Part shown: positions 1 to 64,000 of the stretch, piece by piece
Position numbering within the stretch: the stretch's first letter is position 1
Layout: the number at the start of each line of letters is the position of its first letter
Assembly: GCA_025363435.1 (NCBI GenBank)
Contig: JANYDY010000108.1
Span: 1-64,000, forward strand
Direction: 5' to 3'
DNA: 64,000 nucleotides
Origin: Betaproteobacteria bacterium
GTDB lineage: Bacteria > Pseudomonadota > Gammaproteobacteria > Burkholderiales > SG8-41
Position numbers and translations under genes: made by a program
The notes under the pieces: generated by a model
Database searches by the model: none
What the model was told of the DNA's origin: nothing
The model's input: the letters and a program-made list of their open reading frames with translations, nothing else

Positions 1-1
1 G

Positions 2-124
2 GCCGGCGGCGCGATTGCCGCATTCGGTTTGTTCGGTATCGTTACCGCGTGGCATCCGGCCGCCGTTGCCGGCGGCGGCTTGCTCTGTTACATGATTCCC
101 GGACTCGACGCCTGGCTGCAATAG
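2..124 (+). CDS. C-terminal end of an unidentified membrane protein (partial)
   Basis: An open frame enters from the left edge and stops with TAG, giving about 40 residues. The translated piece is rich in Gly, Ala, Leu and Ile and reads as one or two hydrophobic segments ending in a short polar tail (PGLDAWLQ). This suggests the last transmembrane helix of an integral membrane protein. Too little is visible to name a family. The next gene lies on the opposite strand and converges on this one. Confidence 0.5.
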   Translation, partial: AGGAIAAFGLFGIVTAWHPAAVAGGGLLCYMIPGLDAWLQ

Positions 125-195
125 CCGGGTATTGCAGCAGCGGCGGTATTAGCATGACGCCTGTCCGCGCTGCGTCGCCGGTATTTCATGCTTCT

Positions 196-693
196 TTATT
201 GCCGATCATAAAGTTCTATCAAGGTATTCACGGCGTCAGCCGGCAGCGCGCCGATGCGGGCCGCGTAGGCCTCGAGGTTTGCGCGCGCCGCCGCTGCCGC
301 TGATGCAGTAGCCGCGCCGAAGGTCGCGCAAGGGAACTGTTGCTCAATGGTGAGTTGCTGAATCCGTTCGGCCGCCAGTTCACTGCGTTTGATCTCCTCG
401 CGCAGGCGGGTGGCGGCGTCACCGGTGAACAGGGCCGCCACCGACTTGAGATGGCGCTGTGTCGCACGTAACGGCCGCACCACCTGCTCGCGCCAGCCCG
501 CCACGGTATTCTCGATTGCAGCGATGTCCTGCGCATTGACCTGACGGTTGTGTCGGGCAAGAAAAAACAGATACAGAACTACGTTGATATCGGCGCCGGC
601 TTCTTCCTGCAGCGCGAGGCAGGCCGCCGCAACGCCGGGGCGGGCGTAGAAGCGCAGGGAAAAATCCCAGAACGGGGACGGCGCATCGCTCAT
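196..693 (-). CDS. TIGR02444 family protein (DUF2390)
   Basis: A 165-residue, alpha-helical, Ala-rich soluble protein without signal peptide. The N-terminus (SPFWDFSLRFYARPGVAAAC) followed by LQEEAGADINVVLYLFFLARH is the hallmark of the TIGR02444 family, a proteobacterial group of unknown function. The length matches the family, and the ATG at 691-693 directly precedes the conserved block. The gene is monocistronic, back to back with pyrD across a 193-base gap in which I see no further gene. Family assignment is by recognition of this conserved N-terminal block; the role is unknown. Confidence 0.75.
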   Translation of the reverse strand: MSDAPSPFWDFSLRFYARPGVAAACLALQEEAGADINVVLYLFFLARHNRQVNAQDIAAIENTVAGWREQVVRPLRATQRHLKSVAALFTGDAATRLREEIKRSELAAERIQQLTIEQQFPCATFGAATASAAAAARANLEAYAARIGALPADAVNTLIELYDRQ

Positions 694-886
694 AATTTTG
701 GCGGCAGGACTTACTTTTACGTCGCGCGCTATTTGTGGTTTTGAGTTTTTGCAACACGGCGTGCAACAATGCGACCGATTCTACCAGAGCACGCTGCGTT
801 TCGATTTCCGCAAATGCCGCGTTGCTGCTAATCTGTGTGCCCGCAGCAATCAAGCTGCCATCAAGTACGCAATCGGAGTTGAAGGG

Positions 887-1954
887 ATGGGGAATCTGGC
901 TTATCGCGCAAGCATGCCCGTGTTGCGCCTGTTCAGTCCTGAAGCCGCGCACACTATTGCCATCCATGCCTTGAAGCTGGGGCTTGCCGGTCGCACGGCA
1001 GCGGCGGCAGATCCGGTGCTGGCGACGCGCGTGTGGAATCTTGATTTTAAAAATCCGGTCGGCCTCGCCGCCGGCTTCGACAAGAACGCCGACGTGATGG
1101 ATGCGATGCTCGCACTGGGCTTCGGTTTTGTTGAGGCGGGCACCGTCACGCCGCTGCCGCAACCGGGCAATCCGAAGCCGCGGCTGTTCCGTCTGGATGA
1201 GGACGGCGCCGTAATCAACCGTTTCGGCTTCAACAGCAAAGGGCTGGACGCGTTTGTCGCCAAACTGCAGGCGCGGCCGCGCAACGGTATCGTCGGCGCC
1301 AATGTCGGCAAGAATAAGGAGTCAGCGGATGCGGCCGGCGATTACGTCAAGGGAATCGAGCGCGTCTGCCACTTTGCCGACTATCTCGTTTGCAATGTGT
1401 CGTCGCCGAATACGCCGGGCCTGCGCGGACTGCAGGCGCGCGGGCAGATTGCCGAATTGATCGGCCGTGTGCTCGATGCACGCAGCCGCGCCATGGCAGG
1501 GGCGCAACCGGCGCCACCGCTGCTCGCCAAAGTGGGGCCTGATTTGAGCGAGCAGGAAAGGCGCGATATCGCTGAAGTCGCGCTGGCGAGCGGTATTGAT
1601 GGTTTGATCGTCGGCAATACTACTGTGGACCGCCCGCCGACTTTGCGCAGCCGCCATGCGGCAGAGAGCGGCGGATTGTCCGGCGTACCGTTGAAAGAAA
1701 AAGCCCGCGCTTGTATCGCCGACATGTATCGCTTGACCGGCGGCCGTCTGCCTATCATCGGTTGCGGCGGCATCGCCAATGGTGCAGACGCTTATGCGCA
1801 CCTGCGCGCCGGCGCCTCGCTGGTGCAGCTGTATTCGGCATTGGTTTATGGCGGGCCCGCGCTGGTCGAGGACATCAAGCGCGATCTGGCGGCGTGTTTG
1901 CGCGCCGGCGGCTTTGCTTCGGCGGCTGATGCAGTGGGCGCAGATCATCGCTGA
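887..1954 (+). CDS. pyrD: Dihydroorotate dehydrogenase (quinone), class 2
   Basis: Oxidises dihydroorotate to orotate in pyrimidine synthesis, passing electrons through FMN to membrane quinones. The 355-residue length and the N-terminal helix (RLFSPEAAHTIAIHAL) are typical of membrane-attached class 2 enzymes. The FMN-barrel start is at NPVGLAAGFDKNADVMDAML. NVSSPNTPGLR carries the catalytic serine that separates class 2 from cysteine-using class 1. The FMN phosphate site is near IIGCGGIANGADAYAHLRAG. The open frame extends upstream to 698, but the ATG at 887 follows a GAAGG element and gives the family N-terminus; the ATG at 914 is an alternative. The 3' end overlaps mltB by 26 bases. Confidence 0.95.
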   Translation: MGNLAYRASMPVLRLFSPEAAHTIAIHALKLGLAGRTAAAADPVLATRVWNLDFKNPVGLAAGFDKNADVMDAMLALGFGFVEAGTVTPLPQPGNPKPRLFRLDEDGAVINRFGFNSKGLDAFVAKLQARPRNGIVGANVGKNKESADAAGDYVKGIERVCHFADYLVCNVSSPNTPGLRGLQARGQIAELIGRVLDARSRAMAGAQPAPPLLAKVGPDLSEQERRDIAEVALASGIDGLIVGNTTVDRPPTLRSRHAAESGGLSGVPLKEKARACIADMYRLTGGRLPIIGCGGIANGADAYAHLRAGASLVQLYSALVYGGPALVEDIKRDLAACLRAGGFASAADAVGADHR

Positions 1955-2966
1955 GCAGAGCGTGCGATCTGCGGCTGCCGTGCTGGCGCTGACGGCCTGG
2001 CTGCTGATGCCGCCCGCGGTCATTGCGCAACCGGCGTTCGACGGCAATCCGGAGGTCGAGGCGTTCATCACGCAAATGATCGATGAACATCAATTCGAGC
2101 GCGCGCCGCTCAGCCGTTTATTTCGCCAGAGCCGCCTGCAGCACGGCGTGCTGCAGGCCATCGCGCGGCCCGGTACATCGCGTCCGTGGCACGAATTCCG
2201 CACTGCCACGGTTACCGCGGCACGTATCCGCGAGGGCGGTGAATACTGGCAGCGCCATGCGCGCGTGCTGGCCCGCGCCAGCGCCGAATACGGCGTGCCG
2301 GAAGAAATCATTGTGGCGACGATCGGCATTGAGACATCGTATGGACGCACCCTGGGCAATGGTCGCGTATTCGATGCATTGGCGACCCTTGCATTTGCCT
2401 ACCCGCCGCGCGCGGGGCTGTTCCGCAGTGAACTGGTTGAGTTGCTGCTGCTGGCGCGCGAAATGCGCACTGACCCCTTGCATTACAAAGGTTCATTTGC
2501 CGGCGCGCTGGGCGTGCCGCAATTTCTGCCCAGCAGCTATCGCCGGCACGCCGTCGATTTTGATGCCGACGGGCGACGCGATTTATGGAGCCACGCCGAC
2601 GCCATCGGCAGCATCGCCAATTATTACCGCGCTTACGGCTGGACGGCAGGGCAGCCGGTGCTGGCGGCGCTGGAACGCACCAACGAGCCGCCGGCTGATG
2701 CATTCCGGCAACTGCTTGAGCGCGGCATACTGCCGCACAGCAGTGTTGCGGTCTTCCGGCGCGCCGGCGCCTCTTTGACCACGACTGTTGATGACGACAG
2801 GCTGGCCTGCGCGTTTGCTGCCGAAACGGATGCCGGCACCGCCTACTGGCTGGGGTTCAACAATTTTTACGTGATTACGCGTTACAACCGCAGTGTCAAT
2901 TACGCGCTCGCAGTGCATGATCTGGCACTGGAGCTGCGCCGGTTGCGCGATGCGCAGTCGCATTGA
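1929..2966 (+). CDS. mltB: Lytic murein transglycosylase B
   Basis: A periplasmic enzyme that cleaves the MurNAc-GlcNAc bond of peptidoglycan, forming 1,6-anhydroMurNAc. The 345-residue product begins with a hydrophobic signal sequence ending near residue 33 (LLMPPAVIAQ). Unlike E. coli MltB there is no lipobox cysteine, so a soluble periplasmic form is likely. The catalytic glutamate is E135 in IGIETSYG, and the second family block is GALGVPQFLPSSYRRHAVD. The start ATG lies inside the end of pyrD in another frame, so the two are probably translationally coupled. A longer upstream frame (from 1779) is only the pyrD shadow. Confidence 0.9.
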   Translation: MQWAQIIAEQSVRSAAAVLALTAWLLMPPAVIAQPAFDGNPEVEAFITQMIDEHQFERAPLSRLFRQSRLQHGVLQAIARPGTSRPWHEFRTATVTAARIREGGEYWQRHARVLARASAEYGVPEEIIVATIGIETSYGRTLGNGRVFDALATLAFAYPPRAGLFRSELVELLLLAREMRTDPLHYKGSFAGALGVPQFLPSSYRRHAVDFDADGRRDLWSHADAIGSIANYYRAYGWTAGQPVLAALERTNEPPADAFRQLLERGILPHSSVAVFRRAGASLTTTVDDDRLACAFAAETDAGTAYWLGFNNFYVITRYNRSVNYALAVHDLALELRRLRDAQSH

Positions 2967-3054
2967 ACCGCTATGAAGTCTGTTTTATGGTGCAGATAGT
3001 CGGCGCTGTGGATTTATTTGCAATATTCACAGTCCAACCGGCCTTGTCGCTGTG

Positions 3055-4020
3055 ATGGTAAAAAGCCTCTATTCAACCCTGTCCGGGATGTTGCGCGTGC
3101 GTTTATCGATTTTGTTTGCAGTGGTTTTGTTGAGCGCGTGCAGCGTGATGCCGCGCGGCGGCGATACGCCGGTCAAACCGGCGTCGCCGGCAATCGAGCC
3201 GCTGCCCAAGCCCGAAGTGCGGCTGGTGCCGCCGAAAATCGCGCTGGCGCTGGGCGGCGGGGCGGCGCGCGGTTTTGCCCACGTCGGCGTGATCAAGGCG
3301 CTGGAAGCGCATGGCATCGTGCCCGATATGGTGATCGGCACCAGTGCCGGGGCGCTGGTCGGTGCGCTCTATGCCGGCGGGTACAGCGGCTTTGATCTGC
3401 AGCGCGCAGCGTTGCAGATGGACGACACGCTGATCGCCGACTGGTCTTTGCCGGACCGCGGCTTTATCAAAGGCGAAGCCTTGCAGAACTTCGTCAACCG
3501 CGCGGTGCAGAACCGCACGCTGGAGAAACTCAACAAACCGTTCGCCGCCGTTGTTACCGATCTGCAAAGCGGCGAGATGGTGGTATTTCGTAGCGGCAAC
3601 ACCGGCATGGCGGTACGCGCCTCAAGCAGTGTGCCGGGCGTATTTCAGCCGGTGGCGATCAACGGCCGTGAGTACGTCGACGGTGGCCTGGTCAGCCCGG
3701 TGCCGGTGCGCGCGGCACGCACGATGGGTGCTGACATCGTGATTGCGGTGGATATTTCAAACAAGCCGCGCTTCGGCAAAACGCGTGACAGCGTCGACGT
3801 TCTGCTGCAGACGTTTGCGATCATGGGGCAGAGCATCGCCGGCTACGAATTGACCGAGGCGGACATCATCATCCGGCCGGAGACGGGGCAGATGCGCGGC
3901 ACCGATTTCGATAACCGGCACAACGCTATCATCGAGGGTGAGAAGGCGGGGCTTGCCGCGATTGCGGCGATCAAACGCCGGATTGCCGAGAAGACCACTA
4001 CCCAAACCGTGGCCCGCTAG
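3055..4020 (+). CDS. Patatin-like phospholipase lipoprotein (RssA/NTE type)
   Basis: A predicted Ser-Asp dyad lipid acyl hydrolase. With the ATG at 3055 the protein has 321 residues and a lipoprotein signal ending LLSAC (C29 lipidated), then a Pro-rich linker. The catalytic features are the oxyanion-hole glycines (LGGGAARGF, about 67-74), the nucleophile elbow GTSAG (S97) and the dyad partner in YVDGG (D209). A later ATG at 3088, after CCGGG, would give a shorter signal peptide and may be the true start; GTG 3052 is also possible. The protein is likely anchored in the envelope, facing the periplasm. Its physiological substrate is not evident. It converges on the C40 peptidase gene. Confidence 0.88.
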   Translation: MVKSLYSTLSGMLRVRLSILFAVVLLSACSVMPRGGDTPVKPASPAIEPLPKPEVRLVPPKIALALGGGAARGFAHVGVIKALEAHGIVPDMVIGTSAGALVGALYAGGYSGFDLQRAALQMDDTLIADWSLPDRGFIKGEALQNFVNRAVQNRTLEKLNKPFAAVVTDLQSGEMVVFRSGNTGMAVRASSSVPGVFQPVAINGREYVDGGLVSPVPVRAARTMGADIVIAVDISNKPRFGKTRDSVDVLLQTFAIMGQSIAGYELTEADIIIRPETGQMRGTDFDNRHNAIIEGEKAGLAAIAAIKRRIAEKTTTQTVAR

Positions 4021-4026
4021 CGGGCC
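4011..4026. repeat. 16-bp perfect palindrome at convergent gene ends
   Basis: GGCCCGCTAGCGGGCC is a perfect palindrome that includes the patatin TAG stop and lies 6 bases before the end of the convergent C40 peptidase gene. As RNA it can fold into a 6-bp GC stem with a CTAG loop on either strand. It may help terminate both genes, but no T-tract follows. Confidence 0.4.
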
Positions 4027-4031
4027 GGCAA

Positions 4032-4541
4032 TCAGGGCAGCAGGCGGCGTGCGCCGTTGAAGCGTTTTTTCCAGTAACCGTCGCGCAGTTCCGAGACTTC
4101 GACTTCACGGCCGCGGCGCGGCGCGTGCACGAAGCGGTCTTCGCCGATATAGATACCGACGTGCGAGAAGGGCTTGCGCAGGGTGTTGAAAAACACCAGG
4201 TCGCCGGGCTGCAGATCGGTTTTGTCTACCGCGGCGCCGACCTTGCTCATCGAGCGCGAGTCGCGCGGCAGCACCATGCCGGTGACTTCGTTGAACACAT
4301 GGCTGACAAGCCCGCTGCAATCGAGCCCGCCATCGGGGTCGTTGCCGCCCCATTTGTATTTGACGCCGATCAGCGACAGCGCATGGATCACTAGTTCGCC
4401 GGCGCGGTCGAAATAGCCCTTGGGCGCCGGGTTGGCGGCAGCCGTCGCTTCGACAGGCGCTGCCGGCGCATTCTCGGCGGCAACCGCAGGCGCCGCTGCA
4501 ACAGCGCAGGCGAACAGGCAGATGGATAAATTTTTCTTCAT
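4032..4541 (-). CDS. Secreted NlpC/P60 (C40) cell-wall peptidase
   Basis: A predicted periplasmic cysteine endopeptidase acting on peptidoglycan stem peptides. The 169 residues comprise a signal peptide (cleavage near AVAA, about residue 22), an Ala/Pro linker and a C40 domain from about residue 45. The catalytic residues are visible: C75 in DCSGLV, H127 in SHVGIYI and H139 in FVHAP. The domain continues with the usual QPGDLVFF and ends at GARRLLP. It stands alone with no LysM or SH3 anchor, like E. coli MepS without its lipobox. It is transcribed divergently from the secretin-like gene at 4676. Confidence 0.9.
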   Translation of the reverse strand: MKKNLSICLFACAVAAAPAVAAENAPAAPVEATAAANPAPKGYFDRAGELVIHALSLIGVKYKWGGNDPDGGLDCSGLVSHVFNEVTGMVLPRDSRSMSKVGAAVDKTDLQPGDLVFFNTLRKPFSHVGIYIGEDRFVHAPRRGREVEVSELRDGYWKKRFNGARRLLP

Positions 4542-4675
4542 CGGCGCGAATACTAACAGGTTGTTACAAAAGGGGGAATCGCTGTTTTTCGATGCGCCAA
4601 AACCGGGCTGCCCGCGGCGCGAAGAAAAAGCTGTATCAGGGGTAAACTGGCCCCTTATTACGACGTTAATGAGCT

Positions 4676-5575
4676 ATGCCAGCAAAATTTCAAGGGTTTT
4701 TGCGTGCCGCCGCGGCATTTCTGCTGCTGTTTGCGCAGATTGCGGCCTATGCCCAAAGCGGCGCCGTAGAGGTCATTACGCTCAAATATCGCACTGCGGA
4801 ACAGGTTATGCCGCTGTTGCGGCCGATGCTCGACAAGAACGGCAGCATGACCGGCATGCAGAATCAGTTGATCGTGCGCACCTCGATTGCCAATCTGAAT
4901 GAGCTGAAAACCATTCTTGCGACCATCGACACGATGCCACGCCGGCTGTTGATTACCGTACGTCAGGATGCCACGCTTGATCGCGACCGCACGCAGGCGC
5001 AGGTATCGGGCCGCATAGTTACCGGCAACGCTGCCGTGGCGGTTGGCGACGCAGGACGCGCCGGCGGAATGGCGCAGGTGCAGCGCGGTGATGATGTGCT
5101 GCGTGGGCGCATCGACAACACGCGCTCGCTCAACGACGACCGTAATGCGCAAAGCATTCAGGTGCTCGAAGGCAGCAGCGCATTCATCAATTTCGGCCAG
5201 TCGGTGCCGGTGCCGCAACGCCAGGTCACGCGCAGCGTCGTCAACGGCCAGGTCGTCGAGCGCGTCAGCAGCGGGGTCGAATACCGCGATGTGCAAACCG
5301 GGTTCAATGTGCTGCCGCGACTGAACGGCGATCGTGTATTACTCGAAATCAATCCGCAAAATGATCGCTTTGCGTCACCCGAGCAGAATCTGCCGCCCGG
5401 CAGCGTCAACACGCAGCGCGCGGCGACCACGGTGTCCGGGCGCCTTGGCGAATGGATCGAACTCGGCGGCATTGCGCAGGGCGGCGTCAATCAGCAGACG
5501 GTCATACTCGGCAGCACACGCGAAACCTCGTCGGATAACCGCCGCGTGCTCGTCAAGGTCGACGAAATCCGTTAG
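4676..5575 (+). CDS. Short secretin-like outer-membrane protein
   Basis: A 299-residue exported protein with a signal peptide ending AAYAQ (about residue 26). Residues 30-85 form a secretin N1-like repeat (ITLKYRTAEQVMPLLRPML, then IANLNELKTILATID). A low-complexity stretch follows, and about residues 155-299 resemble the GspD/PilQ secretin core (FINFGQSVPVPQ, GFNVLPRLNGDRVLLEINP, SGRLGEWIELGG). Full secretins are 450-700 residues, so this lacks several N domains and part of the barrel. No type II, type III or pilus genes lie nearby. It is perhaps a stand-alone member of the bacterial secretin-related families. The pore-forming ability is inference. Confidence 0.75.
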   Translation: MPAKFQGFLRAAAAFLLLFAQIAAYAQSGAVEVITLKYRTAEQVMPLLRPMLDKNGSMTGMQNQLIVRTSIANLNELKTILATIDTMPRRLLITVRQDATLDRDRTQAQVSGRIVTGNAAVAVGDAGRAGGMAQVQRGDDVLRGRIDNTRSLNDDRNAQSIQVLEGSSAFINFGQSVPVPQRQVTRSVVNGQVVERVSSGVEYRDVQTGFNVLPRLNGDRVLLEINPQNDRFASPEQNLPPGSVNTQRAATTVSGRLGEWIELGGIAQGGVNQQTVILGSTRETSSDNRRVLVKVDEIR

Positions 5576-6030
5576 ACCGCCAGCATCCGCAGTTCGGCGT
5601 GCACATCGGCGCCGGAAATTTCAAGAATTCCAAGCGCAATCGGCAGCGTAAAGCGGCGCGGCCCGGCGCTGCCGGGATTCAGATAAAGCACGCTATCGCG
5701 CGTTTCGATCAACGGTCGGTGGGAATGGCCGGAGATGACGACCTGAAATCCGCCGGCTGCCGGATCGAGGTCGAACTGCGAGAGATCGTGCAGCATGTAG
5801 ATCGCCACCTCGCCGAATTGCAGTGCCGCGGACTCTGGAATCTCAGAGGCCCACTCGCCGCGGTCATTGTTGCCGCGTACTGCATCAAGGCGCGCGATTT
5901 CACCCAGGCCGCGCAATACCGCCGTGCCGCAGATATCACCGGCATGCAGTATGTGATCGACGCCGCGTAACGCTTCTACCGCCTGCGGGCGCAGCAGATC
6001 GTGCGTGTCGGAGATGACACCGATGCGCAC
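5572..6030 (-). CDS. YfcE/MJ0936-type metallophosphoesterase
   Basis: A 152-residue single-domain calcineurin-like phosphoesterase. The metal-binding motifs appear in order: DTHD (residues 8-11), HAGDI (about 30), GNND (about 53), MLHD and SGHSHRP (about 101). The C-terminal LNPGSAGPRR is characteristic of the YfcE/YsnB subgroup, which hydrolyses phosphodiester model substrates in vitro. The natural substrate is not known. Its stop overlaps the convergent secretin-like gene by 4 bases. Confidence 0.9.
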   Translation of the reverse strand: MRIGVISDTHDLLRPQAVEALRGVDHILHAGDICGTAVLRGLGEIARLDAVRGNNDRGEWASEIPESAALQFGEVAIYMLHDLSQFDLDPAAGGFQVVISGHSHRPLIETRDSVLYLNPGSAGPRRFTLPIALGILEISGADVHAELRMLAV

Positions 6031-6042
6031 GCGCGGCCGTAA

Positions 6043-6693
6043 TTAAAACCTGCGGACCAGACCGACGGTCAACAGGTCTATATCGGCGCGCCCGGTAGTG
6101 CTGTCGCCGACCTGGAAGAAATGCTGCCATTCGAGTCGTGCCGCGATTGATTTTGAAATGTCGAGCTGAAGGCCGGCGCCGATATCAGCCACGACCTGAT
6201 TCTTGGTGGCGTTCGAATAACCGATGAAGCCGGCAGTCGAGGCGGAAGCTGACGCTTTGGTATTCAGGTAAGCGCCGCCAAGCCGGCCGTATACCGAGAT
6301 CTGGCTGCCGACGTCGACTTTTGCAACGACGTCGACAGTGGCGCCCTGCGACTTGATATCGCCGGTGAACGTGCCGGCAGGGAGGGGGCGTGAATAATTG
6401 CCGGTGATACCGAATTTGCCGAGATTGACGTAGCCGCCTTCAATCGCAAATGTTTCGTTCAATTGATAACCGGCGAACAGCTTGAAGGCCAGATCGCCGT
6501 TATCGACCGTGCCGGTACCGGTGATGCCGTGGATCGAAAGATCGGTGGCCAATTGCCCGGCGTTGTAATTCAGTTGCGAACGCCCGGCATTGCCCCCGCC
6601 ATACCATTGCGCCAGTACGGGTGTTGCCGATGCGGAAGCGATCAAGCAGACCGCTGTCGCTGCCAGTGTGCGAATTTTGAAAAGCATGGCCAT
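6043..6693 (-). CDS. OmpA/OmpW-like outer-membrane beta-barrel protein
   Basis: A 216-residue exported protein with a signal peptide ending ASATPVLAQ (about residue 29). Alternating amphipathic strands follow (KLFAGYQLNETFAIEGGYVN, VYGRLGGAYLNTKAS), ending with VGLVRRF, whose C-terminal phenylalanine is the usual BAM recognition signal. The size fits an eight-stranded barrel of the OmpA-like/Ail family without a peptidoglycan-binding domain. The start is the ATG at 6691-6693, preceded by AGGGGAG at ideal spacing; an open frame reaches further upstream but lacks these features. The gene is divergent from the DinG helicase. Function unknown. Confidence 0.8.
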   Translation of the reverse strand: MAMLFKIRTLAATAVCLIASASATPVLAQWYGGGNAGRSQLNYNAGQLATDLSIHGITGTGTVDNGDLAFKLFAGYQLNETFAIEGGYVNLGKFGITGNYSRPLPAGTFTGDIKSQGATVDVVAKVDVGSQISVYGRLGGAYLNTKASASASTAGFIGYSNATKNQVVADIGAGLQLDISKSIAARLEWQHFFQVGDSTTGRADIDLLTVGLVRRF

Positions 6694-6828
6694 ATCTCCC
6701 CTGAATCTGTTTAGCGGTGTGCCGCAACTTTTGTTGTTGCGGTCACGCAGCGAACCGGAATTACACACTGTTTTGCCGCGTCTGTCATCAGTCGGCCCGC
6801 TGCGGCGCGGGAATGACCCTGCATGCTC

Positions 6829-6834
6829 TATACT
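6829..6834 (+). promoter_or_regulatory. Probable -10 element for the dinG-type helicase gene
   Basis: TATACT lies 22 bases before the ATG at 6856 and would start transcription around 6841. No convincing -35 is visible. The position supports 6856 rather than 6823 as the translational start. Confidence 0.4.
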
Positions 6835-6855
6835 CGGCAGCTTTGGCGCATTTGC

Positions 6856-8799
6856 ATGCAAGACATCGACGAAATATTCTCCGATAAGGGCGCGCTGGCG
6901 CAGACCGTGCAGGGATTTCGCGTGCGCGAGGGCCAGATCGAAATGGCTAATGCAGTCGCTCATGCCATTCGTGAAAATTCCGTGCTGATCGCCGAAGCCG
7001 GTACCGGTACCGGCAAGACCTTCGCCTACTTGATTCCGGCGCTGTTGTCGGGCGGCAAAACCATTATTTCGACCGGCACTAAGACCCTGCAGGATCAGTT
7101 GTTCGACCGCGACATTCAGGTGGTGCGCGACGCCCTGAAAGTTCCGGTGACAGTGGCTTTGCTCAAAGGCCGTTCGAATTACGTCTGCCATCATTTTCTT
7201 CAGCGCGCGCAACACGAGGGGCGTTTCGAAAGCCGTGACGACGCGCGTTACCTGCCGGTGATTGTCAATTTCGCGCGCAACTCGGCCAGCGGCGACAAGA
7301 GCGACGTGCCGGATGTGCCGGAAAATGCCACTATCTGGCCGCATGTGACCTCGACGCGCGAGAACTGCCTCGGTTCCGAGTGCGAATTTTATTCAAAATG
7401 TTTTGTCATGGAGGCGCGCAAGCAGGCGCTGGCGGCCGACGTGGTGGTGGTCAACCACCATCTGTTTTTTGCCGATGTCGTGCTGCGCGACGAGGGCGTT
7501 TCCGAGCTGCTGCCGGCGTCGAACACGATCATTTTCGACGAGGCGCACCAGCTGCCGGAAACCGCCGGCCTGTTTTTCGGGCAGACCGTATCAACCGCGC
7601 AGGTAATCGAGCTGGCGCGCGACACCCGTATCGAGGCCGCAGTTTCGGCGCGTGATACGCCGGCGCTGCCGGCAGCGGCGCACGCGCTCGAAAAAGCGGC
7701 GCGCGATTTGCGCCTGGCGTTTCGCGATGAGAGCGGGCGTTTCCCGTTTCAGGCGCTGGCGCGTATCCGCGAGTTTGCGCCGGCACTGGCGACGCTTGAC
7801 GAAAAGCTGCGCGCATTGGCCGACGCGCTGGAAGGCCAGGCCGAACGTGCCGAAGGGCTGGAAAAATGCTGGCAGCGCGCGCGCGTGCTGCTCGATGAAT
7901 TGCGCGACTGGCGCGACAATGAGGACGCTTCGCGCGTGCGCTGGGCAGAACTCTTTCATGCGACGCTGCATCTTAATGCGACGCCGTTGTCGGTGGCGGA
8001 AATTTTTCAGACGCAGATCGGCGAACGCGCTCGCGCTTGGATTTTTACCTCGGCAACTTTGTCAGTCGGCGGCGATTTCGGTCACTATGCCCGCCAGATG
8101 GGGCTGACCGAGGCGCACACGCAAACATGGGAAAGCCCGTTCAATTACGCGGAAAACTCGTTGTTGTATGTGCCGCGCGAGATGCCTGAGCCGAATACGC
8201 CGACCTATACCGAGGCCGTAGTGAGCGCGGCGCTGCCGGCAATCGAAGCCAGCGCCGGGCGTGCCTTCATGCTGTTCACCAGTCTGCGCGCGATGCGCGA
8301 GGGCTACGACCGGCTGAAGGAGGCGTTTGCCCGGCGCGGTCTCGATTTCCCGCTGATGATGCAGGGTGAGGGCTCGCGCACCGAGTTGCTTGAACGCTTC
8401 CGGCGCCTCGGCAACGCGGTGCTGGTCGGTAGCCAGTCGTTCTGGGAGGGCGTCGATGTGCGCGGCGAAGCGTTGTCGCTGGTCGTCATCGACAAGCTGC
8501 CGTTTGCCGCGCCGGACGATCCGCTGCTGGCGGCGCGCATCGAAAAAATCAATCAAGACGGCGGCAATGCTTTTGTCGAATATCAATTGCCGCAGGCGGT
8601 CATCACCCTGAAGCAGGGCGCCGGGCGTCTGATCCGTGACGAGACCGATCGCGGCGTATTGATGATTTGCGATCCGCGTCTGTTCAGCAAGGGCTACGGC
8701 AAACGAATTTTACGCAGCCTGCCGGCGATGAAAGGCACGCGCAAAATCGACGACGTGCTGGAGTTTTTCGCGCACACTGCGCCTGCGGACGCGTCCTAA
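6856..8799 (+). CDS. DinG/YoaA-family iron-sulfur DNA helicase
   Basis: An XPD-like superfamily 2 helicase that unwinds DNA 5' to 3', acting on damaged forks, R-loops or D-loops. The 647-residue protein has Walker A AEAGTGTGKT (about 48-57), the DEAH box in IIFDEAH and motif VI at KQGAGRLIRDETDRG. Four cysteines that should bind a 4Fe-4S cluster are visible: NYVC, ENC, SEC and YSKC, spread over about residues 110-190. The start at 6856 (MQDIDEIFSD) matches family N-termini. The gene appears monocistronic. Whether it is orthologous to E. coli YoaA or DinG cannot be settled by eye; the length and lack of an exonuclease domain favour YoaA. Confidence 0.9.
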   Translation: MQDIDEIFSDKGALAQTVQGFRVREGQIEMANAVAHAIRENSVLIAEAGTGTGKTFAYLIPALLSGGKTIISTGTKTLQDQLFDRDIQVVRDALKVPVTVALLKGRSNYVCHHFLQRAQHEGRFESRDDARYLPVIVNFARNSASGDKSDVPDVPENATIWPHVTSTRENCLGSECEFYSKCFVMEARKQALAADVVVVNHHLFFADVVLRDEGVSELLPASNTIIFDEAHQLPETAGLFFGQTVSTAQVIELARDTRIEAAVSARDTPALPAAAHALEKAARDLRLAFRDESGRFPFQALARIREFAPALATLDEKLRALADALEGQAERAEGLEKCWQRARVLLDELRDWRDNEDASRVRWAELFHATLHLNATPLSVAEIFQTQIGERARAWIFTSATLSVGGDFGHYARQMGLTEAHTQTWESPFNYAENSLLYVPREMPEPNTPTYTEAVVSAALPAIEASAGRAFMLFTSLRAMREGYDRLKEAFARRGLDFPLMMQGEGSRTELLERFRRLGNAVLVGSQSFWEGVDVRGEALSLVVIDKLPFAAPDDPLLAARIEKINQDGGNAFVEYQLPQAVITLKQGAGRLIRDETDRGVLMICDPRLFSKGYGKRILRSLPAMKGTRKIDDVLEFFAHTAPADAS

Positions 8800-9203
8800 C
8801 GGCCGCTGAAATAATCGAGCAGTTGTGTGCCGTAGCGTTGCCACAGCCAGACCAGCAGCAATATCCACAGCAGCAAAATAACGGCGGCGGCAATGATGCT
8901 GCGCGGTTTTTCCTTATGCGCGGCGATCCACGCCGCCGCCCGGGCGCGGCTTTCCATCAGAACCGGCGCCGGCACCAGACGCAGAATCAGATAGATGCAT
9001 ACCGGCAGCAGTATTAATTCGTCGAGATAACCGATGAGCGGAATGAAATCGGGAATGAGGTCGACCGGACTGAGAAAATAGCCGACGACCAGCAGCGCAA
9101 ACAATTTCGGCAGCAGCGGCATGCGCGGATTGCGGCAGCAGAACCACAGCGTCATGCCGTCGTTTTTGAGCGCACGCGCCCAGCGCTTGAGTCGCTGCCA
9201 CAT
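8796..9203 (-). CDS. DUF1232 (YkvA family) membrane protein
   Basis: A small 135-residue membrane protein. The DUF1232 core is LLPKLFALLVVGYFLSPVDL followed by IPDFIPLIGYLDELILLPV (about residues 30-70). A strongly hydrophobic C-terminal helix (IIAAAVILLLWILLLVWLW) makes at least two or three membrane segments. The function of the family is unknown. Its start meets the rimO stop at position 9203, so it is probably the last gene of the rluD-to-rimO run. It ends 4 bases into the convergent helicase gene. Confidence 0.85.
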   Translation of the reverse strand: MWQRLKRWARALKNDGMTLWFCCRNPRMPLLPKLFALLVVGYFLSPVDLIPDFIPLIGYLDELILLPVCIYLILRLVPAPVLMESRARAAAWIAAHKEKPRSIIAAAVILLLWILLLVWLWQRYGTQLLDYFSGR

Positions 9204-10558
9204 CAGACGACGGTGGCGTGTAAATCATGCGCATCGGCGGCAACAATGCCGACGCGCACGAATTCTCCCTGTTGCAACGACGCATGCGGCGCGATGTGCA
9301 CTACGCCGTCGATTTCCGGCGCGTCGGCGGCACTGCGCGCAATCGCACCTTCAGCGTCTACGCTATCGATCAACAGGTTCATCGTCTTGCCGATTTTTTG
9401 CTGCAGGCGCTGCGCGCTGATTTTTCCCTGCGTCGCCATGAAACGGGCTTTGCGTTCTTGCTTGATTTCTTCGGGCACCTGATCGGGCAGGGCATTAGCG
9501 GTCGCACCTTCAACCGGCGAATAGGTAAAACAGCCGACGCGGTCGAGCTGCGCCTCTTCAAGAAACGCCAGCAGTTGTTCGAATTCTGCGTCGGTTTCAC
9601 CAGGGAAACCGGCGATGAAAGTGCTGCGTATGGTTAATTCCGGGCAAACGCTGCGCCACTGCTTGATACGCGCAAGATTGTTTTCCGAATTAGCCGGGCG
9701 CTTCATCGCTTTGAGTATGCGCGGGCTGGCGTGCTGGAACGGCACATCGAGATAAGGCAGCACTTTACCGTCGGCCATCAATTCGATTACGTCATCGACG
9801 TGCGGGTACGGATAAACGTAATGCAGGCGCACCCAGACGCCGAGTCCACCGAGTGCCGCGGCCAGATCGAACATCTTTGTCTTCAACGGGCGGCCGCCCC
9901 AGAAACCGGTGCGGTATTTGATGTCAACGCCGTAGGCGCTGGTGTCCTGCGAAATCACCAGCAATTCCTTGACGCCGGATTTCACCAGATTTTCAGCTTC
10001 CTGCATGACATCGCCGACTGGACGGCTGACCAGATCGCCGCGCATCGATGGAATGATGCAGAAAGTGCAGCGGTGATTGCAGCCTTCAGAAATTTTCAGA
10101 TACGCGTAATGTTTCGGCGTCAGACGGATGCCCTGTGGCGGCACCAGATCGGTATAGGGATCGTGCGGTCGCGGCAGATGTTTGTGCACGGCGCGCATGA
10201 CTTCGTCTGTGGCATGCGGGCCGGTGACGGCGAGTACCTTAGGGTGCGCGTCTTTGACGACGCTGCCTTTGGCGCCGAGGCAGCCGGTGACGATGACTTT
10301 GCCGTTCTCGGCGAGCGCTTCACCGATAGCGTCCAGCGATTCTTCCACAGCGGCATCGATAAAGCCGCAGGTGTTGACGACGACGAGGTCGGCATCGGCG
10401 TAACTGGGGGCGACGATATAACCTTCAGCCCGCAGTTCGGTCAGTATGCGTTCGGAATCGACCAGCGCCTTCGGGCAGCCGAGAGAGACAAAACCGACTT
10501 TGGGAACCGCCGCGCGCCGCGACGGGCGCGCGGGCTTAACTGCCTTTGCCGCCTTCAT
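9203..10558 (-). CDS. rimO: Ribosomal protein S12 methylthiotransferase RimO
   Basis: A radical SAM enzyme that adds a methylthio group to the conserved Asp of ribosomal protein S12. The 451-residue product has the N-terminal UPF0004 domain with its three cluster cysteines (SLGCPKA, VNTCGF, VTGCLG). The radical SAM motif is CNHRCTFC in [18 protein letters not shown], and a C-terminal TRAM domain follows. The chosen ATG at 10558 is preceded by CAAGG inside the phaR end and gives MKAAKAVKP before the core; the in-frame ATG at 10570 is an alternative. It overlaps phaR by 23 bases, suggesting translational coupling. Confidence 0.95.
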
Positions 10559-11177
10559 CCTTGGGCGCATCCGCGTCGGGCTGGGCAGCGGCAGGTGCAG
10601 CTGCGCCCGGCGGCGCGAACGGATTGCCGGCCGCGGCAAAATTGGGGAAGGGGAAGCTGCCGAACAGATTGCGCGTTTGCGATTGCATCTGGCGCTGCAT
10701 TTCGATGAACGCGGTCGCACTTTGTTCGAGATAGTTGCCCATCAGGCCCTGCATTGCCGGTCCCTGCATCTTGAGGAACTCGGCCCAGGAGTTGGCGTTC
10801 GGCACCGGCTGCGCGGCATTGCCGTAAATCGCCTGCGACTGATCCTGCAGGCGCTTTTGAATATCGATGAAGGTCTGGATGTTTTTGTCCAGATAGTTGC
10901 CCATCATGCCCTGCATGGTGTTGCCGTAGAAGCGGATGACATTGGTCAGCATGTCGCATGAGAACATCGGCGCGCCCTGCGCGCTTTCCTCTTCAAGAAT
11001 GATTTGCAACAGTATGCTGCGTGTGAGGTCTTCGTGTGACTTTGCGTCCTCGACTTTGAACGCAACATTTTCGAGCACCAGCTTCTTGACGTCGGCCAGC
11101 GTGATATAGCTGCTGGTCGCCGTGTCGTAGAGCCGGCGATTCGGATACTTCTTGATGACTCTGACTTCCTCACTCAT
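10536..11177 (-). CDS. phaR: Polyhydroxyalkanoate synthesis regulator PhaR
   Basis: A DNA- and PHA-granule-binding repressor that controls phasin and pha gene expression. The 213 residues start with the PHB_acc_N domain ([20 protein letters not shown], about residues 6-25). One or two PHB_acc repeats follow, with [11 protein letters not shown], then [19 protein letters not shown] and the similar [20 protein letters not shown]. The tail is rich in Ala and Pro. The gene sits at the end of phaC-phaB-phaR, 154 bases after phaB, so it may have its own promoter and autoregulation. Confidence 0.95.
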
Positions 11178-11331
11178 AACGGCCTCTGGCGTTCGTTGCG
11201 GTGGAATTCGAAATCACCCGGTTGCGCGAAGCATTTTTTCGGTGCGTGCAACCGTCCAAATTGGTGCCGATTATGCTGCAATGCGGTAACCCGTGGCAAC
11301 TGCGGCGTTGCGGCGGGTTTTTCGCGGTCGG

Positions 11332-12075
11332 CTACTGCATGTGCTGCCCGCCGTTGATGGCGATATTGGCGCCCGTCACAAAAGCCGCTTCCTCGGAACA
11401 GAGATAGGCCACCAGGCCGGCGACTTCCTCGGGTTTGCCGAGCCGCCCGAGAGGGATTTGCGGAATGATTTTCGAATCGAGCACTTCCTTCGGAATCGCC
11501 ATCACCATCTTGGTGCCGATATAGCCGGGTGAAATGGTGTTGATGGTGACGCCCTTGCGCGCGACTTCCAGCGCCAGTGCCTTGGTGAAGCCGTGCATGC
11601 CTGCCTTGGCCGCGGAATAATTGGTCTGGCCGAAAGCGCCTTTCTGGCCGTTCACCGACGACACGTTGATGACGCGCCCCCAGGCGCGGCTGACCATGCC
11701 GTCGAGCACCGCTTTGCTCATGTTGAAAACGCTGTCGAGATTGGTGTGCATCACTGCGTCCCAATCGACCTTGCCCATTTTCGCAAACGTCTTGTCGCGC
11801 GTGATGCCGGCATTGTTGACCAGCACGTCTATCGGGCCGACTTCGGCTTCGATCTGCTTGACGGCTTTGGCGCAGGAATCAAAATCCGCGACATCGACCT
11901 GCACGGCGTGAAATGTGTGGCCGAGTTTTTTCATCTCGGCGAGCCAGTCGGCAGATTTGGTATTGCCCGGCGAGGAGGTTGCAATCACCTTGAAGTCCAT
12001 ACCGGACAATTTGATGCAGATAGCTTCACCGAGTCCGCCCATGCCACCGGTAACTACCGCGACGCGTTGTGTCAT
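11332..12075 (-). CDS. phaB: Acetoacetyl-CoA reductase PhaB
   Basis: An NADPH-dependent short-chain dehydrogenase that reduces acetoacetyl-CoA to (R)-3-hydroxybutyryl-CoA for PHB synthesis. The 247 residues show the cofactor loop TGGMGGLG (about residues 9-16), NNAGITRD, the catalytic Ser in NVSSVNGQKG, and YSAAKAG with the Tyr-Lys pair. SPGYIGTKMV and the ending GANIAINGGQHMQ are typical of PhaB rather than FabG. It lies 61 bases downstream of phaC. A purine-rich AGGAGAA precedes its ATG. Confidence 0.95.
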   Translation of the reverse strand: MTQRVAVVTGGMGGLGEAICIKLSGMDFKVIATSSPGNTKSADWLAEMKKLGHTFHAVQVDVADFDSCAKAVKQIEAEVGPIDVLVNNAGITRDKTFAKMGKVDWDAVMHTNLDSVFNMSKAVLDGMVSRAWGRVINVSSVNGQKGAFGQTNYSAAKAGMHGFTKALALEVARKGVTINTISPGYIGTKMVMAIPKEVLDSKIIPQIPLGRLGKPEEVAGLVAYLCSEEAAFVTGANIAINGGQHMQ

Positions 12076-12136
12076 TTGATTTCTCCTCGCAAAGTATTCA
12101 AATCAGAATAGTGTTTGCCGCATTCTACCGCTTTGA

Positions 12137-13858
12137 TCAATCGCAACGTTGCCGCACGTAACGGCCGGGTGCCGGTTCGAGTGCCGGATAGGACGGGTTG
12201 CCGGGCGCCGCCGGTGCGTTGACTTTGTCGCCGGCGCGGCTTTCCAGCCAGCTGTTCCAGTGCGTCCACCAGCTGCCGGGGTGACGCTCAGCCGCTTCGA
12301 GCCAGTGCTCAGCGCTAGCCGCGCCGTGGTCGCCGCTCCAGTAATGCCGTTTATTTTTTGCCGCAGGGTTGATCACGCCGGCAATATGGCCGCTGGCGGC
12401 GAGTACAAAGGTTTTGTCACCCGGCAGCAGGCGCGTGTTCTGCCACGCCGTGCGCCAGGGCACGATATGGTCTTCGCGCGACGCCATGAGGTAAACCGGC
12501 AGATCGGCGCGCGTGAGATCGACTGGCACGCCGCACATGGTCAGGCGGCCCGGCACGCAAAGATTGTTTTCGAGATAGGTATTGCGCAGGTAGTACACGT
12601 ACATTGCGCCGGGCAGATTGGTGCTGTCACTGTTCCAGTAGAGCAGATCGAAGGCTTCGGGCTTGCGGCCCTTCAAATAGCTGTTGATGACGTAGTTCCA
12701 GATCAGATCGTTGGCACGCAGACTGGCGAAGGTCAGCGCCAGTTCCTGGCCGCGCATGACGCCGCCTTCGGCATAGAGCGTTTCGCGTTGCGCAACGTAA
12801 TCCTCATCGACGTAGACCGCGAGCTCACCGGTATCGCTGAAGTCGAGCATGGTGGTCAGCAGCGTCGCGCTGGCCGCCGGGCGTTCACCTTTGGTGTGCA
12901 ATACCGCCAGTGCAGTTGCCAGCAGCGTGCCGCCGACGCAGAAGCCCAGCGTGTTGACCTGCTCGACGCCGCAGATTTCGCGCGCCACGTTAATCGCCTT
13001 GATGACGCCGAGTTCGAGGTACTGGTCCCAGGTGAAGTGGCCGAGATCGGCCGGCACATTGCGCCACGACACCATGAACACCGTTTGGCCGTTTTCGACC
13101 GCGAAGCGCACGAATGAATTTTCGGGCTGCAGATCGAGTATGTAGTACTTGTTGATGCACGGCGGCACCATCACCAGGGGGCGCGCAAAAACCGCCACTG
13201 TCTGCGGCCGGTACTGGATCAGTTGTATCAACTCGTTTTCGAAAACGACTTCGCCCGGCGTGACCGCGATATTGCGGCCGATTTCGAACGCCGCTTCGTC
13301 GCTCATGGTGATGCGGTTTTTTTTGATGTCTTCGTTCAGTAGTTCCATGCCGCGGCGCAGGCTTTCCCCGTTTGATTCGGCGGCGAGCTTCAAGACTTCC
13401 GGATTGGTAGCGGCGAAATTGGCCGGTGCTGCGGCATCAATGATCTGACGGGTGAAAAACTCAAGCCGCTTTTTCGCCTGCCCTTCAAGCGGAATCGACG
13501 CCGCCATTTCCCGCAGCCAGCGCGCATTCAACAGGTACGACTGGCGCACATAATCGAAGTAGGGCAGGCCGCGCCACTCCGGCGCGCGGAAGCGGCGGTC
13601 GTTGTCCTCGCCGGGCGCGGTTGTTTCGCCTTGCGCGAGGCGTTGCCAGAGTTGCAACTGTTCGCCGTAAAAGCGCTGCTGCATGCTTTCCCAGTGCGCC
13701 GGGTCCTGATGTATGGCCGCCGTCAACGCGGCAAGAATCGATGCGCTATCGATGTGCGAGTGACCCGACCATGTCGATGACAACGATTCGACGAAGCGGC
13801 GGCCGGCTTCGTTCAGGCTGTCGAGTGCCCGGCGGGCGGATTCGTCAGACGCTGGCAT
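12137..13858 (-). CDS. phaC: Class I poly(3-hydroxyalkanoate) polymerase PhaC
   Basis: Polymerises 3-hydroxyacyl-CoA into storage polyester at the granule surface. The 573-residue length fits class I. The alpha/beta-hydrolase core carries the modified lipase box GFCVGG with catalytic C307; the Asp is in LMASREDHIVPW and the His in LAASGHIAGVINP. An N-terminal PhaC_N domain contains RGLPYFDYVRQSYLLNARWL (from about residue 96). The ATG at 13858 gives MPASDES; the longer frame from 13930 is unlikely because it runs into the transporter gene. It starts 22 bases after the ZIP gene. The cluster lacks a phaA thiolase. Confidence 0.95.
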   Translation of the reverse strand: MPASDESARRALDSLNEAGRRFVESLSSTWSGHSHIDSASILAALTAAIHQDPAHWESMQQRFYGEQLQLWQRLAQGETTAPGEDNDRRFRAPEWRGLPYFDYVRQSYLLNARWLREMAASIPLEGQAKKRLEFFTRQIIDAAAPANFAATNPEVLKLAAESNGESLRRGMELLNEDIKKNRITMSDEAAFEIGRNIAVTPGEVVFENELIQLIQYRPQTVAVFARPLVMVPPCINKYYILDLQPENSFVRFAVENGQTVFMVSWRNVPADLGHFTWDQYLELGVIKAINVAREICGVEQVNTLGFCVGGTLLATALAVLHTKGERPAASATLLTTMLDFSDTGELAVYVDEDYVAQRETLYAEGGVMRGQELALTFASLRANDLIWNYVINSYLKGRKPEAFDLLYWNSDSTNLPGAMYVYYLRNTYLENNLCVPGRLTMCGVPVDLTRADLPVYLMASREDHIVPWRTAWQNTRLLPGDKTFVLAASGHIAGVINPAAKNKRHYWSGDHGAASAEHWLEAAERHPGSWWTHWNSWLESRAGDKVNAPAAPGNPSYPALEPAPGRYVRQRCD

Positions 13859-13880
13859 GATGGTCAGTAGTGCGCCGGCT

Positions 13881-14648
13881 TCAGTGCAGCAATTCGCCGA
13901 CGCCCCACACCGTGGTGACGCCGCCGGCAATCAACAGGATCTGCTGTACGCCGGCGGCGATTTCCGGCCGTTTGTGCAAACCGGGAATCAGATCGGCAAC
14001 CGCGACATAAATCATGCTGGCCGAGGCAAACGCCAGCAGCAGCGGAATGATCTGATGCACTTCCTGCAGCGAGTAATAGGCCATGACGCCGCCCGCCAGC
14101 ATGGCAAGGCTGGACAACGCATTCAGGGCGAGCGCGCGGGCGCGGCTGTAGCCGGAGTGCAGCAGCACCAGAAAATCGCCGACTTCCTGCGGAATTTCAT
14201 GCGCGATGATGGCGATCGAGGTGACGACGCCGACCTGAATGTCAGCGACAAAAGCGGCGGCGATCACCACGCCGTCGACAAAATTGTGCACGGTGTCTCC
14301 GATGATGATCATCATGCCGCTGCGGCCGTGATCGTGTTGCGGCGGCTGCGCGTCGTGCGCGTCGCAGTCGGTTTCGTGGCAGTGGCGCCACAACACCAGT
14401 TTTTCAAGCACGAAGAAAAACAGGATACCGAAGAGGATGGTGGCAGCCACCGGCCGCGCATCGGCGGCGCTGCTGAAGGCATGCGGCAGGATGTCGAGAA
14501 ACACTGCGGCGAGCAGTGCGCCGACGGCGAAACTGATGAGTACCGGAATTTGCGAGGCGCGCGCGTTCCACGCAAAAAGCGCGGCGATAATCACGCTCAG
14601 CAGTCCGCCGATCACGCTTGCGGCAATAATCCAGAGCAATACCGACAT
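13881..14648 (-). CDS. ZIP-family divalent metal transporter
   Basis: A predicted inner-membrane importer of Zn2+ or another divalent cation. The 255 residues contain about eight hydrophobic segments. A His/Asp-rich cytoplasmic loop (HCHETDCDAHDAQPPQHDH, about 89-107) follows TM3. The metal-site signatures are HNFVDGVVIAAAF in TM4 and HEIPQEVGDF in TM5. It lies between pgeF and phaC on the same strand with short gaps (54 and 22 bases), so it is probably co-transcribed. I know of no direct link to PHA metabolism. Confidence 0.9.
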   Translation of the reverse strand: MSVLLWIIAASVIGGLLSVIIAALFAWNARASQIPVLISFAVGALLAAVFLDILPHAFSSAADARPVAATILFGILFFFVLEKLVLWRHCHETDCDAHDAQPPQHDHGRSGMMIIIGDTVHNFVDGVVIAAAFVADIQVGVVTSIAIIAHEIPQEVGDFLVLLHSGYSRARALALNALSSLAMLAGGVMAYYSLQEVHQIIPLLLAFASASMIYVAVADLIPGLHKRPEIAAGVQQILLIAGGVTTVWGVGELLH

Positions 14649-14702
14649 GCGCAGATTCCCGGAAAAGGTGCCGATTATAAATGACGGAACGGGCGCAGCG
14701 AA

Positions 14703-15443
14703 TTAATCGGCATCAAGCCAGATCAGCGCCGCCATGCGGCCGGTCGTTTTGTCGCGCCGGTAGGAGTAAAACCGCCGCGCGCCGGCGACTGTGCAATCGC
14801 CGCCGCCGTAGACCCGTTGCACGCCGCAGGCGGCGAGACGCTGCCGTGCAAGCATGAACAAATCCGCCAGCCACTTGCCTTCGCCGCGGGCCTTGAACGC
14901 CAGCGCGGCACCGGCGTCATGCGCGACAAAGGCATCGCGCACGTCGGCGCCGACTTCAAATGCAGCGGGGCCGATGGCCGGGCCGAGATAGGCGAGCAAC
15001 TGTTTGGCATCGACCTGCATTGCACGAACGGTGTTCTCGATTACACCACTGCTCAAACCGCGCCAGCCCGCGTGTGCCGCCGCAACCACACTGCCGTCGT
15101 CGTCGCACAACAATACCGGCATGCAGTCGGCGATCATTACCGCACAGACGGTGCCGGTTTCGCGCGCGACGCTGGCATCGGCGTCGGTCTCGTCTGCCAG
15201 CGTATCGGCATCGACCACGGTTGCGCCATGCACCTGATGCAGCCAGCGCGGCGCCTGCGGCAGGAATTGCGCAAGCTGTTGGCGATTGGCGTGCACCGCC
15301 TCCAGGTCATCGTCACAGCGCAGGCCGAGATTGAAGCTGCTGAAGGCGCCGCCGCTGACGCCGCCGTTGCGCGTTGTAATCATGCCGTTGACGCGCGCCG
15401 GCGCCGGCCAAACCGGGCTGATCCAGTCGTGCGGCAGTTTCAT
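14703..15443 (-). CDS. pgeF: Purine nucleoside phosphorylase / laccase-domain protein PgeF (YfiH)
   Basis: A 246-residue member of the multicopper polyphenol oxidase/YfiH family. Members have been shown to have purine nucleoside phosphorylase and adenosine deaminase activity, and E. coli PgeF edits muropeptide precursor errors. The zinc-binding residues are visible: LHQVHG (about residue 71), ADCMPVLL (about 107) and AAHAGWRG (about 124). The order rluD-pgeF is widely conserved. Its ATG overlaps the rluD stop by 4 bases, so the two are likely translationally coupled. Confidence 0.9.
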   Translation of the reverse strand: MKLPHDWISPVWPAPARVNGMITTRNGGVSGGAFSSFNLGLRCDDDLEAVHANRQQLAQFLPQAPRWLHQVHGATVVDADTLADETDADASVARETGTVCAVMIADCMPVLLCDDDGSVVAAAHAGWRGLSSGVIENTVRAMQVDAKQLLAYLGPAIGPAAFEVGADVRDAFVAHDAGAALAFKARGEGKWLADLFMLARQRLAACGVQRVYGGGDCTVAGARRFYSYRRDKTTGRMAALIWLDAD

Positions 15444-16411
15444 GCGTCGGTGCGCAGCGCGGCCAGCAGTTGAGAAAAATCCGCCGGCAGCGCGGCTTGC
15501 CAGGCGAGCGTTGCGTCGCTGTCGGGATGTTGTAGTTCGAGCCGCTCGGCGTGCAGGGCCTGCCGCGTGAACGCATTGAGCAGGGCGAGCGCGGAGCGCC
15601 GTGACTTGCCATAGACCGGATCACCAACCAGTGGGTGGCCGAGCGACTGCAAATGCACGCGGATCTGATGCGTGCGTCCGGTTTCGAGCCGGCAGCGCAA
15701 CAGGGTTGCATGCGCGGCAAAACCTTCGAGCACTTCGAAATGCGTGACGGCGGGCCGACCGCGTTCGACCACTGCCATGCGCGTGCGCTGCGTTGGATGG
15801 CGTCCGACCGGCGCGTCAACACGGCCGCCGCGCACGATCGCGCCGTGCACCAGCGCCAGATATTCGCGTTTCACCGTTCTGGCCTGCAACTGGCGCGTCA
15901 GGCTGGTTTGCGCCTGCAGTGTTTTGCCGACAACCAGCAGGCCGCTGGTTTCCTTGTCCAGCCGGTGCACAATGCCGGCGCGCGGCAATCCGGCGAGTGC
16001 CGGTGCGTGCGCGAGCAGCGCGTTCAACATGGTGCCGTTCCAGTTGCCGCTGCCCGGATGCACCACCAGCCCGGCGGGCTTGTTGACGACCAGTATTGCG
16101 GTATCCTCGTAAACAATGTCGAGCGCGATTGCCTCCGGCAGGGCGGCCAGTTCCGCCGCTTCGGCAGACGGGTTGACGGCGATTAATTCACCGCCGTAAA
16201 CGCGGTTTTTCGGCTGCGCGGCATGGCCTTCGATGATGACGCGGCCCTCGCGGATCCAGCGCGTAATGCGGTTGCGCGAAAATTCAGGCAACAAACTGGC
16301 GATTGCCTGGTCCAAACGCAGACCGGCGCAGTCGGCCGGCACGGTCAACTGAATCGACGCCGGCCCGGCAGTGCCTGCGTTATAATTTTGCTGTTTAGCG
16401 GCAAGGATCAT
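15440..16411 (-). CDS. rluD: 23S rRNA pseudouridine 1911/1915/1917 synthase
   Basis: Isomerises uridines in helix 69 of 23S rRNA. The 323 residues start with an S4-like domain (LRLDQAIASLLPEFSRNRIT, about 31-50). The RsuA/RluD catalytic domain follows, with the active Asp in IVHRLDKETSGLLVV and GRTHQIRVHLQSLGHPLVGD. The only upstream ATG (16411) adds about 22 non-conserved residues. That region also contains a TATAAT element reading toward bamD, so the true start may lie further inside. It is divergent from bamD with two bases between the annotated starts. Confidence 0.95.
   Translation of the reverse strand: MILAAKQQNYNAGTAGPASIQLTVPADCAGLRLDQAIASLLPEFSRNRITRWIREGRVIIEGHAAQPKNRVYGGELIAVNPSAEAAELAALPEAIALDIVYEDTAILVVNKPAGLVVHPGSGNWNGTMLNALLAHAPALAGLPRAGIVHRLDKETSGLLVVGKTLQAQTSLTRQLQARTVKREYLALVHGAIVRGGRVDAPVGRHPTQRTRMAVVERGRPAVTHFEVLEGFAAHATLLRCRLETGRTHQIRVHLQSLGHPLVGDPVYGKSRRSALALLNAFTRQALHAERLELQHPDSDATLAWQAALPADFSQLLAALRTDA
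16381..16386 (+). promoter_or_regulatory. Consensus -10 element upstream of bamD
   Basis: TATAAT matches the sigma-70 -10 consensus exactly and lies 28 bases before the bamD ATG, within the annotated rluD 5' end. No good -35 box is seen 16-18 bases upstream. The leader would be about 20 bases and includes the AAGGA ribosome binding site. Confidence 0.5.
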
Positions 16412-16413
16412 TT

Positions 16414-17205
16414 ATGCGTTCAAGTTTAGCGTTAATTCTTGTGCTTTGCGTGTCAGCCTGCGGCCTGTTGCCCGAACAGGTTGATGAGACCAAAGGCTGG
16501 TCGGCGCAGAAGCTCTATACGAGTGCTAAGGACAAGCTTGATGGGGGCCAGTTTGAGGCTGCCGTCAAGATGTACGAGAAGCTGGAGTCGCGTTATCCGT
16601 ACGGCCGCTACGCGCAGCAGGGGCAGCTTGATATCGCCTACGCCTATTACAAGGACAAGGAAATCGCCTCTGCCATTACCGCTGCCGAGCGCTTTATAAA
16701 ATTGCATCCGAACCACCCGAACGTTGATTACGCCTATTACCTGCGCGGTCTGGCGAATTTCAATGACGATCTGGGCCTGCTTGGTTCCTATGCGGGGCAG
16801 GACATGAGCGAACGCGATCCGAAAGCTGCGCGTGAAGCGTTTAATGCGTTCAAGGATCTGGTGACGCGTTTTCCCGACAGTAAGTACGCGCCGGATGCAG
16901 TGCAGCGACTGAATTATCTAGTCAATACACTGGCGCTCAATGAGGTGCATGTGGCGCGTTACTACATGAAGCGCGGCGCCTACGTTGCCGCGGCGAATCG
17001 CGCGCAGTTCGCCTTGAAGACCTATCCGCAGGCGACGGCCAACGAGGAGGGCCTGCTGATTCTAGTGCAGGCTTACGACAAACTCGGCATGACCGATTTG
17101 CGCAATGATGCCGAACGTGTCCTCAAGACCAATTTCCCTAAAAGCAAATATCTAAGCGGCAAGGCTGAAAGCGGCAAGCCGTGGTGGCAGCTCTGGAACT
17201 GGTAG
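16414..17205 (+). CDS. bamD: Outer-membrane assembly lipoprotein BamD (ComL)
   Basis: An essential lipoprotein of the BAM complex that folds beta-barrel proteins into the outer membrane. The 263 residues begin with a lipoprotein signal ending LCVSACG (C16 lipidated). Five tetratricopeptide-like repeats follow, including LYTSAKDKLDGGQFEAAVKM, SRYPYGRYAQQGQLDIAYAY and DYAYYLRGLANF. An AAGGA ribosome site precedes the ATG. The gene is divergent from rluD, an arrangement also familiar from other betaproteobacteria. A strong hairpin follows the stop. Confidence 0.95.
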   Translation: MRSSLALILVLCVSACGLLPEQVDETKGWSAQKLYTSAKDKLDGGQFEAAVKMYEKLESRYPYGRYAQQGQLDIAYAYYKDKEIASAITAAERFIKLHPNHPNVDYAYYLRGLANFNDDLGLLGSYAGQDMSERDPKAAREAFNAFKDLVTRFPDSKYAPDAVQRLNYLVNTLALNEVHVARYYMKRGAYVAAANRAQFALKTYPQATANEEGLLILVQAYDKLGMTDLRNDAERVLKTNFPKSKYLSGKAESGKPWWQLWNW

Positions 17206-17244
17206 GTTCTTAACTATCGGGCTTCGGCGGTGCGCTAGCGCGCG

Positions 17245-17277
17245 GCCTCAAGATACCTCGCGGAGGTATCTTGAGGC
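17245..17277. terminator. 15-bp perfect hairpin between bamD and a convergent gene
   Basis: GCCTCAAGATACCTC and its exact reverse complement GAGGTATCTTGAGGC are separated by GCG. The stem sits 39 bases after the bamD stop and 33 bases before the stop of the convergent glycine-zipper gene. There is no T-tract on either side, so it may be a Rho-independent-like block or an mRNA 3'-end stabiliser for both genes. Confidence 0.55.
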
Positions 17278-17310
17278 AGATCAGGCAAGCCGCAGATTTG
17301 CTGCGGGCGG

Positions 17311-17859
17311 TTAGATGCGTGTCAGCCTGCCATCGACGAAACGCACCTTGTCGCCGCTGCGAAAGCCCGGTTCGGCGTCGTAGCTGACGCTGCGCGTGGT
17401 GCCGTCATCCATGCGCACATTGACTTCGTAATGCGAGGTCTTCTTGACGTTCTTTTCGACCTGGTGCCCGGCATAGGCGCCGCCGGCGGCGCCGAGGATG
17501 GTGGCTGCCGTGTTGCCACGACCCGAACCGATTTGATTGCCGAGCAGGCCGCCCAGCACACCGCCGGCGATCACACCGACGGCACTGCCTTCGCCGGCTT
17601 TTTCGATCACGCGTATGGTATCGACGGTGCCGCAGTTGGTGCAGGGCGGTGCGGCGGGGGCCGCTTGTTGCTGTACCGGCTGCGCGGGTTGGACTGCTGG
17701 AGCGGGCGCGGCCGGCACAACAGGTTGTGCCGTTTGCGCCGTTTGCGTTTGCACCGGCTGCGCCGATTGATAGCGGTAGTCCTGCGCGTATGCAGACATC
17801 GCCAGAACAGCGGCGCCGCCTGCGATCAGCGACTGAATAATTTTATGGTGTGTAAACAT
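17311..17859 (-). CDS. Glycine-zipper 2TM domain outer-membrane-type protein
   Basis: A 182-residue exported protein with a signal peptide ending AMSAYAQ (about residue 26). A Gln/Pro/Ala-rich linker (about 27-75) follows, with a CTNC pair. The glycine-zipper block VIAGGVLGGLLGNQIGSGRG continues into AAGGAYAGHQVEKNVK (about 95-140), as in SlyB/YmgG/RickA-type envelope proteins. The C-terminus (YEVNVRMDDGTTRSVSYD) resembles the beta-rich tail of these proteins. Members are linked to envelope integrity; the precise role here is unknown. An AGGAGG site precedes the ATG. Confidence 0.85.
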   Translation of the reverse strand: MFTHHKIIQSLIAGGAAVLAMSAYAQDYRYQSAQPVQTQTAQTAQPVVPAAPAPAVQPAQPVQQQAAPAAPPCTNCGTVDTIRVIEKAGEGSAVGVIAGGVLGGLLGNQIGSGRGNTAATILGAAGGAYAGHQVEKNVKKTSHYEVNVRMDDGTTRSVSYDAEPGFRSGDKVRFVDGRLTRI

Positions 17860-17935
17860 GCAGTCCTCCTTGGCTGTGGTTGCCGGCGAATTATATTCCA
17901 GTCGTTACAGGCTTTGCTGCGACTTGCGTCACGGA

Positions 17936-19900
17936 CTAGACGGCAAGTTCGGCGCGATCGCGGAACAGATCAAGCGCTTCGGGATTGGCCAGCGCCTCGA
18001 GATTTTTCACTGCGCGGCCGTGCACGACATTGCGTACCGCGAGTTCGACGATCTTGCCGCTTTTGGTGCGCGGAATATCCGTCACCTGCACGACTTTCGC
18101 CGGCACGTGGCGGGTAGTTGTATTGGCGCGGATGTGATGGCGAATTTTTTCCGTCAGTGCAGCATCGAGTTTGAGTTTGTCGCGCAGACGCACGAATAAA
18201 ACGACGCGCACGTCGGTCGGTTGTGGCGGCGGCCAGTCCTGACCGATGACCAGGCTCTCGATGACTTCATCGAGTTGCTCGACCTGGCGGTAGATTTCGG
18301 CAGTGCCTATGCGCACGCCGCCCGGATTGAGCACGGCGTCCGAGCGGCCGTAGATAATCATGCCGCCGCGTTCAGTGAGTTCGACATAATCGCCGTGGCG
18401 CCAGACGTTCGGAAAGTGTTCAAAGTAAGCAGCGTGATACTTGCTGCCGTCGGTATCGTTCCAGAAACCAACCGGCATCGACGGAAACGATGCCGTACAG
18501 ACGAGTTCGCCTTTGGCGCCCTGTACTGAATTGCCTTCGTCGTCGAAGACTTCGACTTTCATACCGAGCGCGCGGCACTGTATTTCGCCGCGCCACACCG
18601 GCAGCAGCGGATTGCCATTGACAAAGCAGGCGATCAGATCGGTGCCGCCGGACATCGAGGCGAGATTGACGTCCTCCTTGATGTGTTCGTAAACGTAGTC
18701 GAAGCCTTCCGGCGCCAGCGGCGAGCCGGTCGAGAGCAGGACGCGCAATTTTTCGAGCTTGTGTGTTTTGCGCGGACGCAGGCCGGCTTTAGCCAGCGCA
18801 TCGATAAACTTGGCCGAAGTGCCCATCACCGTCATGCCGGCGGCGTCGGCAAAATCGAACAGGATGTTGCCGCCGCGCGCAAACGGCGAACCGTCGTAGA
18901 GCAGGACGGCACTGCCGGCGGCGAGTGCGGTGAGCTGCCAGTTCCACATCATCCAGCCCAGCGTCGTGAAGTAAAACAAACGGTCGTCGCGGCCGAGCCC
19001 GATGTGCAGAACGTGTTCCTTGAGGTGCTGCAGCAGCGTGCCGCCGGCGCCGTGCACGATGCATTTGGGCACGCCGGTGGTGCCCGACGAATAGAGAATG
19101 TAGAGCGGATGGTTGAACGGCAGGCGTTCGAATTCGATCACGCGCGGTTTGTACGGCGCCATCAGGCTGTGCACGTCGATGCAGCGCGGAATCGCGCGCG
19201 TGTCCGGCGCGTGCTGCGTGTACGGAATCATGATGATGCGTTCGAGCGACGGCAGCGCGCGCACGATTTCGGCGACCCGCGGCAGCACGTCGATCGTCTT
19301 GCCGTTGTAGAAGTAGCCGTCGGCGGCGAACAGGATTTTCGGTTCGATCTGGCCGAAGCGGTCGAGCACGCCCTGCACGCCGAAATCCGGCGAGCACGAC
19401 GACCACACGGCGCCTATGCTGGACGCCGCCAGCATTGCAATCACCGCGCCGGGTATATTCGGCAGATAGGCGGCGACGCGATCACCGGCTTTGACGCCGT
19501 TGTTGCGCAGGGCCTGGGCAAGCCGCGAGACTTCCTGATACAGCTCGGCGAAAGTGACGCTGCTGTTGACGCGATCTTCACCCTGGAAGATCAGCGCCGG
19601 CGCGTTGTCACGGCGGCGCAGCAGATTTTCGGCAAAATTCAGCCGCGACTGCGGAAACCAGCGCGCGCCCGGCATGCGTTCGCGGTGCTCGACGGTGATA
19701 TTGCCCGGGCTGTCGGCGATGACGCCGCAGAATGTCCAGATTTCGCGCCAGAATTGCTCGGGCTCGTTGATCGACCACTGGTAGAGCGCATCGTAGCCGG
19801 CGAATTCAATGCCGTGTCTGGCCCCGGCGGCGCGCATGAACGCGCGCATGTTCGATGCCGCCATCGACTGTTCGGAGGGTTGCCACAGCGGTTTTTGCAT
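17936..19900 (-). CDS. Acetoacetyl-CoA synthetase (acetoacetate-CoA ligase)
   Basis: Activates acetoacetate to acetoacetyl-CoA with ATP, feeding ketone-body or PHB-degradation products back to CoA thioesters. The 654 residues fit the family. The AMP-binding signature [15 protein letters not shown] is present, the adenylate-forming core continues through [16 protein letters not shown], and the catalytic lysine is in [11 protein letters not shown] near the C-terminus. [14 protein letters not shown] and [11 protein letters not shown] are characteristic of acetoacetate rather than acetate ligases. The ATG at 19900 gives MQKPLWQPS, as in homologues, 19 bases after lysS. The pha genes nearby make a link to PHB turnover plausible. 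Confidence 0.9.
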
Positions 19901-19919
19901 GGCGGGCGGCGCGAGGGGT

Positions 19920-21422
19920 TTATTCGGCGCGCATTTGCGGAAACAGGATGACATCGCGGATCGACGGGCTGTCGGTCAGCAGCATGACCAGGCGGTCAAC
20001 ACCGATGCCGGCGCCGGCGGTCGGCGGCAGGCCGTATTCGAGCGCGCGTATGTAGTCGGCATCGTAATGCATCGCTTCCAGATCGCCGGCGTCTTTTTGC
20101 TTGGCCTGCTGCAGGAAACGTTCGGCCTGGTCTTCGGGGTCGTTCAGTTCCGAAAAGCCGTTGGCGATCTCGCGGCCGGCGATAAACAGTTCGAAGCGTT
20201 CGGTAATTTCCGGATTGGCATCATTGCGGCGCGCCAGCGGCGAAACCTCGGCGGGGTAGTCGATGATGAAGGTAGGGTCAAACAACTCGGCCTCAGCAGT
20301 GCCTTCGAACAGCGCCAGTTGCAAGCCGCCGAGTCCGTCGGTTTCGCGCGCCGGGAGTTTCAGTTCGGTCAGCTTATGCATGAGTTTTGCGCGGTCGTTC
20401 AGAATGTCGTCGGTAATTTCGGGACGGTGCTTTTTGATGGCCTCGGCAATGGTCAGGCGCGCGAATGGCTTGCCGAAATCGATTTTGCGTTCCTGATACG
20501 TGATTTCGGTGACACCGAAGACCGCGGTGGCGATTTCCTTGAACATCTCTTCGATCAAAACCATCATGTAGCGGTAATCACGATAGGCGACATACAGCTC
20601 AACCATGGTGAATTCCGGATTATGTCGCGTCGAAATGCCTTCGTTGCGGAAGTTGCGGTTGATTTCGAATATTTTCTCGAAGCCGCCGACCACCAGACGC
20701 TTCAAATAAAGCTCGGGCGCGATGCGCAGGTAGAGTTGCATGTCGAGCGCATTGTGATGGGTGACGAAGGGTCGTGCGGCGGCGCCGCCGGGTATCGAAT
20801 GCATCATCGGTGTTTCGACTTCAAGGAAACGGCGCTGCAGCAGCAGCGTGCGCATGGCCTGAATGATGCGCGAGCGCAGCACGAAGTTCAGGCGCGTTTC
20901 TTCGTTGCAGATGAGGTCGACGTAACGCTGGCGGTATTTCATTTCCTGATCGGTAAGCCCGTGGAATTTTTCCGGCAGCGGGCGCAGCGATTTAGTCAGC
21001 AGCGCGACGTATTTGACGCGGATAGTTAATTCGCCTTTTTGTGTTTTGAACAGAACGCCTTCAACGCCGACGATGTCGCCGATATCGAAATGCTTGAACT
21101 CGTTGTGTTCTTCCTTGCCCGGGTAGGCGTCGGTCAAATACAGCTGGATGGTGCCGCCCATGTCCTGGATGTTGGCGAAGGTGGCTTTGCCCATCAAGCG
21201 CTTCAACATGATGCGGCCGGCCACGCGCACGACCACTGGGTTCAGATCGAGGAAATCGCGATCCTTGTCGTCGTGAAAGGCATGCAGGTCGTCGGCGAAG
21301 TGGTCGCGGCTGAATTTATTCGGAAAGGAAAAACCTTTCTCGCGCAGCGCTTTCAGTTTGGCGCGGCGCTCGGCAATGATCTGGTTTTCTTCCGGTTTCG
21401 GTGCGGCGGGTTGATCGCTCAT
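19920..21422 (-). CDS. lysS: Lysyl-tRNA synthetase, class II
   Basis: Charges tRNA-Lys. The 500-residue protein has the N-terminal OB-fold anticodon-binding domain ([20 protein letters not shown], about 70-90). The class II catalytic core shows motif 2 in [20 protein letters not shown] and motif 3 near [15 protein letters not shown] at the C-terminus. It lies 29 bases downstream of prfB on the same strand. The prfB-lysS pairing is conserved across many bacteria. Confidence 0.97.
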
Positions 21423-21451
21423 GGTGTCCTCGGTACGGCGGCGCCTGCCGC

Positions 21452-22556
21452 CTAGATGCCCTGTTTCAGGCTGGCATTGATGAAATCGTCGAGCCCGCCG
21501 TCGAGCACGGCCTGTGTATTGCCGATTTCGACGTTGGTGCGCAGGTCTTTGATGCGTGACTGGTCGAGTACGTAAGATCTGATCTGGTGGCCCCAGCCGA
21601 TATCGGTCTTGGTGTCTTCCATCGCCTGTTTTTCTTCGTTACGTTTGCGGATTTCAAGTTCGTAGAGGCGGGACTTGAGCATCGCCATCGCCTCAGCGCG
21701 GTTGCGATGTTGCGAACGGTCGCTCTGGCATTGCACGACGATGCCGGTCGGCGCGTGCGTAATGCGGATCGCCGAATCGGTTTTGTTGATGTGCTGGCCG
21801 CCGGCGCCGGAGGCGCGAAAGGTATCGATGCGCAAATCAGCCGGATTGATTTCGATTTGTATCGTATCGTCGACTTCGGGGTAGACGAAGACGCTGGCGA
21901 ACGAGGTGTGGCGGCGGTTGTTCGAATCGAACGGTGATTTGCGCACCAGACGATGAATGCCGGACTCCGTGCGCAGATGCCCGTAGGCGTAATCGCCAGT
22001 GACCTTCAGCGAGGCGCTTTTGATGCCGGCGACTTCGGCCGGTGACTCTTCGAGCAATTCGACCTTGAAACCCTTGCGCTCACAATAACGCAGATACATG
22101 CGCTCAAGCGAATGCGCCCAGTCCTGCGCTTCGGTGCCGCCGGAACCGGCCTGTATATCGAGAAAGCAGTTGTTCGGATCCATCGGATTCGAAAACATGC
22201 GGCGAAACTCGAGATCGACGACGGTTTTTTCGAGATCAATGGTGTCGGTTGCAATCGACTGCAGCGAGGAGTCGTCGTTCTCGTCGCGCGCCATCGCGAA
22301 CAGTTCGTTGCTGTCGTGCAGATCCTGATCGAGTTTTTCCAGCGTGCCGACCATGGATTCTAGGGATTTGCGCTCACGGCCGAGTTCCTGCGCGCGTTTG
22401 GCGTCACTCCAAACGGCGGGGTCTTCGCACAGCTTTACGACTTCTTCGAGGCGGTTGCGCTTTGCTTCGTAGTCAAAGATACCTCCGCAGTTCGGTATTG
22501 CGTTGGCCGAGATCCTGCAGGCGCCGGGCGACGATATTGAGTTGTTCTGCTTCCAT
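21452..22556 (-). CDS. prfB: Peptide chain release factor 2, with programmed +1 frameshift
   Basis: RF2 terminates translation at UGA and UAA. The first frame (22556 down to 22476) encodes 27 residues, [15 protein letters not shown] to LRRYL, and reaches an in-frame TGA at 22475-22473. The sequence there, GGAGGTATCTTTGACTAC, is the classical autoregulatory site: an internal Shine-Dalgarno, then CTT TGA C. Skipping one base continues in the +1 frame (22474 down to 21452) as [11 protein letters not shown]. The total is 367 residues, close to the usual 365. KSPFDSNN contains the stop-codon-reading SPF motif, and GAGGQHINK the catalytic GGQ. This is not a pseudogene: low RF2 raises frameshifting. 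Confidence 0.97.
22473..22489 (-). promoter_or_regulatory. prfB programmed frameshift site
   Basis: On the minus strand the bases read GGAGGTATCTTTGAC: an internal Shine-Dalgarno-like GGAGG three bases before the slippery CTT and the TGA stop followed by C, a weak termination context. This is the conserved RF2 autoregulation signal. Confidence 0.93.
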
Positions 22557-22617
22557 GGTGCTTGCTTCGATGCGAAAAACGCGATTATACAGGACGGCGC
22601 CGCCCGGCCATCGCGAT

Positions 22618-24321
22618 TCAGGCCGGTTGCCAGTGCTCGAATGTGAGCTGCAGGCTGCGCGTCGCGTTGAATTCGTTGACACCGATGCGGTAGATCGCCT
22701 GCACGCGGTCCGGCAGCGACTCCGACTGTCCGAACAGCATGGCCTCGAATTCGCCGTCGCCTTTGCGCAGGCGCAGTTTCAGATGCCGTCCGCCGACGAT
22801 GCGCTGCTTCAGTACTTCAAAGATGTCGCAGAAGGTCGGTGCCGGGAAACCCTGGCCCCATACCGCCTGTTCGAGCCGGGCGGCGGTATCCAGCGTCATG
22901 AATTTTGCCGTCAGCGGGCCGTCAGTCGCAATTACGCGTTCAAGATCGACCGGTGTCAGCATTGCCTTGGCTGCGCTTTCAAACAGTGTGCGGAAGCGTG
23001 CGAAACCGGTTTCGCGCAGCGTCAGTCCGGCGGCTGCGGCATGGCCGCCGAAGCGGATAATCAAATCGGGTTCCTGCTTGGTCACCAGATCGAGCGCGTC
23101 GCGCAGATGCAGTGCGCTGATTGAACGGCCGGAGCCTTTGATTTCGCCGCTGTTGCCGCGCGCGAAGGCGATCACAGGGCGGTGCAGGCGTTCTTTCAGA
23201 CGCGAGGCGAGAATGCCGATTACACCCTGATGCCAGGTTTCATCGAACAGGCAGAGGCTGTAATCGTCGCTGACATACAATGTATCGAGTCTGGCCATGG
23301 CGTCTTCGTGCATATCCGATTCGATGGCGCGGCGCTGTTTGTTCAAGCGGTCGAGTTCCTGCGCCATGCGCGTCGCCTCGATGTCATCATCGCAAATCAG
23401 GCAGTTGATGCCGCGCGACATGTCGTCGAGCCGGCCTGCCGCGTTGAGCCGCGGGCCGAGCACAAAGCCGAGGTCGTAGGTCGAGGCGCGTCGCGCGTCG
23501 CGTCCGGCTACGCGCAGCAAAGCGGCGACGCCGGGCCAGGTCTTGCCGGCGCGGATGCGTTCCAGCCCTTGGGCGACGAGCAGGCGGTTGTTATCGTCGA
23601 GTTTCACCACGTCGGCGACGGTGCCGAGGGCGACTAGGTCGAGCAGGCTGGCGAGGTTAGGCTCCGCGCGCGTTGCAAACACGCCGCGCGTGCGTAGCTC
23701 GGCGCGTAAGGCCAGCATCAGATAAAACATGACGCCGACGCCGGCGAGGTTCTTGCTCGGGAAATTGCAGCCGGGCTGGTTCGGATTGATGATGCATTGC
23801 GCTTCGGGCAGCGCAGGGCCGGGCAGATGGTGATCGGTGACCCAGACGCGCATGCCGAGCGCGTTGGCGGCAGCGACCCCATCGACGCTGGCGATGCCGT
23901 TGTCTACGGTGATCAGAACATCGGGATTTTTGGTTTGTTTCGCCAGCGCCACGATCTCGGGCGTGAGGCCGTAACCGTATTCGAAGCGGTTGGGCACCAG
24001 ATAATCGACATTGGCGCCGAGTGCGCGTAGTGCGCGCACGCCGACCGCGCAGGCGGTGGCGCCGTCGGAGTCATAATCGGCGATGATCAGCAGTTTCTTG
24101 CCGGCGGCGATGGCGTCGGCAGCGAGTGCGGCCATGCGTTCAACATTGGTCAAGGCAGCGAACGGAATGAGCCCGCGCAAATCGGTGTTGAGTTGAGCGG
24201 ACGATTGGATGCCGCGTGCGGCGTAGATTTGCGCCAGCAACGGGTGGGTGCCGCTGCTGACCAGTGCTGCAATGTGATCGGGCGGCGCCGTACGAACTTC
24301 GATCTTGGGCGCGTCAGGCAT
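22618..24321 (-). CDS. recJ: Single-stranded-DNA-specific exonuclease RecJ
   Basis: A 5'-to-3' ssDNA exonuclease used in recombination and mismatch repair. The 567 residues contain the DHH-family motifs: [18 protein letters not shown] (about 75-92), VDNGIAS and VTDHHLPG (the DHH motif, about 160). The DHHA1 domain ([27 protein letters not shown]) and an OB-fold at the C-terminus follow. Its start overlaps the end of the RpfE-like gene by 8 bases, and prfB follows after 61 bases. Confidence 0.96.
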
Positions 24322-25333
24322 AACCGGCCGGTGATTTTAACCTGCGCCACCAGCGCCACAGATTTGCCGGCGTGATGTCGATGCGCCTGTAGTGCAGTGC
24401 ATCTGTTACTACTAGCGTCAGCAACGCAATGCGGCGTTTTTTCAGCGCGGCGTAGCAGGGGGCAATCCAGTGTTGCTCAAATGTTTCGATGGTTTTCTGC
24501 CAGCTCTGGAGGTCGCGTGCCGCGTCGCGAAAGGCATCGATGACAACCAGGGCATCGCCGCCGGCGGCGAGTACGGTTTCGGTCGTTGGCGGTAATGGTG
24601 ATGCGGCTACTTTGGTATGCGCGGCAAGTGCGCGCGCCAGCGGCTCATCTGCCCACACCCGGTTGTAGCGCGTTTCGGTAGACAAAGCACCGGCGGCGTT
24701 TGCGGTGCCGCCGCCCCATAACCAGATGCTGTTGAATACCGGCAGGCCGCGCATTTCGCGCTCCGCGTTGAGCGGATGCGCATGCAGCAGCATCTGCACT
24801 TCGTTGAGGATGCTGCGCCAGTAACGGCTGTCCGCGCCCGTCGGCATCACGGTGTCGATGTCGCGTTCAACCGCTGTGGACAGGGGCTGGGTGGTCAGAT
24901 CGCTATGCGTTTCCGTGCGCACATACCAGCGGCCGTTGCCGCCGGCGTAAAACAGCAGTCCGTCAGTGTGAAAGTGCGTATTTAGCGCATCCACCAGTCC
25001 CTGTGATTCTGCGGCGGATGGCGTGCCCGCGGCGTCGCTCAAATATATGCGGTTCTGGCGTGTATAAAAATGCACCGGGTCGCAGCGCAGCCAGTAACCG
25101 CGCGCTGCATCGCCGCCGTCGCCGGCGAGCGTCAGCGGGGCGACCGGCCAATCGTGCTGACGGCGCACGCTGAACTCGTCGCACAGCCAGGATTCCATGC
25201 TGCCCGGGGCGGCCGCGCCGGTGTTGCCGCGTGCCAGTAAGCCACTGAGACACGGCGTATACGGGCGCGCATCAGGCGCATCGCGCAGTACGGCCGGCAG
25301 CAAATCAGGTATTAAAAGCGTGCAGTGCATCAT
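24314..25333 (-). CDS. RpfE-type regulatory/phosphoglycerate-mutase-like protein
   Basis: A 339-residue cytoplasmic protein related by context and appearance to the RpfE-type proteins found next to recJ in xanthomonads and betaproteobacteria. Recognisable stretches are CLSGLLARG near the N-terminus, WLRCDPVHFYTRQNRIYLSD in the middle, and LWLWGGG-like FNSIWLWGGGTANAAG (about residues 216-231), which resembles phosphate-binding loops of the alkaline-phosphatase/PGM superfamily. The biochemical activity is unknown. Tandem ATGs at 25333 and 25330 are the likely start, since the longer frame to 25402 overlaps the lolC promoter region. It is translationally coupled to recJ. Confidence 0.7.
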   Translation of the reverse strand: MMHCTLLIPDLLPAVLRDAPDARPYTPCLSGLLARGNTGAAAPGSMESWLCDEFSVRRQHDWPVAPLTLAGDGGDAARGYWLRCDPVHFYTRQNRIYLSDAAGTPSAAESQGLVDALNTHFHTDGLLFYAGGNGRWYVRTETHSDLTTQPLSTAVERDIDTVMPTGADSRYWRSILNEVQMLLHAHPLNAEREMRGLPVFNSIWLWGGGTANAAGALSTETRYNRVWADEPLARALAAHTKVAASPLPPTTETVLAAGGDALVVIDAFRDAARDLQSWQKTIETFEQHWIAPCYAALKKRRIALLTLVVTDALHYRRIDITPANLWRWWRRLKSPAGYA

Positions 25334-25426
25334 CGCTGCGCAGTGTAACATTCGGCACGCGCCGGTCCGGCGTTGTGGTGCCGGGCGCGCGCTGTGGCAC
25401 ACTCCCGTTTTTCCGGAAAATCATTC

Positions 25427-26671
25427 GTGCAAGCTTACGAACTCTTTATCGGTCTGCGTTACACCCGTGCGCGTCAGCGCAGCCGCTTCATTTCGTTCAT
25501 TTCGCTGGTGTCGGTGATTGGCATTGCGCTCGGCATCACAGTGCTGATTACAGTGCTGTCGGTGATGAACGGTTTCCAGCGCGAGGTGCGCACGCGCATC
25601 CTCGGTGTTGCCTCGCATATCCAGATTTCAGGTGCAGACAACACGCTCGCCGACTGGCGCAGCGTTGCCGAAAAGGCGGTGCAGAACAGCGAAGTCGTGG
25701 CGGCCGCGCCTTATGTCTCGGCACAGGGCCTGCTGTCGAGCGGCAGTTCGGTGCGCGGCGTCTACATTCGCGGCATTATTCCGGATGCAGAGGAAAAGGT
25801 CGCCGATCTTGCTCAGCACATGAAAAGCGGCAGCCTCGGCGCGCTCAAGCCCGGCGAGTTCAGCGTGGTGCTCGGCATCGAACTGGCGCGCGCACTGGGT
25901 GCGACGGTGGGCGACAAGGTTGTCCTGATCGCGCCGCAGGGGCAGGTTACGCCGGCCGGCATCCTGCCGCGCCTGCGCCAGTTCACGGTGGTCGGGATAT
26001 TCGCCGTCGATCATTACGAATACGATTCCGGACTGGCGCTGCTGCATATCGAAGACGCGCAGAAGCTTTATCGCATGGGCGAGACGGTCAGCGGCGTGCG
26101 GTTGAAGTTGCACGATCTGTTCCGTTCCGGCGCGGTCTCGCAGGAACTGTCGCGCACGCTCGGGCCGAATGCCTATATGACCGACTGGACGCGTCTGAAT
26201 GCGAATTTTTTCCGTGCCGTTGATATTGAAAAACGCATGATGTTTTTAATTGTTTTCCTGATCATCGCGGTCGCCGCCTTCAATATCGTCTCCAGCCTGT
26301 TCATGGCGGTGAAGGACAAGCAGGCCGACATCGCCATCTTGCGCACGCTCGGCGCCAGCCCGGCCGGCATCATGAAAATATTTTTGATTCAGGGCACGCT
26401 GATCGGTTTGCTCGGCACGCTGGCAGGCGTGATCGGTGGCGTGCTGCTGGCCGCCAATGTTGACGTTGTTGTGCCGTTCATCGAATCGGTAGTTGGTTTC
26501 AAGTTTCTTGCCAAGGACGTTTATCAGATCAGCGATCTGCCCTCGGAAGTGCGTAGCGCCGACGTGCTGTTAACCGCGGTGTTCTCATTTGTGGTCACCA
26601 TGGTGGCAACCATTTATCCGAGCTGGCGTGCCTCGAAAATAAATCCGGCGGAGGCGCTGCGTTATGAGTAG
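25427..26671 (+). CDS. lolC: Lipoprotein-releasing ABC transporter permease LolC/LolE
   Basis: An inner-membrane subunit of the LolCDE machine that hands outer-membrane lipoproteins to LolA. The 414 residues show the N-terminal segment [22 protein letters not shown]1 ([20 protein letters not shown]), a periplasmic domain (about 50-260) and three C-terminal TMs with the MacB/FtsX signature [20 protein letters not shown]. The GTG at 25427 (VQAYELF) after CCGGAAAA matches homologues; the ATG-type frame at 25373 adds a non-conserved tail. As in many betaproteobacteria there is one LolC/E-type permease here, so it may act as a homodimer (LolF-like). It overlaps lolD by 8 bases. Confidence 0.93.
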
Positions 26672-27365
26672 CGTACCGGTCGATGCAGGCGCGGCGGCAA
26701 TCGAATGCCGCGATTTGCGCAAAGTCTACCTGCAGGGGCAGACCGAAGTGCCGGTCCTGCACGGCGTCAATCTTACGGTGGCGCGCGGCGAATGCGTGGC
26801 GATTGTCGGTGTATCGGGTTCCGGCAAGAGCACACTGTTGCATTTGCTCGGCGGTCTCGATGCGGCGAGCAGCGGCAGCGTTGCTATCGGCGGACGCGAC
26901 ATTGCGGGCCTCGATGAGACTGCGCGCGGCGCCTTGCGCAATCGCGAGCTTGGTTTTGTTTACCAGTTTCACCACCTGCTGCCGGAATTCACTGCGGTTG
27001 AAAACGTTGCGATGCCTTTGCTGATACGGCGCTGCGCGCCGGCTGAAGCAGTCGCGACGGCGCAGGCAATGTTGACGAAGGTCGGCCTCGGCCACCGTTT
27101 TAGTCATGCGCCGTCGGAATTGTCGGGCGGCGAGCGTCAACGCGTTGCGGTGGCGCGCGCGCTGGTCACCGGACCGGCCTGCGTGCTGGCCGACGAACCG
27201 ACCGGCAATCTCGATCGCCAGACCGCCGGAGAGGTTTTTTCCCTGATGCGTGAACTGAACCGTTCGCTGGGCTGCAGTTTTGTCATTGCAACCCACGACG
27301 GGGAAATCGCCGCGCAGGCCGATCGTTCCTTGAAGCTGATCGACGGCGCACTGCAAGCTGCTTAG
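26664..27365 (+). CDS. lolD: Lipoprotein-releasing ABC transporter ATPase LolD
   Basis: Powers lipoprotein extraction by the LolC permease. The 233 residues contain Walker [10 protein letters not shown] (about 52), the Q-loop in [19 protein letters not shown], the ABC signature [15 protein letters not shown] (about 153), Walker [13 protein letters not shown] and the H-loop in [18 protein letters not shown] is characteristic of LolD. Its ATG lies inside the lolC end. Confidence 0.96.
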
Positions 27366-27383
27366 CGGTCGCGACTGCGGCGG

Positions 27384-27692
27384 CTATTCCAGCTGCAACA
27401 AACCGCTAGCAAGAAATTCCTCAAAGCGGGCTTCACTGGCGAGCGCTTCGTCGATGACGAATTGCGGCGCAGAGCGTGCCACCAGTTTCGGCAGCAGGGC
27501 GCCGATGGCGATGAGGGCGAGGCCGCTGAATATCCAGCCCAGCAGGGCCATGGCGACGCCAATGCCGAGCACCGGCAGGCGAACCAGCGGCAACATGAGG
27601 CGCGCACTGATGTAACGTGCTGCCAGTGCGGGGTCGATGCGCGGCGCAAGGGTGCCGGCGCGGCAGCCGGCGACGAACTCCGCGTGCGTCAT
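27384..27692 (-). CDS. Small conserved-type hypothetical membrane protein
   Basis: A 102-residue protein of no family I recognise. MTHAEFVAGCRAGTLAPRID is followed by a hydrophobic pair of segments (LPVLGIGVAMALLGWIFSG and LALIAIGALLPKLVARSA, about residues 38-75) and an acidic C-terminus (FVIDEALASEARFEEFLASG). It starts 10 bases after the potassium-channel stop on the same strand, so the two are probably co-transcribed, and it converges on lolD. The coding bias and tight spacing support a real gene. A tandem ATG at 27695 is equally possible. Confidence 0.6.
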   Translation of the reverse strand: MTHAEFVAGCRAGTLAPRIDPALAARYISARLMLPLVRLPVLGIGVAMALLGWIFSGLALIAIGALLPKLVARSAPQFVIDEALASEARFEEFLASGLLQLE

Positions 27693-27702
27693 CAACTTGG
27701 GT

Positions 27703-28740
27703 TCAGACCCGGCCGAGAGCCGCTTCGACGGCGCGGCGTCCCTCGGGCGTTGCCATGATGACCAGTGTCATGCCGGCGCGCAGCGCATGCCGTTGTTCCG
27801 GATTGAAAACCCATTTCGCGCCGTCGCGCAGCGCCACCACAATGTGATTGCGATCCGGCAAATGCAGTCCGGCGAGCGGCTTTTCGTCGAAGCCGGCCGG
27901 CACCACCACCTCTTCAACGCGCAGATTTTCATCGGACTTGAGCATCTGGTCGAGAAAACTGACTACATGCGGACGTATCATCGCCGACGCAATACGCAGG
28001 CCGCCGGTGAAATCGGGTGACACAATGGCGTCGGCGCCGGCTTTGCGCAATTTCTCGGAATTGCGAATCTCGTGACAGCGCGCGACGATGCGCGTCGCCG
28101 GATTGAGCTGCTTGGCGGTAAGGCTGATCATCAGATTTTTGCTGTCGTCACCGGTTACCGCAAATACGCCGCGCGCGGTTTCGATATGCGCTTTTTGCAG
28201 AATATCGTCGTCGCTGCTGTCGCCGTGGATATACATCTGGCCCGGGTGTTTTTCCAGATGCGTGGTGATCGAGTTCATATCCTCATCGATGACGACGTAG
28301 ATGCGATCGGTGGCGTCAAGTTCATGCGCAACGTTGCGGCCGACCCGGCCGATGCCGCAGATGATGTAATGATCGCTTAATTTGTGTATGTGTTTTTCCA
28401 TGCGGCGTCTCCACAATGCTTCGCTGATATGGCCTTCGACCAGAAAGGCGGTAACGATAGAGGTCAGATAGGTCATGACGGCAATGCCGGCGAGCGCGAT
28501 GATCATGGTGAATACGCGTCCGCCGGGATGTTCCGAAAGATCGACGATCTCGCCATAGCCGATGGTCGCGATCGTAATGAAGGTCATGTAGAAGCAATCG
28601 AGCAGCGAATATTTTTCGCCGCCGATGACGCGATAGCCTGCCGTGCCAATGGCGAGGATCACAATCAGGATGACGAGCGACCACAGGAACCCGGCGTAAA
28701 TACGCTGTGCGGTGGACGAATCGGGTGCGGGCAGGGGCAC
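27703..28740 (-). CDS. Potassium channel protein with RCK (TrkA-N) domain
   Basis: A two-TM potassium channel subunit gated by a cytosolic ligand-binding domain, expected to work as a tetramer. The 345 residues show TM1 (LWSLVILIVILAIGTAGY), a pore helix with the selectivity filter TIGYGE (59-64), TM2 (about 78-100) and an RCK domain. The Rossmann glycines are GIGRVG (129-134), and a TrkA-C-like domain lies from about residue 255. The layout matches MthK/Kch-type channels. The filter ends GYGE rather than the commoner GYGD. It is first in a probable two-gene unit with the small protein at 27384. Confidence 0.9.
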   Translation of the reverse strand: MPLPAPDSSTAQRIYAGFLWSLVILIVILAIGTAGYRVIGGEKYSLLDCFYMTFITIATIGYGEIVDLSEHPGGRVFTMIIALAGIAVMTYLTSIVTAFLVEGHISEALWRRRMEKHIHKLSDHYIICGIGRVGRNVAHELDATDRIYVVIDEDMNSITTHLEKHPGQMYIHGDSSDDDILQKAHIETARGVFAVTGDDSKNLMISLTAKQLNPATRIVARCHEIRNSEKLRKAGADAIVSPDFTGGLRIASAMIRPHVVSFLDQMLKSDENLRVEEVVVPAGFDEKPLAGLHLPDRNHIVVALRDGAKWVFNPEQRHALRAGMTLVIMATPEGRRAVEAALGRV

Positions 28741-28764
28741 GGCGGAATTCGCTTCAGTAAAGAC

Positions 28765-29385
28765 TCAATATTCTACCGGTATCGGATCGAGACTGCGCCA
28801 CATGTACCAGGTTGCTACCGAGCGCCACGGTTGCCATTGTTTGCTCAGTGCGGCGAGTTTGCGCACACCGAGCGGGCGGCCGCGGTTGTAATGCAGGCTC
28901 ATTGCTTTTTGCAAGCCGAGATCGCCGAGTGGAAACACATCCGGACGCATCATATAAAAAATCAAAAACATTTCGGCAGTCCAGCGGCCAATGCCGCGAA
29001 CCTGCGTGAGCTCTTCGACCAGCTCATCGTCTGACATCTGCGGCCATAGCGCAGGATTCAGTTTGCCGTTCGAGAAATGAAAGGCGAGGTCTTTCAGATA
29101 AACGACTTTGCTGCGCGACAGCCCGCAGGCGCGCAGGGCATCAGCATCGTGGCGGTCAACCAATGCCGGTTCAAGCACGGGCAGCGCGGTCGTCAGTTTC
29201 AGCCAGACGCTGTCGGCCGCTTTGACCGAAATCTGCTGGCCGACAATCGAGCGCGCCAGCGTATTGAAGGCGTCGCCGCGCGAACGCAGTGTCAGGCCTT
29301 TGCAGCCGGCGGCGATTTTGCCGATCACCGGGTCGCACGCGGACAATTCGCGGGTGGCTTTTTTCCAGTAGTCCGGCGCTTTCAT
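28765..29385 (-). CDS. DNA-3-methyladenine glycosylase II (AlkA-like)
   Basis: Removes alkylated purines from DNA in base excision repair. The 206 residues correspond to the HhH-GPD fold: SIVGQQISVKAADSVW (about 46-61), the helix-hairpin-helix LTQVRGIGRWTAEMF (126-140), and FPLGDLGLQKA with the catalytic Asp D155. It lacks the N-terminal AlkA_N domain of E. coli AlkA, resembling the shorter forms in many bacteria. The ATG at 29385 overlaps the DUF2062 stop by 4 bases; the longer frame reads through that gene and is rejected. Confidence 0.92.
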   Translation of the reverse strand: MKAPDYWKKATRELSACDPVIGKIAAGCKGLTLRSRGDAFNTLARSIVGQQISVKAADSVWLKLTTALPVLEPALVDRHDADALRACGLSRSKVVYLKDLAFHFSNGKLNPALWPQMSDDELVEELTQVRGIGRWTAEMFLIFYMMRPDVFPLGDLGLQKAMSLHYNRGRPLGVRKLAALSKQWQPWRSVATWYMWRSLDPIPVEY

Positions 29386-29945
29386 GAATGTGGCGCCTTT
29401 TGTTGCCGCGCGTGTTTCCGTGCGCGCCATGCATAGACGGCAAAACAGCGCCATGCCAGGCGCACCAAGGCATAACCGGCGACGCTGAGAATGACGGCCA
29501 GCAGCGGAATACCGATCAGCAATGGTTTGCCGGCGCTGGTCAGCCATTCGAAGCCGGCACTCAGCCAGGCGCCGATACTGTCGCCGGGAATATCGAATGG
29601 CGGCAGATCGCTATCCGCCGTGAACAAAACCAGTTGACCGAGTTTGAAGGCGAGCAGATACAGCGGCACGATGGTGAATGGATTGGAATACAGCGTGACG
29701 ATCACCGCGATCGGCAGATTGACGCGAAAGCCGACGGCGAGCAGGGCGGCGGCGCTGAATTGCACCGGGTTGCTGCCGGGTATCAGGCCGGCGAACATGC
29801 CCGCCGCAACGCCGCCGGCGACCGAACGCCGGTGCAAATGCCACAAGTTATGATGTTGAAGCCGGTAGCCGAAGCGCGCGATATGGCGATTGGCGTTGAT
29901 TGTCGCATGGCTGGGTAAAAACTTTTTCAGCAACTTCGGTAGCAT
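29382..29945 (-). CDS. DUF2062 domain membrane protein
   Basis: A 187-residue protein with the DUF2062 core: SVAGGVAAGMFAGLIPGSNP and then LAVGFRVNLPIAVIVTLYSN PFTIVPLY in about residues 41-97. Two or three further hydrophobic stretches follow, ending in a basic tail. The family is found in many proteobacteria and its function is not established. It overlaps the alkA-like gene by 4 bases, indicating co-transcription, and is divergent from comEC across a 100-base gap. Confidence 0.85.
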   Translation of the reverse strand: MLPKLLKKFLPSHATINANRHIARFGYRLQHHNLWHLHRRSVAGGVAAGMFAGLIPGSNPVQFSAAALLAVGFRVNLPIAVIVTLYSNPFTIVPLYLLAFKLGQLVLFTADSDLPPFDIPGDSIGAWLSAGFEWLTSAGKPLLIGIPLLAVILSVAGYALVRLAWRCFAVYAWRARKHARQQKAPHS

Positions 29946-30045
29946 GCGGGCTAATTCCTTTGGTCGAGGCTATTCTACCAATTGCAGTCGGCGCAGCTTC
30001 GTCTCAAGCGTTTAACTGCAGTCGAACCCTGTAAATATCCGCTGA

Positions 30046-32442
30046 ATGCGTCTTTCGATCATCTGTTTTGCCGCCGGCACTGCCTTGCTGCAATTGCAGC
30101 GCGAATTGCCGTCAGCGCAGGGATGGTGGCTGCTGCTGCCGTTTTTGCTTGCGCTATTGCTCGCTGCACGTCCGCGCCGCGCCGTCATGCAGCAGGGATG
30201 CCGGATTGTTGTCGTGATGCTGTGCTTCGCCTGCGGTTTCATGTGGGCGGCATGGCGCGCCGACGGGCGGCTGGCGGATGAATTGCCTGCTGCGCTGGAA
30301 GGCGCGGATATCCGTGTCATCGGAGTTGTCGCGCAGTTGCCGCAACCGTATGAGCGCAGTCTGCGTTTTGAATTCGATGTCGAGCGCGTGCTGACGCCGC
30401 AGGCTGAGGTGCCGGCGCGCATTGCATTGTCGTGGTGGGGGGCGCCCGCGCTGGAAGGTCAGGCCGGGAGCATTCCGGCGTTGCATCCCGGCGACCGCTG
30501 GCAACTGACGGTGCGCCTGCGCCGGCCGCACGGCCTGCAAAATCCGGATGGTTTTGACTATGAAGCGTGGCTGCTGGAACGCAATATACGCGCCACCGGT
30601 TATGTGCGGACGCCGGCGAGCGCGCGGCGATTGGCGGCAAATGTATTCGCGCCGCAATATTTGATCGAACGGCTGCGCGAGGCGGTGAGAGAGCGCATTG
30701 TTAATGCCCTGCCGCAGGCCGAGTACGTCGGCGTGTTGACGGCTTTGGCGATCGGCGACCAGCGCGGTATTCCGCTGCAGCAATGGCAGGTGTTTACGCG
30801 CACCGGCGTCAATCATCTGATCAGTATTTCAGGTTTGCATGTGACGATGATATCGGGCCTTGTTTTCTGGTTGGCACATGTGTTGTGGTCGCGCAGTTTG
30901 ACGCTGGTGATGCGCCTGCCGGCGCGCAAGGCTGCGGCGGTAGCGGGTTTGCTGGCGGCGCTTGCATATGCATGGCTGGCCGGTTTTGCCATACCGGCGC
31001 AGCGCACCGTCTACATGCTCGCCGTTGTCGCGCTCGCATTGTGGTGCGGCCGCTTGAGTTCGCCGGGCGGGGTGTTGTGTGCTGCCTTGCTGCTGGTAGT
31101 GGCGATTGATCCGTGGGCGGTATTGTCGGCCGGTTTCTGGTTGTCGTTCGGCGCAGTGGCGATCATTCTGTTTGTTTCATGTCACCGTATCGCGGCACCG
31201 CACTGGATCGTTGCCTGGGGACGCGTGCAATGGGCGGTTACCGTTGGACTGACGCCTTTGCTGATTGCGATGTTTCAGCAGGTTTCGCTGATTTCGCCGT
31301 TTGCCAATGCACTGGCGATTCCGCTGATCAGTCTGGCGATCGTGCCGCTGACCTTGCTTGGTGTAGTGACGCCCGGCACGCTGGTTTTGCAATTTGCGCA
31401 CGCCTTGATGGCGGCCTGCGGAGCAGCGCTGCAATGGATGAGCGAATTTCCGGCCGCGGTGTGGCAGCAGCATGCGCCGCCGCTGTGGGCAGTCGGTGTT
31501 GCATCGACGGGGATTTTCTGGATGCTGTTGCCGCGCGGGTTTCCGGCGCGCTGGATCGGCGCGTTCGCTTTTCTGCCGCTGTTTATTGTCACGCCGGCGC
31601 TGCTGCCCGAGGGCGCTATCCGTCTCGCCGTGCTCGACGTCGGGCAGGGTTTGGCGATTGCGCTGCAGACACGCCATCATGCATTGCTCTATGACGCCGG
31701 AGCGGTTTACGGACCGCAGGCCGACAGCGGCAACCGGGTAATCGTTCCGTACCTGCGCGCCAGCGGCATCGGCGTTTTGCATACCATGATCGTCAGCCAC
31801 GGCGACAAGGATCATGCCGGCGGCGCGGCGTCGGTATTGCAGGCGGTGCCGGTCGAACGGGTGCTATCGTCGCTGACAGAAGCAGAAGTTAAAAATGCGA
31901 ACTGGCCGAATGCGACGCCGTGTATTGCAGGTGAGCGCTGGCGCTGGGATGGCGTCGATTTCGAAATTCTGCATCCGTCCCTGCAGCACTATGCACGCGA
32001 TAAGCAGCGTAGTAATGACCGCAGCTGTGTTCTGCGCGTGAGCAGCGGCGGTACGGCCATTTTGCTGGCTGCGGATATCGAACAGAAGACGGAAGCGGAG
32101 TTGCTGAAGTCTGCAGCGGAAAAACTGCCGGCCCGCGTGCTACTGGTGCCGCATCACGGCAGCCGCACCTCTTCTTCGGCAGAATTTCTCGCCCGCGTCA
32201 AACCCGAATACGCGCTGGTTGCGGCCGGTTATCGCAATCGCTTCGGTCATCCGCGCGAGGATGTGGTGGATCGTTACCGGGCGCTCGGCAGCCGGATATA
32301 CCGTACCGATCTGGATGGCGCGTTGATTGTTTTGTTAAACGGCGGCGGCGACTTGAGTATTCAGCGTCAGCGCCTGCTTGGGCGGCGCTATTGGCATGCG
32401 GCGCTCGAAAATCCGGATCTTGCCGAGGATGAAGAATTCTGA
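30046..32442 (+). CDS. comEC: ComEC/Rec2 DNA-uptake channel
   Basis: A polytopic inner-membrane protein that passes incoming single-stranded DNA into the cytoplasm during natural transformation. The 798-residue length is typical. The order is: N-terminal membrane helices, an OB-like DUF4131 region (about 60-200), the Competence domain starting at YVGVLTALAIGDQRGIP with ISISGLHVTMISG, several TMs, and a C-terminal metallo-beta-lactamase-like domain (LDVGQGLAIAL, SHGDKDHAGGA, VPHHGSRTSSS). The intact metal ligands suggest a possible nuclease. No other competence genes are nearby. The start has only a weak ribosome site. Confidence 0.93.
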   Translation: MRLSIICFAAGTALLQLQRELPSAQGWWLLLPFLLALLLAARPRRAVMQQGCRIVVVMLCFACGFMWAAWRADGRLADELPAALEGADIRVIGVVAQLPQPYERSLRFEFDVERVLTPQAEVPARIALSWWGAPALEGQAGSIPALHPGDRWQLTVRLRRPHGLQNPDGFDYEAWLLERNIRATGYVRTPASARRLAANVFAPQYLIERLREAVRERIVNALPQAEYVGVLTALAIGDQRGIPLQQWQVFTRTGVNHLISISGLHVTMISGLVFWLAHVLWSRSLTLVMRLPARKAAAVAGLLAALAYAWLAGFAIPAQRTVYMLAVVALALWCGRLSSPGGVLCAALLLVVAIDPWAVLSAGFWLSFGAVAIILFVSCHRIAAPHWIVAWGRVQWAVTVGLTPLLIAMFQQVSLISPFANALAIPLISLAIVPLTLLGVVTPGTLVLQFAHALMAACGAALQWMSEFPAAVWQQHAPPLWAVGVASTGIFWMLLPRGFPARWIGAFAFLPLFIVTPALLPEGAIRLAVLDVGQGLAIALQTRHHALLYDAGAVYGPQADSGNRVIVPYLRASGIGVLHTMIVSHGDKDHAGGAASVLQAVPVERVLSSLTEAEVKNANWPNATPCIAGERWRWDGVDFEILHPSLQHYARDKQRSNDRSCVLRVSSGGTAILLAADIEQKTEAELLKSAAEKLPARVLLVPHHGSRTSSSAEFLARVKPEYALVAAGYRNRFGHPREDVVDRYRALGSRIYRTDLDGALIVLLNGGGDLSIQRQRLLGRRYWHAALENPDLAEDEEF

Positions 32443-32482
32443 AACGGTAAAGTTGCCCGAGCGCAACGCACGCGCACAGGAA

Positions 32483-32893
32483 TCAAAAGTTTCTGTGCAG
32501 CATCAGACCCGGCGTGCGTTTCGGCGCCAGTTGCAGCCCGGGCGCTGACAGTTCGGTCGGCGGGGCAGCGACGTTGAGATTGAGTCCGACGCCCCACTCG
32601 TTTTTCTCATCGAGTTGCATTAACAGGCTTCTCGAATCGCGGTTGTAATTCAGGCCGAATGGCAACTCGATGCGATTGCGCAGACCAGCGTGTTCACGCA
32701 ACTCGCTGGCGGGGCGGCGCAAACCGACTGGCGCTGAATCCTGTGAAAATGCTTCTGCCGACGAACGTGCAGGCGGTTGCAGGGTTGCCGGCCGGTCTGC
32801 AATTTCATCGGCAGCTGCAGAGAGCGACGGCAGCACAGCAAAGGCCGCGGCAATAATGCCGGCAGTGGTAAAGCGTATTAGAAGACGATGCAT
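32483..32893 (-). CDS. Small secreted protein of unknown family
   Basis: A 136-residue protein with a clear signal peptide (RLLIRFTTAGIIAAAFAVLP, cleavage near SLSAAADE). The mature part is polar and Pro/Arg-rich, then RIELPFGLNYNRDSRSLLMQ and EWGVGLNLNVAAPPTELSAP, which look like short beta-strands, ending PGLMLHRNF with a C-terminal phenylalanine. This could be a small envelope or outer-membrane-associated protein. GGGAGAGG precedes the ATG at 32893, which argues against the longer frame from 33001. I recognise no domain. Confidence 0.6.
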   Translation of the reverse strand: MHRLLIRFTTAGIIAAAFAVLPSLSAAADEIADRPATLQPPARSSAEAFSQDSAPVGLRRPASELREHAGLRNRIELPFGLNYNRDSRSLLMQLDEKNEWGVGLNLNVAAPPTELSAPGLQLAPKRTPGLMLHRNF

Positions 32894-33133
32894 GGATTGC
32901 CTCTCCCACCGATCCAGCTTGTGACGTGCGTTACTATTATCAACCCGCAACTGTGACTTTTTCAACACTTGAAACAGGCTGGATGCGGTTTGAGCTGTCA
33001 TTGCAACCGCTGCCCGGTTCCGATAAATTTCAGGATTGTTATTGAAATATATTTTTATTCAGTAAGTTGCAATTAGCCGGAACGGACGATCCGGCGCCTT
33101 GGAGTTTTGTATGTTGCGCTGCGGAAAACGACC

Positions 33134-33889
33134 ATGAAAAAGTGCCCGAAATGCGCTTATGAGCGTCGCATCGAGGATCAGGGGGATGCCGGAATTTGCC
33201 CTTCGTGCAGACTGGTCTTTGCAAAATGGGTGAGCCGTACTCTGGGCACTGCGCGTTTGCCGCGCGATGTGGAGCCGGCTGATGATGAGTCGAGCGGCCG
33301 GCTCAGCGGTTTATTCGAACGTCTTACGTATGTGGAGCCACGCACTGATTCGATGTTGTTCTGGGGGCGTGTTGCACTCTACGCAGCCTTTGTCGTTTGG
33401 GGTTTCTACTTCATATCACTGGATTTGCGCACCAATGAAATCGGCGCGTCTTTCATGCATCGTATCGATTTGGTGTTTCACGAAGCCGGGCACGTGATCT
33501 TCATTCCGTTCGGCCAGTTCATGCGCATACTGGGCGGCAGTTTAGGCCAGTTGCTGATGCCCGCCATTGTGATCGGCGTGCTGGTGGTAAAGAATCGCGA
33601 TAATTTCGGTGCTTCGATCGGACTGTGGTGGTTCGGCCAGAGTCTCAAGGACCTCGGGCCTTACATTAATGACGCACGTGATCTGCAATTGCAGTTACTC
33701 ACCGGTGCCAGTCAGGATGTTCCGGAAACACATGACTGGGCAAATATTCTGATCGATCTTGGTTTGATCATGCGCGAGAAAAAAATTGCGCTTGGCGCCG
33801 ATATCATCGGTTCCCTGATCATTCTGCTGGCGCTGGCGTGGGGCGGCTATCTGCTGTTGAAGCAGTACTGCAATCTGCGGCGGGAGTAA
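33134..33889 (+). CDS. Zinc-ribbon membrane protein with HEAGH metalloprotease-like motif
   Basis: A 251-residue protein that begins with a zinc ribbon (CPKC at 4-7, CPSC at 22-25). An acidic linker follows, then a membrane helix (about 76-96) and LVFHEAGHVIFIPFG, in which HEAGH (116-120) matches the HExxH zinc site of M50-type intramembrane proteases. Further hydrophobic segments follow (QLLMPAIVIGVLVV; IIGSLIILLALAWGGYLLL). An FGQSLKDLGPYINDARDLQ segment could give a third ligand, but the usual M50 LDGG motif is not seen. Cleavage activity is inference. The stop is 4 bases before the relA GTG, so the two are probably co-expressed. The ATG at 33134 excludes a weak upstream extension from 33107. 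Confidence 0.7.
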   Translation: MKKCPKCAYERRIEDQGDAGICPSCRLVFAKWVSRTLGTARLPRDVEPADDESSGRLSGLFERLTYVEPRTDSMLFWGRVALYAAFVVWGFYFISLDLRTNEIGASFMHRIDLVFHEAGHVIFIPFGQFMRILGGSLGQLLMPAIVIGVLVVKNRDNFGASIGLWWFGQSLKDLGPYINDARDLQLQLLTGASQDVPETHDWANILIDLGLIMREKKIALGADIIGSLIILLALAWGGYLLLKQYCNLRRE

Positions 33890-33893
33890 AGTC

Positions 33894-36050
33894 GTGGCGA
33901 CTGCAAATCATTTGAAGCTGGTAACGCCACTGCTGCCGGATCGCGCCGCGGGGTTGTTGTCTGCGCTTGCCGGCGCTTATAACGTCGAAGAAAACGCGCT
34001 GATTTCGCGCACGCTGGTCTGGATCGCAAAGCACGCAGGCGAGCGGCGGCTGGCGAGCGGCGAAGCCATGCTTGAACACGCCGTCGCCACCGCCGGAATT
34101 TTGCTTGCCTTCGAGCCGGACGTTGAGTGCGTAACAGCAGGCTTGCTCGGACGCCTTGCTGAAGATGCGGTGTTATTGCCTGCACTGCGCGAGGATTTCG
34201 ACGCGGATGTTGCGGCGCTGGCTGAGGGCGCGGCACGCATGCTGACGATCGAAGAACTGGGTGGCCGCATTGAACCCGGCCGCACCGCCGGCACGCAACT
34301 CGAAGCCTTGCGCAAGATGCTGCTGGCGATGGCGCAGGACATGCGAGTGGTTCTGATCAAGCTTGCCGATCAGGTGCAATCGCTGCGCTTTGCCGTCAAA
34401 AGCGATGCCGGGCCACAGCGTGTCGCCGCGGCGCATCTCGCTCTGGATATTTACGCGCCGCTGGCGAATCGTCTGGGTGTCTGGCAGTTGAAGTGGGAGA
34501 TCGAGGATCTCGCGCTGCGCATACTTGAGCCTGAAATCTATCAGCGTATTGCGCGTTGGCTTGACGAGAAGCGCGACGACCGCGAAAGCTATATTACGAA
34601 TGTAATCGCGCAATTGCACGCCGCGCTTGCAGAGTCCGGCATCCAGTCTGAATTGAACGGACGCCCCAAGCATATCTACAGCATCTACAACAAAATGCGC
34701 GACAAGAATCTTGATTTCGCATCGCTGTACGATGTGCGGGCGGTACGCGCGATCGTCGCCGATGTCAAAGCCTGTTATGCCGTGCTGGGTGTCGTGCATA
34801 ACCTGTGGACGCCGCTGCCGGGCGAATTTGACGACTATATCGCGCGGCCCAAGGGCAACAACTACCGTTCGCTGCACACGGCGGTGATCGGGCCCGGAGA
34901 CAAGCCGCTGGAAATCCAGATACGCACCGCGGAAATGCATCAACACGCGGAATTCGGTGTCGCTGCGCACTGGCGTTACAAAGAAGGCTCGAGTCGCGAT
35001 GCGCGTTATGACGACAAAATTGCCTGGCTGCGCCAGATCGTCGAGTGGAAAGACGAAATGGCCGATGCCAGCGGGTTGTTCGCCGACACCATTTATGTTT
35101 TGACGCCGCAAGGCAAGGTGATCGATCTGCCGGCGGACGCGACGCCGATTGATTTTGCCTACCACCTGCACAGCGATCTCGGCCATCGCTGCCGCGGTGC
35201 GCGGGTCGATGGTGCGATGGTGCCGCTGAACACGCCGCTGAGGAACGGGCAACGCGTTGAAGTGATTACTGCGAAACAGGGCGGACCGAGCCGTGACTGG
35301 CTGAACCCGGCGCTGGGTTTTCTGAAGAGCGCGAGTGCGCGCAATCGCGTGCGGCAGTGGTTTAACCGGCAGAATCATGAAACCTCGGTCGCGCAGGGAC
35401 GCACAATCGTCGATCGCGAATTGCAGCGCCAGGGCATGACACGGCTTAATCTTGAAACGCTGGCGCGGCAATTCGGCTTCAACAAGGTTGATGATTTTCT
35501 CGCCGACGTCGGGCGTGGCGAAACCGGCCCGCGGCAACTGCAAAACGGCATTGTGCCGCAGCAGGAAACGCCGCCTGTCGATGAAGATGTGCCGATAGTC
35601 CGCAAGGCGCGCGCGCAATCCAGCGGCATACTGGTTGTTGGTGTCGATAAATTACTGACGGTGCCGGCGCGCTGCTGCAAACCAGCGCCGCCCGATCCGA
35701 TCATCGGTTTCGTTTCGCGCGGTCGCGGCGTGACCATACATCGTCGCGGCTGCCTGAACGTGCCGCGACTCAGCGCGGAGCGGCTGGTTGAAGCGGAATG
35801 GGGCGACTCTCCGCTGGCGACATTTCCGGTCGATATCGTGATCGAAGCAGACGATCGCACCGGCTTGCTGCGTGACATCACGGAAATTCTGTCGCGTGAG
35901 CATATCAACGTCACGGCGACCAACAGCGCGAGCCGCTCGGCGTCGGCGCGCATGCTGTTGACGGTTGAGGTGCCGAATCTCGGCCAGCTCGAACGCGTGC
36001 TGGCGTTGATACGCGCCGTGCCTGGTGTTGCCCGCGCGGCGCGGCGCTAA
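33894..36050 (+). CDS. relA: (p)ppGpp synthetase RelA
   Basis: Makes the alarmone (p)ppGpp from ATP and GTP/GDP on stalled ribosomes. The 718 residues show an N-terminal pseudo-hydrolase domain in which the usual HD pair is replaced (GLLGRLAED, 83-91). The synthetase domain includes RPKHIYSIYNKM (257-268) and the RelA-specific EFDD (311-314), where bifunctional SpoT/Rsh proteins have RxKD. A TGS domain (about 396-460), a helical and zinc-finger-like region with CC in VPARCCKPAPPD, and a C-terminal ACT domain (about 645-718) follow. The start is GTG after GGGAG. It converges on the FGE-like gene with 9 bases between. Confidence 0.95.
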   Translation: MATANHLKLVTPLLPDRAAGLLSALAGAYNVEENALISRTLVWIAKHAGERRLASGEAMLEHAVATAGILLAFEPDVECVTAGLLGRLAEDAVLLPALREDFDADVAALAEGAARMLTIEELGGRIEPGRTAGTQLEALRKMLLAMAQDMRVVLIKLADQVQSLRFAVKSDAGPQRVAAAHLALDIYAPLANRLGVWQLKWEIEDLALRILEPEIYQRIARWLDEKRDDRESYITNVIAQLHAALAESGIQSELNGRPKHIYSIYNKMRDKNLDFASLYDVRAVRAIVADVKACYAVLGVVHNLWTPLPGEFDDYIARPKGNNYRSLHTAVIGPGDKPLEIQIRTAEMHQHAEFGVAAHWRYKEGSSRDARYDDKIAWLRQIVEWKDEMADASGLFADTIYVLTPQGKVIDLPADATPIDFAYHLHSDLGHRCRGARVDGAMVPLNTPLRNGQRVEVITAKQGGPSRDWLNPALGFLKSASARNRVRQWFNRQNHETSVAQGRTIVDRELQRQGMTRLNLETLARQFGFNKVDDFLADVGRGETGPRQLQNGIVPQQETPPVDEDVPIVRKARAQSSGILVVGVDKLLTVPARCCKPAPPDPIIGFVSRGRGVTIHRRGCLNVPRLSAERLVEAEWGDSPLATFPVDIVIEADDRTGLLRDITEILSREHINVTATNSASRSASARMLLTVEVPNLGQLERVLALIRAVPGVARAARR

Positions 36051-36059
36051 ACCGCCGCA

Positions 36060-36848
36060 CTATCTGGCGCAGCGAAAACCGATGTTGTGATGACCGGCGC
36101 GCGGATTGCGTGACAGATAGCGGCCGCGTTGTGTGGTCGTGATTTCAGCGGCGGGTGAGTCGTGTCCGCCGCCGCGTGCGCCGCGCACCGGGCCTGCGGT
36201 TAGATTCTCGCGGCCGTCATCGGCGCTATATGGATAGGGTTTGTAGGCGCTCGAAACCCACTCCCATGCATTGCCCGCCATGCCCAGTGTGCCGAACGGG
36301 CCGGCGCCGGCGGGAAACGCATCAGCTGCTGTGGTGTCGTTGAAGCGTTTGCCGAACTGTGCGCGTGTTGCGTCAGGCGCGGCATTGCCCCAGGTGTATT
36401 TGCGCCCGTCATTGCCGCGTGCGGCTTTTTCCCATTCGGCTTCGCTCGGTAATCTTTTGCCGCGCCAAGCGCAGTAATCGCGCGCACCCGCCCAACTCGG
36501 TTCCACCGCCGGGTGATTTTCGTAGCCGCGATCGGCGATCCAGCGCGTTCCGCTTTGATGTATGCGCGCATCTGCATCGTCAAAATCATAAAGGCGTTCG
36601 CCGGCGCGATTGTGGGGGCCGACCGCATTGAGAAATTCGGCGAACCGTTCGTTGGTGACCGGCAGGCGATCAATCTCGAACGCCGCCAGGTTGATGCTAT
36701 GTGGCGGACGCTCATCTTCCGGGCCGTCGTTGCTGCCCATGCTGAATGCGCCGGCGGGGACCGGCAGCATTTCCGGATTGCGCTCAGCTGCAAGTGCGGC
36801 ACTGCTTATTATCATCAGCAGAATAAACACGATGGATGGACGGGGCAT
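36060..36848 (-). CDS. Secreted formylglycine-generating-enzyme-fold (SUMF1-like) protein
   Basis: A 262-residue protein with a signal peptide (VFILLMIISSAALAAERN) and an FGE-sulfatase domain from about residue 26. VPAGAFSMGSNDGPEDERPP, LPVTNERFAEFL, CAWRGKRLPSEAEWEKAARG, GNAWEWVSSAY and the C-terminal NIGFRCAR are typical of the fold. True formylglycine-generating enzymes use a pair of cysteines in the second-to-last block; here it is RGGGHDSPAAEITTTQRGRY without cysteine, so sulfatase activation is unlikely. A periplasmic binding or regulatory role is more plausible. No sulfatase gene is nearby. Confidence 0.85.
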   Translation of the reverse strand: MPRPSIVFILLMIISSAALAAERNPEMLPVPAGAFSMGSNDGPEDERPPHSINLAAFEIDRLPVTNERFAEFLNAVGPHNRAGERLYDFDDADARIHQSGTRWIADRGYENHPAVEPSWAGARDYCAWRGKRLPSEAEWEKAARGNDGRKYTWGNAAPDATRAQFGKRFNDTTAADAFPAGAGPFGTLGMAGNAWEWVSSAYKPYPYSADDGRENLTAGPVRGARGGGHDSPAAEITTTQRGRYLSRNPRAGHHNIGFRCAR

Positions 36849-36973
36849 AGGTTCAGTCGGAGCGCAGAGAGTAGCGGTTGAAAATTGGCAGGTGTAGTTG
36901 CGACGCGACTATATTGCGCGTCGCCGGTTGCGGCAATGCCTGTGAGGTGCCACCTTACAAGGCCATGATTCAT

Positions 36974-37002
36974 TTGAACCATCAGGCCGAAACGGGTAGA
37001 AT
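36974..37002 (+). promoter_or_regulatory. Sigma-70 promoter of the tRNA-Val gene
   Basis: TTGAAC (36974-36979), a 17-base spacer and TAGAAT (36997-37002) form a near-consensus promoter. Transcription should begin about 7 bases later, just before the tRNA at 37014. Confidence 0.75.
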
Positions 37003-37013
37003 CCGCCGTTCCC

Positions 37014-37090
37014 AGGCGCGTAGCTCAGTTGGTTAGAGCACCACCTTGACATGGTGGGGGTCGTTGGTTCGAATCCAATCGCGCCTACCA
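37014..37090 (+). tRNA. tRNA-Val (anticodon GAC)
   Basis: A 77-base cloverleaf with encoded CCA. The acceptor AGGCGCG pairs with CGCGCCT, the D-arm is GCTC/GAGC, and the anticodon stem CCACC/GGTGG encloses the loop TTGACAT with anticodon GAC (reads GUC). The T-arm is GTTGG-TTCGAAT-CCAAT. A strong promoter lies directly upstream and the gene stands alone. Confidence 0.96.
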
Positions 37091-37226
37091 ACAATTCAAT
37101 ACTAATGTGACGCACGGTGCATAGCGCCGCTTGCGGCAAACGTCGGATACGGAAGCGAGCGTTATGACACCGCGAACTAGTACGTTTATCCCGTCGATTT
37201 GCTAGTCGCGTTCTGTCCTAACAAGA

Positions 37227-37253
37227 AAAAAGTGCGGCTGGTCCGCACTTTTT
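37227..37253 (+). terminator. Terminator-like hairpin in the thrS leader
   Basis: AAAAAGTGCGG, a CTGGT loop and CCGCACTTTTT form an 11-bp stem followed by GTTTTTG, just 25 bases before the thrS ATG. An A-run precedes the stem, so it could work in both directions. It may end transcription from the tRNA-Val promoter or serve as an attenuator for thrS. Confidence 0.8.
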
Positions 37254-37277
37254 GTTTTTGTAATCGGGATTTTTGAA

Positions 37278-39194
37278 ATGATCAATGTAAAGCTTCCGGA
37301 CGGCTCGCTGCGTCCGTTTGAAAAACCGGTGTCCGTTGCGGAAGTCGCGGCCTCGATCGGCTCGGGGCTGGCCAAGGCGGCGCTCGCCGGGCGCGTCAAC
37401 GGCAAGCTGGTGGATATCTCGCACGTGATCGATGCCGATAGCGAGCTTGCCATCATCACCGAAAAAGACGCGGATGGTCTCGACCTGATCAGGCATTCCA
37501 CTGCGCATTTGCTGGCCTATGCGGTGAAAGAACTGTTTCCGGACGCGCAGGTCACGATCGGCCCGGTGATCGAAAACGGTTTCTACTACGATTTTTCGTA
37601 CAAGCGCCCGTTTACGCCGGAAGATCTGCAGGCGATCGAGAAGCGCATGAGCGAGCTGGCGAAGAAAAATATCCCGGTCTCGCGCGAAGCGTGGCCGCGC
37701 GACAAGGCGGTGGAATTTTTCAAATCGATCGGTGAACACTATAAGGCCGAAATCATCGCGTCGATTCCGGCCGATCAGGAAGTATCGCTGTATCGCGAAG
37801 GCGATTTCATCGATCTCTGTCGCGGACCACACGTCCCATCCACCGGTAAGCTCAAAGCCTTCAAGCTGATGAAGCTCGCCGGTGCTTATTGGCGCGGTGA
37901 TTCGAAAAATGAAATGCTGCAGCGGATTTACGGCACCGCATGGGCGAAAAAAGAGGAACTCGACGCCTATTTGCATATGCTGGAAGAAGCCGAGAAGCGC
38001 GATCACCGGAGGCTCGCCAAGCAGCTTGATCTCTTCCATATGCAGGAAGAAGCGCCGGGGCTGGTGTTCTGGCATCCGCACGGCTGGACGATATGGCAGC
38101 AGGTCGAGCAGTACATGCGGCGTATCTATCAGGACTACGGCTACAAGGAAGTGCGCTGCCCGCAGATTCTCGACCGCTCGCTGTGGGAGAAATCCGGCCA
38201 CTGGGAAAATTACAAAGAGAACATGTTCACTACGGCGAGTGAAAATCGTGATTACGCGATCAAGCCGATGAACTGCCCCGGCCACGTGCAGATTTATAAC
38301 TCGGGATTGCACAGTTACCGCGACCTGCCGCTGCGTTACGGCGAATTCGGCGCCTGCCATCGCAACGAGCCGTCGGGCGCATTGCATGGCATCATGCGCG
38401 TGCGCGGGTTTACGCAGGACGACGGCCATATTTTTTGCACGCCGGCGCAGATCCAGCCCGAGGTGTCGAATTTCATCGACCTCTTGATCGGGGTTTATCG
38501 CGATTTCGGCTTCAACGACATTATTTACAAGTTGTCGACGCGGCCGCCGAAACGCGTCGGCGACGATGCAACCTGGGATGTGGCGGAAAAAGCACTCGCC
38601 GACGCCCTGAACGCGAAAGGCGTGGCGTGGGAGACGATGCCGGGTGAGGGCGCTTTTTACGGTCCGAAGATCGAATTTTCGTTAAAAGACTCGATCGGCC
38701 GCGTCTGGCAGTGCGGCACCATACAGGTTGATTTCTCGATGCCCGGGCGCCTTGGTGCCGAATACGTCGACGAGGACAATACCCGCAAGACTCCGGTCAT
38801 GCTGCACCGGGCCATCGTCGGCTCGATGGAGCGGTTTATCGGAATTTTGATCGAAAATTTCGCCGGTGCCATGCCGGTTTGGCTGGCGCCGGTGCAGGTT
38901 GTAGTCATAAATATTACGGCCAACCAGGCGGCCTATGCGGAAGGGGTGCTGCAGCAATTGCGCCTGGCCGGCTTGCGCGCCGAGGGTGACTTGAGAAATG
39001 AGAAAATAACCTATAAAATTCGGGAACATAGTCTGCAAAAGCTGCCCTACCAGATTATTCTGGGTGACAAGGAAATGGCGGCGCAGACAGTTGCCGTGCG
39101 AACCCGCAAAGGCGAAGACCTCGGGCAAATGTCTGTTCAGGTCTTCATTGAGCGCCTTCAAAATGAGGTGCAAAATTTCGGGCGCGCGGCATAA
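37278..39194 (+). CDS. thrS: Threonyl-tRNA synthetase
   Basis: Charges tRNA-Thr and edits mischarged serine. The 638 residues contain an N-terminal TGS domain (1-61) and the editing domain with [18 protein letters not shown] (about 73-90). The class II core has the zinc-binding cysteine in [10 protein letters not shown], motif 2 ([17 protein letters not shown]) and motif 3 ([17 protein letters not shown]). The C-terminal anticodon-binding domain starts near [15 protein letters not shown]. It heads the thrS-infC-rpmI-rplT-pheST-ihfA block. No ACC-repeat or tRNA-like operator is obvious, but a terminator-like hairpin lies directly upstream. Confidence 0.98.
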
Positions 39195-39219
39195 CTTTTT
39201 GATATAGCGAGGTTTTTGT

Positions 39220-39852
<633 letters not shown>

Positions 39853-39951
39853 CTGAATTATCAGTAGCAGCAATACCCAGAAGTAGTTGTCCGGGTTCCC
39901 GAAGTCTTCCCGATGGGAAGCACCCGGCGCTATGTTAAAAACGGAGCATTT

Positions 39952-40149
39952 ATGCCCAAGATGAAGACCAAGAGTGGCGCCAAAAAGCGCTTCAGAGTGA
40001 CCGGAAGTGGCCGCGTTAAACGTGGTGCCGCGTTCCGCCGGCACATCCTGACCAAGAAGACGACCAAGCGTAAGCGCCAGTTGCGCAGCGCGACCAGTGT
40101 GCACGAGAGCAACACGAATTCCGTGCACGCCATGCTGCCCTACGCTTAA
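39952..40149 (+). CDS. rpmI: 50S ribosomal protein L35
   Basis: A 65-residue basic protein of the large ribosomal subunit. [20 protein letters not shown] is the canonical L35 N-terminus, and the length is exact. The ATG at 39952 follows CGGAG. It lies 99 bases after infC and 11 bases before rplT. In E. coli, L20 represses this mRNA from a site upstream of rpmI; the 39853-39951 gap could hold a comparable structure, though I cannot show it by eye. Confidence 0.97.
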
Positions 40150-40160
40150 GGAGCGCGAAA

Positions 40161-40520
40161 ATGCCAAGAGTCAAACGTGGAGTTACCGCGCGCGCCAGCC
40201 ACAAGAAGGTCATCGCGCGCGCCAAGGGTTTTCGCGGCCGCCGCAATAACGTATTCCGGATTGCCAATGAAGCGGTGATGCGCGCCGGGCAATATGCCTA
40301 TCGCGACCGTCGCAACAAAAAACGTGATTTCCGCAGCCTGTGGATTGCGCGTATCAATGCTGCCGTGCGTGAGCATGGCATGTCGTACAGTGTGTTCATG
40401 AACGGCCTCAAGAAAGCCGAGATCCTGGTGGATCGCAAAGTGCTTGCGGACATCGCGGTAATGGACAAACCGGCGTTTTCGAAGTTCGTCGAGAAAGCGA
40501 AAGCCAGCCTCGGCGCCTGA
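40161..40520 (+). CDS. rplT: 50S ribosomal protein L20
   Basis: A 119-residue RNA-binding ribosomal protein needed early in 50S assembly. [40 protein letters not shown] and the C-terminal [19 protein letters not shown] are standard for L20. AAGGAGCG precedes the ATG. A strong terminator follows the stop and separates it from pheS. Confidence 0.98.
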
Positions 40521-40534
40521 ACGAAACTGCCGGC

Positions 40535-41571
<1,037 letters not shown>

Positions 41572-41624
41572 TTGCGTTGCGATGACTTGATGTCGAACCG
41601 TCCGCTGCGATTGCAAACAAGTTC

Positions 41625-43979
41625 ATGAAATTTTCAGAAAACTGGCTACGCACTATTGTCGATCCGCCGCTGACGAGCGCTGCGCTTGCCGACGTGTTGA
41701 TGATGTGCGGACTCGATGTCGAAGCGGTGGAATCTGCAGCGCCTGCATTCGAGCGCGTGATTGCCGGTGAAATCACTGGAATCTCCAAACACCCTTCGGC
41801 CGATCGCTTGCAGGTGTGCCAGGTAAACAACGGACGTGAAACGGTCACCGTAGTTTGCGGTGCGCCCAACGTCGCGGTCGGCATGCGGGTTGCGCTGGCC
41901 GAAGTCGGCGCGAAGCTGCCGGGCATGGAAATCAAGCAGGCGAAAGTTCGCGGCGTCGAATCGAGCGGCATGTTGTGTTCGGCCAAGGAACTTGGCATTG
42001 CCGATGACGCGGCAGGCTTAATAGCGTTACCGGCCGATGCTCCGTTAGGCGAAAACATCCGCAAGATTCTTGAACTTGACGATCAGTTGATCACCATCAA
42101 GCCGACGCCGAATCGCGGCGATTGTTTGAGCATGCTCGGCATCGCGCGCGAAGTTGCTGCAATGACCGGCTGTGCCATGAGGCCGTTGCCGGCCGCCGCT
42201 GTAGCCGAAAAAATTAACGAGCGCATTGAAATTGCGCTTGAAGCCGGTGACGCCTGCCCGCGTTACACCGCGCGTATCGTGCGTGGTGTTAACGCGCTGG
42301 CGAAAAGCCCGCGCTGGTTGGTGGAGCGCCTGGAACGCAGCGGCCTGCGCAGCATCAGCGCCGTCGTCGATGTCACCAATTACGTCATGCTCGAACTCGG
42401 GCAGCCGTTGCACGCGTTTGATTGCGCGCAGGTCGACGGCGGCATCCGCGTGCGGATGGCGAACCCGGGCGAGAGGCTCAAGGTACTCAACGGGCAGGAA
42501 TTGACGCTGGATCCGTCCTGTTTGGTGATCGCCGATCAGAAAAAGGCGCTGGCGCTGGCCGGCATCATGGGCGGGGCCGCCAGCGGAGTTACTGACACCA
42601 CACGCGACGTGCTGCTTGAAAGCGCGTTCTTTGCACCGGCAGCGATCGCCGGCAAAGCCCGCGCGCTGGGATTCGCTTCTGACTCTTCGTACCGTTTCGA
42701 GCGCGGCGTTGATTTTGCCGCGACGGTGAAGGCACTGGATCGTGCGGCGCAATTAATACTCGAAATGTGCGGCGGTCAGACCGGGCCAGTGGCCGAAGCG
42801 TGCACGACGCTGCCGCTGCGATCGCAAGTTCGTTTGCGCCGCGCGCGCGCCGAGCATGTGCTGGGCATTGCCTTGAGCGGGCCGGACATCGCGGAAATAT
42901 TCCGCCGCCTCGGTTATGTGTTCGAGCAGCGCAGTGACGAATTTCTGGTCACGCCGCCCGCGTATCGCTTTGACCTTGCGATTGAAGAAGATTTGATCGA
43001 GGAGGTGGCGCGGGTGCGCGGTTACGACCGTATTCCGGAAGGGAAGCCGCGCGGCCCCGCTGTTATCCTGCCGGCGCTTGAAACGCGCTTGAGCGACCGA
43101 CTGTTGCGCGCCCGTCTGGTCACGCGTGATTACCAGGAAATCGTCAGCTACAGCTTTGTCGATAAAAGCTGGGAAGCGGATTTTTGCGGTAACGAGTCAC
43201 CGGTCATGCTGGCCAATCCGATCGCCGCACACATGAGCGCGATGCGCTCAAGCCTGTTCGGTAGCCTCGTTGATTGCCTGAAACTGAATTTGAGTCGCCA
43301 GCAGGAGCGGGTGCGCTTGTTCGAAATCGGCTGTTGTTACGAGCGCGCGGCCGCAGGGTATACCCAACGGCGGATGATAGGCGGGCTCGCCTACGGCGGT
43401 GCGGTTGGCGAACAATGGGGGGCGGCAAAGCGGCGTGTCGATTTTTACGATGTGAAATCCGATTTGGAAGCGCTGCTGGGCGGGCGCAATGCTCGTTTCG
43501 AGCCGGTTCAACGGCTGTCTTTGCATCCCGGACGGGCGGCTGGAATTCACGTAGACGGCCGCTTTTGCGGCGTCCTTGGGCAGCTTCATCCGGCCTTGCA
43601 GCAGAAGTATGATATACCTTACGAAACAATATGTTTTGAGATAAACCTCGACTCTTTATCGAATTCATCGTTGCTGCAATTCCAGGAGTTTTCGCGGCAG
43701 CCTGTAGTGCGCCGTGATATTGCGGTGGAGGTTGCTGAGGCAGCCTCGGCCGAAGCCATGATGGCGACGATGAAAAAGGCTGCCACCGGCCTCGTTTGTG
43801 ATCTCGCGCCGTTTGACGTCTATCGCGGCAAAGGCATTGATTCAGATAAAAAAAGTGTTGCGTTTCGCGTGCTATTGCAAGATACTTCCAAAACGCTGAC
43901 AGACGCCGAAGTTGAAGCGGAGATGGGGCGACTGATTCATGCGTTACAAGAAGAGTTTCAGGCAAGACTCCGTAAATAA
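41625..43979 (+). CDS. pheT: Phenylalanyl-tRNA synthetase beta subunit
   Basis: The 784-residue editing and tRNA-binding subunit. It contains an EMAP-like OB domain (about 40-150, HPSADRLQVCQVNNG), the B3/B4 editing region (about 210-370, SISAVVDVTNYVMLELGQPL), B5 (from about residue 400) and the catalytic-like core. A C-terminal FDX-ACB anticodon-binding domain follows (FSRQPVVRRDIAVEVAEAAS). All regions are intact. It starts 53 bases after pheS, and the ihfA ATG follows its stop by 9 bases, so the pheST-ihfA operon layout is conserved. Confidence 0.97.
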   Translation: MKFSENWLRTIVDPPLTSAALADVLMMCGLDVEAVESAAPAFERVIAGEITGISKHPSADRLQVCQVNNGRETVTVVCGAPNVAVGMRVALAEVGAKLPGMEIKQAKVRGVESSGMLCSAKELGIADDAAGLIALPADAPLGENIRKILELDDQLITIKPTPNRGDCLSMLGIAREVAAMTGCAMRPLPAAAVAEKINERIEIALEAGDACPRYTARIVRGVNALAKSPRWLVERLERSGLRSISAVVDVTNYVMLELGQPLHAFDCAQVDGGIRVRMANPGERLKVLNGQELTLDPSCLVIADQKKALALAGIMGGAASGVTDTTRDVLLESAFFAPAAIAGKARALGFASDSSYRFERGVDFAATVKALDRAAQLILEMCGGQTGPVAEACTTLPLRSQVRLRRARAEHVLGIALSGPDIAEIFRRLGYVFEQRSDEFLVTPPAYRFDLAIEEDLIEEVARVRGYDRIPEGKPRGPAVILPALETRLSDRLLRARLVTRDYQEIVSYSFVDKSWEADFCGNESPVMLANPIAAHMSAMRSSLFGSLVDCLKLNLSRQQERVRLFEIGCCYERAAAGYTQRRMIGGLAYGGAVGEQWGAAKRRVDFYDVKSDLEALLGGRNARFEPVQRLSLHPGRAAGIHVDGRFCGVLGQLHPALQQKYDIPYETICFEINLDSLSNSSLLQFQEFSRQPVVRRDIAVEVAEAASAEAMMATMKKAATGLVCDLAPFDVYRGKGIDSDKKSVAFRVLLQDTSKTLTDAEVEAEMGRLIHALQEEFQARLRK

Positions 43980-43988
43980 GGGGAAAAC

Positions 43989-44303
43989 ATGACTTTGACC
44001 AAGGCCGAGCTGGCGGATTTGCTATTCGAAAAAGTTGGTTTGAATAAGCGCGAGGCCAAAGACATGGTGGAGTCGTTTTTTGAGGAAGTTCGCATCGCGC
44101 TTGAAAACGCGGAAGGCGTAAAGCTTTCAGGCTTCGGAAATTTTCAGTTGCGCGATAAACCGCAACGGCCCGGTCGTAATCCAAAAACCGGCGAAGAGAT
44201 TCCGATCACAGCGCGGCGTGTGGTGACGTTTCATGCTTCCCAGAAACTGAAAGCCATGGTCGAGAAACACTATAATAATAATGGAAACAAACCACAGTCC
44301 TAA
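43989..44303 (+). CDS. ihfA: Integration host factor alpha subunit
   Basis: A DNA-bending nucleoid protein that pairs with IhfB. The 104 residues show [40 protein letters not shown] (the beta-arm with the intercalating proline) and a short C-terminal helix. A GGGGAAAAC ribosome site precedes the ATG. It overlaps the MerR-type gene by 23 bases, so translation of that regulator is likely coupled. Confidence 0.97.
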
Positions 44304-44658
44304 GGACGCGCTTCCGCCGATACCTGCGAAGCGATACTTCACAATCGGCGAAGTGAGTGAGTTGTGCGGCGTGAAGCCGCACGTCTTGCGCTATTGGGAG
44401 CAGGAATTTACCCAGTTGAAGCCGGTGAAGCGGCGCGGCAACCGGCGCTATTACCAGCATCACGAAGTGCTCCTGATCAGGCGCATACGCGATCTACTTT
44501 ACGATCAGGGCTTTACTATCAGCGGTGCACGCAACCGCCTCGACGAAATTGTTACCGAACCCGTCAAGGCAGCGCGTGCGGCACCCATCGCGGTCAATTC
44601 GAATTTGGCCGCGCTACGCAGCGAAATCAAAGGCGTCATCGACTTCCTGCGCCGTTAG
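44281..44658 (+). CDS. MerR-family transcriptional regulator
   Basis: A 125-residue protein with an N-terminal MerR winged helix: [20 protein letters not shown] then [20 protein letters not shown] (about 19-58). A short coiled-coil dimerisation region ([12 protein letters not shown]) follows. No effector-binding domain or metal cysteines are present. A MerR gene directly after ihfA is a conserved arrangement in proteobacteria; its targets are not established. The ATG lies inside ihfA in another frame. Confidence 0.9.
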
Positions 44659-44695
44659 GCGGATGTGCGGTGATTCGCGGGGCAGACGGCTGTTC

Positions 44696-44704
44696 TGCTA
44701 TACT
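44696..44704 (+). promoter_or_regulatory. Extended -10 promoter of tRNA-Pro
   Basis: TGCTATACT is an extended -10 element (TGn plus TATACT) ending 8 bases before the tRNA-Pro start. No clear -35 is seen, which is acceptable for extended -10 promoters. Confidence 0.55.
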
Positions 44705-44712
44705 TTTCAGTT

Positions 44713-44790
<78 letters not shown>

Positions 44791-44888
44791 CCTCTTTTTC
44801 GTCTCCCGCTTCTGCGGAATCCGCATGTTCTCGACGCGCACCGATGGTTTTACCGGAAGTGCCGCGGCAAACCTGAATAACATTCATC

Positions 44889-46622
44889 GTGGATAGACGA
44901 GAGTTCCTGCACATTTTGTCGATGGCCGCCGCTGCCGGATTGCCTGTCGCGCAATCCGCACGTGCGGCACAGGCCGCCGCCACCGCGATGTACGACGTGC
45001 CGCGTTTCGGCAACGTTCACCTGCTGCATTTCACCGATTGCCATGCGCAGTTGCTGCCGGTATGGTTTCGCGAGCCATCTGCCAACCTTGGCGCCGGCCG
45101 CTCGCGTGGACGTCTGCCGCATCTAGTCGGCGCGGCACTGCTCAAGCAATCGGGCATTGCGCCCGGCAGTGTCGGGGCCTATGCCTTTACCCATCTTGAT
45201 TTTGTACGCGCCGCACGGATTTACGGCAAGGTCGGCGGTTTCGCGCATCTGGCGACGCTAATCAAACAATTGAAGGCGACGCGCCCCGGCGCGTTATTAC
45301 TCGACGGCGGCGACACCTGGCAGGGTTCCGCGACCGCCTTGTGGACGCGCGGTCAGGACATGGTGGACGCGTGCAAACTGCTTGGCGTCGATATCATGAC
45401 CGGCCACTGGGACTTTACGCTCGGCGCTGAACGCGTGCAGGAGATCATCCGGCGCGATTTCAAGGGGCGCGTTGAATTCATTGCGCAGAATATTCGCACC
45501 GCCGATTTTGGCGATGAAGTGTTTCCGCCGTTCGTGATGCGTTCAATGAACGGAATCCCGGTTGCCGTCATCGGCCAAGCCTACCCGTACACACCGATAG
45601 CAAACCCGCGCTACTTTGTCGCCGACTGGAATTTCGGCATTCAGGAAGAGTCGCTGCAGCGGGTGATCGAGGTGGTGCGCGCAAAAGGCGCGCAAGCAGT
45701 TGTGCTGTTGTCGCACAACGGCATGGATATTGATCTCAAGCTGGCATCACGCGTGCGCGGCATCGATGCAATACTCGGCGGGCATACGCACGACGGCGTG
45801 GCGCAACCGGTCATCGTTGGCAATGCCGGCGGCAAAACGCTGGTGACCAATGCAGGGTCGAACGGAAAATTCCTCGGCGTGCTGGACCTGCGCGTGACAG
45901 CAGGGCGTGTCGACGGGTTTCAATATAAATTATTGCCGGTATTTGCCAATCTGCTGCCGGCAGACGCGGAGATGCAAGCGCTGATCGAGCGTGCGCGCGC
46001 GCCGTTTCTGGAAAAACTGGCGACGCCGCTGGCGGTGACCGAGGGTTTGCTTTACCGGCGCGGCAATTTCAACGGCACTTTCGATCAACTGATACTCGAT
46101 GGGCTGATGGTGACCAAAGACGCCGAGATCGCGTTTTCGCCGGGCTTTCGCTGGGGCACCAGTCTGCTGCCAGGGGAAACCATTCGCATGGAGCATCTGA
46201 TGGATCAGACCGCGATTACCTACCCGCATACGACATTGACTGAAATGTCGGGAGAGGCGATCAAGAACGTGCTCGAAGACGTCTGCGACAACCTGTTCAA
46301 TCCGGATCCGTATTACCAGCAGGGCGGCGACATGGTGCGTGTTGGCGGACTGCAATACAGTTGCGACCCGGGCGCAAAAATGGGGCACCGGATCGGCGAT
46401 ATGCGGCTGCATGGCAAATTGCTCGCTGCCGGCAAAACCTACAAAGTCGCCGGTTGGGGGGCGGTGTCGGAAGAGTCGCGTGACCGTGGCGGCGAGCCGA
46501 TATGGGATCTGATGTCGCGCTATTTGCGCGAGAAGAAAAGCGTGCCGCCCCTGCGCGTGAACCAGCCGAAACTCAAAGGGGCGGGCGCCGATCCGGGGAT
46601 CGATCCGGCAACGCTGCATTGA
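44889..46622 (+). CDS. soxB: Thiosulfohydrolase SoxB
   Basis: A dimanganese enzyme of the periplasmic Sox system that hydrolyses sulfate from the thiosulfonate bound to SoxYZ. The 577 residues begin with a Tat signal (MDRREFLHILSMAAAAGLPV). They carry the 5'-nucleotidase-fold metal motifs TDCHAQL (about residue 48), LLDGGDTWQGSAT, GHWDFTLG, LSHNGMDID and LGGHTHDG. The nucleotidase C-terminal domain follows and the length fits SoxB. The start is GTG with a weak ribosome site. No soxAXYZCD genes are in the window, so partners must lie elsewhere. It sits just after tRNA-Pro. Confidence 0.94.
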   Translation: MDRREFLHILSMAAAAGLPVAQSARAAQAAATAMYDVPRFGNVHLLHFTDCHAQLLPVWFREPSANLGAGRSRGRLPHLVGAALLKQSGIAPGSVGAYAFTHLDFVRAARIYGKVGGFAHLATLIKQLKATRPGALLLDGGDTWQGSATALWTRGQDMVDACKLLGVDIMTGHWDFTLGAERVQEIIRRDFKGRVEFIAQNIRTADFGDEVFPPFVMRSMNGIPVAVIGQAYPYTPIANPRYFVADWNFGIQEESLQRVIEVVRAKGAQAVVLLSHNGMDIDLKLASRVRGIDAILGGHTHDGVAQPVIVGNAGGKTLVTNAGSNGKFLGVLDLRVTAGRVDGFQYKLLPVFANLLPADAEMQALIERARAPFLEKLATPLAVTEGLLYRRGNFNGTFDQLILDGLMVTKDAEIAFSPGFRWGTSLLPGETIRMEHLMDQTAITYPHTTLTEMSGEAIKNVLEDVCDNLFNPDPYYQQGGDMVRVGGLQYSCDPGAKMGHRIGDMRLHGKLLAAGKTYKVAGWGAVSEESRDRGGEPIWDLMSRYLREKKSVPPLRVNQPKLKGAGADPGIDPATLH

Positions 46623-46664
46623 CGCAAATTGCGCTAAGATATGCGCAACGCACCAAGGAATATC

Positions 46665-47180
46665 ATGAAAATAATCGGCCAGACCTTGTTTACTCTGCTT
46701 CTGCTGGGCGCTGTCGCAGCGCAGGCGCAGTCGTTGAAAATCGGTTTTATCGACGGCAATCGCATTGAAGCCCAATCCGATCAGACCAAACGCGCCATTG
46801 AACAGATCAAGAAGGAATTTGCACCGCGTGAGCAGCAGCTTTCGACGCTGCAAAAGCAGGGGACTGAGTTGAAGACGGAACTCGAGCGCGACGGTGAAAA
46901 AATGAAACCGGCCGACCGGCAGGCCAAGGAAAAACGCCTGGCTGCGCTATCGCAGCAATTCGAACAAACACAGCGCAGCTACGCCGAAGACATGGAGTTT
47001 CGCCAGCGCGAGGCGCGCGCCCGGCTGGTGGGTGAAATCAACGCGGTGATCAAGGCGATTGCGGAAACGGAAAAATTCGATTTGATTGTTCAGCAGGCGA
47101 TATTCATCAGTAGTCAGATTGATCTGACCGATCGCGTCATCAAGGAGTTGGCCAAGCGGACCGACGCTGCGGCGCGTTGA
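46665..47180 (+). CDS. OmpH/Skp-family periplasmic chaperone
   Basis: A 171-residue protein with a signal peptide (LLLLGAVAAQAQS) and the Skp fold. The beta-strand KIGFIDGNRIEAQS is followed by long charged helices (about 40-125) that form the tentacles, then FDLIVQQAIFISSQIDLTDR, the OmpH C-terminal signature. It probably holds unfolded outer-membrane proteins. In most genomes skp sits beside bamA and lpxD; here it follows soxB and overlaps an amidase gene, so it may be a second paralogue. The ATG at 46665 follows AAGGAA. Confidence 0.88.
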   Translation: MKIIGQTLFTLLLLGAVAAQAQSLKIGFIDGNRIEAQSDQTKRAIEQIKKEFAPREQQLSTLQKQGTELKTELERDGEKMKPADRQAKEKRLAALSQQFEQTQRSYAEDMEFRQREARARLVGEINAVIKAIAETEKFDLIVQQAIFISSQIDLTDRVIKELAKRTDAAAR

Positions 47181-48013
47181 ACGTGTCTGCTTTCAAGGCT
47201 GCCTGCGTACAGCTGAATTCCGGTAGTGATCTGGCGGAGAACCTTCGCGCCATAGCGGCAAGCGTGCGCGAAGCGGCGGCGCAGGGCGCACAACTGATCA
47301 TGCTGCCGGAATACGCGGCCCTGCTGGATGGCAGCGGGCGCGTCATGCGCGACAATTCATTTGTGGAAGACGCGCATCCTGGCCTTGCAGAGTGCCGCGC
47401 GCTGGCACGTGAAACAGCGGCCTGGCTGCTGGTCGGTTCGCTCACCATCAAAATTGACGATACGCGCATGGCCAACCGCTCCTATCTACTGGCGCCGGAC
47501 GGCAGCACGGTGGCGAGTTACGACAAAATTCACATGTTCGATGTCACCCTGCCGAGCGGCAAGGCAATACGTGAATCGAGCGCATACCAGCCGGGCGGCC
47601 GGGCGGTTATTGCAGCGACACCGTGGGGTGCGCTCGGCATGTCCGTTTGTTATGACCTGCGCTTTCCGCAGTTGTTTCGTGCGCTGGCGCGCGCCGGCGC
47701 GTTGTTTCTGGCAGTGCCGTCGTCGTTTCAGCGTGAAACCGGCGTGGCGCACTGGCATGCGCTGCTGCGCGCGCGCGCCATCGAAAATCTGAGTTACGTT
47801 TTTGCGCCGGCCATGTGCGGCGAACACCAGGGCGGGCGTTCTACCTACGGACACTCGCTGATTATCGATCCGTGGGGGAAAATCATTGCCGAACTCGGTG
47901 CCGAACCGGGCATTTGTTACGCCGAGATCAATCCGGCCGAAGTGGAGCGCGTGCGCGCGATGCTACCGGCGCTGACGCACGACTGCGCATTCGAAGCGCC
48001 GTCCAAAGCGTAA
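47177..48013 (+). CDS. Nit-type carbon-nitrogen hydrolase (deaminated-glutathione amidase-like)
   Basis: A 278-residue nitrilase-superfamily amidase. The catalytic Glu-Lys-Cys are in LPEYAAL (about 43), SYDKIHMFDVTLP and MSVCYDLRFPQLF. YDLRFPQLFRALA and RARAIENLSYVFAP are typical of the Nit1/YafV-like group that repairs deaminated glutathione. The start TTG at 47177 overlaps the skp stop (TTGA); GTG 47183 is an alternative. Assignment within the superfamily is by resemblance, so the substrate is not proven. Confidence 0.88.
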   Translation: MNVSAFKAACVQLNSGSDLAENLRAIAASVREAAAQGAQLIMLPEYAALLDGSGRVMRDNSFVEDAHPGLAECRALARETAAWLLVGSLTIKIDDTRMANRSYLLAPDGSTVASYDKIHMFDVTLPSGKAIRESSAYQPGGRAVIAATPWGALGMSVCYDLRFPQLFRALARAGALFLAVPSSFQRETGVAHWHALLRARAIENLSYVFAPAMCGEHQGGRSTYGHSLIIDPWGKIIAELGAEPGICYAEINPAEVERVRAMLPALTHDCAFEAPSKA

Positions 48014-48021
48014 AGTCTGTT

Positions 48022-48474
48022 CTACTTGCTTGTCGCGAGGTGCGGAAACTGAATGCCGGACAGGGTGCCGGGCGCCACCTGTGCAGGCGCTTCGCTGTTC
48101 GGGAAATTCAGCTCGATCTTGTTGCCGACCGGATCGCGCATGAACAGTTGAAATCCGGCGTCGGGCACGTTCTGTTCGTCAAAATGCACGCCCGATTTGA
48201 GCAGGCGCTGCCGGTATTCATCAAGATCTGTCACGTCAAAGGCGACATGATCCCAACTGCTGAGTTTCTCGTTGCTGCCCGGCCACTCGTCGGCAAAGCG
48301 CACCACGACATGTATCAACGGATGGCCGCCCATATAGAGCCAGATGCCGGGGTTCGGAAAATCCGGCCGGTAGCCGACGGTCAGGCCGAGAACGCCGCCG
48401 TAAAATTTTTCGATGGCCGGGATGTCTTTCGGCCGGCAGCCGATATTCACGTGATGTATGCCTCGCAACGGCAT
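48022..48474 (-). CDS. VOC-family (glyoxalase-like) protein
   Basis: A 150-residue metal-dependent vicinal-oxygen-chelate protein with two beta-alpha-beta-beta-beta modules: GIHHVNIGCRPKDIPAIEKF (His about 7) and HVAFDVTDLDEYRQRLL, ending FMRDPVGNKIELNF with the metal-ligand Glu. The fold covers glyoxalases, dioxygenases and resistance proteins, and the substrate cannot be read from the sequence. It converges on the amidase gene with 8 bases between the ends. Confidence 0.88.
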   Translation of the reverse strand: MPLRGIHHVNIGCRPKDIPAIEKFYGGVLGLTVGYRPDFPNPGIWLYMGGHPLIHVVVRFADEWPGSNEKLSSWDHVAFDVTDLDEYRQRLLKSGVHFDEQNVPDAGFQLFMRDPVGNKIELNFPNSEAPAQVAPGTLSGIQFPHLATSK

Positions 48475-48576
48475 TGCAATTCCCCGTCAGTGCTGCAAAG
48501 ACGACACTTTGCCAGAGTTGTCGCTGACACTGCAAGCGTCGCGGTGTTCCAGCGCTTTGGGCGGAGGGTCGCGTGT

Positions 48577-48582
48577 TATAAT
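48577..48582 (+). promoter_or_regulatory. Probable -10 element for surE-pcm-nlpD
   Basis: TATAAT, a perfect -10 match, lies in the 204-base gap between the VOC gene and surE, about 97 bases before the surE ATG. Only a poor TTTGGG is available as -35 at 15-base spacing. Confidence 0.45.
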
Positions 48583-48678
48583 TTGGCGCCGTGCATGCGT
48601 CGAATTATTCATCGGGTTGCGATGATTGCCGCGGCCGAAAATTTGTAGTTTCCCGCGCTTCATTTCCGGTGCCGAACA

Positions 48679-49419
48679 ATGCACATTCTGTTGAGCAACG
48701 ACGATGGTTACTTTGCGCCCGGACTCGCGATCCTCGCCGAAGCCATCGGTGAAATTGCGCAGGTTACCGTCGTCGCACCGGAACGCGATCGCAGCGGTGC
48801 AAGCAATTCATTGACGCTCGACCGCCCGTTAAGCGTGCGTCGCGCCGCCAACGGTTTTTTTTATGTCAACGGTACGCCGACCGATTGCGTGCACCTTGCG
48901 GTCACCGGCCTGCTCGACAAAATGCCGGATATCGTCATCTCCGGCATCAACCACGGCGCCAACATGGGCGATGACACGATTTATTCAGGCACGGTCGCAG
49001 CGGCAACCGAAGGTTATCTGCTGGGCATTCCCTCGCTGGCGATTTCTCTCGTCGCCAGCGGCAGTGATCATTTCAAAACCGCCGCGCGCGTGGCCGCCGA
49101 ACTGGCTGCACGACTGGCGCGCAACCCGCTTGGGCAGCCGGTGCTGTTGAATGTCAATGTGCCCGATGTACCGTTCGAATCCCTGTGCGGCACGCGGGTC
49201 ACGCGCCTCGGTAAACGGCATAAGGCCGAGCCGGTGGTCCGCGCCTCGACGCCGCGTGGTGAAACCGTCTACTGGGTAGGCGCCGCGGGTGCGGCGCAGG
49301 ATGCCGGCGACGGCACCGATTTTCACGCGGTTGGCGCAGCCATGGTCTCGCTGACGCCGTTGCAGATGGATTTGACGCAGACCGGCCAGTTGCAAACCAT
49401 CCGGCAGTGGATGGCATGA
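48679..49419 (+). CDS. surE: 5'/3'-nucleotidase SurE
   Basis: A stationary-phase survival nucleotidase acting on nucleoside monophosphates and polyphosphate. The 246 residues show the metal site [12 protein letters not shown] (residues 4-15), [19 protein letters not shown] and [20 protein letters not shown]. The length is normal. It overlaps pcm by 4 bases (ATGA), and surE-pcm-nlpD forms an obvious operon. Confidence 0.96.
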
Positions 49420-50072
49420 GCACCAGAATTTCCGGCATCGGCATGACGTCGCAGCGCACGCGTCTGCGCATGATCACGCGCCTGCGCGAACAGGGCATAA
49501 CCGACGAGGCGGTGCTCAACGTGATGAACGAGATTCCGCGTCATATCTTTGTTGAAGATGCGCTGGCCAGCCGCGCCTACGACGATTGCGCCTTGCCGAT
49601 CGGTTTGGGGCAGACGATTTCGCAGCCCTATATCGTTGCGCGCATGACTGAACTGCTGACGGCCGGAAAACCGCCCGGCAAGGTGCTGGAGATCGGCACC
49701 GGCTGCGGTTATCAGACGGCGATATTGGCGCGGCTGTCGACCGAAGTGTATTCGGTCGAACGGCTGTTGCCGCTGTTGTCGAAGGCGCGGCGCAACCTGC
49801 GTGAATTGCGCGTCATGAATATCCGCTTCAAACATGCAGACGGCCATATCGGCATTCCGGAAGCTGCGCCGTTTGACGCGATCATGGTTGCCGCAGCGGC
49901 AACGCATGTGCCGGACGCCTTGAAACAGCAACTCGCCACCGGTGGCCGCATGGTGGTGCCGATGGGTACCAGTGAGCAGTATCTTTGCCTGATCGAACGC
50001 ACGCGCGGCGGATTTACAGAGACCAGGCTCGATGCAGTCAATTTTGTGCCGATGCTGTCGGGATTGAGTTGA
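49416..50072 (+). CDS. pcm: Protein-L-isoaspartate O-methyltransferase
   Basis: Repairs isoaspartyl damage in ageing proteins with S-adenosylmethionine. The 218 residues have the SAM site [18 protein letters not shown] (about 93-110), the PCMT signature [20 protein letters not shown] and [14 protein letters not shown]. The start at 49416 (MSTRIS) overlaps the surE stop. The longer frame from 49407 adds three residues. The stop shares a base with the nlpD ATG (TGATG). Confidence 0.96.
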
Positions 50073-51046
50073 TGACGGTGCGCGCGCGTATCCGCCCGGG
50101 TTTTGTATTTGCTCTCAGTGTGCTGGTGCTGGCAGCCTGCACATCGACGCGTCATCCGGCGCCGGTTTCCGACCGCACGCAGTCGCCGGCAGCATCGGCG
50201 GGCAAACCTGCAGCGCCAGTGCCTGCCGCTGCAGCACGCGAGCCGGACGCGCGCCCCGATATGTACACCGTCAAACGCGGCGACACGCTCTACCTGATTG
50301 CGCTTGATCACGGGCTCGACTACAAAGAACTCGCTGAGTGGAACAGCCTCGATAATCCAAATGTGATCCGCGCCGGTCAGCAATTGCGCTTGCGCGCACC
50401 GCAGTCATCAACGGTAGCTACGCCGCTTAAACCCGCGCCGGCGGTGCAGGGCAAACCTGTTACCGGTGCGGCACCTGCACCTGCAAGCAGCGCAGTGTCA
50501 ACGGCTGGTGACGCCGTGAAGTCGCAACCCAAAGGCATCAAGCTGGCGTACTCCGAGCAGGCATTGGCGCAGTTGTCGGCCACCGCTGTCAAACCGCCGC
50601 CTATAGCCGTGGCCAAACCCGAGCCGCGCGTAGAAGAGAAACCGGCTGCCGCTGAAGACGACGACGAGAAAATCGACTGGGGCTGGCCGACTGCAGGCAA
50701 AGTACTCAGCACTTTTAACGAGTCAACCAATCTCAAGGGCATCGCCATCGCCGGCAAGCAGGGTCAGGCGATCAACGCCAGTGCGCCGGGCAAGGTTCTC
50801 TACAGCGGCGACGGCATACGCGGTTACGGCAAACTCGTCATCATCAAGCACAACAAGGTTTTCCTCAGCGTCTATGCGCACAACAGCCAGGTCACTGTGA
50901 AAGAAGGCCAGACGGTGGTGAAGGGGCAGAAGATCGCCGAGATGGGCAACAGCGACAGCGATCAGGTGAAGCTGCACTTCGAGATACGACGCTTCGGCAA
51001 ACCGGTCGATCCCGTCCGCATGCTGCCGGGCGACCGGCCCGGTTAG
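50072..51046 (+). CDS. nlpD: NlpD-like LysM/M23 lipoprotein activator
   Basis: A 324-residue lipoprotein (lipobox LAAC, C23) with a Pro/Ala linker, a LysM peptidoglycan-binding domain (YTVKRGDTLYLIALDHG, about 65-108) and a C-terminal M23/LytM domain (about 228-318). The LytM zinc residues are degenerate: GIAIAGKQG lacks the first His, and only KLHFEIR of the HxH pair remains. That is the pattern of NlpD and EnvC, which activate amidases rather than cut peptidoglycan. It is the last gene of the surE-pcm-nlpD operon, and rpoS does not follow. Confidence 0.93.
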   Translation: MTVRARIRPGFVFALSVLVLAACTSTRHPAPVSDRTQSPAASAGKPAAPVPAAAAREPDARPDMYTVKRGDTLYLIALDHGLDYKELAEWNSLDNPNVIRAGQQLRLRAPQSSTVATPLKPAPAVQGKPVTGAAPAPASSAVSTAGDAVKSQPKGIKLAYSEQALAQLSATAVKPPPIAVAKPEPRVEEKPAAAEDDDEKIDWGWPTAGKVLSTFNESTNLKGIAIAGKQGQAINASAPGKVLYSGDGIRGYGKLVIIKHNKVFLSVYAHNSQVTVKEGQTVVKGQKIAEMGNSDSDQVKLHFEIRRFGKPVDPVRMLPGDRPG

Positions 51047-51091
51047 ATTCAAGGGCAGCAGCGCCGCGCCCGCGGTGCGCGCCGGCCGGGA

Positions 51092-53053
51092 CTAAGCGGA
51101 CGGAAAGGCGTTTACTTTCGCCATCAATTCTTTTGCGCCTGTCGCGCTTGCGGAAGAGCCGTAACGCAATTGAACGTAAAAAGCGCTGATGGTTTCAATC
51201 AGGTCGCGCAAATCCGGGCGCGTCGCGCCGGCGCGCCGTGAAAATGCCACCGGCCCTTCGCTCGGGTGACGTGTCACGCCGTGACGCGCCAGCTTGGCGC
51301 AGAAGCGGTTGTAGGCATGCACCAGCGGATCGGGCCGTTGCGCACGCACGCGGTAGAGCATGATCAGGCCGATCACCAGTGTAACGGCAGTGGCGAGCAT
51401 GAACATGATGGTGGCGAGTTTTTGCCACGTCGCATTATCGATGCCGGCGCGTTCCATCAATTGAAACTGCCGTTCCTGGGTGTATTCGAGCACCAGCTGA
51501 TTCCACGAATTGGTTGCCGAGTCCCAGGTCATGCGCGCGCGTTGCAGCCATTCATATTCGCCGCGTACCTGCCGCGGCAATGACTCGGATTGCGGCGCGG
51601 CGGCGGCGATGCCGGATTCAACCCGGTTAGGCGACACCGCGGCGGTTGGATCAACGCGCACCCAGCCTTCGTTCGTGAACCAGACTTCAGTCCACGCGTG
51701 GGCATCGGCCTGGCGTACCGTCAGATAGGCGCCGACATAATTGACTTCGCCGCCCTGATAGCCGGTCACCACACGGGCGGGAACGCCGCCTGCACGCATC
51801 AACACAGCGAACGCGGACGCATAGTGTTCGCAAAACCCGGCCTTGGTCGAAAACAGAAATTCATCGACCGGATTAGTGCCCAATAGCGGCGGCGTCGTCG
51901 TGTAGTAAAAATTTTGATTGCTGAACATTGCCAGTACAGCGGCGGCGTAGGCGCGGTCGTCGGCAACGCCTTTGCGCATGCGTTCCGCCAGCGCTGCGCT
52001 GCGCGGGTTGCTGCGTGCCGGCAACGCCAGCGCGCGCTGTTTTTCAAATGACTGCAGTTCGGCGTTGTCGCGCCAGTTCGCGTGCGACACCATATCGTAG
52101 CGCGTGCGCCGGCTCACCGGAGCCGGGCTAAGTATCTGAAAATCTCCTGTGAGCCGCGCCGGCGCCGGCGCGCGCGCCGGCAGGTCGAGCGCAAACAGCC
52201 AGCGCCGGCTGTGCGGCTCGACCGTCACGGTGTATTCAATCGGATTGCCCGAGCGTTGGACTTCGCGCTGCAACTGATTACCGAGGCGAGACGCAGTCCA
52301 TGTGTAACCGTCGAAATCCCACATGACCGGACCGCGCCAGTACAACTGGTTGGCGCGCGGCACTTCAGAGCGAAAGGTGGCGCGCAGGGCAACCGCGTCC
52401 GAGGTCAGCAGTTTGCTCACGCTGCCCGGCGACATTTCGTCCGACAGCCCGGTAGTGCCGGATAGCGCGTCCTGCGGCATGCCCCAGAGCGGACCGGAGA
52501 CGCGCGGAAAAAGCACGAACAGCACCAGCATCAACGGCACTGATTGCAGCAGCAGCATGCCGGCGCTGCGGAACTGGTAGCGAAACCCCGGCTGCTGCTG
52601 GCGGAACTGAAAACCGATCAGTGTGGCGGTGATGACCCAGACCACCAGCAGCAGATACAAGGCGGTAGGGATGGTTTGCGAATAGAGAAAATTGGTGATG
52701 ACCAGGAAGTAGCAGAGGAATACCAGCACCATCGCATCGCGCAGCGCGGCCATTTCCAGCAGCTTCAGCGCCAGCATGACGACTAGCAGTGTCACCCCCG
52801 AATCGCGGCCAAGCAGACGTCCGTAGTGAAGATAGATGCCGCCGATGGTGCCGCCGGCGATGACGAACAACAGCCATTTCGGCGGCATGTGTAGCGCGTG
52901 CCATGTAATGTAAATGCGCCAGATCAGCAGGGTGACCGCCAGCAGCGTGACCCACCACGGCAAACGTTCCACGTGCGGCAGCGTGACCAGCGCAAGGGCG
53001 AACAGCAGCCAGCCGACCTGTCCCGGATGCAGCCGCTCGTTGGCCGCGTTCAT
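51092..53053 (-). CDS. TgpA-type transglutaminase-like membrane protein
   Basis: A 653-residue inner-membrane protein. Its N-terminal DUF3488 region has several helices (about 10-195). A periplasmic transglutaminase-like domain carries the triad Cys in GFCEHYASAF, His in HAWTEVWF and Asp in GWVRVDPTAA. One more helix (LATIMFMLATAVTLVIGLIM) and a cytosolic DUF4129-like tail follow. Pseudomonas TgpA is essential; the substrate of the domain is unknown. The ATG at 53053 overlaps the DUF58 stop by 4 bases; the longer upstream frame is a shadow of the DUF58 gene. Confidence 0.92.
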   Translation of the reverse strand: MNAANERLHPGQVGWLLFALALVTLPHVERLPWWVTLLAVTLLIWRIYITWHALHMPPKWLLFVIAGGTIGGIYLHYGRLLGRDSGVTLLVVMLALKLLEMAALRDAMVLVFLCYFLVITNFLYSQTIPTALYLLLVVWVITATLIGFQFRQQQPGFRYQFRSAGMLLLQSVPLMLVLFVLFPRVSGPLWGMPQDALSGTTGLSDEMSPGSVSKLLTSDAVALRATFRSEVPRANQLYWRGPVMWDFDGYTWTASRLGNQLQREVQRSGNPIEYTVTVEPHSRRWLFALDLPARAPAPARLTGDFQILSPAPVSRRTRYDMVSHANWRDNAELQSFEKQRALALPARSNPRSAALAERMRKGVADDRAYAAAVLAMFSNQNFYYTTTPPLLGTNPVDEFLFSTKAGFCEHYASAFAVLMRAGGVPARVVTGYQGGEVNYVGAYLTVRQADAHAWTEVWFTNEGWVRVDPTAAVSPNRVESGIAAAAPQSESLPRQVRGEYEWLQRARMTWDSATNSWNQLVLEYTQERQFQLMERAGIDNATWQKLATIMFMLATAVTLVIGLIMLYRVRAQRPDPLVHAYNRFCAKLARHGVTRHPSEGPVAFSRRAGATRPDLRDLIETISAFYVQLRYGSSASATGAKELMAKVNAFPSA

Positions 53054-54105
53054 GGCGTGCGGCCCGCATCGAACATCGCCAGCGCTTCGAGACAGCGTTC
53101 GCGCTGCGCGTCGCCGGGGGCGGGCTGTAGCGCGATGCCGGGGATGCGCAGGCCGAAACTGATCGACGCAGCGTGCGCGTCGATGACCCAGCGCGTCAGG
53201 CGTGACAGGCGCGCTTCGGTGCCCAGTGCGGCGGGCGTGGCGAGCCAGTCCAGCCAAAGCTCGGTGTCGGCGCGGCCGCTGAATTGTTTGGTCATCAGTC
53301 CCTGACCGCGTGCCGCCGCCTTCCATGCGATATGCCGCGGTGAATCGCCGGGGCTGTACGAACGCAGACCGGCAAAATCCTCCTGGCCGCTGCCATGTGC
53401 AATGCCGTTGCCGTGATGCGCCTCCGGTACCGGCAGCGGCGGCGTCGCCACTTCAATGCGCGGATAGACGGTGCAGCGGATGTCGAGATCAGCGTAGGCC
53501 CATGCATAACACAGACCGAGCGGGAAACGCGTAAACACGGTGACGCGGCCGGGCCGCAATACACCGCGGCGTTCGGCGGGGATGGCGACGCGCGCAGTCG
53601 CGCTTTGATTGGCCGCGACGTCGATATAAATTTCGTGTTTGCCGTCGCGTGTAAGTCCGACGCTGTAACGCACCAGCGTGCCGGGATTATCGAACACCAG
53701 CGTAAAGTGTGCGTGCTCGCCGCAAAACACCGGTTCGACGCGGCCGGGCGAAATTTTCAGGCGTGCCAGATTGCGGAAGGTGTGCAGTATCGAGTTGACG
53801 CCGAGCGCGCCGAGCAGAAAGGTCAGCACAAAACCGAGGCTCAGGTTGTAATTGATCGAGCCCGTGAGCATCAGCATCAGTGCAATGATGTACATGATGC
53901 CGTAGCGCGATGGCAAAATGAAGATGCGCCGCTGCACCAGCACAATGCTGCCGCTTTGCGCGCCGTGGAGCTGAAACAGCCAGCGCTCGAAATAGCCGCG
54001 AACTTTGCGGTAGGGTGCGCCGAGCGGGCGCAGCATCAACCACCAGCGTGAGGCATTCGGTGGCGGCTCGTAGGTATAACCAGTGCCTGGCTGCGGGGTT
54101 TCCAC
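53050..54105 (-). CDS. DUF58 domain protein
   Basis: A 351-residue protein with two adjacent hydrophobic segments (GIMYIIALMLMLTGSINYNL then GFVLTFLLGALGVNSIL, about 70-105). A DUF58 domain is recognisable at DFAGLRSYSPGDSPRHIAWK (about 245-264). These proteins are encoded with MoxR ATPases and transglutaminases and are thought to be partners in chaperone-like envelope complexes; direct function is not established. It sits in the middle of moxR-DUF58-tgpA, 16 bases after the MoxR gene. Confidence 0.92.
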   Translation of the reverse strand: METPQPGTGYTYEPPPNASRWWLMLRPLGAPYRKVRGYFERWLFQLHGAQSGSIVLVQRRIFILPSRYGIMYIIALMLMLTGSINYNLSLGFVLTFLLGALGVNSILHTFRNLARLKISPGRVEPVFCGEHAHFTLVFDNPGTLVRYSVGLTRDGKHEIYIDVAANQSATARVAIPAERRGVLRPGRVTVFTRFPLGLCYAWAYADLDIRCTVYPRIEVATPPLPVPEAHHGNGIAHGSGQEDFAGLRSYSPGDSPRHIAWKAAARGQGLMTKQFSGRADTELWLDWLATPAALGTEARLSRLTRWVIDAHAASISFGLRIPGIALQPAPGDAQRERCLEALAMFDAGRTP

Positions 54106-54121
54106 GCGTCGCCGTTCAAAT

Positions 54122-55042
54122 CTATGGAATCGGCACGGCTTCGATGAGATTTTCAGACACCGCTGCGCCGTTGATGCGGGTGCTGTCGCGCGCCACGAAC
54201 AAACGGTGGCCGACGACGCCGGGAACGATGGCTTGCAGGTCTTCCGGCAGCACCTGATTGCGGCCCTCCATCAGCGCCCATGCACGCGCGGCGGCCAGCA
54301 GCGCCAGTGCCGCGCGCGGCGACAAGCCGCTGACGTAGTCGGGCGACTTGCGGCTGTAATCGACCAGCGCCTGCAGGTAGTCGAGCAGCGCGCTCGAGAC
54401 ATGCACCGCGCGCACCGCGGTTTGTACCGCGGCAAGTTCGGCCGGCTGCAACGCGGGCGTCAGTTTCGGCAGGAGATCGCGGCGGTCCGCACCTTGCAGC
54501 AGCGCGCGCTCGGCGCCGGCATCCGGATAACCGAGTTCGATACGCATGAGAAAGCGGTCGAGTTGCGATTCCGGCAGCGGAAAAGTACCGATCTGGTTCG
54601 AGGGATTTTGCGTCGCGATGACAAAAAACGGTTCCGGCAGCGGCCGCGTTTCGCCTTCCGCAGTGACCTGGTGTTCTTCCATTGCTTCGAGCAGCGCGCT
54701 TTGCGTCTTCGGCGTGGCGCGATTAACTTCATCGGCGAGAATCACCTGCGAAAATATCGGTCCCGGATGAAAGCGAAATTTGCCGCTGTCGCGGTCGTAG
54801 ATCGAGACGCCGAGGATGTCTGCGGGCAACAGGTCGCTGGTGAACTGTATGCGCTGAAATTGCAGACCGAGAACTGCGGCGAGCGTATGCGCGAGAGTGG
54901 TTTTACCGACACCCGGAATGTCTTCAATCAGCAGGTGGCCGCGCGCGAGCAGGCAAGCGACAGACAGGCGGATCTGACGTTCCTTGCCGAGGATAACCTG
55001 GCTGATTTGTTTGACGACGTTGTCGATCTGTTCACGGTGCAT
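54122..55042 (-). CDS. MoxR-family AAA+ ATPase
   Basis: A 306-residue AAA+ protein that is predicted to act as a chaperone or assembly factor. It has Walker A GVGKTTLAHT (about 44), Walker B VILADEVNRATPKTQSALLE and sensor 1 in FVIATQNPSNQIGTFPLPES, all typical of the MRP subgroup. The C-terminal lid follows (LSPRAALALLAAARAWAL). It is the first gene of moxR-DUF58-tgpA and is divergent from the HDAC-like gene. Confidence 0.95.
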   Translation of the reverse strand: MHREQIDNVVKQISQVILGKERQIRLSVACLLARGHLLIEDIPGVGKTTLAHTLAAVLGLQFQRIQFTSDLLPADILGVSIYDRDSGKFRFHPGPIFSQVILADEVNRATPKTQSALLEAMEEHQVTAEGETRPLPEPFFVIATQNPSNQIGTFPLPESQLDRFLMRIELGYPDAGAERALLQGADRRDLLPKLTPALQPAELAAVQTAVRAVHVSSALLDYLQALVDYSRKSPDYVSGLSPRAALALLAAARAWALMEGRNQVLPEDLQAIVPGVVGHRLFVARDSTRINGAAVSENLIEAVPIP

Positions 55043-55143
55043 CGGCGCTATTGTAACGTGGTTCGCGGGCTATGGCGGCGGCGCCGGCTTGGACAATGCC
55101 CGGTGCCGCAGCTAATATGCCGGATGCAGATTTGGAGGTTGCA

Positions 55144-56067
<924 letters not shown>

Positions 56068-56099
56068 GGCGCACACTGCTGTGGCGGCGCTGACCGGAA

Positions 56100-56468
56100 T
56101 CAAGGCATCCACATTGCCGCAATCACATTGCGGTTCTCGGCAACCAGTATGTTGTAGGTGCGGCAGGCGGCAGCGCTGTTCATTATTTCGAGTCCGACAC
56201 GCGCTTCATATAAACAACGCGCCAGCGACGGATGCGGAAATTTTTGTGTCGGTCCGGTGCCGAGCAGGACGATTTCAGGGCGCAGGGTCAGCAGAAATTC
56301 AAATTGTGCCGCGGCCAGATCCTCCCAGTGCTGCGGCCAGTCAAATAGCAGCTGGCTGGCGCTGACGATCAGGCTCTGTTGATGCTGCACCCGGTTGATC
56401 GATACGTAACCGGGGCCATGCCCGGTAAACAGATTGCTGCCGGATGCGGTTTCTAGGTGGAATTTCAT
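56100..56468 (-). CDS. Mth938-like (DUF498) domain protein
   Basis: A 122-residue soluble protein of the Mth938/NDUFAF3-like fold. The core FEFLLTLRPEIVLLGTGPTQ and FPHPSLARCLYEARVGLEIM (about 57-95), ending AACRTYNILVAENRNVIAAM, is characteristic. The human relative NDUFAF3 is an assembly factor of respiratory complex I; bacterial function is unknown. It converges on the HDAC-like gene and is divergent from alaC across about 80 bases. Confidence 0.88.
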   Translation of the reverse strand: MKFHLETASGSNLFTGHGPGYVSINRVQHQQSLIVSASQLLFDWPQHWEDLAAAQFEFLLTLRPEIVLLGTGPTQKFPHPSLARCLYEARVGLEIMNSAAACRTYNILVAENRNVIAAMWMP

Positions 56469-56550
56469 ACGAATCGGAATTGCCGGAGGAGGCTGGGTCG
56501 GCTAAAATTATATGCTTTTTCACGCCCTTAGAAGCGAAACGTGGACGCCC

Positions 56551-57735
56551 ATGGAAGAGTTTGCCCGGATTAAACGCCTGCCGCCCTATGTATTCAACAT
56601 TACGGGCGAACTGAAGGCTGCCGCACGCAAGCGCGGCGAGGACGTCATCGACCTGTCGATGGGCAATCCCGATCAGCCGACGCCGCGTCACATCGTCGAT
56701 AAATTGATCGAAAGCGTGCAGCGCAGCGACACCCACGGCTATTCGGTGTCGAAGGGCATCCCGCGGCTGCGGCGTGCGATCTGCAATTGGTACAAGTCGC
56801 GCTACAACGTCGAATTCGATTTCGATTCGGAAGCGATCGTGACGATCGGTTCGAAAGAAGGCATCGCGCATCTGGCGCTGGCGACGCTCGACCGCGGCGA
56901 CATCGTGCTGGTGCCGAATCCGAGTTATCCGATTCATATCTACGGGCCGGTGATTGCCGGCGCCGACATCCGCCACGTGCCGATGGTGGCCGGTGTTGAT
57001 TTCTTCGACGAACTGGAAAGCGCAATCCGCGATTCCTATCCGAAACCGAAGATGCTGATCTGCAATTTCCCCGGCAATCCGACCACGCAGTGCGTGGACC
57101 TGGCGTTTTTTGAGCGGCTGGTGGCGATCGCGCGCGAACATCACATCTACATTGTGCACGATCTCGCCTATGCCGACATCGTGTTCGACGGTTATCGCGC
57201 GCCGTCGATCATGGAAGTGCCGGGCGCGCGCGACATCGCTGTCGAATTTTTCACCTTGTCGAAGAGCTACAATATGGCGGGCTGGCGCGTCGGCTGCATG
57301 GTCGGCAACAAGGATCTCGTCACCGCACTGGCGCGCATGAAGAGTTATCACGACTACGGCACGTTTACGCCGATTCAGGTTGCCTCCATCATCGCGCTTG
57401 AAGGTCCACAGGAATGCGTCGAGGAAGTGCGCGCGATGTATCAGAAGCGCCGCGACGTCATGTGCGCAGGTTTGCAGGCGGCCGGCTGGAACGTCGATAT
57501 ACCCAAAGCGACCATGTATATCTGGGCGAAGATTCCCGAACCCTACGCAAAGATGGGCTCGCTGGAGTTTTCCAAGAAGCTGCTCAACGAAGCGCGCGTC
57601 GCGGTGTCGCCAGGCATTGGCTTCGGCGAATATGGCGACGACCATGTGCGCTTTGCGCTGATTGAGAACGAAGCCCGTTCAAGACAGGCGGTGCGCGGCA
57701 TCAAGGAAATGTTCCGGAAGGACGGCCTGTTATGA
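56551..57735 (+). CDS. alaC: Alanine transaminase AlaC
   Basis: A PLP aminotransferase interconverting pyruvate and alanine with glutamate. The 394 residues start [20 protein letters not shown], and the fold type I core contains the PLP lysine in [19 protein letters not shown]. The ATG at 56551 gives the family N-terminus, whereas 56512 adds 13 residues. It overlaps hom by 4 bases (ATGA). The alaC-hom-thrC order is common in proteobacteria and links alanine and threonine synthesis. Confidence 0.94.
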
Positions 57736-59057
57736 AATCTCTGCGCCCGATTCACGTCGGTCTGCTCGGCATAGGCACGGTCGGCGGTGGCACGTTTGAA
57801 GTGCTGGCGCGCAATCAGGAAGAAATCATGCGCCGTGCCGGCCGCGGCATCGTCATCAAAATGGTGGCGGACAAGGACCTTAAGCGCGCGCGCAAACTGG
57901 TTGGTAAAACGGCTAAAGTCACCGACGACGCCTTCAAGGTGGTCAACGATCCGGATATCGATATTGTCATTGAGTTGATCGGCGGCACCCGAATCGCGCG
58001 CGAACTGGTGATGGCGGCAATCGCCAACGGCAAACACGTCGTCACGGCGAACAAGGCCTTGCTGGCGAACTACGGCAACGAGATTTTCGCGGCGGCGCGC
58101 AAGCACCGCGTGATGGTTGCGTTCGAAGCCGCGGTAGCCGGCGGCATACCCATCATCAAGGCGTTGCGCGAAGGCCTCACCGCCAACCGCATCGAATGGA
58201 TTGCCGGCATCATCAACGGCACCAGCAATTTCATCCTGTCGGAAATGCGCGACAAGGGTTCGAGTTTCGAGAGCGTGCTGGCGGAAGCGCAACGGCTCGG
58301 TTACGCCGAGACCGACCCGACCTTCGATATCGAGGGCATCGATGCCGCACACAAGCTGACCATCATGGCGGCGATTTCCTTCGGTATTCCGATGCGCTTC
58401 AAGGACGCTTATACCGAAGGCATTTCGAAGCTGACGGCGGCCGATATCCGCTACGCCGAAGAGCTGGGTTACCGCATCAAGCTGCTCGGCATTACGCGGC
58501 GCACGCCCAAAGGTATCGAGTTGCGTGTGCATCCGACGTTGATCCCGGCGCGCCGGCTGATCGCCAATGTTGAGGGCGTGATGAATGCAATCCTGGTCAA
58601 GGGTGACGCGGTGGGGCCGACACTGTATTACGGCGCCGGCGCGGGCGCCTATCCGACGGCGTCGGCGGTGATCGCTGATCTGGTTGACGTCACGCGTATG
58701 CATACGGCCGACCCCGAGAACCGCGTGCCGCATCTGGCGTTTCAGCCCGACCGCATGTCGAACGTGCCTATCCTGCCGATGGCCGAGGTCGAGACTTCGT
58801 ACTATCTGCGCATGCGCGTGTACGACAAGCCGGGCGTGCTCGCCGACATTACGCGCGTGCTGGCCAAGAGTAAAATATCGATCGACGCGATGGTGCAAAA
58901 AGAACCGCCGGCAGGCGAGGCGCACGCCGACATCATCATGCTCACGCATTTGACCATCGAGAAGCGCATCAATGCGGCAATTGCCGGCATCGAGAAGTTG
59001 AAGGTCGTGGTCGGCAAGGTCACGCGCATACGCATGGAGCAGCTCGGCACGAGCTGA
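57732..59057 (+). CDS. hom: Homoserine dehydrogenase
   Basis: Reduces aspartate semialdehyde to homoserine in the threonine and methionine branch. The 441 residues show the NAD(P) site [12 protein letters not shown] (about 9-20) and the catalytic domain [14 protein letters not shown] (about 160). A C-terminal ACT regulatory domain ([20 protein letters not shown], about 357 on) usually binds threonine. It is the monofunctional type without aspartokinase. It lies 5 bases from thrC, in alaC-hom-thrC. Confidence 0.97.
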
Positions 59058-59062
59058 AGTTC

Positions 59063-60484
59063 ATGCGATATGTAAGCACGCGCGGCGGGGCGACGCCGGC
59101 AGCCTTTCTGGATATTCTGCTGGGCGGTCTGATGAATGACGGCGGGCTGGCCATGCCCGAGCGTTATCCACAAATCGGTGCGACCGATCTGGCGAAATGG
59201 CGCGGCCTGTCCTATCCGGAACTCGCGTTCGAAATTCTGCGACTTTACGCCGACGACATCAGTGCCGGTGACCTGAAAAAAATCGTCGATAAGACTTACA
59301 CTGCAGAAGTGTTTCATTCCGCCGACATCACGCCGGTGCGCGAACTGGAAGCCGGTGTGTTTATCGCAGGCCTCTCGAACGGGCCGACACTGGCGTTCAA
59401 AGACGTCGCGATGCAGTTGCTCGGCAATCTGTTCGAACATGCGCTGGTGAAAACCGGTTCTGAACTCAATATTCTCGGCGCGACCTCGGGCGACACCGGT
59501 TCGGCTGCCGAATACGCGATGCGCGGCAAACGCGGCATCCGCGTTTTCATGCTGTCGCCGCACCAGAAGATGAGCCCGTTCCAGACCGCACAGATGTTTT
59601 CGCTGCAGGACGCCAACATCATCAATATTGCGGTGCGCGGCGTTTTCGACGATTGTCAGGACATCGTCAAGGCGGTCAGCAACGATCACGCCTTCAAGTC
59701 ACGCTATAACATCGGCACGGTCAATTCGATCAATTGGGCGCGTGTGGTGGCGCAGATTGTTTATTATTTCAAAACCTACTTCGCGGCAACGCAGTCGAAC
59801 GATCAGCAGGTTTCGTTTGCGGTGCCGTCAGGTAACTTCGGCAATATCTGCGCCGGCCATATCGCGCGCTGCATGGGCTTGCCGATACGCAAGCTGATAC
59901 TCGCCACCAACGAGAACGATGTGCTGGATGAATTTTTCCGCAGTGGCGTCTACCGTGTGCGCCCGCCGGATCGCGTGCAGCAGACCAGCAGCCCGTCGAT
60001 GGATATTTCCAAGGCCTCAAACTTCGAGCGTTTTGTTTTCGACCTCGTCGGCCGCGATAGCAAAGCGGTTACCGGCTTATGGCGCCAGCTCGACCGCGAC
60101 GGCATTTTCGATCTCTCGCGCACGCCGCATTTTTCGCGTATCGCCGATTTCGGCTTTGTGTCCGGCTCAAGCCGCCACGCCGACCGCCTGGAAACGATAC
60201 GCACGATCTACCGCAAATTTAACCAGATGATAGACACGCACACTGCCGACGGCGTGAAGGTCGGGCTTGAACACCGCGAACCCGGTGTGCCGCTGATCTG
60301 TCTCGAGACCGCGTTGCCGGCAAAATTTGCCGCGACCATCCACGAAGCGCTGGGCTGCGATCCGGAAGTGCCTTACGGCATGGAAGGGTTGGAGCGCTTG
60401 CCGCAACGCTTTTGCGTGCTCGATGCCGACGAGATTGCGGTCAAGGATCTGATCGCGCGTAGCTGCGACGCACGCGCGGCCTAA
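59063..60484 (+). CDS. thrC: Threonine synthase
   Basis: Converts O-phosphohomoserine to threonine with PLP. The 473 residues have the N-terminal MRYVSTRGGATPAAFLDILL, the PLP lysine in GPTLAFKDVAMQLLG (about 110-124), GATSGDTGSAAEYAMRG and VPSGNFGNICAGHIA. This matches the long class I threonine synthases of proteobacteria. It ends the alaC-hom-thrC operon. A weak 6-bp hairpin (60505-60520) lies after the stop. Confidence 0.97.
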   Translation: MRYVSTRGGATPAAFLDILLGGLMNDGGLAMPERYPQIGATDLAKWRGLSYPELAFEILRLYADDISAGDLKKIVDKTYTAEVFHSADITPVRELEAGVFIAGLSNGPTLAFKDVAMQLLGNLFEHALVKTGSELNILGATSGDTGSAAEYAMRGKRGIRVFMLSPHQKMSPFQTAQMFSLQDANIINIAVRGVFDDCQDIVKAVSNDHAFKSRYNIGTVNSINWARVVAQIVYYFKTYFAATQSNDQQVSFAVPSGNFGNICAGHIARCMGLPIRKLILATNENDVLDEFFRSGVYRVRPPDRVQQTSSPSMDISKASNFERFVFDLVGRDSKAVTGLWRQLDRDGIFDLSRTPHFSRIADFGFVSGSSRHADRLETIRTIYRKFNQMIDTHTADGVKVGLEHREPGVPLICLETALPAKFAATIHEALGCDPEVPYGMEGLERLPQRFCVLDADEIAVKDLIARSCDARAA

Positions 60485-60615
60485 ATCCGAACAGCCGGCG
60501 ACTGCCCGCGCTATCGCGGGTCATCGAACTGCAAAAGACCTGCCACTTTAAGCGTGGTATCGGGGTCGGTATCGTTTAAGCAATGACTGTTGACGACAAA
60601 AGTGCGAGGCTTACC

Positions 60616-60774
60616 TCATACGCAAGAAAACCCACTATAAAGCAGGCCCGCCAAAAGCCAGGGGCTTACGCCGTCCAATAGCAATTTGGCCAATGGCGTT
60701 CCCGCGCCGAACAGGAATGCGGCACTTATCGCTGCGGGAACACCCGCTTGTCGTAAGTCATTTAACCAATTCAT
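60616..60774 (-). pseudogene. Truncated EamA/DMT-superfamily transporter remnant
   Basis: An open frame of 52 residues (MNWLNDLRQAGVPAAISAAF and then LFGAGTPLAKLLLDGVSPWL) is followed by LAGLLYSG. This is strongly reminiscent of the first membrane helices of EamA/DMT transporters, which are normally about 290-300 residues. It then changes to FSCV and stops. No downstream transporter sequence is visible toward thrC. I read it as the 5' stump of a deleted gene; a small real peptide is less likely. Confidence 0.6.
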
Positions 60775-60872
60775 GCCGATGTGATCAAAGGTTTCGGAGC
60801 CGAGTTGTTTTCGCACATGAGAAAAGAACGACTCCAGACCCGGGCAAGAACTAACGCCTGCAGTTTACGGGG

Positions 60873-60914
60873 GCAGGTCTTGCAATCAAGCAAATGTATG
60901 ATTGCAAGACCTGC
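60873..60914. repeat. 16-bp perfect inverted repeat downstream of nadC
   Basis: GCAGGTCTTGCAATCA (60873-60888) is exactly reverse-complemented at 60899-60914 around a 10-base loop. As RNA it gives a 16-bp hairpin. It could terminate nadC transcription (minus strand), but no T-run follows on that strand. Confidence 0.6.
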
Positions 60915-60946
60915 TCCTGCTCCTGCTCCTGCTTCTGCTTCTGCTG
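60911..60946. repeat. Hexamer microsatellite (CTGCTC/T)6
   Basis: Six tandem hexamers: three CTGCTC, two CTGCTT and one CTGCTG, partly overlapping the right arm of the inverted repeat, with one more CTGCTG after GATT. It lies 20 bases beyond the nadC stop and outside any credible gene. Confidence 0.85.
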
Positions 60947-60966
60947 GATTCTGCTGTAAATAAACG

Positions 60967-61809
60967 CTAGTCGTCAAAACGCATCGAAAGATCGGCGGCT
61001 TTGACGTCCTTGGTCAGACTGCCGATCGATATGCGGTCAACACCGGTTGCGGCGATTTCACGCACATTGGCGAGCGTGATGCCGCCGGATGCTTCAAGCG
61101 CGGCGCGTCCCGCAGTGACTGCCACGGCTTCGTGCATTTGCGTGGTGTTCATGTTGTCGAGCAGTATCATTTTCGCACCGGCGTCGATCGCGGTGCGCAA
61201 CTGATCAAGGTTTTCGACTTCGACCTGTATCCATGTGCCGGACGGCGCTGCTAATAGCGCAGCCTTCATTGCGCCGGCGATCCCGTCGGCCGCGGCGATG
61301 TGGTTTTCCTTGATCAGGATGGCGTCGTAGAGCCCCATGCGGTGGTTGGTGCCGCCGCCGCTGAGCACGGCATATTTTTGCGCCACACGCAGGCCGGGCA
61401 GGGTCTTGCGGGTGTCGAGTATTTTTGCGCGCGTGCCGCGCACCGCTTCGACATAGCGATGGGTCGCCGTCGCAATGCCGGAAAGCAATTGCAGGAAATT
61501 GAGTGCGGTGCGTTCACCCGTCAGCAGCGCACGCGCATTGCCGCGTAAAGTGCATAGCGTTTGCCCGGCTTTTGCCGCGGCGCCGTCCGCGCTTTGCCAT
61601 TGAATCCCGACTTGCGGATCAAGCCGCCGGAAGCAGGCGTCTACCCAGGCGGCACCGCAGAGCACGATATCGCTGCGGGTGATGATGCGGGCGACCGCTG
61701 TCCCGCCGGCAGGGATCAGGCCTGCGGTGAGATCGCCGGCGCCGACATCTTCTTCAAGTGCGGCGCTGACGTTGCGTTCTATGGCGAGTGCCAAGCCTTG
61801 CATTTTCAA
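60967..61809 (-). CDS. nadC: Nicotinate-nucleotide pyrophosphorylase (quinolinate phosphoribosyltransferase)
   Basis: Makes nicotinate mononucleotide from quinolinate and PRPP in NAD synthesis. The 280 residues carry the key basic and loop motifs [39 protein letters not shown] and [40 protein letters not shown] follows near the C-terminus. The length fits. It stands alone and is divergent from the glutamate-synthase-like gene, with 50 bases between the chosen starts. Confidence 0.96.
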
Positions 61810-61859
61810 CTATATTGGCCGTAAATAAGAAGTTGAAGTTTACCCGATGGGGAGGCGGC

Positions 61860-63353
61860 ATGAGCGGAATCATGGGGGTTATATCCTACGGGCTTGGAAC
61901 GATCTTTGGCTTTTTCGTCATCGGCCTGCTGGTGTTCTGGTTCATTCAGGACGTTACCCAGAAAAAACACACGGTGCTGCGCAACTACCCGGTGATCGGC
62001 CGTTTGCGTTTTTTCTTCGAGCAGATGGGCGAATATTTCCGCCAGTATTTTTTTGCCGGCGATCGCGACGAGATGCCATTCAACCGCGCAACGCGGGCGT
62101 GGATTTATCGCGAAGCAAAAAACGAGGGCGGCATCATCGGTTTCGGTTCGAGCAATGATTTGCGCGAGCCCGGTTCGATTATCTTCGTCAATCATCCTTT
62201 TCCTGTGCTGGAGGAAGACCGCCTGCCGACGCCGTCGCTACTGATCGGCGATGGCCATTGCCGTTATCCATTTGAAGCGCGTTCGGTAACTAACATCTCG
62301 GGCATGAGCTTCGGCGCCATTTCGGAACCCGCAGTACGCGCGTTGTCGCGCGGCGCCGGTACCGTCGGTTGCTGGATGGATACCGGCGAGGGCGGTTTGT
62401 CGCCCTATCATCTTGAAGGCGATTGCGATGTCATTATGCAGATCGGCACGGCGAAATACGGTATACGTGATGCCGATGGCAGCTTTTCGCCGGAAAAGGC
62501 GCGTGAGCTATCGCATGTCGTCAAGGCGTTTGAAATCAAGCTCTCGCAGGGCGCCAAGCCGGGCAAGGGCGGGGTGCTGCCCGGCGGCAAGGTAACCGTG
62601 GAGATTTCCAGAATCCGCGGCATTCCGGCGGGTGAAGATTCGATCAGCCCGAACCGTCATGCTGATATCGCCAATGTCGATCAACTGCTCGACAAGGTTG
62701 TTTACATACGTGATCTGACGGGTCGGCCGGTGGGCGTGAAAACTGCCATCGGCGGTTGGGATTTCATCCATGATTTGTGCAATGCGATATTGCGCCGCGG
62801 CGTTCAGGATGCGCCGGATTTTCTGGTCATTGACGGCGGCGAGGGCGGCAGTGGCGCGGCGCCGGCAACGTTGATGGATCACATGAGCCTGCCGATAGCC
62901 GAAGCGCTGCCGCGCGTGATCGATGCGCTGCTGGAAGCCGGCCTGAAAGACCGGATACGCGTGGTCGCCTCGGGAAAACTGGTGACCTCGGCACGTGCTG
63001 CATGGGCGTTGTGCGCCGGTGCCGATTTCATCAATACTGCGCGCGGGCCGATGTTCGCGTTGGGCTGCATACAGGCAATGCGTTGCCACACCAACACCTG
63101 TCCGACTGGTATTACGACCCACAACAAACGCCTGCAGCGCGGGCTGGTGGTGGCGGAAAAATATTTGCGCGTCGCCAGTTATGTGCGCAATATGAACAAG
63201 GAAATCGACATGATCGCGCACTCCTGCGGTTGCCGGCATGCGCGTGAGCTCAAGCGCGAGCATGTGCGCATCGTGCAATCGGCCAACCAGAGCATGGCGC
63301 TGAGCATGATGTACCCCTATCCGGCGGAGGCGGCGCGCGCGGCGGTTGATTAA
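61860..63353 (+). CDS. FMN-binding glutamate synthase-like protein with membrane anchor
   Basis: A 497-residue protein beginning with a membrane helix (GLGTIFGFFVIGLLVFWFIQ, about 11-30). The glutamate synthase central/FMN domain follows: RSVTNISGMSFGAISEPAVR, the FMN phosphate loop GGEGGSGAAPATLMDH, and CIQAMRCHTNTCPTG with the cysteine trio expected to hold a 3Fe-4S cluster. It lacks the glutaminase domain of GltB, so it cannot be a complete glutamate synthase; the electron donor and product are unknown. A strong GGGGAGG precedes the ATG at 61860, rejecting the longer frame from 61788. Confidence 0.88.
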   Translation: MSGIMGVISYGLGTIFGFFVIGLLVFWFIQDVTQKKHTVLRNYPVIGRLRFFFEQMGEYFRQYFFAGDRDEMPFNRATRAWIYREAKNEGGIIGFGSSNDLREPGSIIFVNHPFPVLEEDRLPTPSLLIGDGHCRYPFEARSVTNISGMSFGAISEPAVRALSRGAGTVGCWMDTGEGGLSPYHLEGDCDVIMQIGTAKYGIRDADGSFSPEKARELSHVVKAFEIKLSQGAKPGKGGVLPGGKVTVEISRIRGIPAGEDSISPNRHADIANVDQLLDKVVYIRDLTGRPVGVKTAIGGWDFIHDLCNAILRRGVQDAPDFLVIDGGEGGSGAAPATLMDHMSLPIAEALPRVIDALLEAGLKDRIRVVASGKLVTSARAAWALCAGADFINTARGPMFALGCIQAMRCHTNTCPTGITTHNKRLQRGLVVAEKYLRVASYVRNMNKEIDMIAHSCGCRHARELKREHVRIVQSANQSMALSMMYPYPAEAARAAVD

Positions 63354-63388
63354 GCGCAAGTGGCGGATGAATAATCCGGCTGGAGGTC

Positions 63389-63416
63389 ATTGAAATTCCG
63401 TCAGAATGCCCCATCT
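63389..63416 (+). promoter_or_regulatory. Sigma-32 heat-shock promoter of clpB
   Basis: ATTGAAA (63389-63395) resembles the sigma-32 -35 box CTTGAAA. After 13 bases CCCCATCT (63409-63416) matches the -10 consensus CCCCATnT. It lies 35 bases upstream of the clpB ATG. Confidence 0.85.
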
Positions 63417-63450
63417 GACCGGTAAGACATTGACTGGATGATGCGTAGCC

Positions 63451-64000
63451 ATGCGATTCGACAAGTTCACCACCAAGTTTCAACAGGCCTTTTCCGACGC
63501 GCAGAGCCTTGCCGTCGGGCAGGACAACCCTTACATAGAGCCGCAGCATTTGCTGCAGGCGCTGCTGCAGCAGGACGACGGCGGCACGGCGTCGCTGCTG
63601 TCGCGCGCTGGTGTCAACGTGCCGGCGCTCAAAACGGCGCTGGCCGCAGCGCTCAAACGCCTGCCCAAGGTCGAGGGGCAGGGCGGCGAAGTCAACGTCT
63701 CGCGCGAATTAACGGCGTTGCTCAACCTGACCGACAAGGAAGCGCAGAAACACGACGACCAGTTCATCGCCTCCGAAATGTTTCTGGTTGCCTTGACGCA
63801 AGACAAAGGCGAAACCGGACGTTTGTTCAAACAGCATGGTGGAACGGCTGCTGCGCTCAATCAGGCCATCAAGGAAGTGCGCGGTGGCGAGAACGTCAAT
63901 AACGCTGAAGCCGAGGGTTCGCGCGAAGCGCTGAAGAAATACACGGTCGATGTGACCGAGCAGGCGCGTGCCGGCAAACTCGATCCGGTGATCGGCCGCG
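63451..64000 (+). CDS. clpB: ATP-dependent disaggregase ClpB (5' part, partial)
   Basis: ClpB rescues aggregated proteins with DnaK. The window contains the first 183 residues: two Clp-N repeats (MRFDKFTTKFQQAFSDAQSL, IEPQHLLQALLQQDDG, and FIASEMFLVALTQDKG) and the start of the first AAA+ module, EALKKYTVDVTEQARAGKLD then PVIGR at the window edge. Walker A and B lie beyond the end. A near-consensus sigma-32 promoter directly upstream agrees with heat-shock control. Confidence 0.95.
   Translation, partial: MRFDKFTTKFQQAFSDAQSLAVGQDNPYIEPQHLLQALLQQDDGGTASLLSRAGVNVPALKTALAAALKRLPKVEGQGGEVNVSRELTALLNLTDKEAQKHDDQFIASEMFLVALTQDKGETGRLFKQHGGTAAALNQAIKEVRGGENVNNAEAEGSREALKKYTVDVTEQARAGKLDPVIGR

Follow-up and report, generated by a model that had tools for sequence, protein, structure and literature searches.

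Does a gene that lies directly in front of relA also work with it? In the window, i.e. the whole stretch of 64,000 nucleotides that was analysed, a protein with an N-terminal zinc ribbon, an HEAGH motif and several predicted helices is encoded immediately upstream of relA. The first-pass annotation had taken it for a putative intramembrane metalloprotease that could be functionally coupled to relA. The locus poses two questions, namely what the protein is and what its position means. The joint explanation that we consider best, and hold with middling confidence, is that the protein is a membrane-embedded metallohydrolase and that its gene is a bystander resident of the slot between comEC and relA. 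The importance of the locus lies in the unnamed family and not in the relA coupling.

The HExGH gene and its predicted product

The gene comprises 251 codons from an ATG start (Table 1); an in-frame TTG at 33107 could serve as the start instead. It is not a chance reading frame, since matches were found in 21 of the 60 genomes searched, one of them false. The false hit (L040 in genome G045) was an MFS protein matched by chance and was removed, and HExGH relatives are present in 20/60 genomes, the window's own included.

Table 1. Genes and protein motifs of the comEC-relA region, with positions in the window.
Feature	Positions	Strand	Basis
comEC/rec2, upstream framework gene	30046..32442	+	PF03772, PF13567
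Small uncharacterised gene between comEC and the HExGH gene	32483..32911	-	No Pfam family; homologues occupy this slot in several relatives
Gene for zinc-ribbon and HExGH membrane protein (start ATG 33134; stop codon ends 33889)	33134..33889	+	ORF analysis, 72-row alignment A3, AlphaFold2 model (mean pLDDT 90.7)
N-terminal zinc ribbon, C4-x2-C7 ... C22-x2-C25	33143..33208	+	Cys kept in 71/71 rows with letters
HEAGH, residues 116-120, putative metal site and putative catalytic Glu117	33479..33493	+	HExGH in 92/92 rows
GGSLGQLLMP, residues 134-143, second invariant motif GGxxxQxxxP	33533..33562	+	92/92 rows
D173-x2-P176-Y177-x2-D180-A181, candidate third-ligand motif	33650..33676	+	Y177 and D180 in 92/92 rows
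H200-D201-W202, conserved His/acidic pair	33731..33739	+	H200 in 91/92, D201 in 92/92 rows
relA, 718 aa, GTG start	33894..36050	+	TIGR00691, 570.9 bits; Pfam RelA_SpoT, HD_4, TGS, ACT_4

AlphaFold2 models were obtained for the whole protein and for its core (residues 70-251, pLDDT 92.6). The whole-protein model has helices at residues 73-94, 107-122, 128-153, 157-172 and 212-250, and HEAGH lies inside the 16-residue helix 107-122, near the helix end. The two models agree on a compact helical protein in which residues 181-200 form a loop of lower confidence. They suggest a compact membrane protein, with helix 107-122 placed inside the membrane. The zinc ribbon, the HEAGH motif and the several helices of the first reading of this gene are borne out by the open reading frame, the alignment and the model.

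Comparison of the whole and core models with the PDB by Foldseek gave no match at E<=0.001. M50 structures were absent from the matches listed (the best 50 of 116 and the best 50 of 130), which is not evidence for a different fold. With VIA-align, the best matches were unrelated channels with Z 6.7 (rmsd 4.9, 123 residues) and 7.6 (rmsd 4.6, 120 residues), values at the background level defined by the tool. Generic helical matches, ZnT-type zinc transporters among them, were found at Z 6.7-7.2, below the tool's meaningful level (rmsd 3.7-4.1, 110-121 residues).

From the conserved residues, the following mode of action can be proposed. A zinc ribbon at the N terminus would be followed by a membrane anchor helix, the short helix bearing HExGH and further helices. 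His116 and His120 would hold a zinc ion together with one of Asp180, Asp201 and His200, and Glu117 would activate a water molecule. The protein would thus be a membrane-embedded metallohydrolase and most probably a peptidase with other membrane proteins as its substrates. A third metal ligand is available, because Asp180 and Asp201 are invariant in the alignment of 92 rows, of which 91 also have His200; the first reading would have been contradicted by the loss of such a residue, and the candidates are retained. The metal site and its catalysis are deduced from sequence, and membrane-metallopeptidase-like action seems the most likely function of the family.

Conservation and distribution of the family

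His116, Glu117 and His120 are kept in 72/72 rows of alignment A3. Across the 92 rows that include both ribbon-bearing and ribbon-less members, HExGH, GGxxxQxxxP (with G134 and G135), W166, Y177, D180 and D201 are invariant, and position 173 is Asp in 69 rows, Asn in 20 and Glu in three. In the mixed alignment A1 the His-Asp pair at 200-201 is kept in 18/18 members, and the residue after it changes from Trp to Phe in 7/18. The loci of A3 were recruited by two peptide patterns, one of which contains HEA, so that the conservation of HEA in A3 is partly by construction; HExGH is also retained in A1 and in 20 distant members that were recruited by whole-protein or profile search. A3 takes in 71 of the 80 named loci described below. 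L076 (cut by a contig end) and L084 are absent from it and were added for the tree. Short or split reading frames (L088, L099, L114, L148) and copies judged by eye to be near-identical (L132, L145, L146) were excluded, as was L038 from A1, whose end appears by eye to be frame-shifted.

An order-level search found relatives in 72/399 genomes, several of them matching by the ribbon only, and a phylum-level search in 26/398, many via the ribbon only. In a survey of named records, 151 relatives were found and the best 80 were examined; their titles name Gamma- and Betaproteobacteria, Nitrospira, relatives of Geobacter, Myxococcota, Methylomirabilis and Acidobacteria. Many of these carriers are metagenome bins, for which the given names are not always reliable, and some are named strains, e.g. 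Methylohalomonas lacus and Trichlorobacter thiogenes.

The ribbon is a separate module, present in only 2/20 distant homologues and missing from the other 18. Pfam ribbon models match it only below their cut-offs, the best being PF08271 with 22.1 bits against a cut-off of 29, in L027. The core is unrecognised by Pfam and NCBIfam in the window protein and in 17 other members of A1, with sub-threshold matches only, mostly to zinc ribbons. A mobile-element origin of the gene was only probed, with the window protein and a ribbon-less relative as queries: neither query matched any of 72,556 plasmid records at E<=1e-3, and neither hit a PHROGs family at E<=0.1. A literature search returned no title evidently about this family. 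The family is undescribed in the libraries (Pfam, NCBIfam, PHROGs) and searches used here.

The relA neighbourhood

The downstream gene is a bona fide relA of the RelA/SpoT family. It scores above the TIGR00691 cut-off of 499.2 bits, and RelA_SpoT, HD_4, TGS and ACT_4 are likewise above cut-off. A diverged full-length paralogue (37% identity), presumably SpoT, lies elsewhere in the same genome. The spacing between the stop of the HExGH gene and the GTG of relA is 4 bases (33889 to 33894), as the first-pass annotation had stated. A GGGAG stretch at 33882-33886, by eye a possible ribosome-binding stretch of relA, overlaps the end of the upstream gene, so that co-transcription and translational coupling are plausible; from the layout of the two genes they are probably co-transcribed, and coupled translation remains a plausible addition. 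A scan for promoters and terminators found about as many sites as in shuffled sequences.

Downstream, thrS and infC follow relA in the window, and a gene resembling sulfatase-modifying factor (PF03781; 36060-36848, minus strand) lies between relA and thrS; its homologues stand beside relA in several relatives. The small minus-strand gene of Table 1 occurs in the comEC-relA interval of several genomes of the same genus, whether or not the HExGH gene is present there. A distant HExGH gene that bears the ribbon was seen upstream of thrS-infC in two genomes from a different family of the order, about 1.4 kb (L266, 4165-8832) or 0.2 kb (L270, 3921-7324) before thrS; relA was not recognised in the flanking DNA examined.

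The arrangement around the HExGH gene was compared across relatives. Among the first 20 neighbourhoods, comEC, the HExGH gene and relA stand in this order in six (L022-L027); L041 is cut by a contig end near comEC, L040 is the false hit, and the flanks of the remaining 12 contain neither comEC nor relA. Among the 80 named loci, relA lies directly downstream on the same strand in eight. All eight, and L076, whose contig ends within the HExGH gene, have comEC upstream on the same strand at up to about 3 kb. In L105 relA is encoded on the other strand at a distance of about 670 bases, and 70/80 loci have neither relA nor comEC in flanks of up to 6 kb, 64 of these 70 spanning at least 1 kb downstream. 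The best loci of the order search are relA-linked in 6/30 cases and those of the phylum search in 0/9, one of the nine being from the same order (up to 1.5 kb on each side in both searches). Some of the named loci lie on contigs that also appear in the genome search, and the sets of loci overlap and are not independent. Orthologues are spaced from relA by 10, -8, 18, 3, 3 and -8 bases; in L080 and L084 the mechanical starts of the reading frames overlap by more than 100 bases and may not reflect the true spacing.

The linked loci come from two families of one order. In a maximum-likelihood tree of 94 rows, rooted at the midpoint, the nine relA-adjacent rows and L076 group in a single clade (99/93), whose sister is a copy from Methylohalomonas (100/96). 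Recurrence of the adjacency in independent lineages was not found in these sets, and the link seems to go back to a single event and to have been inherited since. The relA regions of 18 relatives, drawn from 41 genomes and chosen as having no linked HExGH gene, all lack it (18/18), and comEC was recognised upstream in 13. Six genomes of the window's genus (G002, G003, G008, G010, G012, G014) have relA with no HExGH gene in front. Diverged copies lie away from relA in G002, G005 and G008, which belong to the same genus, and G003 has a more distant copy. Since comEC stands upstream in most of these relA regions without the HExGH gene, the comEC-relA slot is the stable feature and the HExGH gene one variable occupant of it.

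Elsewhere the neighbours differ by lineage and include an S13 carboxypeptidase, DUF2007, SIR2, Peptidase_M50, a BBP2 porin, MaoC, NifH and MFS proteins; their identities rest on one representative scanned per cluster, and on five for the M50 cluster. In five Nitrospira loci (L106, L112, L113, L118, L124) a Peptidase_M50 gene (PF02163; 327-329 aa) lies 94-124 bases upstream of the HExGH gene, placing two membrane metalloprotease-like genes side by side. These five loci group together in the tree, and the pairing therefore counts as one event. Neighbours are kept within a lineage and differ between lineages, so that the random neighbourhoods which, by the first-pass annotation, would speak against its proposal are largely what the survey found.

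A relA partnership as a general feature of the family was rejected, given one clade, the few linked loci and the same-genus relA genes that lack the neighbour, and the functional coupling proposed at first is unsupported. The proposal of the first-pass annotation, by which RelA has in this protein a partner of its own, namely a membrane metalloprotease that responds to the envelope or to metal status and cleaves some stringent-response regulator, we regard as unlikely. It would account for the 4-base gap and for the same order and strand in eight named and six same-order linked loci (overlapping sets), and the tight spacing among orthologues would also suit a real functional unit within the clade; however, the linked copies are one clade, six genomes of the same genus have relA without the HExGH gene in front, most named loci show no relA within their flanks, and comEC-relA is itself a stable pair, between which a resident gene stays linked by descent. 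More speculative, and to our mind highly improbable, is a new family of minimal zinc proteases of the membrane whose helical fold is peculiar to them (HExGH ... GGxxxQ ... YxxDA ... HDW). This family, unnamed in the libraries used, would occur in several phyla, and one branch of it would have been recruited into the relA operon, where it adjusts RelA output to the envelope state through coupled translation or cleavage. The best reading of the position is that the HExGH gene is a resident of a stable comEC-relA slot; these comparisons gave no sign of an action on RelA or (p)ppGpp, and the adjacency is probably not a working partnership. Being probably incidental, the link makes a poor lead into the stringent response without a direct test.

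Relation to known membrane metalloproteases

Whether the protein belongs to the M50 site-2 proteases was addressed by motif, profile and structure. According to an excerpt of a published account, M50 is defined by HExxH and NxxPxxxxDG, whereas M50B lacks NPDG and is marked by HExxH together with a conserved Gly and Asp (PMC5249076). The HExxH-type motif is present as HExGH in all 92 rows, in the predicted helix 107-122. The strict NxxPxxxxDG was found in 1/92 rows (L117), located in the linker before HExGH, and in no core. A degenerate [DNE]xxPYxxDA occurs in 67/92 and [DNE]xxxYxxD[AG] in 92/92. The HMM search that had been suggested for M50-like families gave no match to PF02163 or PF13398 at E<=1 in the full lists for 18 A1 members and nine distant members.

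In profile-profile comparison by hhalign, the family reached probabilities of 23.3% (whole protein) and 32.9% (core) against RseP-type M50, resting on the HExxH stretch, which is paired with HEAGH over 17-39 columns; against M50B the values were 13.1% and 15.5%, with HExxH not aligned, and against the compact S2P 3.6%. As controls, RseP against the compact S2P gave 80.3%, M50B against RseP 43.6% and M50B against the compact S2P 2.3%. The method is thus weak for distant pairs, because the M50B controls scored just 43.6% and 2.3%, and a remote kinship with M50 may still exist.

Membership in M50 or M50B was not accepted, since neither profile matched, the core has no strict NxxPxxxxDG and the search of the PDB gave no significant fold match. 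That the protein is an M50 site-2 protease which has diverged very far from the rest of the superfamily is a possibility that we consider doubtful. This reading fits the HExxH within a helix, the order in which the invariant GGxxxQ and [DNE]xxPYxxDA follow, which is that of HExxH and NxxPxxxxDG in the excerpted M50 description (PMC5249076), the pairing of HEAGH with the HExxH of RseP, and the M50 gene adjoining five Nitrospira copies, but not the failure of both M50 profiles at E<=1 (18 and nine members), the low hhalign probabilities (3.6-32.9%, by a method weak for distant pairs), the rarity of the strict motif and its place outside the core, or the lack of M50 structures among the Foldseek matches listed. 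The protein could also be a metal-binding non-enzyme, because no profile or solved fold ties it to a peptidase. In such a scaffold or metal-binding membrane protein, e.g. one for metal sensing or storage or a chaperone, HExGH would be a set of ligands and not an active site, as the generic ZnT-type matches below the tool's meaningful level might suggest; Glu117, though dispensable for a plain two-His site, is nevertheless invariant in 92/92 rows, and we give this reading, too, a minor share of our belief. Taken with the membrane-embedded metallohydrolase that we prefer, the membrane metalloprotease of the first reading remains plausible, and M50 membership is unsupported. The family is worth naming: its putative metal site is strictly conserved, and its compact membrane proteins occur in several phyla. 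It may represent a further class of membrane metalloproteases or of metal-binding proteins.

When set beside known systems, the family has several features in common with M50 (PF02163): an HExxH in a predicted membrane helix, a later conserved Asp preceded by [DN]xxP, and a glycine-rich motif between them. It differs in being one residue shorter between the Pro and the Asp, in having DA instead of DG, and in the profile and fold matches, none of which was found at the thresholds given above. With Peptidase_M50B-like proteins (PF13398) it shares about 220-250 aa, several membrane helices and an HExxH-type motif with downstream Gly and Asp but no NPDG, a likeness to the excerpted description (PMC5249076) that is generic and weak as evidence; the four M50B members compared, in contrast, have no N-terminal ribbon, and the profile and hhalign results (13-16%, not on HExxH) separate the two. 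The HEAGH protein VIR3 of Arabidopsis was rejected as a relative, the common feature known from an excerpt of its description being the five-letter motif alone (PMC9166295).

The zinc ribbon has parallels of its own. Like the window protein, other bacterial membrane proteins carry CPxCG...CxxC at the N terminus. A similar CPxC...CxxC ribbon is fused to unrelated proteins in L161-L179 (e.g. L164, L166 and L177), several of which have membrane helices by eye; the remainder of these proteins is unrelated to the HExGH core, and some of them are of what we take to be DUF805 or RDD membrane types. Unlike in the ribbon-bearing window protein, the HExGH core of 18/20 distant members exists on its own.
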